A stretch of 64,000 bases of DNA. Source: Fidelibacterota bacterium (GTDB taxonomy: Bacteria > Fidelibacterota > UBA8477 > JABMPR01). Shown in pieces: positions 1-64,000 of the stretch (positions are counted from its first letter, which is position 1; every line of letters begins with the position of its first letter). The position numbers and the translations under genes were made by a program. The notes beneath the pieces were generated by a model. It saw nothing but the letters and a program-made list of their open reading frames with translations, ran no database searches and was not told the origin of the DNA. The stretch is from assembly GCA_016845065.1 (NCBI GenBank), contig JAERTG010000032.1:106427-170426 (forward strand). Direction: 5' to 3'.

Positions 1-272
1 TTTCGGTTGTGAATCTGGCCTTTGTATACTTAAAAAAGGGTGAAGTCTATCAACATCTGAAAATCGCTTGTGGAGCAGTGGCACCCACAGTGGTCGCTCT
101 GGATAAATTGACCAGTACTATTATGGATAAAACCAGTAAGCCTGAGGACTGGTCCCAGTTAATTGAGGCAGACATATCACCGATAGATGATATCAGAGCG
201 ACAGCAAGATATCGAAAACTGGTTATTCCAAATCTGGTTAAGGCTTTCCTGAATGGAAAATTATATGAGTAA
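1..272 (+). CDS. C-terminal fragment of a molybdenum-hydroxylase FAD subunit (partial)
   Basis: The reading frame is open at the left edge of the window, so the 5' part of the gene lies outside it. The visible end (about 90 residues) contains a segment of the type 'KIACGAVAPTVVALDKL', which resembles the C-terminal domain of CO-dehydrogenase/xanthine-dehydrogenase flavoproteins. Such subunits pass electrons from the 2Fe-2S subunit to FAD. It overlaps the next gene by a few bases and is followed by ygfK, so it probably belongs to the same operon. A second, complete flavin subunit lies at 5241, which suggests two hydroxylases or a duplicated subunit. The family call rests on a short C-terminal piece. 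Confidence 0.65.
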   Translation, partial: SVVNLAFVYLKKGEVYQHLKIACGAVAPTVVALDKLTSTIMDKTSKPEDWSQLIEADISPIDDIRATARYRKLVIPNLVKAFLNGKLYE

Positions 273-543
273 TGAGTCCAATCTGAGAAAATGGGTAGAA
301 GTCCGAAAAAAAGGGAAATGGAGCTATATATTTAATTATGGCGTGCTTAGATTCGGAATATCAACATGGGCCATGATGATGGTATACTTCTGGGTGTTTC
401 ACCCCTTTGAAGAACGTCTGATATTCACCATTGTGTCCTTCCTTACCTTCCCTCTGGCAGGTTTGGCTTGGGGCAGGTGGATGTGGTATTACATGGAAAA
501 GATAACCTCACGTTTGTCAACGCCCGATGGGGATGAGCAATAA
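253..543 (+). CDS. Small two-helix membrane protein, function unknown
   Basis: A 96-residue protein with a charged N-terminus (RKWVEVRKKGKW) and two hydrophobic stretches, roughly residues 28-50 and 58-78, separated by a short FEER loop. This predicts a small inner-membrane hairpin protein. I do not recognise a family. The start could be 253 or the in-frame ATG at 265, which overlaps the stop of the preceding gene; both imply translational coupling. It lies between molybdenum-hydroxylase genes, with only 3 bases to ygfK, so it is probably co-expressed with them. A role in anchoring or in substrate uptake would be a guess. Confidence 0.6.
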   Translation: MENYMSNESNLRKWVEVRKKGKWSYIFNYGVLRFGISTWAMMMVYFWVFHPFEERLIFTIVSFLTFPLAGLAWGRWMWYYMEKITSRLSTPDGDEQ

Positions 544-546
544 ATT

Positions 547-3500
547 ATGAACGATAGACTCTATCCTGTCTCCATTCAGCATCTAATCTCCTGGATGCTA
601 TCCGAGATTAAAAGTGACCAGCTGTTTGGGATTCAAAAAGATCAATTTTTCACTCCTGATAGTGCAGATCCATTTCGCATGCACCGGTACGGACAAATGC
701 TGGAAACGCCAATTGGGGTAGCGGCTGGTCCCCATACTCAGCTCTCCCAAAACATCGTGGCAGCCTGGTTGTGTGGAGCTCGATATATGGAGCTCAAGAC
801 GGTTCAGACACTCGATGAGCTGGAGGTTAGCAAGCCCTGTATTGATATGCAGGACGAGGGTTATAATTGTGAATGGTCACAGGAACTAAAATTGAAGCAG
901 TCGCTGGATGAGTATCTCAATGCCTGGATCGCAATTCATGTACTTAAAGATCACTTCGGATGGCATTCAAGTCAGGGTGTCGGTGTAATTTTTAATATGA
1001 GCGTAGGCTATGATCTTGATGGGATCATGAAAGCCAATGTCCAACATTTCATGGACCGCATGGAAAACAGCCAGGATTTGCTTGATGATAAACTGAATCT
1101 TGTCGAGACCATTTACCCCTCTATCCACAGGTTGAATATTCCTCCTCGAATGACAGATAACATCACACTTTCCACTATGCATGGGTGTCCCCCAGATGAG
1201 ATCGAACGCATTGCCACCTATCTCATCAAAGAACGAAAATATCATACAGCAGTAAAACTGAATCCCACCTTGTTGGGACCAGACCAACTACGTCGGATAT
1301 TGAATCATGATTTAGGCTATGAGGCTTCCATTGTCCCAGATGAGGCATTTGACCACGATCTGAAATATCCTGATGCCTTAAAGCTCATTTCCAACCTTCA
1401 AGCTCACGCAGATGAAACTGGTGTAGATTTTGGATTAAAACTGACCAATACTCTAGAGGTTCAAAACCACAGACCTGTTTTTCCTGAGAATGAAACCATG
1501 ATGTATCTTAGTGGTCGAGCACTCCACCCTATAAGTATTAACCTTGCAGCCAAACTGCAAAATGACTTCAGTGGAAAACTAGATATTTCTTTTTCTGCAG
1601 GTGCAGATGCTTTCAATGTGGCTGATATTCTGGCATGTAATCTACGTCCAGTAACTACCTGCACGGATGTGTTAAAACCTGGCGGTTATGCGCGACTGGG
1701 TCAATATCTGGACAATCTAAGGCAAGCCATGTTGGAGGTCGAAGCCCGCAACCTGGATCAGTTTATCACGGGAAATGGTGAAACCGTTCAGGATGTGGAT
1801 GAAGCCGGGTTGAACAAGCTGTCTCATTATGCAGAAAGCGTCATTCACAACCGACATTATCATAAACACAGTCACCATTTTGACTCAATAAAAACCAATC
1901 GCAAACTCGGGGCTTTTGATTGCATTTCAGCTCCATGTATAGATGCCTGCGCCGCCGATCAAAATATCCCGGAATATCTATATCACACATCACAGGGTGA
2001 TTTTTCCCAGGCGTTTGAAGCCATTCAGGATACCAATCCCCTCCCAGGTGTTACCGGTAATGTATGTGACCATTTGTGTCAATTAAAGTGCACTCGGAAT
2101 AATTATGACACGCCTTTGTTGATACGTGAGATAAAACGTTTTGTGACTGAGCAAGAGATAAAAAATGCTGATCGCGCTGCAATCCCCCTTGGTGAGCATA
2201 GAGTAGCAGTCATCGGTGCTGGCCCTGCTGGTTTATCCTGCGCTTACTTTTTAGCTAAACAAGGTATCATGGTTGATGTTTATGAGAGTAAGTCATTTGT
2301 GGGAGGCATGGTTTCTGGTGCTATCCCAGAATTCAGGCTCAGTGATGAAACCATTGATCTCGATATTGATGTGTTAAAAAAATTAGGTGTCAATTTTCAC
2401 TTTGACAGTCCAGTGGGTCCTGAACTTTACCAGCAAATCCAAGTGACAAGTGATGATATCTTTATAGGGGTTGGTGCTCAGCGCGCATTGAAACTAGGCA
2501 TCGATGGAGAAACACTTGAAGGTGTCTTGAATCCATTGGATTTTCTTGCAGATGTGAGGTTGGGAGCTCGTCCTGACCTGGGAGAAAACATTGCCATCAT
2601 TGGGGGTGGAAACACGGCCATGGATGCAGCCCGCACGTCGCTTCGGTTGGCAGATGAGTCAGCAACAGTTAGTGTAATTTATCGAAGAACCATGTCAGAG
2701 ATGCCAGCCGATATTGATGAAATCGAAGCTGCGCTGACAGAAGGCATCACCTTCCATGAACTGGTAGCACCATTGAGTTTTGAAGGAGACAGCCAGGTTA
2801 AGCAGATTCATTGTCAGAAGATGGAATTGGGTGATCCTGATGACAGCGGTCGCCGCCGACCAGTACCTCTACATGGTGAATTTCTGAAACTCCCTGTGGA
2901 CACCGTGATTCCAGCAATTGGTCAAGCAATTAATGTGGATTTTATTGGTAAGGATGATCTTCAAGTAGACTATGAAACGTGTATTACGACTGTTCCCCAT
3001 GTCTATGCCGGTGGCGATGCCGTGCGGGGAGCGTCCAGTGTCATTAATGCCATTGGAGATGGTCAGAAAGCCGCCCGACATATTCTTCGCAGTATCGAAG
3101 CATTTCCTGAACACCCTGAAAATGCTCCACGAATCATAACTATAGATGAATTAAAGCGAAAAGCAGCTGTGAGAGAATATGGGATTACTCCACCCCTGGC
3201 TGATCCCGACCCGTCTAAAGAATTTCCAGAAGTTCATCGGACCCTCACCGAAGAAGAAGCCATAGCAGAAGCCAGTCGCTGCCTCTTGTGTGACGATTAT
3301 TGCAGTGTCTGTGTAGGGGTTTGCCCCAACCTGGCAAACCTCACATACATGGTTCAACCTGTTGCATATGATGTACATCTGGCAACACGGGATGGTGACG
3401 AAGTTTCATTAAGAACCACTGGAAAACTTGATCTCACCCAGGAGCCTCAGATATTAAACATTGGGGACTTCTGCAATGAGTGCGGTAACTGCACCACCTT

Positions 3501-3822
3501 TTGTCCTACAGCAGGTGATCCGTATTTGGACAAACCGCGATTACATTTATCTAAGAGTAGTTACAATGAATCTGAATCTGGATATTTGATTAGTGAGAAT
3601 AGTATTCGATTCAAAGATAACAAGGTTGAAATGCATGTTTCGTTAGTCGATGATGAGTACCGATTTCAATCTACACAGGGACAAATCAATATTGATTCTA
3701 AAGTAAAATCCATCAATTCGGTTGAGTTTTTTACTGGATACAAAGACATTAGAACTCAACCCGCCCTTGAGATGATTGTACTATTTGAGAACTTGACTAA
3801 CCACCCTATGTTAAAGAAGTAG
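547..3822 (+). CDS. ygfK: YgfK-like oxidoreductase (putative selenate reductase subunit family)
   Basis: A 1091-residue multidomain protein. The N-terminal ~400 residues resemble the dihydroorotate/dihydropyrimidine dehydrogenase barrel (GVAAGPHTQLSQN, STMHGCPPDEIE). Residues ~459-545 form a GltD-type cysteine-rich helical domain (CISAPCIDAC, CDHLCQLKC). Residues ~549-860 are an FAD/NAD(P) module with two dinucleotide motifs (VAVIGAGPAG near 553; IAIIGGGNTAMDAA). The C-terminus has cysteine clusters at ~912 (CLLCDDYCSVCVGVC) and ~976 (CNECGNCTTFC) for Fe-S centres. In E. coli ygfK lies beside ssnA and a molybdenum hydroxylase, in a locus linked to selenium-dependent purine metabolism. It is likely an NAD(P)H-dependent electron-transfer partner in the cytoplasm; the substrate is unproven. 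There are 8 bases to the next gene. Confidence 0.85.
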   Translation: MNDRLYPVSIQHLISWMLSEIKSDQLFGIQKDQFFTPDSADPFRMHRYGQMLETPIGVAAGPHTQLSQNIVAAWLCGARYMELKTVQTLDELEVSKPCIDMQDEGYNCEWSQELKLKQSLDEYLNAWIAIHVLKDHFGWHSSQGVGVIFNMSVGYDLDGIMKANVQHFMDRMENSQDLLDDKLNLVETIYPSIHRLNIPPRMTDNITLSTMHGCPPDEIERIATYLIKERKYHTAVKLNPTLLGPDQLRRILNHDLGYEASIVPDEAFDHDLKYPDALKLISNLQAHADETGVDFGLKLTNTLEVQNHRPVFPENETMMYLSGRALHPISINLAAKLQNDFSGKLDISFSAGADAFNVADILACNLRPVTTCTDVLKPGGYARLGQYLDNLRQAMLEVEARNLDQFITGNGETVQDVDEAGLNKLSHYAESVIHNRHYHKHSHHFDSIKTNRKLGAFDCISAPCIDACAADQNIPEYLYHTSQGDFSQAFEAIQDTNPLPGVTGNVCDHLCQLKCTRNNYDTPLLIREIKRFVTEQEIKNADRAAIPLGEHRVAVIGAGPAGLSCAYFLAKQGIMVDVYESKSFVGGMVSGAIPEFRLSDETIDLDIDVLKKLGVNFHFDSPVGPELYQQIQVTSDDIFIGVGAQRALKLGIDGETLEGVLNPLDFLADVRLGARPDLGENIAIIGGGNTAMDAARTSLRLADESATVSVIYRRTMSEMPADIDEIEAALTEGITFHELVAPLSFEGDSQVKQIHCQKMELGDPDDSGRRRPVPLHGEFLKLPVDTVIPAIGQAINVDFIGKDDLQVDYETCITTVPHVYAGGDAVRGASSVINAIGDGQKAARHILRSIEAFPEHPENAPRIITIDELKRKAAVREYGITPPLADPDPSKEFPEVHRTLTEEEAIAEASRCLLCDDYCSVCVGVCPNLANLTYMVQPVAYDVHLATRDGDEVSLRTTGKLDLTQEPQILNIGDFCNECGNCTTFCPTAGDPYLDKPRLHLSKSSYNESESGYLISENSIRFKDNKVEMHVSLVDDEYRFQSTQGQINIDSKVKSINSVEFFTGYKDIRTQPALEMIVLFENLTNHPMLKK

Positions 3823-3830
3823 TATTCAAT

Positions 3831-5225
3831 ATGTCAACTTTACTCATTAAAAACCCGCTCTGTGTTGCAACCATGAATGATTCACGCGATGAATTTTCCA
3901 ATGGGCATATCCTTATTGAAAATGGAGCAATTGCTTCAATTGGACCAGAGAACCTGCATGTTCAGGCAGATAGAATAATTGATGCTACAGATATGGTGAT
4001 TACTCCAGGGTTCATAAATACCCATCACCACCTCTATCAAACCCTCACTCGAAACATTCCCCTAATGCAGGACCAACCACTTTTCTCGTGGTTGACCAAT
4101 CATTATGAAGTATGGCGAGAACTCACGACGGAGGCAGTTGAGGTGAGCACCCAAATCGGATTGCTGGAATTAATGAAAAGTGGCGTAACGACCAGCTCTG
4201 ATCATTTATATCTATTCCCTTCCAAAGCCAGTCCAAAACTCATCGATATTGAAATAGAGGCGGCAAAAGGGCTTGGTGTTCGGTTTCAACCAACACGAGG
4301 TTCCATGTCGCTTGGAAAATCCAGGGGCGGTCTGCCACCTGACGATGTGGTCCAAACCGAGGAAGTGATTCAGAAAGATACTGAACGATTACTGGCTAAA
4401 TATCATCAGGACTCTGATGGTGCCATGGTCCGGATTTCTCTCGCTCCCTGTTCACCCTTTTCTGTTACAACCGAACTTATGAAGCAAACGGCTGCTTTTG
4501 CTCAAAGTAATGGTCTTCAAATCCATACACATCTTGCAGAGACTCTCGATGAGGAGACTTTTTGTCTGAAGAGTTTTGGATTGCGACCAGTAGGTCTCAT
4601 GGAGGAATTGAATTGGCTTACCTCAAACTCCTGGTACGCTCATTCTGTGCATTTGAATGATGAGGAGATCAAGCTAATGGGGGAAAAGCAGGTAGGAATA
4701 TCACATTGCCCCACCTCAAATATGCGCCTGGGTTCAGGAATTGCCAGAATCCATGAACTTCTGGAGGCTGGAGTCAATGTAAGCCTGGGTGTTGATGGCA
4801 GCGCTTCAAATGATTCTGGTGACATGCTGCTTGAAATGCGTAATGCCATGCTCATATCAAGGTTGAGAGAACAACAATTCTGGCTTACTGCTCGCGATGT
4901 TCTGAGCATGGCTACTCGAGGTGGGGCAGCTGTCCTTGGTCGAAGTGATATTGGAGAATTGAAAGAAGGTAAACGAGCTGATCTAGCGCTGTTTAACATG
5001 GCTGGTACAGGGCAAGCGGGCAGCCAGTCAGACCCAATTGCAGCCTTGATTTTCACTACGAGGCAGCGTCCCGTGGATGTTCTGGTCATTGATGGTAAAA
5101 TTGTCCTCGATCAAGGTGAATCGAAAGTTGATGAGCCAAAACTCGCAATAAAGCATAATAAACTTGCTGCTGAAATGCTCCATCAAGCTGAACAGCGCAC
5201 AAAAATAGACTTTTCTAGTCCCTAA
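3831..5225 (+). CDS. 8-oxoguanine deaminase-like amidohydrolase (SsnA/AtzB group)
   Basis: A 464-residue metal-dependent amidohydrolase. The N-terminal composite beta domain (VITPGFINTHHH) brings in the first metal ligands. Further ligands appear in THLAETLDE, in YAHSVHLNDEE and at GVDGSASND. The run THHHLYQTLTRN and the motif GVDGSASND are very close to what I recall of bacterial 8-oxoguanine deaminases and less close to E. coli SsnA itself, although it occupies the ssnA position after ygfK. The predicted reaction is hydrolytic deamination of 8-oxoguanine (or a related guanine) to urate, which would feed the purine hydroxylase encoded downstream. The substrate is inferred from similarity and context. 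Length is normal for the family. Confidence 0.85.
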   Translation: MSTLLIKNPLCVATMNDSRDEFSNGHILIENGAIASIGPENLHVQADRIIDATDMVITPGFINTHHHLYQTLTRNIPLMQDQPLFSWLTNHYEVWRELTTEAVEVSTQIGLLELMKSGVTTSSDHLYLFPSKASPKLIDIEIEAAKGLGVRFQPTRGSMSLGKSRGGLPPDDVVQTEEVIQKDTERLLAKYHQDSDGAMVRISLAPCSPFSVTTELMKQTAAFAQSNGLQIHTHLAETLDEETFCLKSFGLRPVGLMEELNWLTSNSWYAHSVHLNDEEIKLMGEKQVGISHCPTSNMRLGSGIARIHELLEAGVNVSLGVDGSASNDSGDMLLEMRNAMLISRLREQQFWLTARDVLSMATRGGAAVLGRSDIGELKEGKRADLALFNMAGTGQAGSQSDPIAALIFTTRQRPVDVLVIDGKIVLDQGESKVDEPKLAIKHNKLAAEMLHQAEQRTKIDFSSP

Positions 5226-5240
5226 CAAGCAGGTCAAATC

Positions 5241-5972
5241 ATGTGGTCTTCCATAGAACAAATTATCAAACCTGATAGCCTGGATGAAGCCCAGGTGCTG
5301 ATCCAGCAAAGCGATGCCGAACTCTTTGCAGGTGGAAGTTATCTTGTCGCTCAAAAAGAGGGTGAAATAAAAACCCTGATTGATATAAATCATTTATTAG
5401 ATAATAATGTCGAAACCCTTGGCAATGATCTTTCAATCGATTCGGGTTGCACACTACAACATTTACTTAGCCTGTGTGGTGGCAAACTGAGCCAGGTTAT
5501 TCAGGCATCCTGCCCATCAAAAAATATTCGTAACCAGCGTACTATCGGCGGTGAAATCGCCAAGGGTAGACCAGATTCTGATCTGCTGATTTTTTTGTTT
5601 GCTGCTAGAGCAAAATTGCAGCTAAGTCATACAGTCAAGCCCATAGATTTATCCGACTGGGATGGAAATGGTATCATCACCAGGATAATTGTTCCCACTC
5701 ACAAGGTGAAACTGGAACGTGTTGCCGTCCTCGATTCAGCACCTGCCTACATCATCGTTGGATCCAATGAGTCAGACGATCAAATCACAATCAGTGTCGG
5801 TGGTAAAATTACCAAAATTGTTTTCTATCAGGCCAATCCTGAGCCAGAAGAACTTGAAGTACGTAATTTCCTGGATGAAGTGGAAGCTGCTTTCACAGAT
5901 GATCATCTAGGAACAGCCTCATATAAGCGTCATGTTGTTGGTGCGCTCTTACAAGAGATGGTGGGAGTATGA
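5241..5972 (+). CDS. Molybdenum-hydroxylase FAD-binding subunit (YgfM/XdhB-like)
   Basis: A 243-residue protein with the FAD-binding pattern of this family: an early A-E-L-F-A-G-G-S-Y segment for the pyrophosphate, then IRNQRTIGGEIAKGRPDSDL, the usual 'N.aTiGGni....p.sD' motif. It transfers electrons between the 2Fe-2S subunit and NAD+ in xanthine dehydrogenase-type enzymes. It is shorter than CoxM-type subunits (about 290 residues) but near the size of E. coli YgfM. It follows the deaminase by 15 bases and overlaps the 2Fe-2S gene by four (ATGA), so the three hydroxylase subunits are translationally coupled. Confidence 0.8.
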   Translation: MWSSIEQIIKPDSLDEAQVLIQQSDAELFAGGSYLVAQKEGEIKTLIDINHLLDNNVETLGNDLSIDSGCTLQHLLSLCGGKLSQVIQASCPSKNIRNQRTIGGEIAKGRPDSDLLIFLFAARAKLQLSHTVKPIDLSDWDGNGIITRIIVPTHKVKLERVAVLDSAPAYIIVGSNESDDQITISVGGKITKIVFYQANPEPEELEVRNFLDEVEAAFTDDHLGTASYKRHVVGALLQEMVGV

Positions 5973-6451
5973 TGAAAGTACAATTCGAACTAAATGGTCG
6001 CTTGGTTCAGACTGAAAGTGCGCCTGGCAGCACGCTCATGGAGGTCCTTCGCTCCAGAGAACTTTATAGCATCAAACATGGCTGTGATCACGGGGAATGT
6101 GGTGCATGCACTGTCCTGATTGATAGTAAAAGCGTGAATGCCTGTCTGATTCTGATGCATACTGTGGATGGTCGAAAAATTGAGACTCTGGAGAATTTCT
6201 CAGATCATAAATCAATGCATCCTATTCAAAAGGAATTCCTCCATGAAGGAGCTGCCCAATGTGGATATTGCACACCTGGTATGATCCTGTCGGTGGAGGC
6301 ATTGAAAAGAGAGAGAGTTGAACTGGATGATTTCGCTTTAAGAGACGCTCTGAATGGGAATCTTTGTCGATGTACGGGTTATGTAAAACCCGTTCAGGCT
6401 GGTTTAAATGCCCTCAAGATTCCCCAGGATAAGGGTGGGGGTGGCTCATGA
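5969..6451 (+). CDS. Molybdenum-hydroxylase 2Fe-2S subunit (XdhC/CoxS-like)
   Basis: A 160-residue protein with both 2Fe-2S cluster motifs of the family: a plant-ferredoxin type CDHGECGACTVL (near residues 40-50) and the C-terminal helical pair CGYCTPGM ... CRCTGY. It carries electrons from the molybdenum centre to the FAD subunit. Its length is typical. It overlaps both the upstream flavin gene and the downstream catalytic gene by four bases, a fixed arrangement for stoichiometric subunits. In E. coli XdhD the equivalent domain is fused to the catalytic subunit; here it is separate. Confidence 0.92.
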   Translation: MMKVQFELNGRLVQTESAPGSTLMEVLRSRELYSIKHGCDHGECGACTVLIDSKSVNACLILMHTVDGRKIETLENFSDHKSMHPIQKEFLHEGAAQCGYCTPGMILSVEALKRERVELDDFALRDALNGNLCRCTGYVKPVQAGLNALKIPQDKGGGGS

Positions 6452-8742
6452 AAGTGATTGGAAAAGATCATCAACGCGTTGATGGTCAGGCTCTGGTTAG
6501 AGGTAATCCAGTTTTTGCTGATGATATCAAATTAAATAATCTTCTTCATGTTAAAGTTTTACATAGTCCCGTTGCCCATGCAAAAATAGTCAGTATCAAT
6601 GTTTCTGAAGCTTCTGCACTTGAGGGTGTTGAAGCCATTTTCACACACAAGGATTTCAAACCTCACTACTACACAACTGCTGGTCAGGGCTATCCAGAAC
6701 CCGGTCCTCGCGATATGCGTATTCTAGATTCGAAGGTACGATTTGTTGGGGATCGAGTCGCCTTTGTAGCAGCGGAGACCCTTGAAATTGCGGAGCAGGC
6801 TCTTGAGCTCATAAAAGTAGACTATGAGGAATTGCCCTGCCTGTTTGATATGGAAGCGGCCATGGCCTCAGATGTAACAATTCATTCTCACCCTGATAAG
6901 ACGGGTCTCCATGATGCGGCACATAATGTTGCTGCTCATCTGGATGCTGAGATTGGAGATGTGGATAAAACTTTGGAGTCATCAGAGTTCGTATTCGAAG
7001 GCACCTACAGCACCCCATTTGTGCAAATGGCATCCATAGAGCCACATATTTCCCTCACCTGGCTAGATGACAATAATCGGTTGGTGATTAGAACCTCAAC
7101 CCAGGTTCCATTTCATGTGCGTCGCATTGTGGCTGAGGTCCTGGACATTCCAGTCGGTAGAATTCGTGTGATAAAACCACGGCTAGGCGGTGGATTCGGT
7201 GGAAAACAGGAAATTCTTAATGAAGAGCTGGTGGCTGCTGTAACCTTAAAAACCGGTAGACCTGCACGTATTGAATACACCAGAGCTGAGGAATTATTTG
7301 CAGCAAGATTGAGGCACCCAGAACTGGTTAGCTTCCGACTCGGTTTTGATAATAACCAAATTTTAACTGCTATTGATCTAAACATTCTGGAAAACTGCGG
7401 AGCTTATGGTCCCCACGCCCTGACGGTAATGTCGGTTACTGCTCAAAAAGCCTTGAGTATGTACAAAGCGCCCTGTATTCGAGTGAATGGAGATGGCGTA
7501 TATACCAATCTTCCAATCGGTGGAGCCTATCGCGGGTATGGTGCGCCTCAGGCTTTCTTCCCCCTTGAAAGCCTCATGGATGAAGCAGCTGAAGCCATGG
7601 GTATTGATCCAGTTGAATTGCGACTCAAGAATGTCTTCAAAGTTGGGGACGATATTCCCATAGCTAAAATTCTGGGTGAGGGTCGTGAAGGTTTTCCCAT
7701 GGTACTCTACAGCACTGAAATAGAAGCGTGTTTGCAGGAAGGTCGCAAACTTAGCAATTGGGATTTACTTCGATCAAAATCTAAAACTGGTCGATATCGA
7801 CACGGTATTGGTGTGGCTGTGGCAGGCCAGGGATCTGGGATTCCAGGGATTGATATGGGTGCTGCCTTTATCAAGATGAATGAAGATGCCAGTTTCAACC
7901 TTCAAGTTGGAGCAACCGATTTGGGAACAGGTTCTGATACTGCTCTGGCCCAAATAGCGGCTGAAGTCCTGGGTGTAGCTGTGGATAAAATAATAGTCTA
8001 TTCTTCTGATACAGATATGACACCCTTTGATACTGGCGCATATGCTTCCAGTACAACCTATATTTCTGGATCTGCAGTAAAAAAAGCAGCAGAGAATTGT
8101 AAAATGATGATTCTGGATCAAGGAAGATTACTCTTGGATGCGCCTGAGGCAGAGATTGATGGCACACAGGTTGTGGATTCTAATGGAAATAGAATATCCT
8201 TCCAGGATATCTGTACAAAAAGTTTTTACACTGAGGAGCAAAAACAAATCATGGGTACAGCTTCCCACATGAGCTATGATTCTCCTCCCCCTTTTAATGC
8301 AACCTTTGCTGAAGTGGAAGTAGATACCTTCACTGGAACCGTACGGGTTATTAAAATTGTATCAGTAACGGATGCGGGTCAGATTATCAATCCCAAAATG
8401 GCGGAGGGACAAATTGAAGGCGGAATCCCCCAGGCACTCGGTATGGCTCTCTCAGAGTTCATGCCCTTTGATGAGAAGGGTCGTTTCCTCAATCTGGACT
8501 TTAACAGCTATCATATTTACACTGCCAAGGATATGCCTGAGATGGTTGTCCGGTTTGCAGACTCACATGAACCCACAGGTCCATATGGGGCGAAGGCCGT
8601 TGCAGAAATTCCAATCAACGCTCCTGCACCGGCAGTTACAAATGCTGTTTACAATGCCGTTGGTGTTCGGATAAAACACCTGCCAATCCAGCCAGAAGTG
8701 ATTTTAGGGTCAATACACCGAAATGAGGTAATTGACCCATAA
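6448..8742 (+). CDS. Molybdenum-hydroxylase catalytic subunit (xanthine dehydrogenase/XdhD-like)
   Basis: A 764-residue molybdopterin-binding subunit. Visible landmarks are the a/b hammerhead N-terminus (GNPVFADDIKLNNLLHVKVLHSP), the GGGFGGKQ loop, the RGYGAPQ motif and, near the C-terminus, GPYGAKAVAEIP, where the Glu is the expected catalytic base. It probably hydroxylates xanthine, hypoxanthine or a related heterocycle in the cytoplasm. Context (YgfK and a purine deaminase in the same operon) supports a purine substrate and possibly a selenium-dependent molybdenum centre, but no YqeB/YqeC maturation gene is in this window. It is the last gene of the operon. Confidence 0.88.
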   Translation: MKVIGKDHQRVDGQALVRGNPVFADDIKLNNLLHVKVLHSPVAHAKIVSINVSEASALEGVEAIFTHKDFKPHYYTTAGQGYPEPGPRDMRILDSKVRFVGDRVAFVAAETLEIAEQALELIKVDYEELPCLFDMEAAMASDVTIHSHPDKTGLHDAAHNVAAHLDAEIGDVDKTLESSEFVFEGTYSTPFVQMASIEPHISLTWLDDNNRLVIRTSTQVPFHVRRIVAEVLDIPVGRIRVIKPRLGGGFGGKQEILNEELVAAVTLKTGRPARIEYTRAEELFAARLRHPELVSFRLGFDNNQILTAIDLNILENCGAYGPHALTVMSVTAQKALSMYKAPCIRVNGDGVYTNLPIGGAYRGYGAPQAFFPLESLMDEAAEAMGIDPVELRLKNVFKVGDDIPIAKILGEGREGFPMVLYSTEIEACLQEGRKLSNWDLLRSKSKTGRYRHGIGVAVAGQGSGIPGIDMGAAFIKMNEDASFNLQVGATDLGTGSDTALAQIAAEVLGVAVDKIIVYSSDTDMTPFDTGAYASSTTYISGSAVKKAAENCKMMILDQGRLLLDAPEAEIDGTQVVDSNGNRISFQDICTKSFYTEEQKQIMGTASHMSYDSPPPFNATFAEVEVDTFTGTVRVIKIVSVTDAGQIINPKMAEGQIEGGIPQALGMALSEFMPFDEKGRFLNLDFNSYHIYTAKDMPEMVVRFADSHEPTGPYGAKAVAEIPINAPAPAVTNAVYNAVGVRIKHLPIQPEVILGSIHRNEVIDP

Positions 8743-8870
8743 TACGACCTAAATACACTAGTAATAGAGTCTAATAGTGGTATAGTCGGCCCTAATTACG
8801 AATTATTGTGGTGTAATTTATTTTTGTGAATCCAGGATAAGCTGTTAAAGGTAGCAAGGAGAATAAAGTA

Positions 8871-9440
8871 ATGAATGAAAAAAATCGCTGCGAATGGGTA
8901 CCCTTGAATAAACCGACTTATGTAAAGTATCATGATGAGGAATGGGGTGTTCCCATTCACGATGATCAGAAAATGTTTGAATTTCTGATCCTGGAATCGT
9001 TTCAAGCTGGTTTAAGCTGGGAAATTATTCTCAATAAGCGCGAAAATTTTCGTAAAGCCTTTGCCTACTTTGACTTCAATAAGGTAGCTACCTATGACGA
9101 GAACAAAGTTCAGTCGCTCCTCCTGGATAAAGGTATTGTAAGGAACCAGCTCAAGATCAGAGCTTCGATTAACAATGCCCAGCGGTACCTGGAAGTCATT
9201 GAGGAGTTTGGGAGTTTCTGTAATTATTTCTGGGGGTTCACTGGTGGCAAACCTCATATAAACCAGTTTAAAGTTATGGGAGAAATTCCTGCTAAAACTG
9301 AGTTGTCAGACACTATTGCCAAGGATCTAAAGAAACGCGGTTTCAAATTTATGGGGACCACAGTGGTTTATGCCCACATGCAGGCTGTAGGAATGGTGAA
9401 TGATCACATCGAAGGTTGTTTCAGGTATGCAGAGGTGTAA
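8871..9440 (+). CDS. tag: DNA-3-methyladenine glycosylase I
   Basis: A 189-residue HhH-superfamily glycosylase that excises 3-methyladenine from alkylated DNA. It begins with RCEWVPLNKPTYVKYHDEEWG, whose Cys and His, together with the C-terminal H-x3-C (DHIEGC), form the zinc site typical of Tag. The catalytic-pocket segment FEFLILESFQAGLSWEIIL is intact. An AAGGAG ribosome-binding site lies at 8856-8861. It stands alone after the purine operon. An AlkD homologue is found at 16943, so two alkylation-repair activities occur in this window. Confidence 0.93.
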   Translation: MNEKNRCEWVPLNKPTYVKYHDEEWGVPIHDDQKMFEFLILESFQAGLSWEIILNKRENFRKAFAYFDFNKVATYDENKVQSLLLDKGIVRNQLKIRASINNAQRYLEVIEEFGSFCNYFWGFTGGKPHINQFKVMGEIPAKTELSDTIAKDLKKRGFKFMGTTVVYAHMQAVGMVNDHIEGCFRYAEV

Positions 9441-9563
9441 AGAATCTCACTCCTGCCAATCAGGGATAATTAGAGAGGACAAGGTAAACAGACTGGTACC
9501 GACAGGATTTCAAGGTGCAGCAAATAAGTAAGGTTCCGACTAGTTCAACCTCTTAACAACAGC

Positions 9564-10655
9564 TTACACGTCCAAGCCCAATGATAACTGGCCATGTGGT
9601 TCACTGAAATGTGAACCACCCACACCTAATAGTCGAAGTGGTTCACCAGGCATCCAGTTTTTTACGAGTAATTTCCGAGCAATCCTATAAATCTCTAAAC
9701 CTTCATCCAGCGGCTCTAAGACAGTATGTTGTCTGGTAAAGGTTGAAAAATCGGCGTAGCGTAATTTCAGGGTAATGGTCGCGGCCATAAATTTTTTCTT
9801 TTTGAGTTGTTCCCCAACTTTGAAACTCAATTTCTCTACAATCTCCAACAGCTCAGATTGCTCTTCAATGTTTTTAGAGAACGTTCGTTCCGTGCTGATG
9901 GATTTGGTTTCATGATCTTCATGGACGGGTCGATCATCAATACCCTTTGACCAGCGACTCATGGCCCCACCCAGTTTTCCGAATCTCTGCTTCAGGACAT
10001 CTTCTTTGATAACTGACATGTCTGCAATGGTATAGATCCCAAATTTTGAGAGACGTTCATTTGCTTTTGGACCGATGCCTGGGATTTTCATTACTGGAAG
10101 GGGTCCTAAAAAATCGATTTCCATGCCTGGAGACACCACAGTAAGCCCATTGGGTTTCTGAAAATCAGAGGCTATTTTAGCAATCATCTTATTGGTGGCA
10201 ACCCCGACAGATGCAGAAAGGCCAATGTCTCTTGATATTCTCATCTGGATTTTTCGGGCAATGTCGGTCACTTCAATCCATTGATCGACTTCATCGCTCA
10301 GGTCCAGATACGCCTCATCAATACTGACCTGTTGGATGATAGGTGATTCTGCTCTCAGAATACCCATAATGACTTTGGAATACATGCGATATAGACCATG
10401 CTGTGATGAAATTACAACGAGATCTTTACACCTGCGACTTGCCTCAATCATTGGCATCGCAGAATGAATTCCATATTTCCGGGCAGGGTATGATGCTGCT
10501 GCTACAACCCCCCTGTTCTCGCTTCGTCCACCAACCACTACGGGCTTGCCCTCAAGTGAGGGATCTCTTAGAACTTCAACTGAGCAAAAGAAGGCATCTA
10601 GATCCAGATGTATAATGGCACGGGGTTTATTGGTATAGGGTTGGGGGTTCAGCAT
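9564..10655 (-). CDS. dinB: DNA polymerase IV (Y-family translesion polymerase)
   Basis: A 363-residue Y-family polymerase. The N-terminal palm motif IIHLDLDAFFCSVE and the second catalytic motif SIDEAYLDLS carry the metal-binding acidic residues. Then come the thumb helix-hairpin-helix (MKIPGIGPKANERL) and the little-finger domain (ETKSISTERTFSKN). The far C-terminus (PHGQLSLGLDV) could serve as a clamp-binding peptide, which is an inference. It bypasses damaged bases with low fidelity. No LexA-like operator was recognised upstream. Confidence 0.93.
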   Translation of the reverse strand: MLNPQPYTNKPRAIIHLDLDAFFCSVEVLRDPSLEGKPVVVGGRSENRGVVAAASYPARKYGIHSAMPMIEASRRCKDLVVISSQHGLYRMYSKVIMGILRAESPIIQQVSIDEAYLDLSDEVDQWIEVTDIARKIQMRISRDIGLSASVGVATNKMIAKIASDFQKPNGLTVVSPGMEIDFLGPLPVMKIPGIGPKANERLSKFGIYTIADMSVIKEDVLKQRFGKLGGAMSRWSKGIDDRPVHEDHETKSISTERTFSKNIEEQSELLEIVEKLSFKVGEQLKKKKFMAATITLKLRYADFSTFTRQHTVLEPLDEGLEIYRIARKLLVKNWMPGEPLRLLGVGGSHFSEPHGQLSLGLDV

Positions 10656-10698
10656 CCTTCAATTTAGGATGATACATTGTACCTATATATGGTAATAT

Positions 10699-12051
10699 CT
10701 ATTTGAAATTAACGTTCAACCCAATGCCTGGTATGAGCTCAACCTTATCATCCGATCCAACAGTTGGTATCACCGTTGGCAATAACGACATTTTGGTGGA
10801 TCCATTCTGCGCCAGGCTACCATCTGGTTTGACATCCAAAATTTTACGAGTAAACCAGGTACCAACACCATACCCGGCAAGCGCCATGGACAGCATTGGT
10901 TCCTTATCCCTTACATCCAGGAGAATTGCAGAACCAAAACCGAAAGCCGTACCTGAGGCGGATCCCAAGAGCATGAGTGTAGATTGCCCAAAAGTAAAGT
11001 CATCCTTCTGGATATAGTGATCATAAGCGAACACACTACCTATAGCTCCCAGACCAGCCACCATGAAAAATGTATCCTCGTCCCCATCATCAAATAGAAT
11101 GGATTGGATCATCATGGTATTGATGTAACCAAAACCCCAGCCTTGCATCAAGATGAGCGCATCTCCAAAAGTATATTGCTTGTTTTTGGTAATCTTGTAT
11201 CCGTAATAGGCACCAAGCGGATAAGCAATTAGTTCTGTAATGGTCTTGCGCTTCTCCCAACGATCTATTTCCTCCTGGCAGGGACTACTGTCGCTATATG
11301 GCCAGGTATCACAATCAACTGTATACCGAGGATAATCAAACATGGCATTGTATATCAATCGGGAAGTCACACCAGCTACACCTGTCCACATGGTCCAGGC
11401 CCAGGCTTGTCCATTGGTGGGTTCATACATGTCGAACAGATACTCACCTCCATAATGTCCTATGGGAACAGAGGCCATGAGCATCCACATCCACAGTGTT
11501 TCCGGATCCTGACCATATCTATCTTCACCATCTGGATATGCTTCCAGATCCAATAGCGTATTTAATCCCAAGCCATAACGAAAGGCCAGAAGTGAACCAT
11601 ACCGCATCATCTGGGTTCGGGCATGGGTCATTTCCATATCCCTGGTATATTTATGAGTTAAATAAAACGCACCACCTGCTGAAACCATTACCCCTCCTAC
11701 AAACCAACGGCCATCTTCAGCATGGAGGACATAAGGAATACCCCATCCATACAGGCCTGAACCAATCACTATATTTTGCAGCACGAGTGGCCAGCGGCCT
11801 GACTGATCCAGGGGTTTGCCTAAAAGGGGTGTCCAGCTTTGTTCCCAAACTCTGCTACTGTCGGAGGAGAGAAGTAGTGATTCAACCATAATATCAAGAA
11901 GCACGCGTTCGTCTACAGTAATTTTCCCGTCGGAATTAGCAGCCTCCCAAGCCTTTTTGTATGAGGATTGGATATTCAGAGAATCCAGCTTCTGAGCAAG
12001 TATCTCACCTGATAATAAAAGTAGTACTAATAGGATAAGCATTGATTTCAT
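10699..12051 (-). CDS. Membrane/envelope protein of unknown function
   Basis: I chose the ATG at 12051 because a strong GGAGG ribosome-binding site sits just upstream (around 12056-12060) and because it gives a signal peptide (MKSMLILLVLLLLSG, cleavage near EILAQ). The frame extends 25 residues further upstream without such support. The mature protein of about 430 residues is rich in Gly, Tyr and Trp with several moderately hydrophobic stretches (for example LMLLGSASGTAFGFGSAILL). It ends in a segment with beta-barrel character (VELIPGIGLNVNF), terminating in Phe-Lys. This suggests an outer-membrane or envelope protein. No family recognised. Confidence 0.7.
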   Translation of the reverse strand: MKSMLILLVLLLLSGEILAQKLDSLNIQSSYKKAWEAANSDGKITVDERVLLDIMVESLLLSSDSSRVWEQSWTPLLGKPLDQSGRWPLVLQNIVIGSGLYGWGIPYVLHAEDGRWFVGGVMVSAGGAFYLTHKYTRDMEMTHARTQMMRYGSLLAFRYGLGLNTLLDLEAYPDGEDRYGQDPETLWMWMLMASVPIGHYGGEYLFDMYEPTNGQAWAWTMWTGVAGVTSRLIYNAMFDYPRYTVDCDTWPYSDSSPCQEEIDRWEKRKTITELIAYPLGAYYGYKITKNKQYTFGDALILMQGWGFGYINTMMIQSILFDDGDEDTFFMVAGLGAIGSVFAYDHYIQKDDFTFGQSTLMLLGSASGTAFGFGSAILLDVRDKEPMLSMALAGYGVGTWFTRKILDVKPDGSLAQNGSTKMSLLPTVIPTVGSDDKVELIPGIGLNVNFK

Positions 12052-12176
12052 AAACACCTCCGGGAGCTGCCAAAAGATAGTGATGATAACTAGTTCGGGA
12101 AGCACAATCGACAGTTGCTTAGGCAAGCCAGCCTATTTTGGAATAATATCGATTCATCGAATAAATGCTTTGCAAT

Positions 12177-12191
12177 TGAGACTTATTCGCA
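12177..12191. promoter_or_regulatory. Degenerate 7-1-7 Fur-like box
   Basis: TGAGACTTATTCGCA resembles a 7-1-7 iron-box of the TGAGAAT-N-ATTCTCA type, with 4 of 7 dyad positions kept. It lies about 50 bases upstream of the porin start. This is weak on its own; a much better Fur box is found at 51825. Confidence 0.3.
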
Positions 12192-12197
12192 TTAGTA

Positions 12198-12220
12198 TGT
12201 TTGCTTGTTGATAGCAAACA
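12198..12220. promoter_or_regulatory. Perfect 8-bp inverted repeat upstream of the porin operon
   Basis: TGTTTGCT and AGCAAACA form a perfect inverted repeat with a 7-base centre, ending about 20 bases before the GTG start at 12241. It may be an operator or a leader hairpin next to the ribosome-binding site (AAGGA around 12225). Confidence 0.45.
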
Positions 12221-12240
12221 ATAAATAAGGATTCAATTGC

Positions 12241-13329
12241 GTGAAACTTAAAACACTTTTTCTAACGGCTACGATTGTCCTGGTCAATCAATCATTTGCA
12301 GCAGAAAATTTTGCCTTCGAAGATGATTTTTTTGAACCTAAAACAACTATCGGTGGTTATGGTGAATTGCACTATAACAATGTGACCAAGGGAGATAATC
12401 CAACGACACGAACTTTAGATTTTCATCGCTTTGTGATGTTCTACTCACATTCCTGGACAGAGCATTGGTCATTTAAAGCTGAACTAGAACTTGAGCACAA
12501 TTTTGTGAAGAGTGGCCAAGGCGAGCTTGAGTTGGAGCAAGCATTTATTAACTACCACCATTCAGCTCCTTTTGGATTTCAAGTTGGGGTCGTCCTGCCT
12601 TCGATAGGATTACTCAATGAAAATCATGAGCCACCACTGTTCTTGAGTGTTGAGCGACCAGATTATGCAAAATATATAATACCCACTACCTGGTTTGGAA
12701 ATGGTCTATCAATCTACGGACGCGTCAGCTCCTTTGACTACAAACTCACAATAATGGAAGGACTGGATGCTAATAAGATATCTTCGGCTAGTGGTATACG
12801 CAGCGGCCGATTAAAGGGCTATAAATCTTCTGCAGATGAATTGCTGTATACCGCGCGCCTAAACTATCTTGGTCTACCTGGAGTCAGGACAGGTTTGTCA
12901 GTTACCTCGACGAAAGCGATGGGCGATGGTGTCCAGATAGATATTCCTCTCAACATAATTGAGGTCCACACCCAGATTGACAAGTTTAATGTTATTGCTG
13001 TTTTTGAATACGGGACGATCACATACGGAGAAGGCAATCTAGAAGCCTCAAGGGGGCATTATGCTGACCTAGGCTATAACCTTGCTCCACTGTTAAATTT
13101 GAAAGGTGACCTGATTCCATGGGGGCGTATATCAAGTTACAACACAGCCGCTGCAACCAAAATTGGCGGTGACGAAATTAGTGAGTATGACTATTCGAAA
13201 TGTGTGGCTGGTCTGACAATCAAACCAATCGACCAAGTGAGTTTCAAGCTAGACTACAGCATTAAAACTAATGCGCTTTCTGAAGAGGAAACTACTGCCA
13301 TTAATATTGGCGCAGGCTACCAGTTCTAA
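12241..13329 (+). CDS. Outer-membrane porin-like beta-barrel protein
   Basis: A 362-residue protein with a GTG start, supported by an AAGGA ribosome-binding site, and a signal peptide (cut after NQSFA). The mature part begins with an acidic stretch and then TIGGYGELHYNN, a phrase typical of phosphate-selective/OprP-like porin families. It continues as alternating beta strands with aromatic girdles and ends in Phe (GAGYQF), the normal C-terminal signal of outer-membrane barrels. It is followed by an FMN-binding protein and a small membrane protein on the same strand. This suggests a cell-surface route for a substrate that is reduced or sensed by the flavoprotein. Substrate unknown. Confidence 0.75.
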   Translation: MKLKTLFLTATIVLVNQSFAAENFAFEDDFFEPKTTIGGYGELHYNNVTKGDNPTTRTLDFHRFVMFYSHSWTEHWSFKAELELEHNFVKSGQGELELEQAFINYHHSAPFGFQVGVVLPSIGLLNENHEPPLFLSVERPDYAKYIIPTTWFGNGLSIYGRVSSFDYKLTIMEGLDANKISSASGIRSGRLKGYKSSADELLYTARLNYLGLPGVRTGLSVTSTKAMGDGVQIDIPLNIIEVHTQIDKFNVIAVFEYGTITYGEGNLEASRGHYADLGYNLAPLLNLKGDLIPWGRISSYNTAAATKIGGDEISEYDYSKCVAGLTIKPIDQVSFKLDYSIKTNALSEEETTAINIGAGYQF

Positions 13330-13393
13330 TGTGCAACTTTGCTGGTGGATATAGGATTGTTGATTGCTTGAGTACTATTCCAGGATAGGCAAT

Positions 13394-13954
13394 ATGAGAT
13401 TGGTAGTAGCTATTGTGCTACTCCTTTCTCCATGGCTTTACTCTGACTCAATTCAGAAAACGAGTGAACTCATGCTGTCACAATATTTTGGCAATGAGGT
13501 TAAAACTGTATTTTCTTATTTCGTAATTCCACCAGAGTTAAAGAATCGAGTTGAGCATAATGCAAAGCAACGGTTTTTTAAAGATAAAATATACTATTGG
13601 AAAATCTCAAATAGTGATAGTACGATTGGCTTTGCTCTACTTGACAATGTAATGGGCAAAGCCATGCCTATCACCCTGCTAGTAGTATTCGATGCAAATG
13701 GTCATACGATAAATACTGATATCATTAAATATCGTGAATCTATTGGTGGCGAGGTATCTAATCCCAGGTGGTTAAAGCAATTTAATGGGCTAAGTCAGAG
13801 AGAGATTATGGATCCCAATATCCGAATTGATGGAATAAGCGGGGCTACGATTTCAGTTAATGCTGTATCAAAGGGCATTAAGAAGCTTTGCTTACTCTTT
13901 CCAGATGTCAAAAAATATTCGATTTCAAAGGAAAGTGAGAACCCTCATGAATAG
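13394..13954 (+). CDS. Secreted FMN-binding domain protein (RnfG/NqrC-like flavinylation motif)
   Basis: I start it at the ATG at 13394, which gives a clean signal peptide (MRLVVAIVLLLSPWLYS); an upstream in-frame TTG is possible. The product is about 186 residues. The C-terminal half carries RIDGISGATIS, the D-x-x-SGAT-S/T motif on which ApbE-type transferases attach FMN covalently to threonine in NqrC/RnfG and related proteins. The family thus predicts an extracytoplasmic one-electron carrier. It lies between an outer-membrane porin and a four-helix membrane protein whose ATG overlaps its stop codon. No apbE gene is in the window. The electron donor and acceptor are unknown. Confidence 0.8.
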   Translation: MRLVVAIVLLLSPWLYSDSIQKTSELMLSQYFGNEVKTVFSYFVIPPELKNRVEHNAKQRFFKDKIYYWKISNSDSTIGFALLDNVMGKAMPITLLVVFDANGHTINTDIIKYRESIGGEVSNPRWLKQFNGLSQREIMDPNIRIDGISGATISVNAVSKGIKKLCLLFPDVKKYSISKESENPHE

Positions 13955-14456
13955 CCTCCCAAAACTATTTGAGCTGTCTACCCCCATTAAAAAGGTGCTA
14001 CTCGCTTTTCTTCTTTTACAACTTTCAGGTGTGCTGTTTGGACTTGGTACCTTATTTGTTACAACTGAGTTATCTGTAACTGGGACAACGACACATTATC
14101 GTGGAGATCCTCCTCCCAAGGATGACTTTGAAATTCAAGATAATTTTGAAAAACCACTTTCAGAATTGCTTCTCACTACCCACAACCACCTCCTTGGTTT
14201 CTCATTCATATTTGCTTTGCTCGTACCCATCTTTTACTTATCAAGTATCATTTCTGGTCCACTTAAAAACTTTTTAATGATTGAGCCATTTGTCTCTGTA
14301 CTGATCACATTCGTATCTATATGGGGACTAAGATTTATTAGTTCACAATTTGTTTTTCTCACAATGCTATTCGGATTGCTCACATATGCTACTTACTTTG
14401 TGTTGGTGGGAATGATTGGATTTGAGCTGGTTTTCAAAACAGAGGATGATAACTAG
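13947..14456 (+). CDS. Four-helix inner-membrane protein next to FMN-binding protein
   Basis: The ATG at 13947 overlaps the stop of the FMN-binding gene, so I prefer it to the longer reading from 13860. The product is 169 residues, with an N-terminal hydrophobic helix (about 18-40), a ~45-residue polar periplasmic loop (TTHYRGDPPPKDDFE), then three more helices. The loop-to-helix junction reads LLLTTHNHLLGFSF; these histidines could bind haem or metal. I do not recognise the family. Coupling to a flavinylated protein suggests it is the membrane electron donor or anchor of a small redox module. Confidence 0.7.
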   Translation: MNSLPKLFELSTPIKKVLLAFLLLQLSGVLFGLGTLFVTTELSVTGTTTHYRGDPPPKDDFEIQDNFEKPLSELLLTTHNHLLGFSFIFALLVPIFYLSSIISGPLKNFLMIEPFVSVLITFVSIWGLRFISSQFVFLTMLFGLLTYATYFVLVGMIGFELVFKTEDDN

Positions 14457-14474
14457 GTTCAATCATTCAGGTAA

Positions 14475-14942
14475 TCATTTTTTCTTCCAGTACTCACGTA
14501 ACAGTTCGAATACCCAAGGTGGCTGCTTTGAATCCTGTGGCATAAACTCCCGATAAATGGGTTTGATATCCAGAACCGGCGAACCGTCCACAGCATCCAG
14601 CCCCTGAACTCTTAGGGTACCGCCATCGACATTTAAAATCTTAGCTGTACTCAAACCAATCGGATTGGGATGATATGAAGAACGCTGGGCTAGCAATCCC
14701 ATTTTGGGCCAATCTTGATTGTTTCGGGGATGACGGCAATCTGGAATTTTTTGATCAGCCTGATTGCGGTGAAAAATGAAAACGATCTCCACATGAGAAA
14801 AGCTTTCAAGGCCTTTAAACAATTCACTGGAGAGGTCATCCCTGAGACGGATTTCTGATACGACTTCTCCCCAATCATCATCCCTTAGATCATCACGATT
14901 GTTTGTGACATAGGCAATGGGGGTAAATTCGTATTTTTCCAT
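14475..14942 (-). CDS. trmO: tRNA (N6-threonylcarbamoyladenosine-37) N6-methyltransferase TrmO
   Basis: A 155-residue TsaA/UPF0066-fold protein. It begins with the family opening F-x-PIAYVTNN and contains the signature around LLAQRSSYHPNPIGLSTAKI, where the Arg-Ser and Pro-Asn-Pro-Ile-Gly segment forms the S-adenosylmethionine site. The segment LDAVDGSPVLDIKPI is also family-typical. TrmO methylates t6A37 in ACY-decoding tRNA-Thr. The protein is near the minimal domain length, without the extended C-terminal domain of E. coli TrmO. It follows the M1 peptidase by about 10 bases on the same strand. Confidence 0.85.
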   Translation of the reverse strand: MEKYEFTPIAYVTNNRDDLRDDDWGEVVSEIRLRDDLSSELFKGLESFSHVEIVFIFHRNQADQKIPDCRHPRNNQDWPKMGLLAQRSSYHPNPIGLSTAKILNVDGGTLRVQGLDAVDGSPVLDIKPIYREFMPQDSKQPPWVFELLREYWKKK

Positions 14943-14951
14943 ATCTCCTAA

Positions 14952-16940
14952 CTATCTCACAAGAAGTAGCTTTGTAATGGCTGTTCGAGTTTCTGTCTCG
15001 AGACGACACATGTAGACACCTGTTGCTACAAGCTTGCCATCCATATCCTCACCATTCCAGGTAACCTGATATCGTCCACCGGGTTGCGATACATTTAATA
15101 ATTGAACCACGTCGCGCCCCTGGATATCTACAATGCTCATGCGCACATATGATGGCCCATCCAAAGTGTATGGGATGGTAGTTGATGGGTTAAATGGATT
15201 GGGATAATTTTGTTCAAGGGAGAATATTTCAGGCGTTTCAGGTCCATCCTCCACCAGACCAACCACATAAGAGGTTGTTTTCAATATCCAATTATCCGGA
15301 TCCATAACCAGATTTGTGACTATTTCTCCTGGTGGAATCTGAAAATTGAAGGTCATAAAGTCTTCATTGATCCTTAATACGGTATCTATTACAGAGCCTG
15401 TTGTTGTTATGCGAAAATCTACTGGCATATCAAAGGTAAGGCTCGACTGAATGACCTGAACCAGAAGATTATCACCTGTTTGAGCCCGATAATTCTGATA
15501 GCGTGGATAACTAGGACCGTAGATCCATTGCTGGAAAAAATTATTCAAATCCAAACCTGTAACTTCCTCACACACCATCTGAAACTGTTCTGTTGTTGCA
15601 GTACCATATTTTAGTTCGGGGTCATTTGCATAGGTTTGGAGTATTTCAAAAAAGGTTTCATCTCCAACCATATGGCGCAGCATGTGTAAAACCCAAGCCC
15701 CCTTGTTATAAGATAGCCACCAGTCAAATATGTTGTCATCCTCAGTATCTTCCACATAAATGGTACCGCTTTGTCGATCCAATCTTTTCGCGTCATCCAT
15801 TTTCTGATGATAGGCAGCTATACCATATCTGTGCTCCCACCATAGTGCTTCTGCGTAGCGGGCGAAACCTTCATTAAGCCATATATGATGATAGCTATGG
15901 CAAGTGATCATATCTCCATACCACATATGGCACAGCTCATGAGCAACCCTTCTTTCAGTTGGATCTCCCATTGAGGTCAGGGTCTGGTGCTCCATCCCAT
16001 AACTTTCCCCCCACTCTGCATGGCCATATTTTTCATCCATAAAGGGATAAGGACCAAACTGATCCGCATAGAGCGTGATCATATCTGGAACTAGACGATA
16101 GTTGTCGGTCATATATGATGGCTCCGGATTATCAGGATGACTATAGGTGTAAAACATTATGGGGAGTGTATCATTATTGGCATCTATATACTCATCACCC
16201 CATACATAAAATTCATAAATAGACAAGGATACGAGATAGGTTGCAATCGGGTGTCCAACATGCCAGTGCCAGGTCTTGGTTCCATCTCCATTATTGATTT
16301 CCGATATGAGACGACCATTGGATGCGACTGTCATATGATCTGCAATGGTCACAACCATATCCAGGGAGTCAGGTTTGTCTCTGGGAAAATCCACAGATGG
16401 CCACCAATCCCTTGCATCATAGGGTTGAGAGTTTGTCCAGATTGCACGCTGTCCAAATTCATAATCCCAGTTGAATCCCTGGTTGTCCTGATTCTCAGCT
16501 GGTCCACATTCTGAGAAAATATCCAGAGTGATTTGCTGACCAAGCACAAGGCTGTCAGGTGCTGAAATGCTGAGCAGCTCATCGTTATGTGAATAGGAAA
16601 CAGTATCGCCATCCATAATGACGGTATTCACTGTGATATCGCCCACCCCCAGGTTGCCAGTGGAGTAATCCAGTTCAATGGTGTCAAGGGTGGTGTCCAG
16701 CACTTCAAACCTGACAATAAATTCCTTTGACATGGATGACGTCGCGATATCCATGTCAAAGTTTAATCCATAATGCAGGATGTCCAATTTCTGCTGTTCA
16801 GAGGTGGGTTGAATGTCTCGGAACAAGTGATTCGTTTGTGCATGGCCACATGGCTTGTCTTCATCGATAAATGCATTTCCACTAAGAGAAATGACAATCC
16901 CCCCCAAGAATAGCAGTTGTCTTTTCCAGATAAATTTCAC
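14952..16940 (-). CDS. Secreted M1-family aminopeptidase with type IX-like sorting domain
   Basis: A 662-residue gluzincin. The zinc site is HELCH at residues 334-338 followed 18 residues later by Glu357 (NEGFA), the HEXXH-x18-E pattern of M1 peptidases. The substrate-binding GxMEN motif appears as YGMEHQ, with Asn replaced by His. An N-terminal signal peptide (MKFIWKRQLLFLGGIVISLSG) is present. Residues ~579-662 are a sorting domain starting YPNPFNPSTTI and ending in a basic strand, as in type IX secretion substrates. It probably releases N-terminal residues from peptides at the cell surface. Only 2 bases separate it from the upstream alkD gene, a functionally odd pairing. Confidence 0.88.
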   Translation of the reverse strand: MKFIWKRQLLFLGGIVISLSGNAFIDEDKPCGHAQTNHLFRDIQPTSEQQKLDILHYGLNFDMDIATSSMSKEFIVRFEVLDTTLDTIELDYSTGNLGVGDITVNTVIMDGDTVSYSHNDELLSISAPDSLVLGQQITLDIFSECGPAENQDNQGFNWDYEFGQRAIWTNSQPYDARDWWPSVDFPRDKPDSLDMVVTIADHMTVASNGRLISEINNGDGTKTWHWHVGHPIATYLVSLSIYEFYVWGDEYIDANNDTLPIMFYTYSHPDNPEPSYMTDNYRLVPDMITLYADQFGPYPFMDEKYGHAEWGESYGMEHQTLTSMGDPTERRVAHELCHMWYGDMITCHSYHHIWLNEGFARYAEALWWEHRYGIAAYHQKMDDAKRLDRQSGTIYVEDTEDDNIFDWWLSYNKGAWVLHMLRHMVGDETFFEILQTYANDPELKYGTATTEQFQMVCEEVTGLDLNNFFQQWIYGPSYPRYQNYRAQTGDNLLVQVIQSSLTFDMPVDFRITTTGSVIDTVLRINEDFMTFNFQIPPGEIVTNLVMDPDNWILKTTSYVVGLVEDGPETPEIFSLEQNYPNPFNPSTTIPYTLDGPSYVRMSIVDIQGRDVVQLLNVSQPGGRYQVTWNGEDMDGKLVATGVYMCRLETETRTAITKLLLVR

Positions 16941-16942
16941 GT

Positions 16943-17653
16943 CTATATCTCCCCTTTTAAATAAGCCTGCCGTTTCACTTCAGGAAATTTTTCGATGGCA
17001 TACCTCAGCATGGTTCTCGGCATGTTTTTATAATGTTTTTGCAGGAATGATTCTTCTGTGGGTTGACTTCGATTGCCCACCTCTCTCAGCATCCACCCAA
17101 CAGCCTTATGGATGAGGTCTTCATCATCATGGAGAAGCATCTCAGAGAGTTTAAGGGTATCTTGAAAATCATATTGTCGAATAAAATAGTAGGTGGCGAT
17201 TATAGCGATTCTACGCTCCCAGAGATCATCAGACCTGGCTAGCACCTCAAGATGTGACCTATCTTTATCAAATAGATTGTGCCCAACTATTTGAAGGGCT
17301 GAGCTATCCACAAGATCCCAATTATTGATATAGGCGACATTGTCGAGATAATGCTTATATATCTGAAGTTTATCTGCTGAGGTCGCTCGGTTATATAGAT
17401 TTACTAACAGGAATAAGGCTGTGAGACGAGTTTCGTGATACTTGGAATGAAGCAATTCAAGTGCATCCTGCAGTGTCGCTTGTTTATATTTTTTCGCCAT
17501 GGCCCTTAGGCGGGGGACTCGAATACCTAGAAAGATATCGCCTTCGCCATATTCCCCCTTCCCTGTTTTGAAAAAACGCTGGGAATGGCTGGCCCTTTCC
17601 GAATCACCCATTTCCAGTAATTCTCTGAGTATTTGATCTGAAAGGTTAGACAT
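16943..17653 (-). CDS. alkD: AlkD-like DNA alkylation repair glycosylase
   Basis: A 236-residue all-helical protein of HEAT-like repeats. Family landmarks are FLGIRVPRLRAMAKKY near residue 42, NNWDLVD near 110 (with the catalytic-region Asp), LWERRIAIIATYYFIR and KAVGWMLREVG near the end, followed by MPRTMLRYAIEKF. AlkD removes bulky or cationic N3- and N7-alkyl purines without base flipping. It lies 17 bases downstream of the HAD phosphatase gene and 2 bases upstream of the peptidase gene, so the three are likely co-transcribed. Confidence 0.88.
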   Translation of the reverse strand: MSNLSDQILRELLEMGDSERASHSQRFFKTGKGEYGEGDIFLGIRVPRLRAMAKKYKQATLQDALELLHSKYHETRLTALFLLVNLYNRATSADKLQIYKHYLDNVAYINNWDLVDSSALQIVGHNLFDKDRSHLEVLARSDDLWERRIAIIATYYFIRQYDFQDTLKLSEMLLHDDEDLIHKAVGWMLREVGNRSQPTEESFLQKHYKNMPRTMLRYAIEKFPEVKRQAYLKGEI

Positions 17654-17670
17654 TGATGATGATCCTACCC

Positions 17671-18336
17671 TTATATACTTGGCCAGTTTTGCTGCTTGGC
17701 AACCTTCGATAATCCTCTTGTAGGGTTCACAACAACAGGATTACTCACATGTCCCAAAAGCGGAATATCATTCTCTGAATTCCCATAGGCATATGATTGA
17801 GTGAAATCGATGCCGTGGTCTCTCGCCAAATCATTTGCCAGAGCTACTTTCGCCTCTCCAACACACACTTGTCCTTTTGGTTTTCCCGTAAGTATTCCAT
17901 GCTCATCTACCTCGAGGTGAGTACACAGCAAATGGTCTATACTTAGAGCTTCCATCACCGGTTTGAGATAGTAATCGATTGATCCTGTTACCAGTACTGT
18001 TTGATGCCCCTGTTCCTGATGCCACCGCAATTTCTTGGTTACTTCCACAGATAAATTAGGAGCGAGATGCTCATCATAAAATGGTTGGGCCGAGTCTATA
18101 AATGGTTGAAACTCACGACCCTTGTAAAAGCTTAGAAATGCCCGTGCCATGTATTGTTCGTCAACAAGCCCAAGCTTTTTGAGGAGTACACCAAGCAGCA
18201 ATTTCAATATAAATGTTTTTGAAAGGTATCCCTGTTCCTTGAGAACTTTGAATCCGATGGTAGCACTATCGACCGCTAACAGGGTTTCATCGAAATCAAA
18301 AAAGGCAGCGATAGGTGATGAGGATTCAGACTTCAT
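17671..18336 (-). CDS. HAD-IB family phosphatase (SerB-like)
   Basis: A 221-residue haloacid-dehalogenase superfamily hydrolase. Motif I is FFDFDETL near residue 14 (nucleophile Asp and general acid Asp). Motif II is VLVTGS near 117. Motif III/IV is AYGNSENDIPLL near 185, with the metal-binding Asp. The cap is of the helical C1 type (KGREFQPF region). Such proteins dephosphorylate phosphoserine or related small phosphates; the substrate cannot be set from sequence. It is the first clear gene of the leftward operon HAD-alkD-peptidase-trmO. Confidence 0.8.
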   Translation of the reverse strand: MKSESSSPIAAFFDFDETLLAVDSATIGFKVLKEQGYLSKTFILKLLLGVLLKKLGLVDEQYMARAFLSFYKGREFQPFIDSAQPFYDEHLAPNLSVEVTKKLRWHQEQGHQTVLVTGSIDYYLKPVMEALSIDHLLCTHLEVDEHGILTGKPKGQVCVGEAKVALANDLARDHGIDFTQSYAYGNSENDIPLLGHVSNPVVVNPTRGLSKVAKQQNWPSI

Positions 18337-18503
18337 AGTGTCTCTTCAGGTTTGGATAATTCCGCTTCAAACACTCTACCCACATTAGTGAATGTGTACA
18401 ATTTTACTTTGGTCACTTTTTTAACAGAATATTTGGTGATAAACAAGGACTTTAGATAGGCAAAATCCATCTTGATTAGTTTGTAACATTTACTAACTAA
18501 TGC

Positions 18504-18532
18504 TTGCGACACTTGTCTAGACATGTTATCAT
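18504..18532 (+). promoter_or_regulatory. Candidate promoter of pta-ackA operon
   Basis: A -35-like TTGCGA (18504-18509) and a -10-like TATCAT (18527-18532) are separated by 17 bases, about 30 bases before the pta start at 18564. A GAGG ribosome-binding site lies at 18553-18556. Confidence 0.4.
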
Positions 18533-18563
18533 ATTATCACAAATTGAACATCGAGGTTTTTCT

Positions 18564-19559
18564 ATGAATATTGTTGATAAATTCATTGCCAGAGCACAGG
18601 ATAATCCAGCTCGCATCGTTTATCCCGAAGCCACTGATCCGCGCATTCTTCAAGCCGTTGAACGGGTTAATAAACAAGGTATTGCCACCCCTATACTGAT
18701 CGGTAACCCAGAGCAGGTTCAGGAAATAGCCAGGAAACAAAATTGCTCAATTGACGGAATTGAAATCATCGACAGCAAGTCAGATGCTCGTCTCGAAGAT
18801 TATGCTCAAGCTTATGCAAACCATCGTGACCTAAGAGAAGCCATTGCAAAAAAACTGGTTCGCAAACCACTCTCATTTGGTGGGATGATGGTTAATCAGG
18901 GCGCTGCTGATGGCATGGTAGCAGGGGTTGCCACAGCGACTAGTATCGTCATTCAAACCGCAACGCTCACAGTTGGTTTTCAAGAAGGGCTTTCAACTCC
19001 CAGTAGTTTCTTTATCATGATTATTCCTGAGTTTCAAGGAGAGCAGGACAAAATTTTTCTTTTTGCAGACTCGGCCGTGAACATTCAACCCAATGCTCAG
19101 CAATTGGCGGAGATCGCTATTGCGTCTGGAACAAATGCCAGAGCACTCTTGGGCATTGATCCAAAAATCGCCTTTTTATCCTTTTCTACCAAAGGTTCCG
19201 CAGGTCATCCTGATGCCGACAAAGTTATCGAAGCTCTTGGCATTGCCCGTAAAATTGATCCTGAATTTGATATGGATGGTGAGCTTCAGCTTGATGCCTC
19301 CATCATTCCTGGTGTTGCCTCTAAAAAGGTCCGGGAAAGCCCAGTTGCAGGACAAGCCAACGTCTTGGTTTTCCCCGATCTTGATGCAGGAAACATTGGT
19401 TATAAATTGGTCCAGTATTTGGCAAACGCGAAGGCCATCGGTCCAATTCTCCAGGGCTTTGCTAAACCTGTGAACGATATGAGCCGTGGTGCCAGTGTCG
19501 ATGATCTCATTGCTGTCTCCGCCATTACATCAGTCCAGGCTAAGGGACAATCGAAATGA
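18564..19559 (+). CDS. pta: Phosphate acetyltransferase
   Basis: A 331-residue protein. I start it at the ATG at 18564 (MNIVDKFIARAQDNPARIVYPEATDPR), which matches the family start and has a GAGG site upstream. It interconverts acetyl-CoA plus phosphate with acetyl phosphate plus CoA. Typical segments are MMVNQGAADGMVAGVATATS, FFIMIIPEF, FADSAVNIQP, STKGSAGHPD and the C-terminal NDMSRGASVDDL. It has the short form, without the N-terminal regulatory domains of E. coli Pta. Its stop overlaps the start of ackA by four bases, so the pair forms the substrate-level phosphorylation route from acetyl-CoA to acetate. Confidence 0.95.
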   Translation: MNIVDKFIARAQDNPARIVYPEATDPRILQAVERVNKQGIATPILIGNPEQVQEIARKQNCSIDGIEIIDSKSDARLEDYAQAYANHRDLREAIAKKLVRKPLSFGGMMVNQGAADGMVAGVATATSIVIQTATLTVGFQEGLSTPSSFFIMIIPEFQGEQDKIFLFADSAVNIQPNAQQLAEIAIASGTNARALLGIDPKIAFLSFSTKGSAGHPDADKVIEALGIARKIDPEFDMDGELQLDASIIPGVASKKVRESPVAGQANVLVFPDLDAGNIGYKLVQYLANAKAIGPILQGFAKPVNDMSRGASVDDLIAVSAITSVQAKGQSK

Positions 19560-20755
19560 AGATCCTGGTTTTCAATTGTGGTAGTTCATCCATCAAATAC
19601 AAATTATTTCAAATGCCCCAGGAAGAGATGCTAGCAGAGGGACTTGTAGAACGGGTCGGCTCAGAAGACGCCTTCGCTTCACTGAAAACATCACAGGGAA
19701 AAACCGAGAAAAACTTAAAAATTTCTGATTATCCCGCTGGTTTTGAAGTCATCAAAAAAATGTTACTTAATACTGAGAATGGGGCGATTCATTCCTTAGA
19801 CGAAATCAATGCCTGTGGGCATCGTGTGGTCCATGGAGGTGAAAGCTTTGGTGGATCCATGCCCATAGATGACGAGTTGGAGGAAGGCATTGAAGCCGTA
19901 TTCGAGCTCGCACCACTCCATAACCCCCCGAATTTGACTGGAATTCAGCAAGCCCGGCTCATGTTTGGTGGCATTCCCCAGGTTGCCTGCTTCGATACAG
20001 CATTTCACCACAGTATTCCTGAAGTTGCCTACCGCTACGCCCTACCGGAAAAGTTGTATACTGATTTGCAGGTTAGACGCTATGGTTTTCATGGAATGTC
20101 CCACCAATATGTTGCTCGACAGGCCGCGCAGAAGATGGGGAAGCATAAATATTCTGTAAACTTGATTACCTGCCACCTTGGCAATGGATCGTCTGTAACC
20201 GCAATTAAGGATGGTCATTCCGTAGATACCAGTATGGGCCTCACGCCACTGGAGGGTCTGGTTATGGGAACCCGTAGCGGTGACCTTGATCCTGGCATCC
20301 TCTTCTATCTCAATCGCAAAGGTTATGACACGGATAGTCTGGATACCCTGCTCAACAAACAATCTGGTCTCCTTGGAATATCCGGGAGTTCCAATGATGT
20401 TAGGGATCTTGAATTAAAAGCCGATGGTGGTGATGATAGAGCTGAGTTGGCCCTGAATATCTTCGCCTATCGTATAAAAAAATATATCGGCGCTTACATG
20501 GCTGTGCTTAACCGGGTTGATGCCATCGTTTTTACAGGAGGCATCGGTGAAAACGGCGCTGCTATGCGACACAGAATTCTGTCGGATATGGATCAGCAAG
20601 GTGTGGTCATTGATGAAATGAGAAATGAGGTTCATGCTGGAGTAGCAGGTGAAATTCAAGGAGCTACATCACGAGTTAAAATCATGATTATTCCAACCAA
20701 TGAAGAACTGGCCATTGCTCGTGACACTTTCAAACTCACAACAAAAAACAACTGA
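19556..20755 (+). CDS. ackA: Acetate kinase
   Basis: A 399-residue ASKHA-fold kinase that converts acetyl phosphate and ADP to acetate and ATP. Signature motifs are VFNCGSSSIKYKLF at the N-terminus, HRVVHGGE (substrate Arg/His), FDTAFHHSIP, RRYGFHGMSHQYV, CHLGNGSSVTAI and FTGGIGENGAAMR. Length is normal. It overlaps pta by ATGA and is followed after 18 bases by an acyl carrier protein gene, an uncommon neighbour. Confidence 0.97.
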   Translation: MKILVFNCGSSSIKYKLFQMPQEEMLAEGLVERVGSEDAFASLKTSQGKTEKNLKISDYPAGFEVIKKMLLNTENGAIHSLDEINACGHRVVHGGESFGGSMPIDDELEEGIEAVFELAPLHNPPNLTGIQQARLMFGGIPQVACFDTAFHHSIPEVAYRYALPEKLYTDLQVRRYGFHGMSHQYVARQAAQKMGKHKYSVNLITCHLGNGSSVTAIKDGHSVDTSMGLTPLEGLVMGTRSGDLDPGILFYLNRKGYDTDSLDTLLNKQSGLLGISGSSNDVRDLELKADGGDDRAELALNIFAYRIKKYIGAYMAVLNRVDAIVFTGGIGENGAAMRHRILSDMDQQGVVIDEMRNEVHAGVAGEIQGATSRVKIMIIPTNEELAIARDTFKLTTKNN

Positions 20756-20773
20756 TAAATCAGGAGATGAACG

Positions 20774-21013
20774 ATGTCAACCTTAGATAGAATTAAAAAT
20801 GTAGCTGCTGAACTATTAAAAATTGAAACCTCTCGCGTCCAGGAAGCATCCCGGTTTGTAGAGGATCTTGGTGCTGATTCCATGCAATCCATAGAACTGG
20901 TTGCTGCCTTTGAAGAAGAGTTTGATATCGAGATGGATGAGGATGCTGCATTGGGTGTTAAAACGGTTGGAGATGCAGTTGGTTTTATTGACAAGGTGAT
21001 GGCTGAGGGGTGA
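20774..21013 (+). CDS. acpP: Acyl carrier protein
   Basis: A 79-residue acidic helical protein with the phosphopantetheine attachment motif DLGADSMQSIELV; the modified serine is Ser36. The usual AcpP motif is DSLDTVEL, so this copy has Met-Gln-Ser after the serine. It is not next to fab genes but between ackA and a GntR regulator, so it may be a dedicated carrier rather than the housekeeping one. An AGGAG site lies about 8 bases upstream. It is followed after 6 bases by the regulator. Confidence 0.88.
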   Translation: MSTLDRIKNVAAELLKIETSRVQEASRFVEDLGADSMQSIELVAAFEEEFDIEMDEDAALGVKTVGDAVGFIDKVMAEG

Positions 21014-21019
21014 TCACTC

Positions 21020-21787
21020 ATGTGTGGCGAAAGACTTCTCAATAAAACCTACCTGGATAAGAGCAGTTATATCCCGCTCTACATTCAGGTCAGAGATATT
21101 GTAAAAGAGCTGATTAACTCAGGAAAACTTCAACCTGGGGACCAGATACCCAGCGAGAATGAGTTATCCTCTGAATACAATATTAGCCGCATGACTGTAA
21201 GACAAGCCAGTCAGGAGCTTCTTCGCGAGGGATATATCGTCATCAGGCGCGGGGAGGGAACTTTTGTCAACGCTGCCTCCCATACTCAAATGCTTCTCAA
21301 GCTTGAGGGATTTTCCTCAGAGATGGCTAAACTGGGATATCGGAATCACTCACGAGTTCTCAAAATTGAAAAGGTTGAATCCTTCGATTCATTTGGGATG
21401 GCTTATACTGGTCTCGGTAAAGAACCAGGTGAAGCCCTGGTGCGGATACGCAGAGTGCGTTACGTAGAGGATACACCTTTTGCTATTGAAACATCTTTCT
21501 TACCCCTGGATGTGGGACAGGGTCTTCTGAATCCTCGCATGGCTGATGACACATCTATTTATAACTACATAGAGAAAGACTTACATATCAGGCTTTCCCG
21601 GGCAGACCATGTGATCCAGCCCGGTTTAGCCGATCAAGAGCTTTCAAAACTTCTGGAAATTGCCAAAGGGAGTCCAGTTTTGAATCTACATGGGACAACC
21701 TTTTCTATGAATAATCAACCTGTGGAATATCTCGAAGGTATTTACAGGGGTGATAAATATGAATTGAAAGTTGTGATCACTAAATAG
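21020..21787 (+). CDS. GntR/HutC-family transcriptional regulator (NagR-like)
   Basis: A 255-residue regulator. An N-terminal winged helix-turn-helix (IPSENELSSEYNISRMTVRQ, about residues 43-62, wing IRRGEGTFV) is followed by a UTRA ligand-binding domain from about residue 90 (RVLKIEKVESF ... RRVRYVEDTPFAIETSFLP). Members of this group sense sugar phosphates; NagR/YvoA bind glucosamine-6-phosphate or GlcNAc-6-phosphate. The gene for glucosamine-6-phosphate deaminase lies two genes downstream, so control of amino-sugar use is the best inference. It is 6 bases after acpP and 10 bases before the DUF4954 gene. Confidence 0.85.
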   Translation: MCGERLLNKTYLDKSSYIPLYIQVRDIVKELINSGKLQPGDQIPSENELSSEYNISRMTVRQASQELLREGYIVIRRGEGTFVNAASHTQMLLKLEGFSSEMAKLGYRNHSRVLKIEKVESFDSFGMAYTGLGKEPGEALVRIRRVRYVEDTPFAIETSFLPLDVGQGLLNPRMADDTSIYNYIEKDLHIRLSRADHVIQPGLADQELSKLLEIAKGSPVLNLHGTTFSMNNQPVEYLEGIYRGDKYELKVVITK

Positions 21788-21797
21788 GAAATCAAGG

Positions 21798-23765
21798 ATG
21801 AATTCTGAACAATATTTAGCTCTGACACCCGAGGCCATCAAAATTCTAAAAAGTAATGGATGCTGGTCGCGGAGCTGGTCAAAGGTAAAAGTGACCAAGG
21901 GTTTTGACCCGACACGTATTGCTGGAACCATTTTTCGGGGGCAGGTACGCATCGGTCGTCTCGAGGGTGAGTTTATACCAAAAGATGGTATTCGGCGTTA
22001 TGCAGGAATTTTTGATGCTAACCTGCACAATGTTCACATCGGAGACAACTGCCATATCTCGAATATCAATGGTTGGCTCTCAAACCTAGTAATTGAAGAC
22101 AATGTGCTCATAGAGAATGCAGGCTCAATTGTATGCCAGGGAGAATCCACTTTTGGAAATGGGCATACAATTGAAGTTCTCAATGAAGGTGGGGGACGTG
22201 AGTTAAAAATCACTGAAATGACCAGCGCACAGACTGCCTATTTGTCTACCATGTATCGACACGATCCCGAGTTGATAAAGGCTTTAGATAAGATCGCCGA
22301 CACATATGCCAGGAGTGTTCAGTCCGACCGAGCAACCATTGGCGAAGGTTCAAAACTATTTCACTGCCAAAATATCGTTAACGTTAACATTGGTAGAGGT
22401 GCTATTCTCAGGGGCATTCAAAACCTAAAGGAAGGTACAGTTGCTTCATCACCAGAGGCTTCCACGTTTGTCGGTGATGGTGTAATTGCCAAAAATTTTA
22501 TCATTCAGAAAGGAGCGTATGTATCTGATGGTGCCCTTCTTGCTTCATCACTGATTGGTGAAGCCTCAAAAATTGGTAAGCAGTTCTCGGCCGAAAATTC
22601 TGTCTTGTTCTCCAACTCAGAAGGCTTCCATAGTGAGGTTTGTTCCATTTTTGCTGGGCCATATACAGTCACCCATCATCGTTCCACCCTCCTCATAGCT
22701 GGGATGTTCTCCTTTTTCAATGCCGGAAGTGGTACCAATCAATCCAATCATATGTACAAGATGGGACCACTACACCAGGGCATTATTGAGCGTGGCGGAA
22801 AGACAGGCTCATCCTCATATCTGCTTTGGCCATCCAGGGTAGGCGCTTTTTCTGCTATTATGGGCAAGCATTATGCAAATTTTGACAGCTCGGATTTCCC
22901 CTTCTCCTATGTAAATGAGGACAGCGGTCAATCTACTCTAGTTCCCGGCATGAACTTTTTTACCGTCGGTACGATGCGAGATGGCTTGAAATGGCCAACG
23001 CGTGATGGTCGCAAGAACACAGACAAACTAGATCAAATCAATTTCGAGGTTCTGTCACCCTATACTGGTCAAAAAATGATGCAGGGACAATCCATCCTGT
23101 TGGATTTATATGCCCAAGCTGAAAGAGGTCAGGAGTATGTAAGTCACAAGGGGATTCTCATCAAGCGCTTATTGCTCAAAACCTGCAGTCGCTATTATCG
23201 CATGGCGCTTGAGAAATATCTGGGTGATGCTCTCATTGCCAGACTCAAAGCCGCTACTGTGAAAAAGTTAGCTGATCTCCTTGATCAGACCGAGGGCTCC
23301 CATGGTGGTCCCTGGGTGGATGTCTCGGGATTATTGTGTGCCCAGTCCCGCCTCGAGAAATTGTTGGACAGGATCAAGGGTGGTGATGTGGCTGACCTGG
23401 AGAGTCTCCAGGCTGAGCTCACAATAATTCAAGGGAGTTTCAGTCTGGATGAGTGGTCCTGGATTATCAAGGCTATACCGGAAATTTATGGATTTGAGGA
23501 ACTCAATCATGAAAATCTGATAACCATACTGGACAGGTGGAAAGTTTCTTCCACCAAACTTCTCAATATGGTAGAAATGGATGCCTCCAAAGAGTTTGAA
23601 GGAAATGTGAGAACTGGATTTGGAATTGATGGGCATCAGGACGAAGACTTCACTGAAGTTCGTGGAAAATTTGAATCAAACTCTTTTAAAAAGCAATTAG
23701 ATGAAATGAGACAGGTGGTAGAAAGTGGCTATGACCAAAGCCTCAGCATCTTGAACAATTTATAA
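21798..23765 (+). CDS. DUF4954 family protein with left-handed beta-helix
   Basis: A 655-residue cytoplasmic protein. After a short N-terminal region it shows hexapeptide-type repeats (NVHIGDNCHISNINGWLSN, LVIEDNVLIENAG, ATIGEGSKLFHCQNI, TFVGDGVIAKNFIIQ) of a left-handed parallel beta-helix like sugar-nucleotide acyl- or uridylyltransferases. A conserved block HHRSTLLIAGMFSFFNAGSG follows, then a helical C-terminal third. I recognise it as the DUF4954 family common in Bacteroidetes and relatives. Its place between an amino-sugar regulator and nagB suggests a role in sugar-phosphate or sugar-nucleotide chemistry. No biochemical function is known to me. Confidence 0.75.
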   Translation: MNSEQYLALTPEAIKILKSNGCWSRSWSKVKVTKGFDPTRIAGTIFRGQVRIGRLEGEFIPKDGIRRYAGIFDANLHNVHIGDNCHISNINGWLSNLVIEDNVLIENAGSIVCQGESTFGNGHTIEVLNEGGGRELKITEMTSAQTAYLSTMYRHDPELIKALDKIADTYARSVQSDRATIGEGSKLFHCQNIVNVNIGRGAILRGIQNLKEGTVASSPEASTFVGDGVIAKNFIIQKGAYVSDGALLASSLIGEASKIGKQFSAENSVLFSNSEGFHSEVCSIFAGPYTVTHHRSTLLIAGMFSFFNAGSGTNQSNHMYKMGPLHQGIIERGGKTGSSSYLLWPSRVGAFSAIMGKHYANFDSSDFPFSYVNEDSGQSTLVPGMNFFTVGTMRDGLKWPTRDGRKNTDKLDQINFEVLSPYTGQKMMQGQSILLDLYAQAERGQEYVSHKGILIKRLLLKTCSRYYRMALEKYLGDALIARLKAATVKKLADLLDQTEGSHGGPWVDVSGLLCAQSRLEKLLDRIKGGDVADLESLQAELTIIQGSFSLDEWSWIIKAIPEIYGFEELNHENLITILDRWKVSSTKLLNMVEMDASKEFEGNVRTGFGIDGHQDEDFTEVRGKFESNSFKKQLDEMRQVVESGYDQSLSILNNL

Positions 23766-23777
23766 AGCGGAGAAAAA

Positions 23778-24584
23778 ATGAGACTCATTATTCAGACTAA
23801 TTATGATCGACTAAGCAAGTGGACGGCACATTACATTGCGAAAAGTATCAATGATTTTGCTCCCACAAAGAACAATCCCTATGTGCTTGGGCTGCCGACA
23901 GGGTCCTCTCCAGTTGGCACATATAAGCAAATAGTAAAGCTTGTGAACGAGGGTCGCGTTTCATTTGAGAATGTCATCACCTTCAATATGGACGAATATG
24001 TCAATATCAGGGAAGGTCACCCAGAGAGCTATCACTCGTTTATGCGTCAGAACCTTTTTAATCACATCGGCATACCTGAGGAAAATATCAATATTCTAAA
24101 TGGTAACGCCGAGGACCTGGTTGGAGAGTGTGATGCCTTTGAAGCCAAGATCAAATCAGTGGGTGGGATTCGTCTTTTTCTCGGAGGTATCGGTCCAGAC
24201 GGCCACATTGCCTTTAATGAACCTGGATCATCACTCCATTCCAGAACTCGTGTAAAAACATTAACATACGATACGAGAATTGCTAATTCCCGTTTTTTTG
24301 GGAATGATATTGACTCCGTTCCTAAGCTGGCTTTGACTGTTGGTGTCGGTACGGTTACTGATTCTAAAGAAGTAGTTCTCATCGTTAATGGTCACTCAAA
24401 AGCCAGAGCGCTTTACAAGATGATAGAGGAGGGGGTTAACCATATGTGGACTTCATCAGCACTACAGCTTCATCCAAAATCGATGGTCGTCTGTGATGAG
24501 GATGCCACGTACGAACTCAAACACGGAACTTATAGATACTTCAGGGACATCGAGAAGGGAAACCTCGAGCCCTTTGTCATATAA
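23778..24584 (+). CDS. nagB: Glucosamine-6-phosphate deaminase
   Basis: A 268-residue NagB. It converts glucosamine-6-phosphate to fructose-6-phosphate and ammonia. Active-site features are the phosphate loop [12 protein letters not shown], the catalytic Asp72 in FNMDEY and [17 protein letters not shown], which holds the ring-opening His and its Glu partner. Length is typical of the E. coli form. It ends the operon, with a strong hairpin terminator at 24611-24638. Confidence 0.95.
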
Positions 24585-24610
24585 AACGCTAGACGTACAC
24601 ACACCTCCAA

Positions 24611-24638
24611 AAGAAGCCCCTGAGATCAGGGGCTTCTT
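24611..24638. terminator. Strong bidirectional hairpin between nagB and the thioredoxin gene
   Basis: A perfect 13-bp stem AAGAAGCCCCTGA / TCAGGGGCTTCTT with a 2-base loop lies between two convergent genes. It can serve both strands. Confidence 0.8.
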
Positions 24639-24667
24639 GGTTGATGGACAGTTTTATTGAGAAAATG

Positions 24668-25513
24668 CTATTTCAGCAGAAGAATTTTTCTCGTATGGAG
24701 ACCGCCATCATGAAACAGGGTAGCCATGTAGACACCGCTGGGCATCTCAGCACCTGATTCATCCCTGGAGTTCCAGTTTATCTGGTGTGAGCCTGCTGAC
24801 AAATCAACATTGAGTAACCATCGGACGGCCCTACCCTGATTATCAAACACTGAAAGTGTCACTGAGCCTGATCGAAGGAGCTCAAATTGGATTGTCGTTT
24901 CCGCATTAAATGGGTTGGGATACACTGTGAGCAAGTTGTGTCGTTCCGGTTGTTCTAACACCTCTTCCACCTCAGTGGCAAGGAGCAATTCGTCCAGTAA
25001 ACTTGTGATGGCTGATTCATTAAATCCAATCGAGTTGTATTGAACGATACCATTCATATCAATGATGGTATTGCGGGGGATAGCTCCATTCCCAAAATCA
25101 CTCCAGATATTTGACCCACGATCGTCAGCCACCGGATATGAAGCTCCCAGACTAGCCCAGGCTTGACAGTTCAATGAGTTAAAATCGCTACCCAGGGATA
25201 CAATCAGGAGACCTTCATCGGCTCTCGATTGGTGAAACGATTCCAGGTGCGGAACCTCCGCACGACAGCTGCCTCACCAGGATGCGAAAAAATTTAGCCA
25301 AACAACACGCGTGTCCGTTCCCTGATCTGGTTCCAGTAAACTGCCCAGCGTCACATTCCCAGCGTCATTTGCGCAAAAACTCACAACCTTGTCTCTGGTG
25401 GTCTGACTTATTGTTTGCCCCACACTGTATTGACCAATAGCCACGCTTCCTAGAAAGTGTATACTGAAGACCAGGGCTAGGATAGAAAACTTGGTCGCTT
25501 TTTTATTATACAT
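24668..25513 (-). CDS. Secreted TlpA-like thioredoxin, probable selenoprotein (in-frame TGA as Sec80)
   Basis: The frame reads 79 residues, then TGA at 25274-25276, then 201 more residues. Read through, the site is FFASW-U-GSC-RAEVPHLESF, exactly where TlpA/redoxin proteins have W-C-x-x-C. The cis-proline segment GAIPRNTIIDMNG follows. A signal peptide (MYNKKATKFSILALVFSIHFLG) directs export, and residues ~198-281 are a type IX-like sorting domain (YPNPFNAETTIQF). A GGAG site precedes the ATG. A SECIS-like hairpin starts 10 bases after the TGA. I therefore annotate a selenocysteine-containing extracytoplasmic thiol-disulfide oxidoreductase. The alternative is a pseudogene by a nonsense change, but the intact downstream frame argues against decay. 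Confidence 0.8.
25247..25276 (-). promoter_or_regulatory. UGA codon and bacterial SECIS-like hairpin
   Basis: On the minus strand the TGA (25276-25274) is followed by 10 bases and then a perfect 6-bp stem GUGCGG / CCGCAC closing the loop AGGUU (hairpin at 25263-25247). The spacing and the AGGU apical loop match E. coli fdhF, where a 17-base hairpin with loop AGGUCU begins about 11 bases after UGA. The bulged U of fdhF is absent here. Confidence 0.75.
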
Positions 25514-25722
25514 AAAAACTCCATTGACAGTTCAAATTCTTTAAAATTTATTATTCCTCTACTCCAATTTAGAATGGACTGCACAAATAAGTGTCATAGG
25601 AATGACATTTAACCTAAAGGTGCATCTGAAAACTTTTTAAATAAATTTTCATGTATCTTCTCCTAATTCGATAATATTTTAAGCTATATTGAGTTGCACT
25701 TAAAATGTTTCAGGAGATGAAG

Positions 25723-26193
25723 ATGGTTGATGATCGTGATATCCAGATATTGGAACTACTACAGGAAAACGGACGCGCCACTGCCAGTGAAATTGCCAGA
25801 GTCGTACAACTCTCAATTCCAGCAGTTGGTGAGAGAATGAAAAAACTCACGGAGAATGGCTTGATAAAAGGATATTCTACAGTCGTGAACCATAAGAAGG
25901 CCGGTTTGGATCTTACCGCTTTTGTATTCATTGTCAGCGAACATTCCGATCATTATGATAAGTTTGTTGAGCAAGCGTCAATGTCTGCCTCCGTTTTGGA
26001 GTGTCACTCCATTATCGGCGGAGGTTCTCACATCCTGAAGGTCAGGGCCAGAAACTCACAAGCCCTGGAAGACCTGTTGTATGAAATTCAAAATTGGCCT
26101 GGAGTGAATAGAACCCAATCAAATCTGGTTTTATCCACATACAAGGAAACCACATCGATTGACCTGCATGCCCTGCTGCCTGAAAACAGCTAA
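25723..26193 (+). CDS. Lrp/AsnC-family transcriptional regulator
   Basis: A 156-residue regulator if started at the ATG at 25723, which has AGGAG six bases upstream (25712-25716); ATGs at 25705 and 25717 are alternatives. The N-terminal helix-turn-helix (ATASEIARVVQLSIPAVGERMKKL) is followed by an RAM effector domain (TAFVFIVSEHSDHYDKF ... VLECHSIIGGGSHILKVRA). Lrp proteins respond to amino acids and control nitrogen genes. The next gene is glutamine synthetase, so direct control of glnA is plausible. The start of the divergent selenoprotein gene is also within about 210 bases. Confidence 0.85.
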   Translation: MVDDRDIQILELLQENGRATASEIARVVQLSIPAVGERMKKLTENGLIKGYSTVVNHKKAGLDLTAFVFIVSEHSDHYDKFVEQASMSASVLECHSIIGGGSHILKVRARNSQALEDLLYEIQNWPGVNRTQSNLVLSTYKETTSIDLHALLPENS

Positions 26194-26270
26194 TCAAGCT
26201 AAATATTTCGTCAATATCAATTAATCACCTTATATTTTTAAATATATTTTAATTATTTCTTAAATTATTA

Positions 26271-26334
26271 TTGACAATTAGTGAGGTGGCTTGTTAATTG
26301 TTTGTCATGATGATTAAGCGAATAGTCAATTAAC
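26271..26334 (+). promoter_or_regulatory. glnA promoter candidate with inverted repeat
   Basis: TTGACA (26271-26276) and TTAATT (26294-26299), 17 bases apart, form a plausible sigma-70-type promoter about 60 bases before glnA. An 8-bp inverted repeat GTTAATTG (26293-26300) / CAATTAAC (26327-26334) overlaps the -10 and could bind the neighbouring Lrp protein or form a leader stem. Confidence 0.45.
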
Positions 26335-26356
26335 AATTCGACTGAGGAGTACTCCC

Positions 26357-27367
26357 ATGGCAAAAATTAAAGCTGAATATATTTGGATCGATGGTCACCA
26401 ACCCACATCCAAGCTCCGTTCTAAAACAAAAATTATTGATGGACCTGTCACTTCAGTGGATCAAATTCCTGAATGGGGTTTTGATGGTTCAAGCACCATG
26501 CAGGCTGTGGGGCACGATAGTGATCGCTCACTCCACCCCGTTTCATTTTATCCAGATCCTATTCGAGGTGGTGATAACATCCTTGTCATGAATGCTGTAT
26601 GCTATCCTGATGGAAAATCTCACGAATCAAACAAGAGGGATCATCTTGTAGAAGTAGCTAAGAAATTCGAGGCAGAGGAATCATGGTTTGGTATCGAACA
26701 GGAATACACTTTTTTTCAGGGTCGTGCTCCCCTGGGTTGGCCTGATGGAGGATATCCAGCTCCACAGGGTCCATTCTACTGTGGTGTAGGTGCCGATGAG
26801 GTCTTTGGTCGCGATATTGTAGAAGATCACATGGAGGCCTGTTTAAGGGCCGGCATTGGCATATCCGGCGTGAATGCTGAAGTCATGCCTGGTCAATGGG
26901 AATTTCAGATCGGTCCATTAGGTCCACTGGAGAGTGGAGATCAGTTATGGATGGCTCGCTGGTTATTGTATAGAATTGCTGAAGAATATGGCGTCAATGC
27001 CAGTATTCACCCCAAACCAGTTAAGGGCGATTGGAACGGTGCAGGAGCCCATACCAATTTTAGCACCAAAGCCATGAGAGAAACTGGTGGATATGATGTC
27101 GTTGAAGCTGCCTGTAAGAAGTTGGGTAAGAAACACGAGGAGCATATCGCTGTCTATGGCGCTCACAATGAAGAGCGTCTCACTGGACTACACGAAACCT
27201 GTTCCATTCATGAATATAGGTATGGGGTGAGTGATCGGGGTGCTTCCGTCCGTATTCCGCTTCAAACCGTGAAAGAAGGCAAAGGCTATCTGGAGGATAG
27301 ACGTCCTTCTGCCAATATGGATCCTTATGAAGTTTGTGCCATTTTGTTAGAGACTGTCTGCACTTAA
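26357..27367 (+). CDS. Glutamine synthetase type II (eukaryote-like GSII)
   Basis: A 336-residue short glutamine synthetase. It has AEYIWIDG, the beta-grasp segment IPEWGFDGSSTMQA and the ATP/metal segment WFGIEQEYTFFQ. These are followed by INAEVMPGQWEFQIGP-type sequence (GVNAEVMPGQWEFQIGPLGP) and NGAGAHTNFSTKAMR. The size and the motif set fit GSII, not the ~470-residue bacterial GSI that is adenylylated, and no adenylylation Tyr region is present. It makes glutamine from glutamate, ammonia and ATP in the cytoplasm. A strong terminator follows. Confidence 0.93.
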   Translation: MAKIKAEYIWIDGHQPTSKLRSKTKIIDGPVTSVDQIPEWGFDGSSTMQAVGHDSDRSLHPVSFYPDPIRGGDNILVMNAVCYPDGKSHESNKRDHLVEVAKKFEAEESWFGIEQEYTFFQGRAPLGWPDGGYPAPQGPFYCGVGADEVFGRDIVEDHMEACLRAGIGISGVNAEVMPGQWEFQIGPLGPLESGDQLWMARWLLYRIAEEYGVNASIHPKPVKGDWNGAGAHTNFSTKAMRETGGYDVVEAACKKLGKKHEEHIAVYGAHNEERLTGLHETCSIHEYRYGVSDRGASVRIPLQTVKEGKGYLEDRRPSANMDPYEVCAILLETVCT

Positions 27368-27394
27368 AGACTTCTTCCCCTTTATGAGGATTTT

Positions 27395-27429
27395 AAAAAG
27401 CCACCTCTGTCAATAGAGGTGGCTTTTTT
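27395..27429 (+). terminator. Rho-independent terminator of glnA
   Basis: The stem AAAAAGCCACCTCT / AGAGGTGGCTTTTT with a 6-base loop ends in a T run. Confidence 0.85.
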
Positions 27430-27496
27430 TATTGCGGGAAACTCATGGGAGATTGAGGCTCTCAAACTCACGTCTAGATCTAGACGCTCTGTTTTC

Positions 27497-29212
27497 TTAA
27501 TCGTGGGCAAACAAGGAACGATACTCCGGATGTAGACGCAGCAGATCAGCATGCTGGCCCTCATGGTGAATCTCACCATTTTTAATCCAAATGACCCTGT
27601 CCATTTCAGCTGCGGTTGCTTCACGGTGGGTTGCAACTAAAAAGAGGGCGTCAGCATAGTCTGCATTGATATTTTGCCATAAGATCTTCTCGGTATTAAG
27701 ATCCAGAGCAGAAGTCACATCATCAAAGATATAGATCGACGTGTTACCATAAAATGCACGAGCCAGAGCCACTCGTGCACGCTGACCCCCACTGAGACCA
27801 ACCCCGCCCTGCTCCAGCATCTTGTCCAGATCCAGTTCATCACCGATCACAGAGGTTTGCACAATGGATTCCAGGCTTTTTACCTCAACACGTCCCATTC
27901 TTATGTTTTCTGTCACTGTACCGCTAAACAATTCAATATCCTGTGGAACATATCCAATATTCTGAGCTCGCGACGCATCACTGAGCACACTGAGTTGTGA
28001 GTTATTGAGTTCAACTGAACCACCTCTTGGCACAAACCAACCAGAGATCAGTTTTAGCAAGACCGTCTTTCCGGACCCAACTTCACCGACGACACCAATT
28101 TTCTCACCAGGACGCGCTTCGAAATTAATGGTTTTGATGACGTCTTCAGTTTCCCCGGGGAAGCGATACTGTAAATCCTTAACACTAAGGGTTTGCACAG
28201 GCGGCTCAACAACAGTATCGTGGACCGGCTTATTCTCGAATTTTTCGATAGCTTCCAACCGGTCGACAGAGGACTCAGCCATTTTCAAGGAAACAAAGAA
28301 CCAGGAGATGGTCCAGATCGGTTCCGTGATGCCTGTCATGTAGGCAATAAAGGCGTAGAAGTCACCCAGGCTGATTTCGCTGTGAATCACATAATACCCA
28401 CCGACAAAAAGAATAACCACCAACCCGACCTGATTAACCACACTTCCCAGGCTTTCCAGAAAGGAGCGAATATAGACTACGCGCTCTTCAGCATCCTTTC
28501 GCTCAACCATATTCTTCTTGAAAAGATTTTCCTGGGCTTGTTCCATGACAAAGCCAATTACAATTCGTATCCCGGAAAACGCACTTTCCAGAATATTATT
28601 TGTCTGTGAAATGGTTTCCTGCCGTCTTTTGTAAGCCTTGTGTTGTGAATGCTCCGTCTTGCTCATGATCCAGACAATGAGGGGCAGTGGTGCCACAGCC
28701 ATGAGGGTCAGTTTCCAGTGAAGAGTCATCATGACAGCAATTGAGAACATCAGAGTAAAACCAGCTTCAATGGGTCGCATGATACCTGAATTGGCAAACC
28801 AAGCTAGCTTGATATCTCCATCTATATCATCAGAGAATCTGGTGATAATATCTCCAGACCGATACTCATTGAAAAATGCCGGGTCCTTCCTGAGCAGATT
28901 TTCAAAATGGAAGAGCTTGATATCCATGCCTAGAATCAAATTCATGATATACCGGCTAGAGGGCAGGATCCACCGGGTAAGGGTGCGGGCCAGTCCAACC
29001 AGCAGAATGAGCCAGACATAGAACTGCACATCTGTGGTTGCGCTGCCTTCAGACAGAGAATCGATGACATACTTAAAGATGATTGGATAAGCAGTACTGA
29101 GAGCAATACTAACCACGGTAATCACCATGACCCAGCTAATGCCTTTCCAGCGCTGCCTCCAATAAGGAGCGAACCAGCCCAGTACGTGTTTGGTGGCACC
29201 AAGCAGAGCCAT
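27497..29212 (-). CDS. ABC exporter half-transporter, degenerate Walker B partner
   Basis: A 571-residue protein with a six-helix type IV exporter membrane domain (about residues 20-310) and a C-terminal ATPase domain. It has Walker A GEVGSGKT, signature LSGGQRARVALARA and Walker B IYIFDDVTSALD, followed by the H-loop VATHREA. The residue after the Walker B Asp is Asp, not the catalytic Glu. This is the asymmetric state of heterodimeric exporters such as TM287/288 and BmrCD. Its start codon overlaps the stop of the partner gene by one base. The substrate (drug, lipid or peptide) cannot be read from sequence. Confidence 0.9.
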   Translation of the reverse strand: MALLGATKHVLGWFAPYWRQRWKGISWVMVITVVSIALSTAYPIIFKYVIDSLSEGSATTDVQFYVWLILLVGLARTLTRWILPSSRYIMNLILGMDIKLFHFENLLRKDPAFFNEYRSGDIITRFSDDIDGDIKLAWFANSGIMRPIEAGFTLMFSIAVMMTLHWKLTLMAVAPLPLIVWIMSKTEHSQHKAYKRRQETISQTNNILESAFSGIRIVIGFVMEQAQENLFKKNMVERKDAEERVVYIRSFLESLGSVVNQVGLVVILFVGGYYVIHSEISLGDFYAFIAYMTGITEPIWTISWFFVSLKMAESSVDRLEAIEKFENKPVHDTVVEPPVQTLSVKDLQYRFPGETEDVIKTINFEARPGEKIGVVGEVGSGKTVLLKLISGWFVPRGGSVELNNSQLSVLSDASRAQNIGYVPQDIELFSGTVTENIRMGRVEVKSLESIVQTSVIGDELDLDKMLEQGGVGLSGGQRARVALARAFYGNTSIYIFDDVTSALDLNTEKILWQNINADYADALFLVATHREATAAEMDRVIWIKNGEIHHEGQHADLLRLHPEYRSLFAHD

Positions 29213-31002
29213 TATAGCATCTCCTTCTCAGGGTCTACATGAGATAACAGGTCGAAATATTCTCCACGAATCCTGACCAGTTCATCATGACTCCCAGACT
29301 CTGTGATTTCACCGTCTCTGACAAAAATGATTGAGGTGGCACGACGGATGGTGCTTAGCCGATGGGCCACGATAAAGGAAGTTCGACCTTCAGTGAGTTT
29401 CTTCATGGTAGCTTGAATGCGTAGTTCCGTTCCTGGATCAACAGATGATGTCGCTTCGTCCAAGACCAGCACCTGTGGTTTTACTGCCAGTGCCCGTGCA
29501 AACGCAATAAGCTGTCTCTGGCCATAGGAAAACCCTTCACCGCTCTCCTTGAGCTCTGTGGCATAGCCATCTGATCTACTGAGAATGCTGGTATGAATAT
29601 CTGTGAGCGTGGCCGCTTCCTCCAAATCCTGCTGGGTCACTTCAGCTCGGAAAGCTCTCAAGTTTTCATCAATGGGAGCAGGGAAAAGGAAAAGATCCTG
29701 GAGTACCAGGCCAAACCGACGTCTATAGTCAGCCACATCAAATTCACGAATATCTATCCCATTTAGCAGAATGCGGCCAGTCTGGGGGTCCCTGAAGCGG
29801 CAAATCAAATTGATGATTGTTGACTTCCCCCCACCTGTGGGACCGACAAAGGCAACCTGATCACCACCCATTATCTCAAAGCTCATATTTTTAATGATCA
29901 TTTTATCATCGGAATATCCGAAACTGACATTTTCAAAAATGATGCTTTCAACTTCGAGAGGTAAATCAGCTGGAACTGCCTGAGTCTCTATATATGGTTT
30001 GTCCTCCAGAGTGGAGAAAATCCTATCCGCTGCACCACCAGCAGACTGGAGCTGGGAAATCTGTTCGGTGAACATAAAAATAGGCCAGTAAATTTGGGCA
30101 ATATACTGAGCAAATAAAACGAGAGCCCCAATAGTCAGGCTACCCTCATTCACCCATCTGACACCCAGCATCAACACAATTACCGTAGCACCCACTTCCA
30201 TAAACCCAAGTCCCTGAAAAATACCGTAATTGATAAAATTCATCTTGATGCTGAAGCGGTTGAAGTCTTCTGTGGATTTGCGGACCCGATCAATCGCCCA
30301 ATCAGTTCGATCAAAGACTTGAAGAATGCTGGCCGACCGGACAAACTCGCTGAGCACACCTATCATCTTTGAAAAATTGGCTCGGTCCTTTCGGAAATAG
30401 GGCCTGAAATACCTGAAAGAAAACCAGGCTATAAAAATCACCAGCGGAAAAATAGCCAGCGTTATGAGCATAAACCGCATATCAACTGAAGCCAGGATTA
30501 TGAAAGCTCCAATGATCATCCCAAATGACATGAGTAGACGCTGTGCCATGGTTGACGTGACGGCGATGATTCGTTGCGGATCTGATTCTATTCGGCTTAC
30601 CAACTGTCCTGTTGATGTAGATTCAGCAAAGGGCAAGCCCAATTTCAGGGCATGTGAGAACAGGGATACCTTGAGATCATTGACGGCAAAAATCCCCGCT
30701 TTTTGTGCCATCCAATTACTATAAAACCCGACGATAGCTGAAAAAACCATTGTGAGGAGATACAGCCCTGCTGACCATGCGAGGGCATTGAAATCACCAC
30801 TTGGTATATCTGAGTCAATTATATGTTTCAGGATGATCGGTTGAAATAAAACCAGGACAACACCGACAAATGCCCAGACCAGGGCAAAAAAGAAGGTCCG
30901 GTTATAGGGTTTTAAAAATGGGTAAACGCCATTGACCATCTCCCTAAAGGAGTAGGTTTTGGCGTTGTCATCGTCCAGGCTAAAATCTTCGTCCCACCAC
31001 AT
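29212..31002 (-). CDS. ABC exporter half-transporter, catalytic Walker B partner
   Basis: A 596-residue half-transporter with six membrane helices in the first 320 residues and an ATPase domain. It has Walker A GPTGGGKSTIINLI, Q-loop QDLFLFPA, signature FSYGQRQLIAFARAL, Walker B VLVLDEATSSVD and H-loop VAHRLSTI. Walker B is canonical, but the signature deviates from LSGGQ (FSYGQ). Together with the altered Walker B of the partner this puts all degeneracy in one composite ATP site, as in known heterodimeric exporters. It is the first gene of the leftward pair and is divergent from metA. Confidence 0.9.
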   Translation of the reverse strand: MWWDEDFSLDDDNAKTYSFREMVNGVYPFLKPYNRTFFFALVWAFVGVVLVLFQPIILKHIIDSDIPSGDFNALAWSAGLYLLTMVFSAIVGFYSNWMAQKAGIFAVNDLKVSLFSHALKLGLPFAESTSTGQLVSRIESDPQRIIAVTSTMAQRLLMSFGMIIGAFIILASVDMRFMLITLAIFPLVIFIAWFSFRYFRPYFRKDRANFSKMIGVLSEFVRSASILQVFDRTDWAIDRVRKSTEDFNRFSIKMNFINYGIFQGLGFMEVGATVIVLMLGVRWVNEGSLTIGALVLFAQYIAQIYWPIFMFTEQISQLQSAGGAADRIFSTLEDKPYIETQAVPADLPLEVESIIFENVSFGYSDDKMIIKNMSFEIMGGDQVAFVGPTGGGKSTIINLICRFRDPQTGRILLNGIDIREFDVADYRRRFGLVLQDLFLFPAPIDENLRAFRAEVTQQDLEEAATLTDIHTSILSRSDGYATELKESGEGFSYGQRQLIAFARALAVKPQVLVLDEATSSVDPGTELRIQATMKKLTEGRTSFIVAHRLSTIRRATSIIFVRDGEITESGSHDELVRIRGEYFDLLSHVDPEKEML

Positions 31003-31198
31003 GCCACCAGGTAAAGTAAAAGTATTAGAATTGGAAGTGAAGAATTAGCAATAATTGCATTTGGGAACAAACGAAAAGTATTCGTTGTCTATACTGGCCA
31101 AATGTTTTATTCCTTTGCTAAAAACCTAATTGAAACCTAATATTATTCTGTTTGCGAGCTTAGTTATATCATCGAAGTGACAAGGATAATTGAGAACA

Positions 31199-32284
31199 AT
31201 GCCTCTGGTTGCCCACACAACACTCCCCACATTTGACTTGCTCAAACGAAGCGGTAAGGAGATTCTTGATATTAATCAGGCTCATGACCAGGATATCCCT
31301 GAATTGCACATCGGTTTTTTGAACCTCATGCCAGATTCTGCATTTAAGGCCACTGAACGACAATTTTTACATCTCGCGGGAAGCTCAAACCATAAAATCC
31401 ATTATTATGTTCATCCCTTTAGCATTGATGGTGTTGTCCGTGATGAAGCGACTCTGGAATATATCAATTCTTACTACACCAGCTTTGATGAGCTTAAGAG
31501 GTCCGGACTGGATGCTCTCATTTTGACAGGCACCAACCCAGCCAATCCTACTTTGGAGCTGGAACCTTTCTGGGAACCTCTTGGAGAGGTGATTGATTGG
31601 GCCACAAACAAGGTAACGTCTATGATGTGCTCCTGTCTGGCCGTCCACGCCATTGTTAAGCATAAACACAATATCGAGCGTAAACCTCTGCACAAAAAAC
31701 GTTGGGGTGTCTACAGACAACAGATTGCGAGTTCAAATCACCCTCTCCTAAAGGACATCCACTCTCCCTTTGATGTTCCCCACTCACGAAATAATGACAT
31801 CAGTGCAGAGCAACTCAATGCAGCAGGCTTTGAGATTTTGGTACAAGGGATGAATAGTGGTGTCCATATGGCAGTCAGTCAAGATATGTTCCAGATGGTT
31901 TATCTCCAGGGGCACCCTGAATATGATAAGATCAGCTTACTCAAGGAGTATAAGCGAGAAGTGATTCGGTATTTCAATGGCGCTCGCCCAATTTTTCCTG
32001 ACAACCCGGAGAATTACTTTAGTCCTGATATCGATAAAATCATTCGTCATTACCGTAAGGAAGTCACTAATGCCCTGGAGAAGGGACACCAATTACCAGC
32101 CTTCCCTGAGGCCGAAATTGAACCCTTTCTGGAAAATACCTGGCGAGATACTGGAGAAGCTATATTTAACAATTGGCTGGGTCTGGTACATCAATTGACC
32201 CACACTGATCGACACTTTCCTTTTAAGGAGGGAATAGATTCTGATGATCCATTAAAAATTAAAGAAACCCCTCGTGGTGAATAG
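31199..32284 (+). CDS. metA: Homoserine O-acyltransferase, MetA family
   Basis: I start it at the ATG at 31199 (MPLVAHTTLPTFDLLKRSG), preceded by AAGGA. The 361-residue product has the MetA hallmarks: HIGFLNLMPDSAFKATERQFL near the N-terminus, the nucleophile-cysteine region MMCSCLAVHAI, the KKRWGVY segment and the His-x-Glu pair in LQGHPEYDK. It acylates homoserine, the first committed step of methionine synthesis. The region that sets acetyl versus succinyl preference is divergent (TGTNPANPTLELEPFW), so the donor is left open. The downstream sulfhydrylase suggests O-acetylhomoserine. Confidence 0.85.
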   Translation: MPLVAHTTLPTFDLLKRSGKEILDINQAHDQDIPELHIGFLNLMPDSAFKATERQFLHLAGSSNHKIHYYVHPFSIDGVVRDEATLEYINSYYTSFDELKRSGLDALILTGTNPANPTLELEPFWEPLGEVIDWATNKVTSMMCSCLAVHAIVKHKHNIERKPLHKKRWGVYRQQIASSNHPLLKDIHSPFDVPHSRNNDISAEQLNAAGFEILVQGMNSGVHMAVSQDMFQMVYLQGHPEYDKISLLKEYKREVIRYFNGARPIFPDNPENYFSPDIDKIIRHYRKEVTNALEKGHQLPAFPEAEIEPFLENTWRDTGEAIFNNWLGLVHQLTHTDRHFPFKEGIDSDDPLKIKETPRGE

Positions 32285-32299
32285 AAACGGAGCTGCATC

Positions 32300-33574
32300 A
32301 TCAAATTAGCAACTAAAGCCATCCACAGCGGATACGATTCAGAGCAAACCACCAAGTCAGTAGCTGTCCCAATCTATCAAACCGTTGCCTATGAGTTTGA
32401 TTCAGCTCAGCATGGAGCTGATCTTTTCAACCTAGAAGTTGCAGGTAATATTTATTCACGTATCATGAATCCCACCAATGCAGTTTTGGAAACCAGAGTA
32501 GCTGAAATGGAGGGTGGCGTGGGTGCACTGGCTGTGAGTGCAGGTTCTGCTGCAGTGAACTACGCCATCCTGGGTATTGCAGAGCAGGGGAATAACATTG
32601 TTTCCACGCCTCAAATCTATGGTGGTACTTTCACATTATTCAGCCATATGTTTGCCCGACTTGGAATTGAAGCCAGGTTTGCAGCCGATGATGATCCCCA
32701 ATCAATTGAAGCCCTCATTGATGATAAAACCTCAGCTGTCTTCTGTGAGAGTATAGCAAATCCTGTCGGTGCCTTCATGGATATTCAGGGCATTGCTGAT
32801 GTTGCACATGCCCATGGAGTACCACTGATAGTAGACAATACAGTGGCCACTCCCATGTTGATTCGACCCTTTGAGCATGGTGCGGATATCGTGGTCCATT
32901 CCCTGACCAAGTATATGGGTGGACATGGCAATTCTATTGGTGGTATTGTGGTAGACTCAGGGAAGTTTCCCTGGGCGGACAATGCGGATCGCTTTCCTAT
33001 GTTGAATCAACCTGAACCAGCCTACCATAACATGGTCTACACAGAAGCCATGGGTGAATTGGCATATATTACCCGAGTTAGAACTGTACCTCTCAGAAAT
33101 ACTGGGTCCTCACTGAGTCCCTTTAACGCATTTCTCATTTTACAGGGAATCGAGACGCTGGCATTGCGAATGGAGCGCCACTGTGAAAATGCTCAGGCTG
33201 TGGCTGAATATCTTGAGCAGCATCCCATGGTTACCTGGGTCAAATACGCTGGGTTACCCGCTTCGTCCTCGTTTTCACTGGCGCAAAAGTACAGTGGTGG
33301 GAAAGCGTCCGGCCTGATGGCTTTTGGAATTAAGGGTGGATTTGAAGCAGGTGAAACGTTCTATGATGCTCTCAAAATCTTCAAGCGTCTGGTGAATATT
33401 GGCGATGCCAAATCCTTGGCTGCCCACCCTGCCTCCACCACACACAGGCAACTTACAGGTGCTGAACTGGAAGCATCAGGTGTAACACCAGATATGATCC
33501 GTCTTTGTGTCGGGATTGAACATATCGATGATATTATTCAGGATCTCGAACAAGCGCTGAAAGCTGCCAAATAG
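32300..33574 (+). CDS. O-acetylhomoserine sulfhydrylase with apparent ATC start
   Basis: A PLP-dependent Cys/Met metabolism enzyme of about 424 residues. The first in-frame ATG (32465) would remove the conserved N-terminus (ATKAIHSGYDSEQTTKSVAV ... NIYSRIMNPT). The frame is open up to a TAG at 32282 and contains no ATG, GTG or TTG before 32465. The best start is ATC at 32300, seven bases after a GGAG site (32289-32292). The active-site lysine lies in VVHSLTKYMGGHG, and cofactor contacts in VSAGSAAVNYAI and VDNTVATP. It follows metA by 15 bases. It uses sulfide and O-acetylhomoserine to make homocysteine. Confidence 0.85.
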   Translation: MKLATKAIHSGYDSEQTTKSVAVPIYQTVAYEFDSAQHGADLFNLEVAGNIYSRIMNPTNAVLETRVAEMEGGVGALAVSAGSAAVNYAILGIAEQGNNIVSTPQIYGGTFTLFSHMFARLGIEARFAADDDPQSIEALIDDKTSAVFCESIANPVGAFMDIQGIADVAHAHGVPLIVDNTVATPMLIRPFEHGADIVVHSLTKYMGGHGNSIGGIVVDSGKFPWADNADRFPMLNQPEPAYHNMVYTEAMGELAYITRVRTVPLRNTGSSLSPFNAFLILQGIETLALRMERHCENAQAVAEYLEQHPMVTWVKYAGLPASSSFSLAQKYSGGKASGLMAFGIKGGFEAGETFYDALKIFKRLVNIGDAKSLAAHPASTTHRQLTGAELEASGVTPDMIRLCVGIEHIDDIIQDLEQALKAAK

Positions 33575-33625
33575 AATTCGGTTTGTGCGGGATTACTAGA
33601 GATTTTCGGGGATGCTGATTATCTG

Positions 33626-33666
33626 AGCCCTGCCTCTACCGTCCAAGAAACCAGCGAGACAGGGCT
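33626..33666 (+). terminator. Possible hairpin after the sulfhydrylase gene
   Basis: AGCCCTG and CAGGGCT pair across a ~27-base loop between two convergent genes. There is no strong T run, so this is tentative. Confidence 0.35.
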
Positions 33667-33687
33667 TAATTGATATTCAGGTTGACA

Positions 33688-35154
33688 CTATCGTCTAATG
33701 GGCAACGAGATGGATATTTGGTGGGTCATAACGCGGGCTTCCTGGAGTGTTAAATCATCACTGGGAGCAATGATGAAATCACCTCCTACACTCATGTCTT
33801 CCAACATACCACCACGCCAGATCCATTGGGTATCAACACCGGGACGACCCGTCCCCATTGTAGTTTTTCCAGAATAGCGAATTGTGAAGTCATCAAAATC
33901 CATAGCCATTCCCCAGGTGGTGGTCCATTCAACCCAGTACTCCTCCTGGTCACGCACTGTGACATCTATAAAGTCAGTCTGTTCCAACCAATAATGGATG
34001 GATCGCATCTGCATACCCAGTTGGAATGTTCGGTTGGAATTCTTCCACCCCAATCCTGTCCGAAGAACCCAATTGGAAAAATCAAAATAGTTTTCAACTG
34101 TTTTGTCTCCAGGACGAATCAGCTCATCATCACTGCTGATCATGTGTGTATCTGCTTCTGCCCAGGTGTGGCTTTTGATTGGTTCATAAATCACATCAAT
34201 ACCAAAAGTGCTATTGCCGTTAATTTTGGAGATTCCACCACCCAGATTATAGCCCAATGTGGTTCCTGGATCCCTGGGGATGTTCATAATTTCATAATTG
34301 GGAATTTTGGGGTGAGTTTTCTGATTCACAGTAAGCATGGAACCATAAGCCCAACCGTATTTATCAATTGCACTTTTATGAGCTAGATGGATCCCCTGGG
34401 TAACTGTATGATCCAAATTGGTCTCAATACGCTCGAAGGGTTCAGCAATTCCCCAATCCATATACATGACCTCATGCTTCATATCCAGTTCATTTCGGAG
34501 ATATAGAAGTTCCACTTCTCCACCAGTGTCCAGGGTCCTGCTCAGTCCAACTCGAACATCGGTAAGCCCACCTTCCTGATGTATGCTTTCGCTGTTGGCA
34601 TAAAGTAAATCTACTCCATCCAGGGCGGACAGCGATGCCCAATATGCGCCGACACCAATGCTGGTATTACCTAGTTTTCGTCCAATGAAACCGGCTAGAT
34701 ACTTATTTTCAGCAATATTTTCACTTAGTGTGCGAATTTCAGGGTTCCACCAGGTCTGATTGTCAGCAGTATTCATTGCCTGGAGGGTGAAAGACGCTCC
34801 CCCATACCAGATTCCCTTGTTCCACGATACGGCCAGGGGCATTGATCTTGCGCTCCCATACCCATTCCCTATTCTGTAATAAACGGGAGAGCTGGAAACT
34901 TGCATCCCTTTCACATGGGCACCATGAGCAGGATTAGTCCAATGATCCAGAAGTGAATCTGTGAGTGCGATATGCACCCCTCCCATGCTCAGATTCTGGC
35001 TGGGAAAAATGAGAAACTGATCTCCAGTAGCTACAGGGATGGTTTTCAAGGATATCAACTGAGCTGTGACCGTCGTGGTCAACAAAAACAAAATCAGGAG
35101 AATTGTGCTCAAGCTGACCAGCCTTTTTCTTTGAAGTGTTTTGATTTGAATCAT
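33688..35154 (-). CDS. Outer-membrane beta-barrel protein (PorV/FadL-like appearance)
   Basis: A 488-residue protein with a signal peptide (LSTILLILFLLTTTVTAQ). The mature start FPSQNLSMGGVHIALTDSLLDHWTNPA is of the type seen at the beginning of PorV-like and other FCB outer-membrane barrels ('smGgagvA..d.....NPA'). The rest alternates aromatic and polar residues as in beta strands and ends IRR. Transport or secretion-accessory functions are possible; no specific family is certain. It is the last gene of an operon with a VWA lipoprotein and a small lipoprotein, 26 bases after the latter. Confidence 0.65.
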   Translation of the reverse strand: MIQIKTLQRKRLVSLSTILLILFLLTTTVTAQLISLKTIPVATGDQFLIFPSQNLSMGGVHIALTDSLLDHWTNPAHGAHVKGMQVSSSPVYYRIGNGYGSARSMPLAVSWNKGIWYGGASFTLQAMNTADNQTWWNPEIRTLSENIAENKYLAGFIGRKLGNTSIGVGAYWASLSALDGVDLLYANSESIHQEGGLTDVRVGLSRTLDTGGEVELLYLRNELDMKHEVMYMDWGIAEPFERIETNLDHTVTQGIHLAHKSAIDKYGWAYGSMLTVNQKTHPKIPNYEIMNIPRDPGTTLGYNLGGGISKINGNSTFGIDVIYEPIKSHTWAEADTHMISSDDELIRPGDKTVENYFDFSNWVLRTGLGWKNSNRTFQLGMQMRSIHYWLEQTDFIDVTVRDQEEYWVEWTTTWGMAMDFDDFTIRYSGKTTMGTGRPGVDTQWIWRGGMLEDMSVGGDFIIAPSDDLTLQEARVMTHQISISLPIRR

Positions 35155-35180
35155 GATGTTAATCCTTTCAGGAAATCAGT

Positions 35181-35639
35181 CTATTCTGGGGGAATTGTGT
35201 GAATGAGATTGTCACTGGTGATTTTACGTGAACTCACAGAATCCATCTCGGTGATATATAAAACCAGTCTCCAGGTACAGCTATAGGTAGGTAGCATTCC
35301 GAGAAATTGAATGCTTGAACCAGGCTCGAGAGGGTAAAGCTCCGTTCCCGTTCCACACCAACCCCACATCAGGCTGGTCCAGCCTGTATCAGTCAGTGCT
35401 TCTGCACTATACAGCGGGTATCCCTCATTATATCCGAGATATTGAATTGCCTCTGTGCTGTCATTCACCAGTGAAAAATTTGGTACAAAACTACCTTCTG
35501 TCATCTCTAACCCTCGGTATTCCAGGTGGACCGTTCCATCACCCTCCATGACATAATTTTCATCCGGTTCAGATATTTCGCAGGACATGAGGAAGAGGAG
35601 GGCACCCAAAACCTTCAATATTATTTTGGTATGGAGCAT
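35181..35639 (-). CDS. Small lipoprotein, function unknown
   Basis: I use the ATG at 35639 with AAGGG upstream; the gene starts just after the stop of the VWA gene. The 152-residue product has a lipoprotein signal (LLFLMSC, lipidated Cys near residue 18) and a beta-rich mature domain. That domain resembles the immunoglobulin-like fold of lipoproteins handling protein or peptide ligands (EGSFVPNFSLVNDSTEAIQ). No family is recognised. Co-expression with the VWA lipoprotein and barrel suggests an envelope complex. Confidence 0.65.
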   Translation of the reverse strand: MLHTKIILKVLGALLFLMSCEISEPDENYVMEGDGTVHLEYRGLEMTEGSFVPNFSLVNDSTEAIQYLGYNEGYPLYSAEALTDTGWTSLMWGWCGTGTELYPLEPGSSIQFLGMLPTYSCTWRLVLYITEMDSVSSRKITSDNLIHTIPPE

Positions 35640-35646
35640 GCTACCC

Positions 35647-37185
35647 TTATTCAATATTCTGCAGTTGACGGATCAATTCCAGAAGCTCTGCATCTCGTTC
35701 GTCAGAACCAACAAGAGATGATCCAATGAGTGTCTCCACTGCTTCCAACGAGGTCTGCACATGAGGACTTTCTCTGATAATTTCAGCATACTCTGCGACA
35801 CCTGCAGTAAATCTGAACCGGTCGCTGGCCTGAGAAAATGAATCTGCCAAATCACTCCCCACAATCGGTACATCAAGGGGAATATCAGTTTCACCCCCAG
35901 GCATTTTGTAGCGGAGATGAACGATACCAAGATTACTAGCACCACCATGAACTAGCTCTAGTTCGTATAGGGCTGTGACCCGATGCCCTGCGCCAATTTC
36001 ACCTGCATCTGTACTATCATTTTCAAATTGGTCATCATCAATATCACGGTTTTCATATCCGATGAGACGATATCTCAAGACAGAAGCGGAATTGAACTCA
36101 ACTTGGATTTTGACGTCCTTGGCAATGACCTCCATGACTCCGGACAATTCTTCCGTAAACAGACGCTCTGCTTCCTCAATGCTGTCGATGTAGTAATAAT
36201 TTCCATTACCCTGATCCGCCAACTGTTCCATGAGGTGGTCATTGTAGTTGCCGCTCCCAAATCCCAGTGTTGAGAGCGTAATGCCTTGATCCACATAATC
36301 CTCAATAAGCTCAAGGATGCTCTCATGTGAGGCCGCACCCACGTTGGCGTCGCCATCCGAACAGACAATTACTCGATTTACACCACCATCCAGAAAACCG
36401 GAACTATTCACATTATAGGCATTTTGTAATCCTGATGCCATGGCAGTAGATCCACCTGCCTCCAGATCGCCAATGATAGCTTTGATAGCTTCAGCATCAT
36501 TTTCTTGTAGGTCTGTTGGGTTTAATACCGTGCCTACACTTCCTGCATAGGTGCAAATAGATACCTGATCGCCCAGACGCATATTGTCAACCAGGATATA
36601 AAGACTTTCTTTCACCGTATCCAGTCTACGCGTCATGGATCCAGAGATATCTATTAGGAACGTCAGGTTCCAGGGGGTTTCCTCCTCACTCAATTCACGA
36701 CCTTTGAGTCCAATCCGCAAAAGATGCAGACTATCGGCACGGAATGGTGATGGAGCTCCATCTATATTTACGGAAAAGGGTAATGTCGTTGGTGCTGGAT
36801 AATCCTGGTGGAAATAATTGATGTATTCTTCAACTCGAACTGATGAAGGGGCTGGAACGATGCCTTCATTAATCTTTTTGCGGCCAAATGTATAGGATCC
36901 TGCATCTACATCTACACCAAAGGTTGAGAGATTATCCTCTTCGGTCATGACGAACGCGTTGTAGGTCAGATCACCGTGACGCTCCTGCCCAGGATAATAA
37001 TCATTCCTACCATCTCCACCATCCAGGGCACTGGAGTAATCATTGATCCCATCTGTGCCTGATTTTTCTTCTGGACTGGTCAACCCTGTTGCAAATGGTG
37101 AATTCTCACATCCCATAAAACAAACAAATGTTCCCATCAACACCAATAATACAAGATACCGAATGCTCATTCTTCCTTCCCTCAT
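35647..37185 (-). CDS. VWA-domain lipoprotein (YfbK-like)
   Basis: The ATG at 37185 follows a GAGGAGG site; a second ATG five codons on is also possible. The product is about 512 residues. The lipobox FVCFMGC is near residue 28. A conserved N-terminal domain (GVDVDAGSYTFGRKKI ... VRVEEYINYF) precedes the von Willebrand A domain, which has the complete metal-ion-dependent adhesion site (FLIDISGSM, the ST pair in GGSTAMASG and Asp in VIVCSDGD). A C-terminal DUF3520-like region follows. Such proteins probably bind partners at the envelope; the function in this family is not established. Confidence 0.85.
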   Translation of the reverse strand: MREGRMSIRYLVLLVLMGTFVCFMGCENSPFATGLTSPEEKSGTDGINDYSSALDGGDGRNDYYPGQERHGDLTYNAFVMTEEDNLSTFGVDVDAGSYTFGRKKINEGIVPAPSSVRVEEYINYFHQDYPAPTTLPFSVNIDGAPSPFRADSLHLLRIGLKGRELSEEETPWNLTFLIDISGSMTRRLDTVKESLYILVDNMRLGDQVSICTYAGSVGTVLNPTDLQENDAEAIKAIIGDLEAGGSTAMASGLQNAYNVNSSGFLDGGVNRVIVCSDGDANVGAASHESILELIEDYVDQGITLSTLGFGSGNYNDHLMEQLADQGNGNYYYIDSIEEAERLFTEELSGVMEVIAKDVKIQVEFNSASVLRYRLIGYENRDIDDDQFENDSTDAGEIGAGHRVTALYELELVHGGASNLGIVHLRYKMPGGETDIPLDVPIVGSDLADSFSQASDRFRFTAGVAEYAEIIRESPHVQTSLEAVETLIGSSLVGSDERDAELLELIRQLQNIE

Positions 37186-37451
37186 TCCATCCTCCTCAAT
37201 CAATTATTATTTCCACCCAAGCCTATCGAGGCATAATTCAATGAGCATTATTAAGACAAGTCATATGCCACTGCGTGGTCCTGAAGTAGGATCCCCCGGG
37301 TCAAGTCTTGAGGAATACCGTTTGTCTCCGCAAAAAAGATTAAAAATAATTGAGTTTGGAAGCAAAAAGTCTGTATCTGAATTTCACAATGTTTCAGATT
37401 TCTGAAACATCAGTCAATATTCTGAAACTTTTTGGCTGGGAAGCCAAGTTG

Positions 37452-38525
37452 CTAGAGGGTGAGTTTTATGCCAGTTTCGATCAAGTACTTCTTGTAAAAC
37501 CAATGATTAAAAACTGTTTCATTTTTTATGTAGCTGTACTGAATGTAAAGCACGCGGGAAGGTTGAATCAATCTCTCGAGCTGGACATGAAATTGGTTCT
37601 GAATATTCTCTTCTGGATCTCGATATGGCGTGATTTCGAGAACCTCAGTCTGAGCATAGTCTTTTTTCATTCCATTGAGAACCACATGGTAAAACACCCG
37701 CTCTGAAAGCCGGCCTGAAGCGTACAATTTTGCAGACCAGATTTGGGATTCTGCCAGCACGCTATTTGATTGAATATCCTCAAAGTTGACTGATGCTCCC
37801 CAGATCATTTTTCCCATATGCTTGATGTGAATTCCCATTGTCCGCGTGATATCCTGTTGGTTTTGTGTATTGCTGAAAATCAACGAACTACCTCTGAGCA
37901 CTCTTGCGGGATAATCATCATAATCAACTCGTCCAAATTGAAACAACAACTCAGCTTGAAAAACAGGTGTGATTAGCCTTGTGAATTTGACAAACATTCT
38001 CTGGTCAGAAAATTTAAATAGCGTTCCATAATCGATATGAGCTTTAGTTTTTTTCAATCCCAAAACCTGTTGCAGCTTATGCGATTTGAATCGATTGACA
38101 GAAACGCTCAAGGTCGTTCGTCCTGACTTTTGAAGTTCATCAAAATACAATTTCTGAAAAGTTTTAAGGTCAGCAAAAAAGTAATAACTTGAGATAATTT
38201 TATAATGTGTCCCTACTTCTGCATTCATAACCACTTTGGAATCCAAGAAAAGGGCAGGCTCAATAAAGCCCTGACCCAGAATTGATCCATAATAGCTAGC
38301 ATTGCCTGTATCATGGGTGAAGCGGAGCAGTCCCCTGGCTTTCAAGCCAATTGTAGATTCAATATTATCAATATTTTCACGTGGATTTGAATCAATATAA
38401 GTAGAGAGATTTACCTGCTGCTCATAGGCTAACGCAGGAATTAAAAAGATGCTGGTGAGGAAGACCATCCAGATGCTTTTGGGAAGGCTCCCCCTGTACC
38501 ATTGCAAGCGCTTCAGGTCTGGCAT
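37452..38525 (-). CDS. Outer-membrane beta-barrel protein at the end of a two-component operon
   Basis: A 357-residue protein with an N-terminal hydrophobic export signal (SIWMVFLTSIFLIPALAYEQ) followed by many amphipathic strands with aromatic ends (IYSYIKNETVFNHWFYK-type pattern). It ends LIETGIKLTL, typical of outer-membrane barrels. No family is recognised. It lies five bases after the coiled-coil protein gene and belongs to the operon kinase-regulator-coiled coil-barrel, so it may be a transport or sensing partner of that system. Confidence 0.6.
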   Translation of the reverse strand: MPDLKRLQWYRGSLPKSIWMVFLTSIFLIPALAYEQQVNLSTYIDSNPRENIDNIESTIGLKARGLLRFTHDTGNASYYGSILGQGFIEPALFLDSKVVMNAEVGTHYKIISSYYFFADLKTFQKLYFDELQKSGRTTLSVSVNRFKSHKLQQVLGLKKTKAHIDYGTLFKFSDQRMFVKFTRLITPVFQAELLFQFGRVDYDDYPARVLRGSSLIFSNTQNQQDITRTMGIHIKHMGKMIWGASVNFEDIQSNSVLAESQIWSAKLYASGRLSERVFYHVVLNGMKKDYAQTEVLEITPYRDPEENIQNQFHVQLERLIQPSRVLYIQYSYIKNETVFNHWFYKKYLIETGIKLTL

Positions 38526-38530
38526 CTGTC

Positions 38531-39484
38531 TTATTGATCCAGCTCCTGATTAATCTCGTCGAGTAACACCTGGTACTCGAGGATTTTCATTTTTAGAAAA
38601 TTCAGATCCTTACCAGAACGCTGATCCAGAGACATGTCTCGAATCTCGTCGCGTGGTGCGTTAACATTGATTAGATCTAATGCTTCATCGCTTAATCCAC
38701 TAGCCATATCCTGCCTGGCATCTTCAGTACCATCATATGTAGAAAAATCTGATGACGGCGCAGAGGTGACCCACCCAAGCAGTTTTTCAGTATTGCCACT
38801 GGCGTCTCGCTGCTGTGCATCAGGATCCGCCTCCATTTGCAAACCTAGATCTTCATGAAAAATAGCCAGTCTGAGAGCCAATTCTGCTTCTTCTTCACGG
38901 ACGATCTTAATTGAATCCAACTCAATAATTTTAGCCTGTAGCAGAACTTGAACATCAGCCAGAATGTGTTTGCGATGCTCAGGATTTCTCAATTTTAAGT
39001 TTAGCAACTCTGAATAATCAGGAAACAAAATATGGCTAGAGCGTATAGTACGTCTTCCCACGGGGAAGTTTTGCATATTCCGGAGATTCTGCCCGACGGG
39101 GACAACACCCTTGTCCTCGTAATCCTTTAAAACGTTTTCATAGGCGAGCTTTAGATTCTGAATTTCATTATCCTGGATTAGTCGCAATCGCTCCAATTCT
39201 GCATTAAAAACATTCAATGAGTCAAGGATTTCAAGTTGTCGCTTGCTGAGATTAGACAGCAGATACTTATTAATCCAGGCATTGTACCAAGCCGAGCTTC
39301 TTTGAAGTTCATCGACTTCACGTTTAATTCCACTCTGCTCGCGAGTGTACGCAGCCTTTCTCGTTTCTAACTCTGAGATGTTGGTATTTGTGGAAATATA
39401 TGCTTGCCAGGCAGTATCCAACTCTTGGCCAGTAAGGACCAGGGAGAACAAGGCGAGGAGCAGAATTTTAATGGCGTGCGACAT
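38531..39484 (-). CDS. Secreted coiled-coil protein, function unknown
   Basis: A 317-residue protein with a signal peptide (ILLLALFSLVLTG) and long helical coiled-coil stretches (about residues 35-125, and again 270-317 with LNFLKMKILEYQVLLDEINQE). The middle part is acidic. Its ATG overlaps the stop of the sigma-54 activator gene (TAATG), so it is translated with the two-component pair. This is unusual: an envelope coiled-coil protein in a regulator operon could be an accessory sensor or a bridge between membranes. No family assigned. Confidence 0.65.
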   Translation of the reverse strand: MSHAIKILLLALFSLVLTGQELDTAWQAYISTNTNISELETRKAAYTREQSGIKREVDELQRSSAWYNAWINKYLLSNLSKRQLEILDSLNVFNAELERLRLIQDNEIQNLKLAYENVLKDYEDKGVVPVGQNLRNMQNFPVGRRTIRSSHILFPDYSELLNLKLRNPEHRKHILADVQVLLQAKIIELDSIKIVREEEAELALRLAIFHEDLGLQMEADPDAQQRDASGNTEKLLGWVTSAPSSDFSTYDGTEDARQDMASGLSDEALDLINVNAPRDEIRDMSLDQRSGKDLNFLKMKILEYQVLLDEINQELDQ

Positions 39485-40854
39485 TATAAGTCCTCGGGCG
39501 AGCTACCGTTTTTCCCACCAAACTCGTTAAAGAGATCATATTTTTCCATTTTGTAGTACAGGGTGCTGGTCTTAAGTCCCAGTTTCCGGGCTGCTTTCTG
39601 TTTAATACCGCCGGCCCAATTCAAAGCATCTCGAATCAAATCTCTTTCGGTCTGTTCCAAAACATCATTCAGCTTACCCCCGGAATTCTCCTTCTTGCCT
39701 GGAGTATTTTCGAAATATATCTGGTCTGGAGTGATAGAGGGACCCTCACTAAAGATTAGCAATCTTTCCAGGAAGTTCTCTAACTCACGGATATTTCCAG
39801 GCCAGTTGTATTCACATAGTTTGGTCATGGTTCGAGTACCAATTTCCGGTAATTCTCTTTTCAGCCTGTCACACTTCAACAGTACAAAATGAGACACAAG
39901 ATCTGGTATATCTTCAGGTCGTTCTCTCAAGGCGGGAATTGTCAGAGGCAGGACATTCAACCGGAAGAAAAGGTCTTCGCGGAACAGTTTTTTGTCCATG
40001 GCAATCTGGAGATCACGATTGGTAGCGGCTAACACTCTCACATCTACCTCGATCTGTTCGGTTCCTCCCACACGCTGAAAGCTCTGGTTTTGCAGCACTC
40101 TCAAGAGTTTAACCTGGAGTTGGGGTGAAATGTCTCCGATTTCATCCAGTAGAATAGTGCCACCATGAGCTTGTTCAAAAATGCCCTGATGCTGTCGAAC
40201 TGCTCCTGTAAATGCGCCTTTTTCATGCCCAAACAGTTCACTCTCCAGCAATGTATCAGTGAGAGCACTACAGTTTATGGATACGATTTGCTTAGAAGAT
40301 CGAGGACTTTCCAGGTGGAGCGCTCGTGCAATGAGCTCCTTACCAGTACCACTTTCACCTGTGATGAGAACCGGACTATCCACCGCGGAAATTTGCTTGA
40401 TCTGAGCAATCAGTTTTTGCATTTGCTCAGATGTGCCTACCAAGCCATGGAAGCTATCTGTGGATACTTTTGTTTCGGTTTTTCGGGATTTATGATCCTC
40501 AAGAATATGAGCTACTTTTGACTTTAGTTCATCAATAGAAAAAGGTTTAGCGATAAAGTCTCGGGCTCCCAGTTTGAGGGCATTCACTGCAAGATCTATC
40601 GTGCCAAATGCAGAGATAAGGATAAAGGGAGTATCTGGGGATTGATCATGGAATTCCTGGAGGAGGTTCATACCCCCCTTGCCAGGGAGTTTCAGATCAG
40701 AAATAACCAGATCAGGATCAACTTCCCGAAACAACTGGGATCCAATTGACCCATCTTCTGCAGTATGGATAATATAGCCCTGAAGTTTTAAAACCGTGGC
40801 AATGCCTTCACGCATGGTTTGATCATCTTCTATGACTAAAATTTTTGGTTTCAC
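39484..40854 (-). CDS. NtrC-family sigma-54-dependent response regulator
   Basis: A 456-residue activator. It has a receiver domain (residues 1-120, phospho-acceptor Asp53 in LVISDLKLPG), an AAA+ domain with Walker A GESGTGKE and the sigma-54 contact loop GAFTGA, the Walker B IGDISPQ region, and a C-terminal Fis-type helix-turn-helix (KAARKLGLKTSTLYYKM). All parts needed for activation of sigma-54 promoters are present. It is 2 bases downstream of the histidine kinase gene. Its likely targets include the divergent RND efflux pair, which has a -24/-12-like element upstream. Confidence 0.92.
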   Translation of the reverse strand: MKPKILVIEDDQTMREGIATVLKLQGYIIHTAEDGSIGSQLFREVDPDLVISDLKLPGKGGMNLLQEFHDQSPDTPFILISAFGTIDLAVNALKLGARDFIAKPFSIDELKSKVAHILEDHKSRKTETKVSTDSFHGLVGTSEQMQKLIAQIKQISAVDSPVLITGESGTGKELIARALHLESPRSSKQIVSINCSALTDTLLESELFGHEKGAFTGAVRQHQGIFEQAHGGTILLDEIGDISPQLQVKLLRVLQNQSFQRVGGTEQIEVDVRVLAATNRDLQIAMDKKLFREDLFFRLNVLPLTIPALRERPEDIPDLVSHFVLLKCDRLKRELPEIGTRTMTKLCEYNWPGNIRELENFLERLLIFSEGPSITPDQIYFENTPGKKENSGGKLNDVLEQTERDLIRDALNWAGGIKQKAARKLGLKTSTLYYKMEKYDLFNEFGGKNGSSPEDL

Positions 40855-40856
40855 AG

Positions 40857-42269
40857 CTAACTCTGATCCTTTCGAGGGAGCTTCATTCTAAAAACTGTGC
40901 CCTCTGCATCACTCTTTTGGACAACTATTGTGCCACCCAACTCTCCGACGATGCTTTGCACAATGGATAACCCCAACCCAAAACCACGATCTCGAGTAGA
41001 AAAATAGGGTTCAAAGATGCGCTGACGATCTGAATCAGGAATTCCGGTTCCTGTATCAATAAAGTCAATTTCCAGGGAAGTCGGATTATCAGCTACATGA
41101 ATGCTTATCTGACCATCTCTACCGGAAGCTTCCAATCCATTCTGGATAAGGTTGAGAAACACCCGGTGCAATTTCGAACGATCCGCTCGAATTTCGGCCT
41201 CACCGACAAGACGAATGGTCTGGTTCTGGCTAGTGAGTTCAGGTTGTAAAATTTTGGTGATATCAGCGTAGATCTCGGTGATCTGCAGCGTTTCAATAAC
41301 ACTTTTCAAGGGGCGAGCATAATCCAGGTATTCCTGGACAATGCGTTTGAGGTGGTTGAGTTCCTCAGTAATTTTCTCCAAATATGCTTTGTAGGCTTCA
41401 AATTTTGCGTCTGGTGCTACTTGTGAGAGCTCCTCGCTGAGAAGACCGCTGTAGATTTCCATACCACCGAGCGGGTTTTTAATTTCATGTGCAATACCTG
41501 CCAGCAGTTGTCGAGCACTTTCCTCCTGCTTCTGAATATCGCGATGCATATCAATCAGGGATTGATTGAGTTCACCAAATTCATCAGAACGTCTCAGCTC
41601 GACTGGCTCAGAATTTATATTGGTCTGAATAGCCTGGGCATATCCTGACAACGCTCGCACCGGTCGAATCAGAGATCGCGAAAACACCAGGGTCATCGCG
41701 ATTGCAATGACAAATGAAGCCAGCATTATCCACAAAAGACTACCGGCCATCTGATTAATAACAGCCATGAAGTTAGCGCCAACCCATACTACAAGTATCA
41801 CCTGTGATCCCTGGTTGGTTTTGATGGGAATGGCTGCAGCTTTCACATACTTATCCTGATCTAATTGATAAATTTCAGAGACAACAGGATCCTCATCATT
41901 TTTTAAGGATAGTAAGGTGGGTAAAGCTGGAGATAAACGAGCTATATTTTGTTTGAGACGTTTATCCTGGGCTAGAATGGTACCATCCTGTTTGTAGAGG
42001 GTCAAACCTTCAATCCCGGGTACCGCCAGGGCCGATAGAGATGACTCCAGACTTTGCCTAACGCTTTCGAGCCCAGGCTCAGCAGCCAAAATGCTTACTA
42101 ACTCATTATCCAGCGTTGTCGCCATGATCCGATTAATTCGTTTTAGCTGATCCCCCAACTCATCTTCAAGAGCAACTCTGGAGTACCAGTAAAGCGGGAT
42201 GGACAGGAGACTCATGGAGACCACCAGAACTCCCAGAACCAGCGTGATGACTTTTGGACTTAACTTCAT
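40857..42269 (-). CDS. Membrane sensor histidine kinase
   Basis: A 470-residue kinase with two membrane helices (about 8-29 and 178-200) flanking a ~145-residue extracytoplasmic sensor. A HAMP linker follows, then the phospho-acceptor helix (GIAHEIKNPLGG, His261) and an ATPase domain with N box NLIQNGLEAS, G1 DTGTGIP and G2 GFGLGLSIV. The sensor domain shows no family I can name. It is the first gene of the operon and is divergent from the RND efflux genes, a common arrangement for envelope stress or efflux control. Confidence 0.92.
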   Translation of the reverse strand: MKLSPKVITLVLGVLVVSMSLLSIPLYWYSRVALEDELGDQLKRINRIMATTLDNELVSILAAEPGLESVRQSLESSLSALAVPGIEGLTLYKQDGTILAQDKRLKQNIARLSPALPTLLSLKNDEDPVVSEIYQLDQDKYVKAAAIPIKTNQGSQVILVVWVGANFMAVINQMAGSLLWIMLASFVIAIAMTLVFSRSLIRPVRALSGYAQAIQTNINSEPVELRRSDEFGELNQSLIDMHRDIQKQEESARQLLAGIAHEIKNPLGGMEIYSGLLSEELSQVAPDAKFEAYKAYLEKITEELNHLKRIVQEYLDYARPLKSVIETLQITEIYADITKILQPELTSQNQTIRLVGEAEIRADRSKLHRVFLNLIQNGLEASGRDGQISIHVADNPTSLEIDFIDTGTGIPDSDRQRIFEPYFSTRDRGFGLGLSIVQSIVGELGGTIVVQKSDAEGTVFRMKLPRKDQS

Positions 42270-42707
42270 TTCTGTGACAAGGGCAATTCTTGATCCATTT
42301 TGCTTCTCAATTTTTGTTTAGGGCTAAACTTAAATTTATTTGCAGGATGAACCATGTGTAATGAAACCTCCTTCAGTAGCCGTATCTGAAAAGTCTATAA
42401 TAACTCTTTTTACTCTCTTTAGGTGAATACAATTATATCAATATCATATACTCGCCATATATATATGATTATAAAATAATCACTAGAGCAGACATGCTTA
42501 GCTGGAGATATCATTATATGTATTTATAATACAACAACTTAACCCATCCCAGGGGGTGTTTGGCATAACCCTTGTCACTATCAATTACATGACATCTGCT
42601 ATGACCACATCAGTTCTTCTGCAAGTTCTGTGTTTTTTTTGAACTCCTCCAGGAAGAAATAATTACATAATAGCAGGACAAATAAAAAGAACGAATGGGT
42701 AAAATAT
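42270..42707. promoter_or_regulatory. Divergent control region with sigma-54-like promoter
   Basis: This 438-base AT-rich gap separates the kinase operon from the RND genes. It holds no gene. At 42561-42575, TGGCATAACCCTTGT matches the sigma-54 layout TGGCACR-N4-TTGC with correct spacing and two mismatches, about 130 bases before the membrane-fusion gene. An AT-rich palindromic stretch (CATATATATATG, near 42460) lies upstream and might be an activator site. Confidence 0.45.
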
Positions 42708-43895
42708 ATGAGCACCTCTACTATTTACAAAAAACGCTGGTTTCGTGTTGGCACTGCTATTTCTATACTGGTAATGGGCATTGCAGCTATGAGCATTCTT
42801 GCCGCTACCAAAGAAGAGACGAAGAAGAAAGAAGCCACTCAACGTGTGCGTCAGGTAGCCACGACCCCTATGGTATATGCTGATCACACCCTGCAAATCC
42901 ACGGCAATGGCAGTATTGAAAGTCAGCAACACCTGGATCTTGTTGCATTTGTAGGGGGTGAAGTGGTTTATTCTCGAGGTGATTTGAAATCAGGCCTGCA
43001 GGTAAAACAAGGTGACATCCTTCTGAAAATAGATGATCGTGAAGCCCAGAATCGCACACTTCAGGCTCGCTCCAGTCTGATTAATGCCATAGTTTCCCTT
43101 ATTCCAGAACTCAGGGGCAATGCTCAGGACAAAACCTATAAAAAATGGAATAATTATTTAGAGCAGCTCAACATGAGTACTACTCCAGAGTTGCCAGTCA
43201 TCACCGATGCCCAGGAGCGCATTCGGGTTTCCATGCATAATATCTTTAATCAGCATGCGATGGTGAAAAATACTGAAATTACACTGGATAGACACACGAT
43301 CCGTGCTCCTTTTGATGGATATCTTGTGAGTGATGGCGTCATCGCAGGAACCTGGATCTCACCTGGACAGGTAGCTGTATCTTTGATCAACCCATTTAAG
43401 CTGGAAATTGCAGTACCCCTGGCCCTGTCTGAACTCGAATTACTTTCAGATGATGGCATGCCAACTGCTATTGTCACCCCTTCAGAAGATCCGAGCAAGC
43501 ATCTCACAGGAATCCTGCAACGTCAGAATGCCCATATCGATAAACGCAGTCAGACTGTAACCATCCATATAGAGCTCAGTAATCCAGATTTGGATCCAGC
43601 CTTTCTACCCGGTAACTATATGGACGTTTACATTCAAGGAAACAGGCTGAGTGATGTAGCATTGCTTCCTCGTGATGTTATTGCACCAGGACCCTATGTT
43701 TACACTATGGAAGATTCTCTTCTGGCCAGATATCCCGTGGAGATCGTGGCTTCTGAGGGAGATTCCCTCCTCATCTCAAGGGGTGAAGTTGCCCCTGGAT
43801 CACAGGTTGTAACTACCCTGCTGCAAAGTCCAATCATAGGGATGCGAATTGCTCCCTTTGAAGAAGAATCAACAGCTGATACTGCCTCCCTCTAA
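42708..43895 (+). CDS. RND efflux periplasmic adaptor (membrane-fusion protein)
   Basis: A 395-residue protein with an N-terminal membrane anchor (GTAISILVMGIAAMSILAA). A split lipoyl/barrel-sandwich domain (LVAFVGGEVVYSRGDLKSGLQVKQGDILLKID, then TIRAPFDGYL) surrounds a helical hairpin, and beta-barrel and membrane-proximal domains follow (LPGNYMDVYI). It links the inner-membrane RND pump to an outer-membrane channel. It is followed after about 24 bases by the pump gene. No TolC-like channel is encoded nearby, so a shared one is presumably used. The ribosome-binding site is weak. Confidence 0.88.
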   Translation: MSTSTIYKKRWFRVGTAISILVMGIAAMSILAATKEETKKKEATQRVRQVATTPMVYADHTLQIHGNGSIESQQHLDLVAFVGGEVVYSRGDLKSGLQVKQGDILLKIDDREAQNRTLQARSSLINAIVSLIPELRGNAQDKTYKKWNNYLEQLNMSTTPELPVITDAQERIRVSMHNIFNQHAMVKNTEITLDRHTIRAPFDGYLVSDGVIAGTWISPGQVAVSLINPFKLEIAVPLALSELELLSDDGMPTAIVTPSEDPSKHLTGILQRQNAHIDKRSQTVTIHIELSNPDLDPAFLPGNYMDVYIQGNRLSDVALLPRDVIAPGPYVYTMEDSLLARYPVEIVASEGDSLLISRGEVAPGSQVVTTLLQSPIIGMRIAPFEEESTADTASL

Positions 43896-43919
43896 CCTGA
43901 CGAGAAAAGAGACACGCCC

Positions 43920-46900
43920 ATGCTAAAGAATTATCTCGAGTTTTTTACTCGTCATTCGAAAATCACCAACTGGATCATGATTGTTATCCTTCTGGCAGGA
44001 GCCGTTTCACTGACTTCACTGAATGTCCGGGTGATGCCCAAAATGGATCTGCAGGGAGTGCAGGTAAACATCCCTTACCCTGGCGCATCTGCCCGTGAAG
44101 TAGAAGAGGGTATCATCACCAAGGTGGAAGAGAGTTTGCGAGGACTGGAAGGCCTGGGTCGAATTTATTCAGGCAGTCAGGATGGCTATGGTTGGGTATA
44201 TATCGAGATCCTTCCCAGCGTAGAAATGATCAAAGCCATTGATAAAATTCGCAATGCTGTTAACTCCATCGCCACCTACCCCACTGATGCTGAAAAGCCT
44301 GTGATTTACCAGGATACCATGTGGCAACGTGTAGCCATGATCACCCTATACGGTGAGACGGACCTCCTCACGTTGAAACGAGTATCTGATGAGTTCAGAG
44401 ACGAGTTAACCAAATCAGGCGCAGTAAGTCTCATAAGATCATTTGGAACACCGCATCGTGAAATCGTAGTCGAGGTTTCTCCAACCAATCTTGAAAGATA
44501 TGGTTTGACCGTTGGCGATATTGGGAACTCTATTCGAGCCGCCAACTTGAACATCTCCTCAGGCTCCATATTGACCAACCGCGAGCGCATTCAGATCAGA
44601 TCATATGAGAAGAAATACCAAGCTGATCAACTTGAGAACATCCCTGTCATATCAAGCATTGATGGTCAGCAAGTGAGCCTCAATGAAATTGCTACTGTTA
44701 GAGAACAATGGCCTGAAAACTGGTTTTATGAGGAAACAGATGGCAAGCAGACCATTGATCTGCATGTCATGTATAGCAATGATGAGGACGTGCTGGATAT
44801 CGCCAAGCTCATTGATGAAAAAATCATTGAAGTAGAAGCCCGCTATGGTGGACTCATCCACATTGATCAGTTCATTCGTGATACAGACGAATTGGAAGAA
44901 CGCATCCTAACCCTGATTCAAAATGGCCTCCTTGGTTTAGTGATGGTACTAATCATCCTCAGTTTTTTCCTTAATCTACGTCTGGCTTTCTGGGTCGCCC
45001 TGGGAATCCCCATCAGCTTTATGGGTACCTTTTTTGTCCAGTGGCTCATGGGTATCACCATCAATGAGATGAGTCTCTTTGGTTTGATTCTGGTGTTGGG
45101 AATTCTAGTGGATGATGGGATTGTGATTGGTGAAGCCATTTTCTCCATGCGCGAACGAGAAGGCAAACTGGGAATTGATGCTGCGGTTCACGGAACGCTT
45201 GAGGTCATCAAACCGGTGACCATTTCGATTCTGACAACCATGGTAGCTTTTATGCCCTTCTTTGCACTGTATGGTGATTTAAGAAACTACACCTGGCAGA
45301 TTGCATTTGGAATTGTGGTAGCACTGGGGTTTTCACTGATTGAAGCATCAATGATTTTACCAGCACATCTGTCACATAGTAAAGCATTGACCAAGCCACC
45401 TGGAGAAGGTGTTTCCAGCCCGAGACGTCGTAAACTTGAAGCAAAAATCACACATTTTATCCAAAACGTTTATGGTCCTTTTCTGAAGCAGATAATGGAT
45501 TATCGATGGAGTGTCGTTGCTGCCACTGTGGCTGGAATTCTGGTCATGGCTGGAGCTTTTGCCGGTACACACATCAAGGCTCAATTTTTTCCAGATATCG
45601 AGGCACCTTTTGCCCAGGTTCGTATCGAACTGCCCTTGGGTATAAATACTGATATCGCCAATCAGATTCGTGCTGAGGCTATCGAAAAGTCTATGACTTT
45701 TGGAGCTACAAAGGGTCAACCAGAAGATGGTTATGAGAATGCCATTTTAAGTCATCATTCATGGATGAATGGCAATACAATCAGAATTTTTATGGCTCTT
45801 ATTCCAGCTGAGGATCGAGAATATACTGTGAAATCATTTTCTGATGAACTCAGCGAGGCGCTGGGTGAATTCCCTGATGCTGAAAACGTTCAGGTTGGTA
45901 GCTTCAGTTTTGGTGGAAGCCCAATATCAGTGCGTTTCCTCTCCATGGATATGGATGAACTACAAAAGGCCAAGGAACTGCTCAAGGAAGAGTTAAAAAC
46001 CATCGATGGAGTCAAGGATATTCGTGATGACACACCTCTAGGTACCAATGAATTTGTAGTAACGCTGAAGCCCAAGGGTGAAGCGCTTGGACTCACACTT
46101 TATGATGTCTCTACTCAACTACGGCAGGGATTTTATGGTCAGGAAGTCATGCGACTCCAACGTGGACGTGATGAAGTCAAGATCTGGGTAAGGTTCCCTG
46201 AAGAAGATCGTAAAAGTGTCTCACAGCTTGAGAATTTGAAAATTCGCACACCTTCTGGCAGCTTTGTACCATTTAAGGAAATTGCCAGCTATCACATGCA
46301 GCGTAGTCTTCAGAGGATTCGCCATGAAGACGGATTTCGAGCTGTTTCCATCCACGCCAACATGGACTACACCAAAAATGATCTCGCCGTGGTTCAGGAA
46401 GAGTTAAATGGTGAAATCATTCCCCGAGTACTCTCCCAGGTAGATGGAGTAACCACAGCTTTTGGTGGACAGAATGAGTTTGTCAAGAAATCCACAGAAT
46501 CCATCCAGTTCACTCTGATCCTTGCTTTTGTCATCATGTTTACAATCCTCATGTTTCTCATGAAATCATATGCCCAGTCATTTTTAGTGCTAGGGCTGAT
46601 TCCCCTGGGAACAGTTGGAGCGGTTGCGGGACATGCCATCATGGGATTACCCATTTCATTTTTGTCATTCCTGGGGATCATCGCATTAGGTGGAATTATT
46701 GTTAATGACTCTGTTGTATTGATTGATCGATATAACAATTTAAAACGTAAAGCGAATCTACCGCCTGTTGAAGCCATTTACAGAGCAGGTCTCCAGCGTT
46801 TTCGCCCAATCATAATGACTACCTTAACTACTGCTGCCGGTCTGGCACCACTGATTTTCCAGAAATCTGAAGGTGGTCAGTTTCTGGTACCAATGGCAGT

Positions 46901-47033
46901 TTCTGTGGCTTTTGGAGTAGTCTTTGGAACCTTCCTGACTCTGCTCATGCTCCCGGCAGTCTTGCTGGTGATTGATGAAGACCTACCTGCGATGAGGGCA
47001 AAGGTGTTTAACTGGTTTAAAGGCTCAAACTAA
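43920..47033 (+). CDS. RND efflux transporter (inner-membrane pump)
   Basis: A 1037-residue RND protein with 12 predicted helices and two large periplasmic loops (after helices 1 and 7). The proton-relay aspartates appear in helix 4 as LVLGILVDDGIVIGEAIF. The second-half motifs are ALGGIIVNDSVVLIDRYN and RFRPIIMTTLTTAAGLAPL. N-terminal GVQVNIPYPGASAREVEEGI and the GSF-rich docking loop resemble the HAE-type exporters rather than heavy-metal pumps. It exports amphiphilic compounds using proton influx; the substrate is unknown. Control by the adjacent two-component system is likely. Confidence 0.92.
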   Translation: MLKNYLEFFTRHSKITNWIMIVILLAGAVSLTSLNVRVMPKMDLQGVQVNIPYPGASAREVEEGIITKVEESLRGLEGLGRIYSGSQDGYGWVYIEILPSVEMIKAIDKIRNAVNSIATYPTDAEKPVIYQDTMWQRVAMITLYGETDLLTLKRVSDEFRDELTKSGAVSLIRSFGTPHREIVVEVSPTNLERYGLTVGDIGNSIRAANLNISSGSILTNRERIQIRSYEKKYQADQLENIPVISSIDGQQVSLNEIATVREQWPENWFYEETDGKQTIDLHVMYSNDEDVLDIAKLIDEKIIEVEARYGGLIHIDQFIRDTDELEERILTLIQNGLLGLVMVLIILSFFLNLRLAFWVALGIPISFMGTFFVQWLMGITINEMSLFGLILVLGILVDDGIVIGEAIFSMREREGKLGIDAAVHGTLEVIKPVTISILTTMVAFMPFFALYGDLRNYTWQIAFGIVVALGFSLIEASMILPAHLSHSKALTKPPGEGVSSPRRRKLEAKITHFIQNVYGPFLKQIMDYRWSVVAATVAGILVMAGAFAGTHIKAQFFPDIEAPFAQVRIELPLGINTDIANQIRAEAIEKSMTFGATKGQPEDGYENAILSHHSWMNGNTIRIFMALIPAEDREYTVKSFSDELSEALGEFPDAENVQVGSFSFGGSPISVRFLSMDMDELQKAKELLKEELKTIDGVKDIRDDTPLGTNEFVVTLKPKGEALGLTLYDVSTQLRQGFYGQEVMRLQRGRDEVKIWVRFPEEDRKSVSQLENLKIRTPSGSFVPFKEIASYHMQRSLQRIRHEDGFRAVSIHANMDYTKNDLAVVQEELNGEIIPRVLSQVDGVTTAFGGQNEFVKKSTESIQFTLILAFVIMFTILMFLMKSYAQSFLVLGLIPLGTVGAVAGHAIMGLPISFLSFLGIIALGGIIVNDSVVLIDRYNNLKRKANLPPVEAIYRAGLQRFRPIIMTTLTTAAGLAPLIFQKSEGGQFLVPMAVSVAFGVVFGTFLTLLMLPAVLLVIDEDLPAMRAKVFNWFKGSN

Positions 47034-47040
47034 CTAAAGT

Positions 47041-47080
47041 GGAGTGTCCTGTTTCCTGACAAGAGGAGGCAGGGCACTCC
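47041..47080. terminator. Bidirectional hairpin between RND pump and C25 peptidase genes
   Basis: GGAGTGTCCTG pairs with CAGGGCACTCC (one wobble), with further inner pairing, between two convergent genes. Confidence 0.65.
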
Positions 47081-47128
47081 ATTCCCCAAAATCAAAGCAG
47101 CAACTTTATTCCTGAATTAGATGATGAA

Positions 47129-50100
47129 TTATTGGCTGTGCAATAGCTCCAGCAGGAGGGTCGCATCCAAAACATTCAGATCCCCATCAAAATTGAGGTC
47201 AGCGCTCTCTGCTTGTACTTCTGTAGGTGTTTCCAGGTGAACAATAAAATCAATAAGTGCCGTTAGGTCTTGAATGTTGATTATATAGTCGGCGTTTGCA
47301 TCTCCCAGAGGTGGAGTACCATGGATGACTTCCAGATGAATATCTATGGGTATTTCACTCAGATTCCCAGCATTTGATGTGAGGACAAGGGGTACTGAAA
47401 AGCTACCCTGATTCAAGCTTCTGGTATCTGTTTCAACTCGGAAAATACTGGATTCTCCAGGGGCTATCACATCTGTCCATTGATTTACACGGAGCCAGCT
47501 GGATTGACGATGAATGAGAATAGCAGTTCCATCTCCAATAGAGTTTGGGCTATTGTAACAAATTTGAAGGCCTTTGTTTTTGAAAACATTCTGAATCCCT
47601 ACTGTGGAACTGGTGACGATTCCCTCCATTTCCAAATACTGTAATATCATATTCCCGTTTGCCACAAGGATCAGTTGGAAAGTATGCCGATCATCTGTTC
47701 CGAATTTTGGAAAGTTATCCCAGGTGATCACAGTGGTGTCTTGCCCATTGGTCCATAAGTAGGGTTTCCCCTGCACACCATCATTATTGTTTAAATCGTC
47801 CCACCAGACTGCGATTAAGGCAGGAGGAGCTGCTCCATTTGGCAACGGCAGGTTGCTCCATGGATATTCTGCTGATGTGAATGAAATCGACCCGTTGCTG
47901 CTAAGCATAAAATCTGTATAGGTTTCAGAAAAAAATGGAAAATCGAACCCGATATCAAAAGGTCCTATAGATGAATCATCAGGATCTCCTGGGAAAATGA
48001 GTTCGTTTTCAGTCTCAGAGATGTCCAACCAATCAAACTGGGGTCCATGAGGATCATCCTGGTCAAGCCACTCGTAGTCGAATATATCACGAAGCGAACT
48101 ACTATAAAACTCGCCAGTTGGTTCGGCTCCACCCTTGATGAAATTGTATCCTGCAAGCGGATTATCAGCTGGAGTAAGATCGACCTCTTCTGGTGATACT
48201 ATATTGTATACCAGGTCTGAACCACCAGAATTCACAATCACAATAGAATCCGAATCAGTAGACCAGGGATTTTGGACGAAACTTAAAGCGGATTGGCTAA
48301 GGGTAATTTCAGGAGCCTCGAATCGCTGTCCCCGTTCTGTCGTGAACAGCAAAGCCTGACCAGATCTTATTTCCCCGAGGCTTGGGTCCGCAAGGTTATT
48401 AAAACTTGCCTGTATTCCCGTGGAATAATCAGGTGATTCAATTCCAGATGTGGAAAAATTTGCAAAAGTATCATAGTTGAAATAATCCTTATACTGAAAC
48501 TTGATAAGATTATCACCACTTTCAGTGGGATGACTGTCCAGACTATAGATAATCACCTGAAAATTAAGGGATGACCCCACTTCCATATTGCTCATCATGG
48601 CCCATTCAATAATGAGTTGATCGACCGATATGAAAAAACTAACACCTCCGGGCTGGGTGATTAAATCATCCCAAAAAGGTGCGATCATGGCTGTAGGTCC
48701 TGAAGCAGATGGGATGACACGATTATAGAAACTAACCTCTGGTGAATGTCCCATTGCAAGCCAACCATTTGAGCAAATAGTTATATCGTCATAGGATTGT
48801 CCGTAGTAATTCACATCAAAAGGCAAATTAAAATTGACCGTCTTATCATCCTCTTCATAATCATCATGAAGACCTAAGCGAGCGCCAACTCCCCCGTAAT
48901 TAGGATCAATTTCGATCCAATCATACTCTGGAGCCATGGAGTAGGAGACATCCTGATTGTCAAATACTCGATATCCATAGTTATCTCGAGTCGAGGGTGA
49001 AAAACGATTGATCTCTTCCACTATTATCTCAGTCCGTAGGGTATCCACTCGCCCGGCAGTTTCTCCTACAAATACCAGTGGTATGGCTTCCCCTGCGAAT
49101 ATCTGATCTGAGAGTTGCAGAAAGAATGTGCCTTCAGTCTCTACCGTTTGATCCCAATTGATAATAGGCAACTCTTGCACTCCATTACCAGAAGAAACCA
49201 GATCGCTATCCTGAAATTCCAGCGTCATATGTTGTGATGCCGCGCCTCCCCTATTTTCCACCAACAGTCGGATATCTAAAGAATCCCCAGCTATGAGCTC
49301 ACCTGTCTCAATGAGCACATCTGTGATTTGCAGATCAGGAGATTGGATTGGAAACTGCTTATGCCATACCAATACCTCTAAACCAAGATCTACATCAATA
49401 CTTAAGTCTATGATCTCGCCATGACGACAATTTGCAGCTACTTCGAAAGAAAAGAGATCACTCAGGTTAAGTGTTTGCCCCGAGTGAAGAGATGGTATGA
49501 TGAGGATCGAATCTATAAGATTCACGTATTCAGAACTGGAATGGAGTGAAAGCACTATATTTTCCAGAGTCATGTCCCCATTAGCAATTGTCAGGTCCAG
49601 ATTATGCAAGCCACCTGCTTCAATTACACCGCCCTGGGCAATACTCCACACCTCATAGCTTAATGGGTTCTGAGAAGAGCCAATGGGGATACTGGTTAAT
49701 ATCGGGTTCATGTTTTTCCCGGTAATTGTTAATAAGAGCTCGGTAGATTCACCTGCAGTGAAGGGCAAAAAGACTGTTCCGGTGACATCTGTGAGTAAAC
49801 CATTACCATTTTCAGAGTTACTCACAAAAACAAAGGCATCTTGAATAGGCATACCTGCCTCATCCTCCACCGTTATGACGACGTGGTCGTCATCTTGATT
49901 CAAACTATCAGGAAAGTCTGCTACGAGCATTTTTGGTGTATCCGTCCAGATAGCCATCCCCGGGTCGCCTAAAATATTATAAACATTCTGGTAGAATTCT
50001 GCAGACTGACCAAAGGGTAGAAATTCAGATTGATGGTAATTTCTCCATAGTTCCAACTTGGCGTACCCCAGTGCTGGACCCAACTCATTCATCCCCAGGT

Positions 50101-51652
50101 CAAACAGACCTGAATACAAGGCGATATCGATGACATTATTAAACTGGGTGTGAGTGTGCACTTCACTGGGACCGATAAATGCCACTGCACCTTTGGGAAC
50201 TGAGGAGGTACCAGCCCGAAGCCATTTTTCACCAAAAACGGGATCAACTGGAGCGGCATAATTACCACCACCGCAAACAATGCTGGTCAGGATGGGGAGT
50301 TTGTGACCATTATACAAATCTTCAATATGAGAATTATAAAAATAGGGTCCGATCCAATGGTCCCAGGCTCCCAGTCCTCGGTAATTTACGAATCCGACTC
50401 CGTTGTTAATTGGCGTGCTGATTCTGGAGAGACTAGACTGCATGGGATAATAGGCAGTATCCACCTGGGTGAATCCATTCTCAATTAATTTCCGACTGAC
50501 CCAATTGTTGACGTGTTGAGTAGATATGGCAGCGGTAACTGTGCCCACCATCAGCGCTCTTTTAAACCAACCTGGATCATCCAGGAGTGGCTGACTTTCA
50601 TAGGATAAAATTTTACTCATCACCACAACCAACTCACCAATAGTATCAACTGAAAGTCTACCAATCCAGGCTTCGGGGAAACTGTCATCTCCCTCAAGCA
50701 AAACATATGGATGATCGGTTACCAGGGCTTCGTTATCAGGGTTGTATACATAGAATCCACCAATCCCCCTGTCCTCATCTCCAATGAGTAAAACATATTT
50801 CGGCGGATCATTCCAGGTATCATAAGCCTCCTGGATATAGGCTTTTATGGCTGTAGGAGTTTGACCTGCTACATCGGTTGATGTAACGGTAACAGGATGT
50901 CCCTTGCGTCGTTTCCAGTCCACCAGATAAGTCAGATAAGGTTCAAAGAGAGGTGGGGTGATAATCAGATAGTGCCCCAGCTGTGTGTAGATTTCATTAT
51001 TGGGAATAATTGAAAGGATTGAAGCATTTTCATTTGTCTGATCATCGCTAATTGGTAACACCCCGCTTATCTCAATTACAATGTGATCTGGAATACTTAC
51101 TTCCCGCCGAGAAAAGTCGACACCCAATGGTGAGATGCTGAGTGGCAGAAAAATTTCCCCCATCAAAGTGACGGGTTCTCCGATTTGCACATCCATTTCC
51201 CTGGTTAATTCGACCCTGGACCAGTCAAAATCCTGAATGATTTGTGACGGGTCGCTTTCTCGCTGACCCTGGGGGGTTTGTTTTAGTGTGCTTATACGAA
51301 TCGGATGGCTGTTGTAGCTAAGGATAGTTGCTTGGGGATCGTTGAGTAAGGAAATGGGTATGAGCTCAGTGAAAATAGGAAGAGCAACATCTCCTGCACG
51401 GCCTGCCAAACCATAGCCAGCTTGGTGAATCAGATCGGGATGAGTCAACAATTTTGACCATTGCTCATCCTGAACTTGACTGAAGTCAAGGTTTACAACA
51501 ACAGATTCTTCAGAAAAATTTAGCGTAGTACGCGGACGCATTTTATCCAAAGCCTGCAGGTTTGAAGCAAGAGTTATAAATAGAAATATACAGGATCTAA
51601 TTGCTGATAGATTCCTGAAATAAGATATGCGATTTGCTATATGAGTACTCAT
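47129..51652 (-). CDS. Giant secreted C25-like (gingipain-type) peptidase with dockerin-like C-terminus
   Basis: A 1507-residue protein with a signal peptide near residues 15-35. Residues ~220-560 resemble peptidase C25: YLIITPPLFEPYL, YVLLIGDED, then VGFVNYRGLGAWDHW and, about 30 residues later, SIVCGGGNYA with the putative nucleophile Cys near residue 460. The histidine of the usual G-H-G motif is replaced (GLG), though a His follows in DHW. A long beta-sandwich region contains two copies of a 'D(Y/F)DWI-Dxx...F..SNG' domain (near 940-1080 and 1220-1380). The last 60 residues form a dockerin-like pair of calcium loops (GDANADYIINIQDLTALIDF, DLNFDGDLNVLDATLLLELL). It is a surface or secreted protease; activity is uncertain. 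Confidence 0.8.
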   Translation of the reverse strand: MSTHIANRISYFRNLSAIRSCIFLFITLASNLQALDKMRPRTTLNFSEESVVVNLDFSQVQDEQWSKLLTHPDLIHQAGYGLAGRAGDVALPIFTELIPISLLNDPQATILSYNSHPIRISTLKQTPQGQRESDPSQIIQDFDWSRVELTREMDVQIGEPVTLMGEIFLPLSISPLGVDFSRREVSIPDHIVIEISGVLPISDDQTNENASILSIIPNNEIYTQLGHYLIITPPLFEPYLTYLVDWKRRKGHPVTVTSTDVAGQTPTAIKAYIQEAYDTWNDPPKYVLLIGDEDRGIGGFYVYNPDNEALVTDHPYVLLEGDDSFPEAWIGRLSVDTIGELVVVMSKILSYESQPLLDDPGWFKRALMVGTVTAAISTQHVNNWVSRKLIENGFTQVDTAYYPMQSSLSRISTPINNGVGFVNYRGLGAWDHWIGPYFYNSHIEDLYNGHKLPILTSIVCGGGNYAAPVDPVFGEKWLRAGTSSVPKGAVAFIGPSEVHTHTQFNNVIDIALYSGLFDLGMNELGPALGYAKLELWRNYHQSEFLPFGQSAEFYQNVYNILGDPGMAIWTDTPKMLVADFPDSLNQDDDHVVITVEDEAGMPIQDAFVFVSNSENGNGLLTDVTGTVFLPFTAGESTELLLTITGKNMNPILTSIPIGSSQNPLSYEVWSIAQGGVIEAGGLHNLDLTIANGDMTLENIVLSLHSSSEYVNLIDSILIIPSLHSGQTLNLSDLFSFEVAANCRHGEIIDLSIDVDLGLEVLVWHKQFPIQSPDLQITDVLIETGELIAGDSLDIRLLVENRGGAASQHMTLEFQDSDLVSSGNGVQELPIINWDQTVETEGTFFLQLSDQIFAGEAIPLVFVGETAGRVDTLRTEIIVEEINRFSPSTRDNYGYRVFDNQDVSYSMAPEYDWIEIDPNYGGVGARLGLHDDYEEDDKTVNFNLPFDVNYYGQSYDDITICSNGWLAMGHSPEVSFYNRVIPSASGPTAMIAPFWDDLITQPGGVSFFISVDQLIIEWAMMSNMEVGSSLNFQVIIYSLDSHPTESGDNLIKFQYKDYFNYDTFANFSTSGIESPDYSTGIQASFNNLADPSLGEIRSGQALLFTTERGQRFEAPEITLSQSALSFVQNPWSTDSDSIVIVNSGGSDLVYNIVSPEEVDLTPADNPLAGYNFIKGGAEPTGEFYSSSLRDIFDYEWLDQDDPHGPQFDWLDISETENELIFPGDPDDSSIGPFDIGFDFPFFSETYTDFMLSSNGSISFTSAEYPWSNLPLPNGAAPPALIAVWWDDLNNNDGVQGKPYLWTNGQDTTVITWDNFPKFGTDDRHTFQLILVANGNMILQYLEMEGIVTSSTVGIQNVFKNKGLQICYNSPNSIGDGTAILIHRQSSWLRVNQWTDVIAPGESSIFRVETDTRSLNQGSFSVPLVLTSNAGNLSEIPIDIHLEVIHGTPPLGDANADYIINIQDLTALIDFIVHLETPTEVQAESADLNFDGDLNVLDATLLLELLHSQ

Positions 51653-51975
51653 AGATCAGTCAGAAAGTATCGAGAAGGAACCAACTTTAAACAAGGGCTA
51701 AATCTTAACGCTTATGAGTCGAAAATGTTTTGAGGCCATGTTCATCGAATGATGCCAAAACTGGAATGAAGCTATAATCAATCGTGAAATTTAAAGGCCT
51801 GATTTTACTTGCCTTAGCTAAACATGATAATTATTATCACCTGAATCAATTACACAGAGGCGGGAATTTACCAGGCACGAGGGGACTTTGTTGATTACCC
51901 CTGCTTGTACATCTCTGAGGTGAAATGGAAATCCTCCGAGATTAAAATTGAATTATCTGAGAAGGAGCATTTATT
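51653..51975. promoter_or_regulatory. Divergent intergenic region with a canonical Fur box
   Basis: TGATAATTATTATCA at 51825-51839 is a perfect 7-1-7 palindrome identical to the consensus Fur box TGATAAT-N-ATTATCA. It lies about 135 bases before the cytochrome c gene and 173 bases from the peptidase start, so it could serve either direction. An AGAAGGAG ribosome-binding site precedes the ATG at 51976. Confidence 0.75.
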
Positions 51976-52968
51976 ATGAAATCCTTGATAAATATACTCA
52001 AATGGATCGCTATTGTTGCCGGAGTGTTGATCCTGTTACTGGTCACCTTTGTCAATATCCGCGGGAATCGCACCTATGATGCTCCACTCCCCGATCTTGT
52101 GGCAAGTCAAGACTCTGCTGTCATTGCCAGGGGGCAATATCTGGCCTTTGGTCCAGCACACTGCGCCTCCTGTCATGCTCCCATGGATAAATTCGACGAA
52201 ATCGAGCAGGGGTTGGTTATGCCACTCATTGGTGGTTGGGAGCTCAACATTCCTCCAGGGTCATTTCGTGCGCCCAATTTGACACCTGATGTGGAAACCG
52301 GGATTGGATCTTTCAGTGATGGACAACTCGCAAGAGCTTTGCGATATTCTGTCCGCCAAAATGGTGAAGCACTCTTCCCTTTTATGCCCTTTCAGAACAT
52401 GAGCGATGCAGATGTTATTGCAATCATTTCATTTTTGCGGTCTCAAACACCAGTTAGAAATGACCTTAAGGAGACAGAACTTTCTTTCCTAGGAAAGGCC
52501 ATCTCAGCCTTTGGGCTGATCACGCCAGAGGGTCCCCTTTCAACACCGCCAAAATCGGTACAAATAGACACATCAATTACCTATGGCGAATATGTAGCTA
52601 ATAGTGTGGCTAACTGTCGGGGTTGTCATTCATTAAGAGATCTTAAAACTGGAGCTTATACAGGTGTACCTTTCGCAGGTGGCATGCCCATGGAGTCAGA
52701 TCCGCCTATTGAGGGACTATCCTTTATCTCTCCCAACATCACGCCTCATTTAAATGATGGTATCATGGCAAATTGGGATGAAGCTACTTTTATCAAGCGC
52801 TTTCGTACTGGTCGTATCCACAAAGGTTCGCCCATGCCCTGGGGAGCCTTTGCCCGCATGACTGAGGTCGAATTGAAAGCCCTCTATCGCTATCTTCAAT
52901 CTCTGGAACCCATGGCCGGGAAAGTGGAAAAAACTGTCATTCACCAGGGGGAAGCTCCTCCGAGCTAA
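51976..52968 (+). CDS. Membrane-anchored dihaem cytochrome c
   Basis: A 330-residue protein with one N-terminal membrane helix (IAIVAGVLILLLVTFVNI) and two haem c motifs, CASCH at residues 63-67 and CRGCH at 214-218. Each is followed by a domain with a late Met (for example PFMPFQNMSDADVIAIISFLR and PMPWGAFARMTEVELKALYRYL) as sixth ligand. This is the pattern of the dihaem subunits of alcohol/gluconate dehydrogenases. It would carry electrons on the periplasmic side. A Fur box upstream suggests iron-responsive expression, sensible for a haem protein. Confidence 0.9.
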   Translation: MKSLINILKWIAIVAGVLILLLVTFVNIRGNRTYDAPLPDLVASQDSAVIARGQYLAFGPAHCASCHAPMDKFDEIEQGLVMPLIGGWELNIPPGSFRAPNLTPDVETGIGSFSDGQLARALRYSVRQNGEALFPFMPFQNMSDADVIAIISFLRSQTPVRNDLKETELSFLGKAISAFGLITPEGPLSTPPKSVQIDTSITYGEYVANSVANCRGCHSLRDLKTGAYTGVPFAGGMPMESDPPIEGLSFISPNITPHLNDGIMANWDEATFIKRFRTGRIHKGSPMPWGAFARMTEVELKALYRYLQSLEPMAGKVEKTVIHQGEAPPS

Positions 52969-53113
52969 GCAAAGCGTATTATAATTTCAAGTCTTTGAAC
53001 CCCTTTAAAGAGGTATAACGCCTCCTGACGAAATTATTTCTCCCTCAAGGAATATCATCAGATATTAGATGGTAATTCATTGATTTATGATCCATTGAGA
53101 GGAAATATTTCTG

Positions 53114-53836
53114 ATGCCAAAAATTTCTATACTGTCAGTTCTGGCAATACTTCTCAACTCCTGCGGGCTTTTCGAGTCTGAAACGGGAGTTTCTGACTCC
53201 TACACCTTTCAGAGTACCGCTATTGGCGCTACGGGAGTAGCGGCTGTTTATTATCCCGAGGACTATTCCCCGAGCATCCCTGTGATCTACCTCTTGAATG
53301 GCTGGGGCGCAGATGCTTTTGCTTGGGAAACGGGGATAGACCTGGCCAAGGAAGCCCATGAACGCAACATCATGTTTGTTTCCCTGAGTGCAGAATCGAA
53401 CCTGTATATGAACAGCACTTCAGACCCTGAAAAGAATTATGAAGATTATGTTCTTGAAATCGTGGAAGGGGTCGAAGCTGAGTATGGCATTGAAATAGAG
53501 CATGTAAATCGTGCAGTGTGTGGTATCTCCAATGGAGGTGGTGGAGCCGTTTATCTCACGAGTCGACACCCCAATCTATTTACTGCATGTGGATCACTTA
53601 GCGGGACCTATTACAATCAGATAATTTTTAATAATCTTCGGAGTCACGGCATCCGAATAGATGTTGGAACAAGCGATGGTACAGTTTTGTGGGAGTTAAA
53701 ACAGCTGCATGATAAGCTTGATGAGGAGCGTATCAACCACGAGTACTACGAACACGCTGGTGGTCATGATTGGGATTTCTGGAAAAAATATTGTCCAGAG
53801 CAGTTTGACTTTCTTGAGAGTGAGATTTCTTCCTGA
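53114..53836 (+). CDS. Esterase-D-like alpha/beta-hydrolase lipoprotein
   Basis: A 240-residue protein with a lipoprotein signal (LAILLNSC, Cys17). The hydrolase core shows the oxyanion strand PVIYLLNGWGADAFAW, the nucleophile elbow CGISNGGGGAVYL with the catalytic Ser, and the His in HAGGHDWDFW, as in the esterase D/PHB-depolymerase-like group. An acidic residue in DVGTSDGTV may complete the triad. It probably hydrolyses esters in the envelope; the substrate is unknown. A second frame begins across its end (see the lysine-rich protein). Confidence 0.82.
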   Translation: MPKISILSVLAILLNSCGLFESETGVSDSYTFQSTAIGATGVAAVYYPEDYSPSIPVIYLLNGWGADAFAWETGIDLAKEAHERNIMFVSLSAESNLYMNSTSDPEKNYEDYVLEIVEGVEAEYGIEIEHVNRAVCGISNGGGGAVYLTSRHPNLFTACGSLSGTYYNQIIFNNLRSHGIRIDVGTSDGTVLWELKQLHDKLDEERINHEYYEHAGGHDWDFWKKYCPEQFDFLESEISS

Positions 53837-53855
53837 AGTAGATCTTGACTATTTT

Positions 53856-54425
53856 ATGGATAACGCAGTTAGTGTTTCCAAAAAACCAGTAAAGCCAAAG
53901 AAGAGTAAAAAGGACAAGAAAAAAGGTAAGAAGAATAAAAAAGGTTATGACGATGATGTTATCTACCTACAAGATGGCATTCATGTTTTCACTGGCAACA
54001 ACATCAAGGTTGAAAACATTCATTTGAATTCTGGCACCCTGGTGTTTACTGGTAAGAAGATTTCCTTCCGTGGTGACAATGTCATTAACGCCCCGGCTGC
54101 TGATTCAACTGGAGCCATGCCAGCCTTGATTTTCACCCACCCTAAGCAAAATTTTGAAATGTATAGTGATAATGAAGCTGAAACCATTATTGGAGCCATC
54201 TACTGCGCAGGCAGTATTGAGCTACACAATGGTAACCTCTCAGGACCCGTTCTGGCCAAGTCAGTTTATCTTTGGGATGACATCAATTTCCTGGATGCTG
54301 AAAATCCAAATTACTATCAGTGGAACCATGGTTTTGGTGATCGCGAAGACTATGATTTCCCCAAGAAGATCAAGCGTTGGAACCAGAAGAAATGGGGTAA
54401 GAAAGCACATCACCGAAAGAGCTAG
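53856..54425 (+). CDS. Lysine-rich protein of unknown function, possibly truncated at its start
   Basis: The frame is open upstream into the esterase gene, but the ATG at 53856 is the best visible start; no good ribosome-binding site precedes it. The 189-residue product begins with a run of lysines (KKPVKPKKSKKDKKKGKKNKK). It continues with a beta-rich repeat-like domain (VFTGNNIKVENIHLNSGTL) and ends in another basic stretch (WGKKAHHRKS). There is no signal peptide, although the core looks like an extracytoplasmic beta-helix. It may be the C-terminal remnant of a longer envelope protein. Moderate support that it is a real gene. Confidence 0.45.
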   Translation: MDNAVSVSKKPVKPKKSKKDKKKGKKNKKGYDDDVIYLQDGIHVFTGNNIKVENIHLNSGTLVFTGKKISFRGDNVINAPAADSTGAMPALIFTHPKQNFEMYSDNEAETIIGAIYCAGSIELHNGNLSGPVLAKSVYLWDDINFLDAENPNYYQWNHGFGDREDYDFPKKIKRWNQKKWGKKAHHRKS

Positions 54426-54760
54426 ATACCTTCCATCCTCGATAATATTGCTGCGAATCTCAACACTAACTGAAACAGTAAATCCTTTAAGGGTCAACCA
54501 GCTGTCCTGCCCGGTCCAAACCATCCCATTGGTAACTATGCACCACTGTAACCTGCTGTGATATCTGGACAAAAAGTACATCAAATGCCAGGCTTCCCTC
54601 TAACACAGGCGGGTTAAACTTTAACAATTAGGGGGAATCTGGGGGGTTCATTTGGCTTGGGCAGTAAAACCATGATAGGTGCAAATAGCAAAAAGCTCGT
54701 TGATTCCTTGATAGGAATAGACTAGTTTTTTAGCTCCTTTATTAATGTTGATCTACGGGG
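54426..54760. other. Gene-free stretch, possibly degraded sequence
   Basis: There are 335 bases with only short overlapping frames in both directions and no recognisable domain. Nothing supports a gene here. Together with the odd gene before it, this may be decaying sequence. Confidence 0.4.
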
Positions 54761-56047
54761 GTGGATATTTTTAGAATCATTCTGATTTTTATTGTATGCT
54801 GTTCTGCGCTACGCGCAGAGGTTGATTCTGTATTTACAAAAACGGATGTTTATCATGGCAAGGTTATTTACGCCATGTCCTATTCCCTGTTTCTCCAGAA
54901 TGATACCAGTCTACAAATTGCTATCCCAACTGAGAAAATCGAAAGACTTGTTTTAGGAAATGGCGAAGAGATTATTGGTCCCGGTATCCCGAACCGACGC
55001 TATTACAGGTACCTTGATACCTTTGATGTTTTTCCTTCTGGAACGCCTGACTCCTTGCGATCCAACCTGCCTGCACCAGGAACTGTGTCTGTCATGGGTA
55101 AACGTTTAAGAGAACAAGCAGACTATGATGGGGATAAAACCTCCGAAAGGAGTCCAGATGTTGAGGATGTAGATGGTAACACCTATCGGACAATTAAAAT
55201 AGGGGCTCAAACCTGGATGGCAGAAAATCTCAGGGTAACCCATTATCGTGATGGAACTCCCATTCCCCTGCTCACACAGAAAGAAGAGTGGACTGCTGCT
55301 CAGTCGGGAGCCATGGCTTTATATGATCAAAAGGATACGTACGGAATCTTATATAATTGGTATGCTGCAACTGACATTCGGGGGTTAGCTCCTGATGGAT
55401 GGCACATCCCCTCTGATGAAGAGTGGTCCGTTATGGAGCAAGCCCTGGGTATGGAAAATTATGAAGCTCAACAGTCGGGGACCTTCAGAGGCGACGGAGT
55501 GGCAAGCAAACTTTCAGTTGGCAATGCCAATTGGGAGCAAGGAGCATTAACAGAGGACCATCGGATTGCCAATTCGGAGTTTTCGGCTCTACCCAGTGGT
55601 TTTAGGGGTTATCTCAATGGTAGTTTCAGTGGTTGGGGCAACTCAGCTTATTTCTGGTCAGCCTCTGCACCCCATCCAGGGAGCGCCTGGTACCGTAGCT
55701 TGAGTAACAAACAGTCCGGAGTTTATCGTGACCATGCCAGCAAACGGGCAGGTCTAGCAATTCGCTGTGTAAAAAACCCTCCCGGATATGAGGATAACAC
55801 CTATCATGCTCAGAGTACCGAGGAAGATCCACAAGGTTATGCTGGGGTCGATGTAAACCGATCATCGAATGCTGCATTGTGGCGGGGCATGACCACTGAA
55901 ATGGCTCGCCAGAGTCTTGGAGAACCAGAACGGATCAATCGGACTGAAATTGAATATACCATCCATGAACGCTGGGTCTATCCTGATGGGAAATGCCTGT
56001 TTTTCAGGAGCAGTATCTTGAAAAGCTGGGAGGATGAAGCGTTTTAA
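54761..56047 (+). CDS. FISUMP-domain protein with C-terminal BamE-like segment
   Basis: A 428-residue protein with a GTG start and a short signal peptide (IILIFIVCCSALRAEVDS). Residues ~130-345 are a FISUMP (Fibrobacter succinogenes major paralogous) domain, recognised from DGNTYRTIKIGAQTWMAENL, GILYNWYAATD, APDGWHIPSDEEW and AYFWSASA ... AIRCVKN. After a short linker the last ~65 residues (LWRGMTTEMARQSLGEPERI ... ERWVYPDGKCLFF) resemble the SmpA/OmlA (BamE-like) fold. The N-terminal 100 residues look like a separate beta domain. It is an envelope or secreted protein; the function of FISUMP domains is unknown. Confidence 0.8.
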   Translation: MDIFRIILIFIVCCSALRAEVDSVFTKTDVYHGKVIYAMSYSLFLQNDTSLQIAIPTEKIERLVLGNGEEIIGPGIPNRRYYRYLDTFDVFPSGTPDSLRSNLPAPGTVSVMGKRLREQADYDGDKTSERSPDVEDVDGNTYRTIKIGAQTWMAENLRVTHYRDGTPIPLLTQKEEWTAAQSGAMALYDQKDTYGILYNWYAATDIRGLAPDGWHIPSDEEWSVMEQALGMENYEAQQSGTFRGDGVASKLSVGNANWEQGALTEDHRIANSEFSALPSGFRGYLNGSFSGWGNSAYFWSASAPHPGSAWYRSLSNKQSGVYRDHASKRAGLAIRCVKNPPGYEDNTYHAQSTEEDPQGYAGVDVNRSSNAALWRGMTTEMARQSLGEPERINRTEIEYTIHERWVYPDGKCLFFRSSILKSWEDEAF

Positions 56048-56061
56048 CAAATTTCTTTTCG

Positions 56062-56775
56062 TTAACTATCTACATCTGTTTTCATCGGCAGGCGCGTTGG
56101 TCGATCAAGCAGTGAATCCGAAAATGTATGATTGTGGATGATGGTATCGATCTGCAGAGAAGTGACACCGCCTTTACGACTCATTTCGATGCGATGTGGA
56201 AACCGTATGCCATCAACATCCCTGTAATCCATAAGTGTCCAGTAATGACCTATTCCAGCCAGATACCCTGAGTGTTCATCAAACCAGAGGGAAAAATAGG
56301 TTGTATCCTGATCTGAGAACAAGCCTGTCATGGCATGGTTGTTCAATTTTCCCTTTCGGCCAAACCTCAAGTCTTTGAAATACCCATCGATGTTCAGCTG
56401 AGATTGGGGTAGGACAAGAAACTCCAACTTTGATTTTTCATGGCTTGGATCCTGACGAATATAGCCTTCTTCCATCCACCAGCCACCTGCTGTGTCGACG
56501 CCATAGACTTCGTACTCTGAGTTGTATCTCCAGCGACCATCAGCATTGGCAACGAGGGTGAATTCAGAAAACACTGGGTCTCCCCTGTAGGGTCGGTCAT
56601 CTTTCCAGACTCCCTTGATCATTCGGGTCTCTATGGCGCTCAGGGCATCGGTGCTACCACTAACTTTTAAATACCGTTGTAGTGTTAGATCAACCAGATT
56701 GGGATCTTCAGGTTTTTCAGTTACGCAGCTTGCCAGGAGCAGGCAGACAAGTGTCCTAATTAATTTGATAAGCAT
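56062..56775 (-). CDS. Lipoprotein, LolA-like appearance
   Basis: The ATG at 56775 gives MLIKLIRTLVCLLLASC with a clear lipobox (LLASC, Cys17); a longer reading starts four codons earlier. The mature protein of about 220 residues starts LVDLTLQRYLKVSGSTDALSAIETRMIKG. This is the opening seen in LolA/LppX-type outer-membrane lipoprotein-carrier folds. It continues with beta strands (GYLAGIGHYWTLMDYRDVDGIRFPHRIE). A lipid- or lipoprotein-binding role in the envelope is plausible; the specific function is unknown. It is convergent with the FISUMP gene, 14 bases apart. Confidence 0.65.
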   Translation of the reverse strand: MLIKLIRTLVCLLLASCVTEKPEDPNLVDLTLQRYLKVSGSTDALSAIETRMIKGVWKDDRPYRGDPVFSEFTLVANADGRWRYNSEYEVYGVDTAGGWWMEEGYIRQDPSHEKSKLEFLVLPQSQLNIDGYFKDLRFGRKGKLNNHAMTGLFSDQDTTYFSLWFDEHSGYLAGIGHYWTLMDYRDVDGIRFPHRIEMSRKGGVTSLQIDTIIHNHTFSDSLLDRPTRLPMKTDVDS

Positions 56776-57066
56776 AGGTTCCCCCATTGTGTTGTTTTTG
56801 CTTAAGACAAGGTAAGGAGGGTGTACTTTTCCGTAGTGTGATTTTCCACGAGGGGTCTGGGAATTCGTCAGGCGCGCATAGAGTCAGATAAGTGAAAGAT
56901 CATCAATCAGTCACCTTAGAAACCAATTCGACCCCAAACGGAGTCATGAAATACAAGGTACATCGGTTCGAATTAAATATAGGAAAGGATCAAACCAGGT
57001 TCGATAGCATAAGCCATATAAAGAAACAGTTGGCATCCCACTGGTATCCCCGGTTATGCATCAAAT

Positions 57067-59106
57067 CTATCTGAGATACACCATCTTAATCGTCTGGCTA
57101 AATGATCCTGCTTGCAGATGAGCAAAATAAACTCCTGTGCTAACAGGATTTCCTGATTCGTTTGCTCCATTCCACTGGACTTGGTACTGACCTGCTAGTT
57201 GTTCCTCACTCCTGAGTGTTAACACCTCTCGCCCCTTTACATCGTATATGGTGAGACGCACATCCAATAGCTCTGGCAGGTCAAAGCTGATGGTTGTAGT
57301 TGGATTGAAGGGGTTGGGGTAAACGTTGAATAGAAAGGGTGATTCTGGATGAGTAATCTTGTCAGAACCATCATGGGATGTCATGACGTGGCTGGTACCC
57401 ATACTCCAGGTGGTTTCGGACAATTGAAGTTCAGCATCACCTACAAGGTCTTCAACGATTGAACCTGCCCCCTGGTTCATGTCCCAGGCAGCCAGTAAAC
57501 CTTCAGCAGATGCATTGATTCCACCGTTCATGAGAGTTTGGACAGCTGATTCATCCAGAACCATCTCCCACAGAGATACTTCATCCAGTACACCATGAAA
57601 ACTGCGAGTATTCCCAATTGACCCAACTGTTATTGGACTGAGTGACATATCTATCAGGGGACCATTACCAGAACCTAAAGACGTAACTTCAACCGAATCA
57701 CCATTCACATACATCTTCACCTCGCTGGTCGCTGCATCATAGCTCATGCCCACATGCATCCAGTTGTCCAGCCAGATGACATTTAAGGAGGCCTGGTGAT
57801 AGCTCGGGGGACCACTTTCGTGGAATAGTTGCAGGAATAAGGTATGCTGATCCTGACTTGTGGCATTTTTACTGATTGAAAACCAGAATGCTCCCTTCGA
57901 AATGATACCCCCTCCATAGACATTGTCGCTGCCCCACCCTAAAGGATATATCCAGGCTGTAACGCCCAAGGCATTCTGTGGATTTATACTCATCATAGTA
58001 TCGCTTATGGAATAACTGTTTCGTCCATTAAAAAAGAGACCTGTCTCACCAGAATCGTAGACATGGATCATATCTTCCACCAATTGAGAATCGCTTCGAT
58101 TGGCATTATCTACATTTACTAAGACAGAATAAATACCAGGAGATGTATAGGTCCCGATTGGGTTTGGACCACTTAGATCAACTTCGCCATCTGAATCAAT
58201 ATCCCAATACCAGTTGTCGATAGAAGGAGCCGCATAGGTATGATCACTAAACTGGACTAGAAGTGGGGTTTCCCCGATTCTGGGTTCTGCAGTGAAGCGG
58301 ATTCCAATATAGTCATTCGGCAAATGTGTGATGAGGATCGTATCCTCATCAAAGAAGGGCATTGCCAACAAGGTATCCCTCTCTATAATTGAGATATTTG
58401 CTGACCCCGAACCATTATCAAATACGGTGATAGGCGGGTGCACAAACTCATCATTGTACATGTGGATAGCTTCCGTTGACCAGCTGGAAATATACAGGTT
58501 CCCCTCATGGTCCATTGCCATACCGTCAAACCCACCTATTTCAGTATCAATGATAGGTGAAACGCTTGAATCGGCAATTTGAATGCTCCATAGGGTCTTA
58601 CTGCCATTATAGGTACACAGGATCATTCTGTCATTCGTTGGGTCATAAATGATATCCTGGGGTTGTCCAGGAAATGCACCCTGCACCCAGGTCCAGTAGG
58701 TTTCATCCGAAAGACGAATTTTGAATACTGTGCTATTCGTCCCCAGGACATATAGGTGGTCCTCATAGTACAGGAGGCCATCCAATCCAACGGATCCAGC
58801 AATGGGAATGGTTGAAATGGTGGCAGCTGTATTCAGGTCCACGATGGTTACTGAGGTTCCTGTGGAGATAAACAGAGAGTCTCCAAGCATGTCAAAGCTC
58901 AACGCGTTGGTCAGTCCCGATTTGAAAAGTGTCTGATTCCCATCCATGTCTAAACTGAGGATGGTCCCATCGTAGTAGTTTGAGATCAAATATCTGTCGC
59001 GCGGTTCGTCCAACATGATACACTCGGGACCTGAGAAAAGATTTTGTGCTAATGCCATACCGCTCATGATAAAAGAAATGAATACGAGTTTTAGAACCGC
59101 TGTCAT
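57067..59106 (-). CDS. Secreted propeller-PKD-LamG protein with type IX-like sorting domain
   Basis: A 679-residue protein with a signal peptide (LVFISFIMSGMALAQ) and a GGAGG ribosome-binding site. Residues ~20-270 are six or more beta-propeller-like repeats of the SMP-30/NHL type (for example GFDGMAMDHEGNLYISSW). Residues ~275-350 form a PKD domain (FTAEPRIGETPLLVQFSDHT ... WDIDSDG). Residues ~355-560 are a LamG/concanavalin-like domain (MTAWIYPLGWG type, GVLDEVSLWEMVLDESAV). The last ~82 residues are the sorting domain (YPNPFNPTTTISFDL). It is likely a cell-surface binding protein, perhaps for glycans; no enzyme domain is seen. Confidence 0.85.
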   Translation of the reverse strand: MTAVLKLVFISFIMSGMALAQNLFSGPECIMLDEPRDRYLISNYYDGTILSLDMDGNQTLFKSGLTNALSFDMLGDSLFISTGTSVTIVDLNTAATISTIPIAGSVGLDGLLYYEDHLYVLGTNSTVFKIRLSDETYWTWVQGAFPGQPQDIIYDPTNDRMILCTYNGSKTLWSIQIADSSVSPIIDTEIGGFDGMAMDHEGNLYISSWSTEAIHMYNDEFVHPPITVFDNGSGSANISIIERDTLLAMPFFDEDTILITHLPNDYIGIRFTAEPRIGETPLLVQFSDHTYAAPSIDNWYWDIDSDGEVDLSGPNPIGTYTSPGIYSVLVNVDNANRSDSQLVEDMIHVYDSGETGLFFNGRNSYSISDTMMSINPQNALGVTAWIYPLGWGSDNVYGGGIISKGAFWFSISKNATSQDQHTLFLQLFHESGPPSYHQASLNVIWLDNWMHVGMSYDAATSEVKMYVNGDSVEVTSLGSGNGPLIDMSLSPITVGSIGNTRSFHGVLDEVSLWEMVLDESAVQTLMNGGINASAEGLLAAWDMNQGAGSIVEDLVGDAELQLSETTWSMGTSHVMTSHDGSDKITHPESPFLFNVYPNPFNPTTTISFDLPELLDVRLTIYDVKGREVLTLRSEEQLAGQYQVQWNGANESGNPVSTGVYFAHLQAGSFSQTIKMVYLR

Positions 59107-59647
59107 GATACCTCCAATTTGTCTGACAGAGGAAAATAGTGCACATGAGGAGGACTCATATCCTGAATCAATAAGTAAACCCTATGCTATGTTAAACGGG
59201 TGTTTGATTCCGTAAGCGGTAATTGGTATCAATTGAATTTGTACACCACCCCAGTTTACCCCTTTGACAAGTTCAGTGTCCCTTGCCTCTACTTCACGTG
59301 TCCAACCTGGAATCAATTGATTAAGAGTCGATGAGTCAGAATTGTTTTCTAGCGAGTTTCTGTATCTTTCGTCATCGGCATGAAGCCTTGCCCAGTAAGG
59401 GTTCAGTCACATCTCAGCTAACGCTAATCTATCCAGTTTTCGTCACAAGTTTTCTATCCAATTAGTGACAAACTGGGACAAATGTACCATAAATGGTATA
59501 TTCTATTGGATAGATAAGTCATAGGATTGGGTGTATTTCTGGGTTTGGAGAAGATGGGCAATTAAGTGATCTGAATTGACACACCTATAAATGAGAAGCC
59601 CCCGATTATTAGCTCAGGGGCTTCAAGTTTCGATTTGTTTTAGGTCA
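59107..59647. repeat. Decayed tRNA-Lys-derived att-like copy (a) and associated block
   Basis: This is a gene-free gap. GTACACCACCCCAG near 59241-59254 and CCTGGAATCAATTGATTAAGAG at 59306-59327 resemble the 3' half of the tRNA-Lys found at the right edge. They are followed by a block (about 59441-59575) that is also present at 62510-62640, with shared segments such as TGGGACAAAT and AATGGTATATTCT. A hairpin GAAGCCCC/GGGGCTTC (59595-59624) lies next to the end of the propeller gene and may be its terminator. Confidence 0.6.
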
Positions 59648-61801
59648 TTACTTGAGATACACCATCTTAATCGTCTTGCTGTAATCTCCAGCCTGGAGAC
59701 GAGCGAAGTACATACCTGTGCTTACAGGATTTCCTGAGTCATCAATACCGTTCCATTGAACCTCGTAACTACCTGGAGGTCTTTCAGATTGCTCCAGAGT
59801 TGTTACCTCTCTCCCAGCAATATCATAAACTGTCAAACTCACAGTAGATTGTTCTGGTAAATCATAGCTGATGGTTGTGCTGGGGTTGAAGGGGTTGGGG
59901 TAGTTTTGCTGGAGCAAGAACCCATCTGGATAGTTATTCTTCTCATCCTCAATTCCTACTAAAGGTGCATAGGAGTATGCTATAAGTCCTCTATATATTT
60001 GCGAGATAAACACTATTCCGTCTGACCCCACGGTCACACGGACAGCACCTACTCCTATATGGGCAGTATTGGTAAAAGACGATCCATCATAGCTGTAGGC
60101 ACGTAAACCACCAGAGCCATTTGCTAAAAACACCGTCCCATCTGAGCTTACAACTACATCATTACCATCTCCTCCATCATCAATATGGGCGGTAATGGTA
60201 AGAGACGATCCATTATATCTGTAAGCTCGTAAACCATCATACAGGCCGGTATAAATCGTTCCATCTGGTCCTATGGCTACGCTCCTGACAACTACTCCGT
60301 TATCAATGTGGGCAGTATTGGTAAAAGATGACCCATCATAACTGTATGCCCGCAATCCACTTGTCCCACATGCTACAAACACTGTCCCTCCTGAGCTTAC
60401 AGCCACATCCGTATAATCTCCGCTACCATCAATATGGGCAGTATTGGTAAAAGACGATCCATCATAACTATAAGCTCGTAATCCATCTGAGCCATTCGCT
60501 AGAAAAACAGTTCCATCTGTGCCCACTACCATTCCGTCAGCAGATACTGCATCATCGACATGGGCAGTATTGATAAAAAACGATCCATCATAGCTGTATG
60601 CTCGTAAGCTACCCCAACCTGCCAAAAACACTGTTCCATCGAATCCCACACTTACACGAGAAGCATTTCCATCGTCAATATGATCAGTATTTGTAAAGGA
60701 TGATCCATCATAACTGTATACTCGCAATCCACCACTGCCATTTGCTAAAAACACTGTCCCGTCTGATCCCATGGCCACTTCACAAGCAGCTCCTCCATCG
60801 TTAATATGGACAGTGTTGACAAAAGATGATCCATCATAGCTGTAGGCTCGTAAACCATCATCAAAATTTGCTAGAAACACTGTACCATCTGAACCCACGG
60901 CCACTTCATGAGCGCCACCACCATCATCAATATGAGCAGTATTGGTAAGAGACGAGCCATCATAACTGTAAGCACGCAAACCATCATACCAATTTGCCAA
61001 GAATACTGTCCCATTTGAGCCAATGATCACATCAGCAGGTTCTCCACCATCATTTTGGTCAATGTAGGTAAAAGACGATCCATCATAGCTGTAAGCTATT
61101 AAATCGCCCTCGCCTTCAATGTTAGTCGTTAGAAACACCGCCCCATCTGATCCCACGGCCACATCAAAAGCTCCATTAACATTTATGTGGGCAGTATTGG
61201 TAAAAGATGAGCCATCATAACTGTATGCTAGTAATCCAGCTGACCCATGGGTTAATCCATCATACCAATTCGCTAAGAATACTGTCCCATCAGGCCCCAC
61301 ACTTACACCAGAGGCAACACCTCCCTCATAGATCTGGGCTGTGTTCGAGAAGGATGAGCCATCATAGTTGTAAGCGTATAAACCATTATGCGTCATTGCT
61401 ACAAATACCGTCCCATCTGAGCCAACTGCCACACCAGAAATTGCTCCACTACCTAGTTGGGCTGTATTGGTGAAAGATGATCCGTCATAGTTGTAAGCGT
61501 GTAAGCCACCCCAACCTGCCAGAAATACCGCCCCATCTAATCCCACACTTACATGAAGAGCCTTTTCTAGATCATTAATGTTGGCAGTGTTGATATAAGA
61601 CGACCCATCATGGCTGTAGGCACGTAATCCGCCATCGCCATTTGCTAAAAATACGGTACCGTCTGACCCCACATCAATACCATAAGCATATCCATACTCA
61701 GTAGTCCTGGCAACCTGGGTGAAAACATGTGAATCTTGAGCAGTGGCCAGGACGTTTAACATGAGCAAAACAAGCATGCACTTGAAGTAGTATTCTTTCA
61801 A
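59648..61801 (-). CDS. Secreted 14-repeat beta-propeller protein with type IX-like sorting domain
   Basis: I start it at the TTG at 61801, which follows AAAGGAAG and gives a signal peptide (YYFKCMLVLLMLNVLATAQ); the frame is open to 61873. The ~717-residue product contains 14 tandem repeats of about 42 residues with the core GSDGTVFLANGxDGLRAYSY and DGSSFTNTAHI. Fourteen repeats would fit two seven-bladed propellers. The last ~82 residues form the sorting domain (YPNPFNPSTTISYDL). It is probably a surface binding or scaffold protein. The high identity among repeats suggests recent expansion. It sits between two tRNA-Lys-derived repeats. Confidence 0.82.
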   Translation of the reverse strand: MKEYYFKCMLVLLMLNVLATAQDSHVFTQVARTTEYGYAYGIDVGSDGTVFLANGDGGLRAYSHDGSSYINTANINDLEKALHVSVGLDGAVFLAGWGGLHAYNYDGSSFTNTAQLGSGAISGVAVGSDGTVFVAMTHNGLYAYNYDGSSFSNTAQIYEGGVASGVSVGPDGTVFLANWYDGLTHGSAGLLAYSYDGSSFTNTAHINVNGAFDVAVGSDGAVFLTTNIEGEGDLIAYSYDGSSFTYIDQNDGGEPADVIIGSNGTVFLANWYDGLRAYSYDGSSLTNTAHIDDGGGAHEVAVGSDGTVFLANFDDGLRAYSYDGSSFVNTVHINDGGAACEVAMGSDGTVFLANGSGGLRVYSYDGSSFTNTDHIDDGNASRVSVGFDGTVFLAGWGSLRAYSYDGSFFINTAHVDDAVSADGMVVGTDGTVFLANGSDGLRAYSYDGSSFTNTAHIDGSGDYTDVAVSSGGTVFVACGTSGLRAYSYDGSSFTNTAHIDNGVVVRSVAIGPDGTIYTGLYDGLRAYRYNGSSLTITAHIDDGGDGNDVVVSSDGTVFLANGSGGLRAYSYDGSSFTNTAHIGVGAVRVTVGSDGIVFISQIYRGLIAYSYAPLVGIEDEKNNYPDGFLLQQNYPNPFNPSTTISYDLPEQSTVSLTVYDIAGREVTTLEQSERPPGSYEVQWNGIDDSGNPVSTGMYFARLQAGDYSKTIKMVYLK

Positions 61802-62643
61802 AAAAGCTTCCTTTCTATTTAGTAATATCTTGTGATAACCGTATAAGGTCCCAAGCTTGAGTATTGCCAGCACATCCAGATATAGCTCTCAATTATTCCA
61901 CCCAAAACTTTCCCATTACAATTGAACTTGTTGTTCTTGCAGATAATGAGTATCCGACCTTTCTAGAATGTTCTGTTCCCCTTTTTATGTTAGAATGTAC
62001 AGGATTATTAAAGTCTGTCACCCCTACAAAACCTTTACAAATGAAGATTTGTAAGTTTGGGTATAATTATCTGCAAGAATGCATTGATATGGCGACTGAT
62101 CAATAAATCGGTATCCCGTGGATATCCCTCTAATGTGACAATTTATGACTATCTATGACCACGAATGACCAGGTTACTTCTTACTAGGAGTAAATTACCT
62201 AAAATGGCAAAACCCTTGCAGGGGATAGCCTACAAGGGTTTAAGTGGTGTACACCGCCTCCCGCCTCCCCTCGACAAGCTCGGAGTTTTGCGGGACAGGC
62301 AGGACTCAATTTATTGCTTTGGAATTGGTTCCAGGTTCGTGCTTTGAACCACATAAAGAAACAGCCCAGGACTCGAACCTGGAACCAATTGATTAAGAGT
62401 CGGTGAGTTATTATTGTTTTCTCGCCAGTTTCTGTCTCGCTCCGAATCGGATCAAATGTTACCGAGCAGAGGTTTTCGCAAGATGGAGCTCATGGTATCC
62501 TATCCAATTCCCAGTCCATGTTTCCTATCCAGTTTGTGACAAATTGGGACAAATATACCGTTAATGGTATATTCTGTTGGATAGATTACCCGTTGGATTG
62601 GATGTATTTCAAGGTTTGTGAGGATGTGGGTAATTAAGTGGCG
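61802..62643. repeat. tRNA-Lys-derived att-like copy (b) with hairpin and conserved block
   Basis: There is no supported gene. Near 62211-62241, AAACCCTTG / CAAGGGTTT forms a hairpin, followed by AGTGGTGTACACCGCC as beside the right-edge tRNA. GCCCAGGACTCGAACCTGG to GATTAAGAGT (62364-62400) is the tRNA-Lys 3' half on the minus strand. It is separated from the acceptor end by about 100 bases of insertion. Then comes the block shared with copy (a) (62510-62640). The anticodon stem is broken, so this is a remnant and not a functional tRNA. Confidence 0.65.
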
Positions 62644-63087
62644 TTATGGCAATAGGTCAGGGTACTGCTCTTTTAACCACCCAATGACAGTTTTTCGAAG
62701 TTCTTGAGCATAGGCCAGGAGTTCATCGGCATCGGCTTGAGTTGCAACACCTGCGATGTCATACTCCAACGTGTTTCGCTTCATACGACATGCATCCAGA
62801 TATGCTGCATCATTTCTGTGTCTATCACCTAGGACCACATGCAAAGCCTGTAGAGTCCTGTAATGTGCCAGGTTCTTTTCCGGACGAAAACCCTCTGCAT
62901 AAACAAGACAAGTACAGAGCTTAAGTGCTGCATTATAGGCAATCCCGAATTGCCAGTCACTGGAAAGGGATTTTTCTTGTGCATCTTCAAGGTCTCTGTA
63001 AACAATTCCAAGTAAATTCCCGATCTCTTCCTGGCTGGTTTGATGGCGACGCAACCACCCATTCTCATACCAGGCTTGTAAGCTCAT
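62644..63087 (-). CDS. HEPN-domain protein, partner of nucleotidyltransferase
   Basis: A 147-residue helical protein with the HEPN layout: long helices including YRDLEDAQEKSLSSDWQFGIAYNAALKL and a C-terminal RMKRNTLEYDIAG segment. The latter is the position of the RNase-type R-x4-6-H motif, but here the His is not obvious. It overlaps the upstream nucleotidyltransferase gene by 23 bases. MNT-HEPN pairs often form type VII-like toxin-antitoxin modules in which the transferase modifies the HEPN toxin. Whether this HEPN is an active RNase is open. Confidence 0.78.
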   Translation of the reverse strand: MSLQAWYENGWLRRHQTSQEEIGNLLGIVYRDLEDAQEKSLSSDWQFGIAYNAALKLCTCLVYAEGFRPEKNLAHYRTLQALHVVLGDRHRNDAAYLDACRMKRNTLEYDIAGVATQADADELLAYAQELRKTVIGWLKEQYPDLLP

Positions 63088-63649
63088 GTTCTGCTCCTAT
63101 GATCATCAGTTTTGGCGATGCCATTACAGACGTTATGAAATGCTCCTTCGTAGCCAATTTCTTAGAATAATCTTTAAAATTCATAACCTGAATATTAATC
63201 TCTCTGCCTATTATATCAGCTGCATCTCCCAGCAGAGCACTCAGTTCTCTCAAACCGGTATTCCCTATTACAAAAAGATCGATATCACTGTCTGCACGAA
63301 TTGTACCATTTACAAAAGAGCCAAAAACAAATGCAAACTGGATCTCCGCAGGTTTCAATCTGGTTAAAAGAATATCCCGGAGACCAACCGTTTTCAGTGT
63401 GAGCGAATAGATCTCAGAGTACAATGGATGCTCTTTATTTGCCGAGTAATAGGTTCGATTGCCATCGATACGTTTAATAATCAAAGCGTTCCTTAAAAGC
63501 TTTTCGGCTTCTTGTCGTACAGTTCCAATTGTAAACCCAGATTGCCGTTCGATTTCGCGAAGATGATATTCATGATCATTGATACCAAACAGGAGTCGAA
63601 AGAACTCCGCTCTAACTTTTGATGACAGGATTTCAGCAAGCATATTCAT
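63065..63649 (-). CDS. Winged-helix/nucleotidyltransferase fusion (MNT antitoxin-like)
   Basis: A 194-residue protein. Residues ~1-85 form a winged helix-turn-helix (EYHLREIERQSGFTIGTVRQEAEKLL, wing IDGNRTYYSANKEHPLY). Residues ~95-190 are a minimal nucleotidyltransferase with FVFGSFVNGTIRADSDIDLFVIG, which holds the GS and D-x-D catalytic residues. The same chain may therefore repress its own promoter and AMPylate its HEPN partner. Two palindromic sites lie just upstream of the start. Confidence 0.88.
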   Translation of the reverse strand: MNMLAEILSSKVRAEFFRLLFGINDHEYHLREIERQSGFTIGTVRQEAEKLLRNALIIKRIDGNRTYYSANKEHPLYSEIYSLTLKTVGLRDILLTRLKPAEIQFAFVFGSFVNGTIRADSDIDLFVIGNTGLRELSALLGDAADIIGREINIQVMNFKDYSKKLATKEHFITSVMASPKLMIIGAEHELTSLV

Positions 63650-63659
63650 ATCATTCTCC

Positions 63660-63694
63660 GTATGGTATAAACATACACATGGGTGGTATAACCA
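63660..63694. promoter_or_regulatory. Paired palindromes upstream of the MNT gene
   Basis: GTATGGTATAAACATAC (63660-63676) and TGGTATAACCA (63684-63694) are two dyad elements sharing GGTATAA and CATAC. They lie immediately upstream of the winged-helix gene and are good candidates for an autoregulatory operator. Confidence 0.5.
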
Positions 63695-63915
63695 TACAAT
63701 ATATATTTTGCTCTTTTAATCAATGAATAGAACTGAAATAGATCCTGCATGATGGGTCAAAACAAGCGAGGCGACATACAGATGCCATTGCTATGACCAA
63801 TTGACTGTTTTTTTAGACAGAACTGCAACGAGACAAGGGCTGACGAAGGGGTCTGATCAAAATATACCGTTAATATACCGTCCTTTTTTACGCAGTTCGG
63901 AGTCATCCAGAAAAA
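63695..63915. other. Gene-free stretch between MNT operator and tRNA-Lys terminator
   Basis: There is no supported gene. ATATACCGTTAATATACCG near 63862 recalls the ATATACCGTTAATGG element of the repeated block at 62510-62640, which fits an element boundary. Confidence 0.35.
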
Positions 63916-63953
63916 CTAAAACCCTTACAAGCATTAGCCAGCAAGGGTTTTAG
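63916..63953 (-). terminator. Terminator downstream of tRNA-Lys
   Basis: CTAAAACCCTT / AAGGGTTTTAG is a perfect 11-bp stem. On the minus strand it is followed by a T run, directly after the tRNA gene. Confidence 0.75.
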
Positions 63954-63958
63954 TGGTG

Positions 63959-64000
63959 TACACCGCCCAGGACTCGAACCTGGAACCAATTGATTAAGAG
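63959..64000 (-). tRNA. tRNA-Lys (CTT), 3' half, cut by the window edge
   Basis: On the minus strand the visible part reads anticodon loop CTCTTAA (cut at the edge), then TCAAT, variable loop, T arm CCAGG-TTCGAGT-CCTGG, acceptor strand GCGGTGT and discriminator A. The loop implies anticodon CTT (lysine). CCA is not directly encoded. The 5' half lies outside the window, so intactness cannot be confirmed. Confidence 0.75.

Follow-up and report, generated by a model that had tools for sequence, protein, structure and literature searches.

A predicted selenocysteine-containing TlpA-like thioredoxin with a type IX secretion sorting domain in Fidelibacterota

A reading frame on the minus strand of the window, which is the whole analysed stretch of 64,000 nucleotides, is interrupted by a TGA at the first cysteine position of a thioredoxin-type active site. 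This locus raises the question of whether the TGA is a stop codon or is decoded as selenocysteine (Sec), and of what the resultant protein would do, and where.

The gene and the conservation of its TGA

When the minus strand is translated from 25513 to 24668 with TGA read as U, a protein of 281 residues is obtained, in which the sole TGA is residue 80. The TGA takes the place of the first cysteine of the W-C-x-x-C site (FFASW-U-GSCRAE), giving a site of the TlpA/ResA type, W-U-x-x-C, and the frame stays open for 201 further residues, both as stated in the original prediction. The features of the gene are as follows.

24668..25513, minus strand: predicted gene for a selenoprotein; one of its 281 codons is an in-frame TGA (translation with TGA as U, and orthologues)
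24668-24670, minus strand: stop codon TAG of this gene
25274..25276, minus strand: UGA codon, predicted Sec80, first position of U-x-x-C (alignment column occupied by TGA in 21 of 30 homologues and by Cys in the other 9)
25265..25267, minus strand: Cys83, predicted resolving partner of Sec80, invariant in 28 of 28 aligned sequences
25433..25513, minus strand: putative N-terminal export signal, approximately residues 1-27 (recognised by eye, with a comparable pattern across the 12 copies of the genus)

The export signal has a positive start, a hydrophobic core and small residues ahead of Q28-Y29, near which it is probably cleaved, as judged by eye. The mechanical list of open reading frames gives only the 168-codon piece 3' of the TGA. 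The protein database is similar in this respect: 25 of 31 matches (P0001-P0025), one of which is the window's own, start at query residues 86-128, past the TGA, and some of these pieces bear the name 'T9SS type A sorting domain-containing protein'. The source genome, that of an uncultured marine bacterium (Marinimicrobia), is a draft assembly of 4.05 Mb in 182 contigs, with a completeness of 93.05% and a contamination of 4.28%. Single-TGA frames with more than 40 residues on each side occur at 14 places in the whole window, and a redox motif is recognised by eye only in the one at 25274. Among plasmid records, 43 match the query, none covers 80% of it, and the best five are distant TlpA/ResA-like proteins.

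Homologues were searched for in 245 genomes of the phylum, and no more than ten matches were scored in each, so that the counts are lower bounds. An orthologue with 53-80% identity is present in at least 11 of the 18 same-genus genomes, and the other seven give much weaker matches only, among the matches listed. All 11 orthologues contain exactly one TGA, no other stop and no frameshift. Unrelated frameshifts and stops in close relatives, which the original prediction had named as the mark of a pseudogene, are thus not seen in these 11. In the codon alignment, all 12 genus copies (the window copy and its 11 relatives) have the TGA in a single column, and all frames are intact. Purifying selection acts on both sides of the TGA, with a median dN/dS of 0.181 before it (34 usable pairs of 55) and 0.139 after it (33 of 55); these values exclude L024 and any pair whose dS is saturated or undefined.

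Of the best 30 homologues fetched, 21 have TGA in the same column and 9 have Cys, and no other state occurs; the 18 homologues from the phylum beyond the genus copies are divided equally between TGA (9) and Cys (9). The alignment that the original prediction had proposed, for Cys or Sec at this codon, therefore gives both. Selenoproteins are typically recognised by such alternation of Sec and Cys at a single column. Two of the 30 fetched homologues, L038 and L042, were left out of the residue alignment, which has 28 sequences, while the hairpin alignments described below take in all 21 TGA copies and all 9 Cys copies. A tree built without the residue in question, with L042 trimmed to its first 190 residues, gives at least three changes of state at the Sec/Cys site. 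Among more distant homologues, G117:C1 has a TAG and G083:C8 has two TGAs. Ten database genome records have close homologues, nine from Candidatus Neomarinimicrobiota and one named only 'bacterium', and three further distant matches are from Sphingobacterium.

The thioredoxin-like domain and the sorting tail

Between the export signal and the C-terminus, the following features are recognised.

25016..25393, minus strand: TlpA/ResA-like thioredoxin-fold domain, approximately residues 41-166 (Pfam, alignment, and AlphaFold model with Cys for Sec compared with the PDB)
25373-25375, minus strand: Cys47, near-invariant in the alignment
25166-25168, minus strand: Cys116, invariant in the alignment
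25076-25078, minus strand: Pro146, invariant in the alignment
24680..24925, minus strand: type IX secretion system (T9SS) type A C-terminal sorting domain, residues 197-278 (TIGR04183, PF18962)

The thioredoxin-like domain scores 56.4 bits against Redoxin (cut-off 26.6) and 38.8 bits against AhpC-TSA (cut-off 26), and does not reach the NCBIfam cut-offs for ResA (49.9 of 170) and DsbE (44.3 of 123.15). The AlphaFold model, for which 28 sequences were used and Sec was replaced by Cys, has a pLDDT of 79.9 and a pTM of 0.56. Comparison of this model with the PDB gives the highest Z for DsbE of Chlorobium (18.3, with an rmsd of 2.1 over 137 residues), followed by a Bacteroides disulfide isomerase (17.7) and by a thiol-disulfide oxidoreductase and ResA of Bacillus (approximately 17). 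The top Foldseek match is DipZ, although it spans two domains at an rmsd of 18-19; thiol-disulfide oxidoreductases come next. As to the cis-Pro segment that had been claimed, the invariant Pro146 fits the proline, which is presumably cis. Cys47 and Cys116 are conserved in Sec and Cys homologues alike, and this pair may form a structural or relay disulfide.

The reaction is predicted to be thiol-disulfide exchange, with Sec80 as the nucleophile and Cys83 as the resolving residue, because the fold neighbours point to it and the peroxidatic signature is missing. A peroxidatic motif has Thr or Ser three residues ahead of the catalytic residue, and the 12 copies from the genus have Ala, Glu or Gly at this position. 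The alternative that survives best is that Sec is inserted and the protein is located on the surface, but acts mainly as a Redoxin/PrxQ-like peroxidase that destroys peroxides there. Peroxiredoxins give Z of 15-17 against the model and are thus tied with ResA; with no peroxidatic Thr or Ser in the genus copies, this alternative is considered unlikely.

The prediction of a sorting domain of the type IX kind at the C-terminus holds, because the tail scores 45.3 bits against TIGR04183 (cut-off 23) and 31.2 bits against Por_Secre_tail PF18962 (cut-off 27), and the genome encodes both SprA and PorU. SprA, the T9SS translocon, is detected in a 2208-codon frame (SprA_N, 121.5 bits, cut-off 27), and no match to it is obtained in 14 control genomes. 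The PorU sortase scores 682.8 bits (cut-off 420). When 51 of 117 candidates were scored, the tail part of the PorU profile was matched at no fewer than 48 of the other 50 places. This result suggests that the Sec thioredoxin is part of a large set of cargo proteins. At 47129-51652, the window encodes a large peptidase of the C25 (gingipain) type that also has nidogen-like and dockerin domains; as a candidate for the PorU sortase it was rejected, since it scores 40 bits of 420.

Export of the protein to the cell surface via the T9SS is likely, as judged from its tail and the machinery encoded. It is rather improbable that the Sec protein stays in the periplasm or on the inner side, and that its tail is an Ig/FlgD-like domain with no role in export. 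FlgD_ig does match the tail above its cut-off (36.3 bits), one TGA-carrying genome (G236) has the gene and no SprA match, and the PorU profile gives signals below the cut-off in two control genomes, all of which would agree with a protein that is not exported. Against this stand the TIGR04183 score of nearly twice its cut-off, the strong PorU match with its many further tail matches in the genome, the presence of SprA in 19 of 20 TGA carriers, and a C-terminus resembling LLLK in most members of the family.

The hairpin, the selenocysteine genes and the decoding of the TGA

The signal for decoding of the TGA is predicted to be the following structure.

25247..25263, minus strand: SECIS-like hairpin GUGCGGAGGUUCCGCAC, 17 bases, seven pairs, apical GGU, starting 10 nt past the UGA (covariation)

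This hairpin, which had been predicted 10 bases 3' of the TGA from a single sequence, is conserved among the TGA copies and shows covariation in them. Its stem is paired in 93.9% of cells in the 21 TGA copies, as compared with 31-60% for slid versions, and contains 17 double-changed cells versus 5.8 in shuffles. Three of five covariation measures lie beyond all 500 shuffles, and the other two are matched by 27 and 77 shuffles. RNAalifold recovers the same helix unaided. The nine Cys copies pair in 50.0% of cells, which is approximately the value for shuffles (47.6%). At least six of the seven pairs are formed at equal spacing after the TGA in all 12 genus copies, as compared with 60 of 3229 cases after other codons. 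Of 269 further codon columns tested in the genus alignment, one has such a hairpin in 11 copies and none has it in 12 of 12. The 61-base stretch around the hairpin by itself folds modestly better than shuffles (z -1.65, with 12 of 200 shuffles as good), and the case for the hairpin is therefore made by comparative evidence. Weak hairpins are found among the TGA copies in L030 (three pairs) and in L028 and L032 (five pairs each), and the Cys copies L036 and L037 reach five pairs. One codon of the stem, for Glu, is written GAG by 20 of 21 TGA copies, whereas all 9 Cys copies use the synonymous GAA. Part of this contrast may be background, because the use of GAG also differs over whole genes (142 of 321 in the TGA genes versus 27 of 134 in the Cys genes).

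The geometry is close to that of the E. coli fdhF element, as predicted: AGGU starts 16 nt after the UGA in the window gene and 17 nt after it in fdhF, and both predicted folds have GGU in their apical loop. No SECIS family is found at the site in Rfam at either strict or lax thresholds.

The genes that the original prediction had proposed to look for, selA, selB, selC and selD, are all present in the genome above their cut-offs, so that neither selB nor tRNA-Sec is absent. The tRNA-Sec scores 72 bits (cut-off 47) and is also reported by ARAGORN as tRNA-SeC with anticodon TCA; SelB scores 347.9 bits (cut-off 242.25), SelA 517.7 bits (cut-off 267.9) and SelD, which has an in-frame TGA of its own, 370.2 bits (cut-off 125). 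The machinery was also checked in twenty TGA-carrying relatives among the fetched loci. The tRNA-Sec is above the cut-off in 18 of them (not in G226 and G063), a SelB match at E ≤ 1e-90 is obtained in 16 (not in G225, G062, G189 and G190), and no carrier lacks both. SelB is above the cut-off in 166 of the 245 phylum genomes. In the source genome, selB and selA are located close together on one contig (G000:C130; L009, L012 and L064), with a gene for a 421-aa Nramp-like membrane protein, named by eye, between them. In another phylum, KSB1, selA, selB and selD are reported in the relevant part of PMC9012183, and Marinimicrobia appears in the part of PMC8318568 considered only as a recovered genome.

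The conserved TGA, the Cys in homologues, the covarying hairpin and the complete set of Sec genes together make it nearly certain, on sequence grounds, that the TGA is decoded as Sec. With the Redoxin domain added, they bear out the proposal of a probable Sec-containing TlpA-like thioredoxin, in which Sec is the predicted residue. It is very improbable that UGA is read as another amino acid by a reassigned code or by general readthrough. The frame would be open whatever the TGA means, but TGA terminates 7 of 41 window frames taken as genes, SelA and SelB have no inner stops, a tRNA-Sec with anticodon TCA is present, and the residue exchanges only with Cys in the 30 fetched homologues; reassignment is rejected on these grounds. 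A pseudogene or sequencing error, in which translation simply ends at the TGA and the sequence 3' of it decays or is translated alone, would account for the listing of only the 3' part as a protein in databases, but is hardly credible and is dismissed, because it is contradicted by the same TGA and open frames in every one of the 12 genus copies, the dN/dS of about 0.14 after the TGA, the covarying hairpin and the Cys in nine other homologues.

A predicted surface selenoenzyme and its relatives

The protein is thus probably a TlpA/ResA-type Sec protein that is exported by the T9SS and likely acts as a thiol-disulfide oxidoreductase on the surface. SelD and SelA would allow tRNA-Sec to be charged, and SelB bound to the hairpin would insert Sec at residue 80; the components and the signal are present in the sequence. 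A Sec-type signal would direct the protein to the periplasm, where the thioredoxin fold would form and Sec80 and Cys83 would serve as its redox pair. The type A domain would then be recognised by the SprA translocon, and PorU would cleave it and attach the protein to the outer surface, a route taken from the described T9SS of Bacteroidota, to which the machinery and the tail in the sequence correspond. At the surface, the selenol would attack extracellular disulfides or other oxidised groups, and Cys83 would resolve the selenenylsulfide.

ResA, DsbE and CcmG are membrane-tethered or periplasmic. They have Cys-x-x-Cys and no sorting tail, whereas the window protein has Sec and a tail. NF041054, a ResA-like WAxxUGC motif protein, is by its name a Sec ResA-like protein, but the window protein scores 24.9 bits against it (cut-off 300), and the motif in the name differs from W-U-x-x-C. 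T9SS type A cargo proteins of Bacteroidota have a C-terminal TIGR04183 domain, as does the window protein, whose genome has SprA and PorU. That Sec is known at thioredoxin active sites, as the original prediction stated, is seen in print: a 2026 review lists a Redoxin family (PF08534, UxxC) in its Table 1, together with a Prx-like thiol:disulfide oxidoreductase (PF00578, UxxC/UxxU) and a thiol-disulfide isomerase-like selenoprotein (cd02966, UxxC) (PMC13188914), and known families are also given in PMC9312934. These UxxC families share with the window protein the thioredoxin fold and Sec in the first position of U-x-x-C, but their table descriptions, on which the comparison is based, name no T9SS tail or surface export. 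A representative of one of them could be a relative of the window protein.

FdnG is a periplasmic selenoprotein. Other envelope selenoproteins are the MtrB/PioB-family outer-membrane barrel GSU2204, the multihaem ExtKL and the TonB-dependent receptor of the FCYXU type, as listed in PMC13188914. All four are located outside the cytoplasm like the window protein, but have other folds. As far as is known, GSU2204, ExtKL, the FCYXU receptor and FdnG also use other export routes. A selenoprotein with a T9SS tail, or a T9SS cargo with Sec, for which the original prediction named no precedent, is not found in the literature searched, which covers few subscription papers. The relevant portion of PMC12016528 mentions selenoprotein and T9SS separately, and those of PMC12593894 and PMC13055991 contain selenocysteine or selenoprotein and T9SS terms once each. 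The window protein is thus a variant of known families: UxxC Sec redoxins and TlpA-like proteins are known, and the T9SS-tailed version is not found in the literature searched.

A second protein of the Sec type is encoded in the same genome, on the same contig outside the window (G000:C32:12526-14535, L069). It combines an LVIVD propeller and an Ig-like part with a TlpA domain (site W-U-P-V-C) and ends in a C-terminal tail, and its copy in G225 (81% identical) matches LVIVD, AhpC-TSA/Redoxin and Por_Secre_tail (40.1 bits, cut-off 27). TGA-bearing LVIVD-TlpA homologues are present in 4 of 19 genus genomes (G000, G225, G232 and G239), and the frame in G239 stops before the tail. A long LVIVD-TlpA-like gene adjoins the short gene in G082, G129 and G189, which belong to other families of the phylum, as read from the sequences, and by coordinates in at least G111, G027, G125, G131, G026 and G112. 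The long protein of G189 is below the cut-off for Por_Secre_tail (20 of 27) and above that for FlgD_ig. When the short protein has Cys, a long neighbour with TGA is located beside it in at least seven of nine genomes by coordinates (not in G070 and G060; loci L025, L026, L027, L033, L034, L036 and L037, read in G082 and G129), as if one member of the pair were held as Sec. A third form is encoded in G148 of another family (L067:2140-3720, 527 aa), in which a TlpA domain with W-U-P-S-C is followed by thrombospondin type 3 repeats and a T9SS tail.

The source genome encodes 12 Redoxin proteins above the cut-off, three of which have one TGA: the window gene, the LVIVD fusion and a peroxiredoxin on C9. 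The last (L086, G000:C9) is a frame with an in-frame TGA (TFVUATE) on a contig that could be a contaminant, and its neighbour is a rhodanese/ferritin-like frame with TGA (VIYUAIGG); these names are given by eye. Sec peroxiredoxins and rhodaneses are already known, according to the part of PMC13188914 that lists them.

It is somewhat more probable than not that Marinimicrobia place a set of Sec enzymes outside the cell via the T9SS, with at least three architectures of tailed Sec thioredoxins, two of them in the source genome. There are reasons to think that the phylum has a surface selenoproteome, which has probably been missed because the 25 close database matches are all pieces after the UGA. 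Truncated pieces that stand for a Sec gene in databases are a warning for annotation. Selenocysteine is costly and easily oxidised, and to our knowledge most known bacterial selenoproteins act inside the cell. The phylum Marinimicrobia is common in low-oxygen seas, and if the proposal is true, a redox task outside the cell would be worth the cost of Sec on the surface there. The range of T9SS cargo would then extend to selenoproteins, of which these would be the first, and a layer of selenols on the surface would be available for redox chemistry outside the cell.
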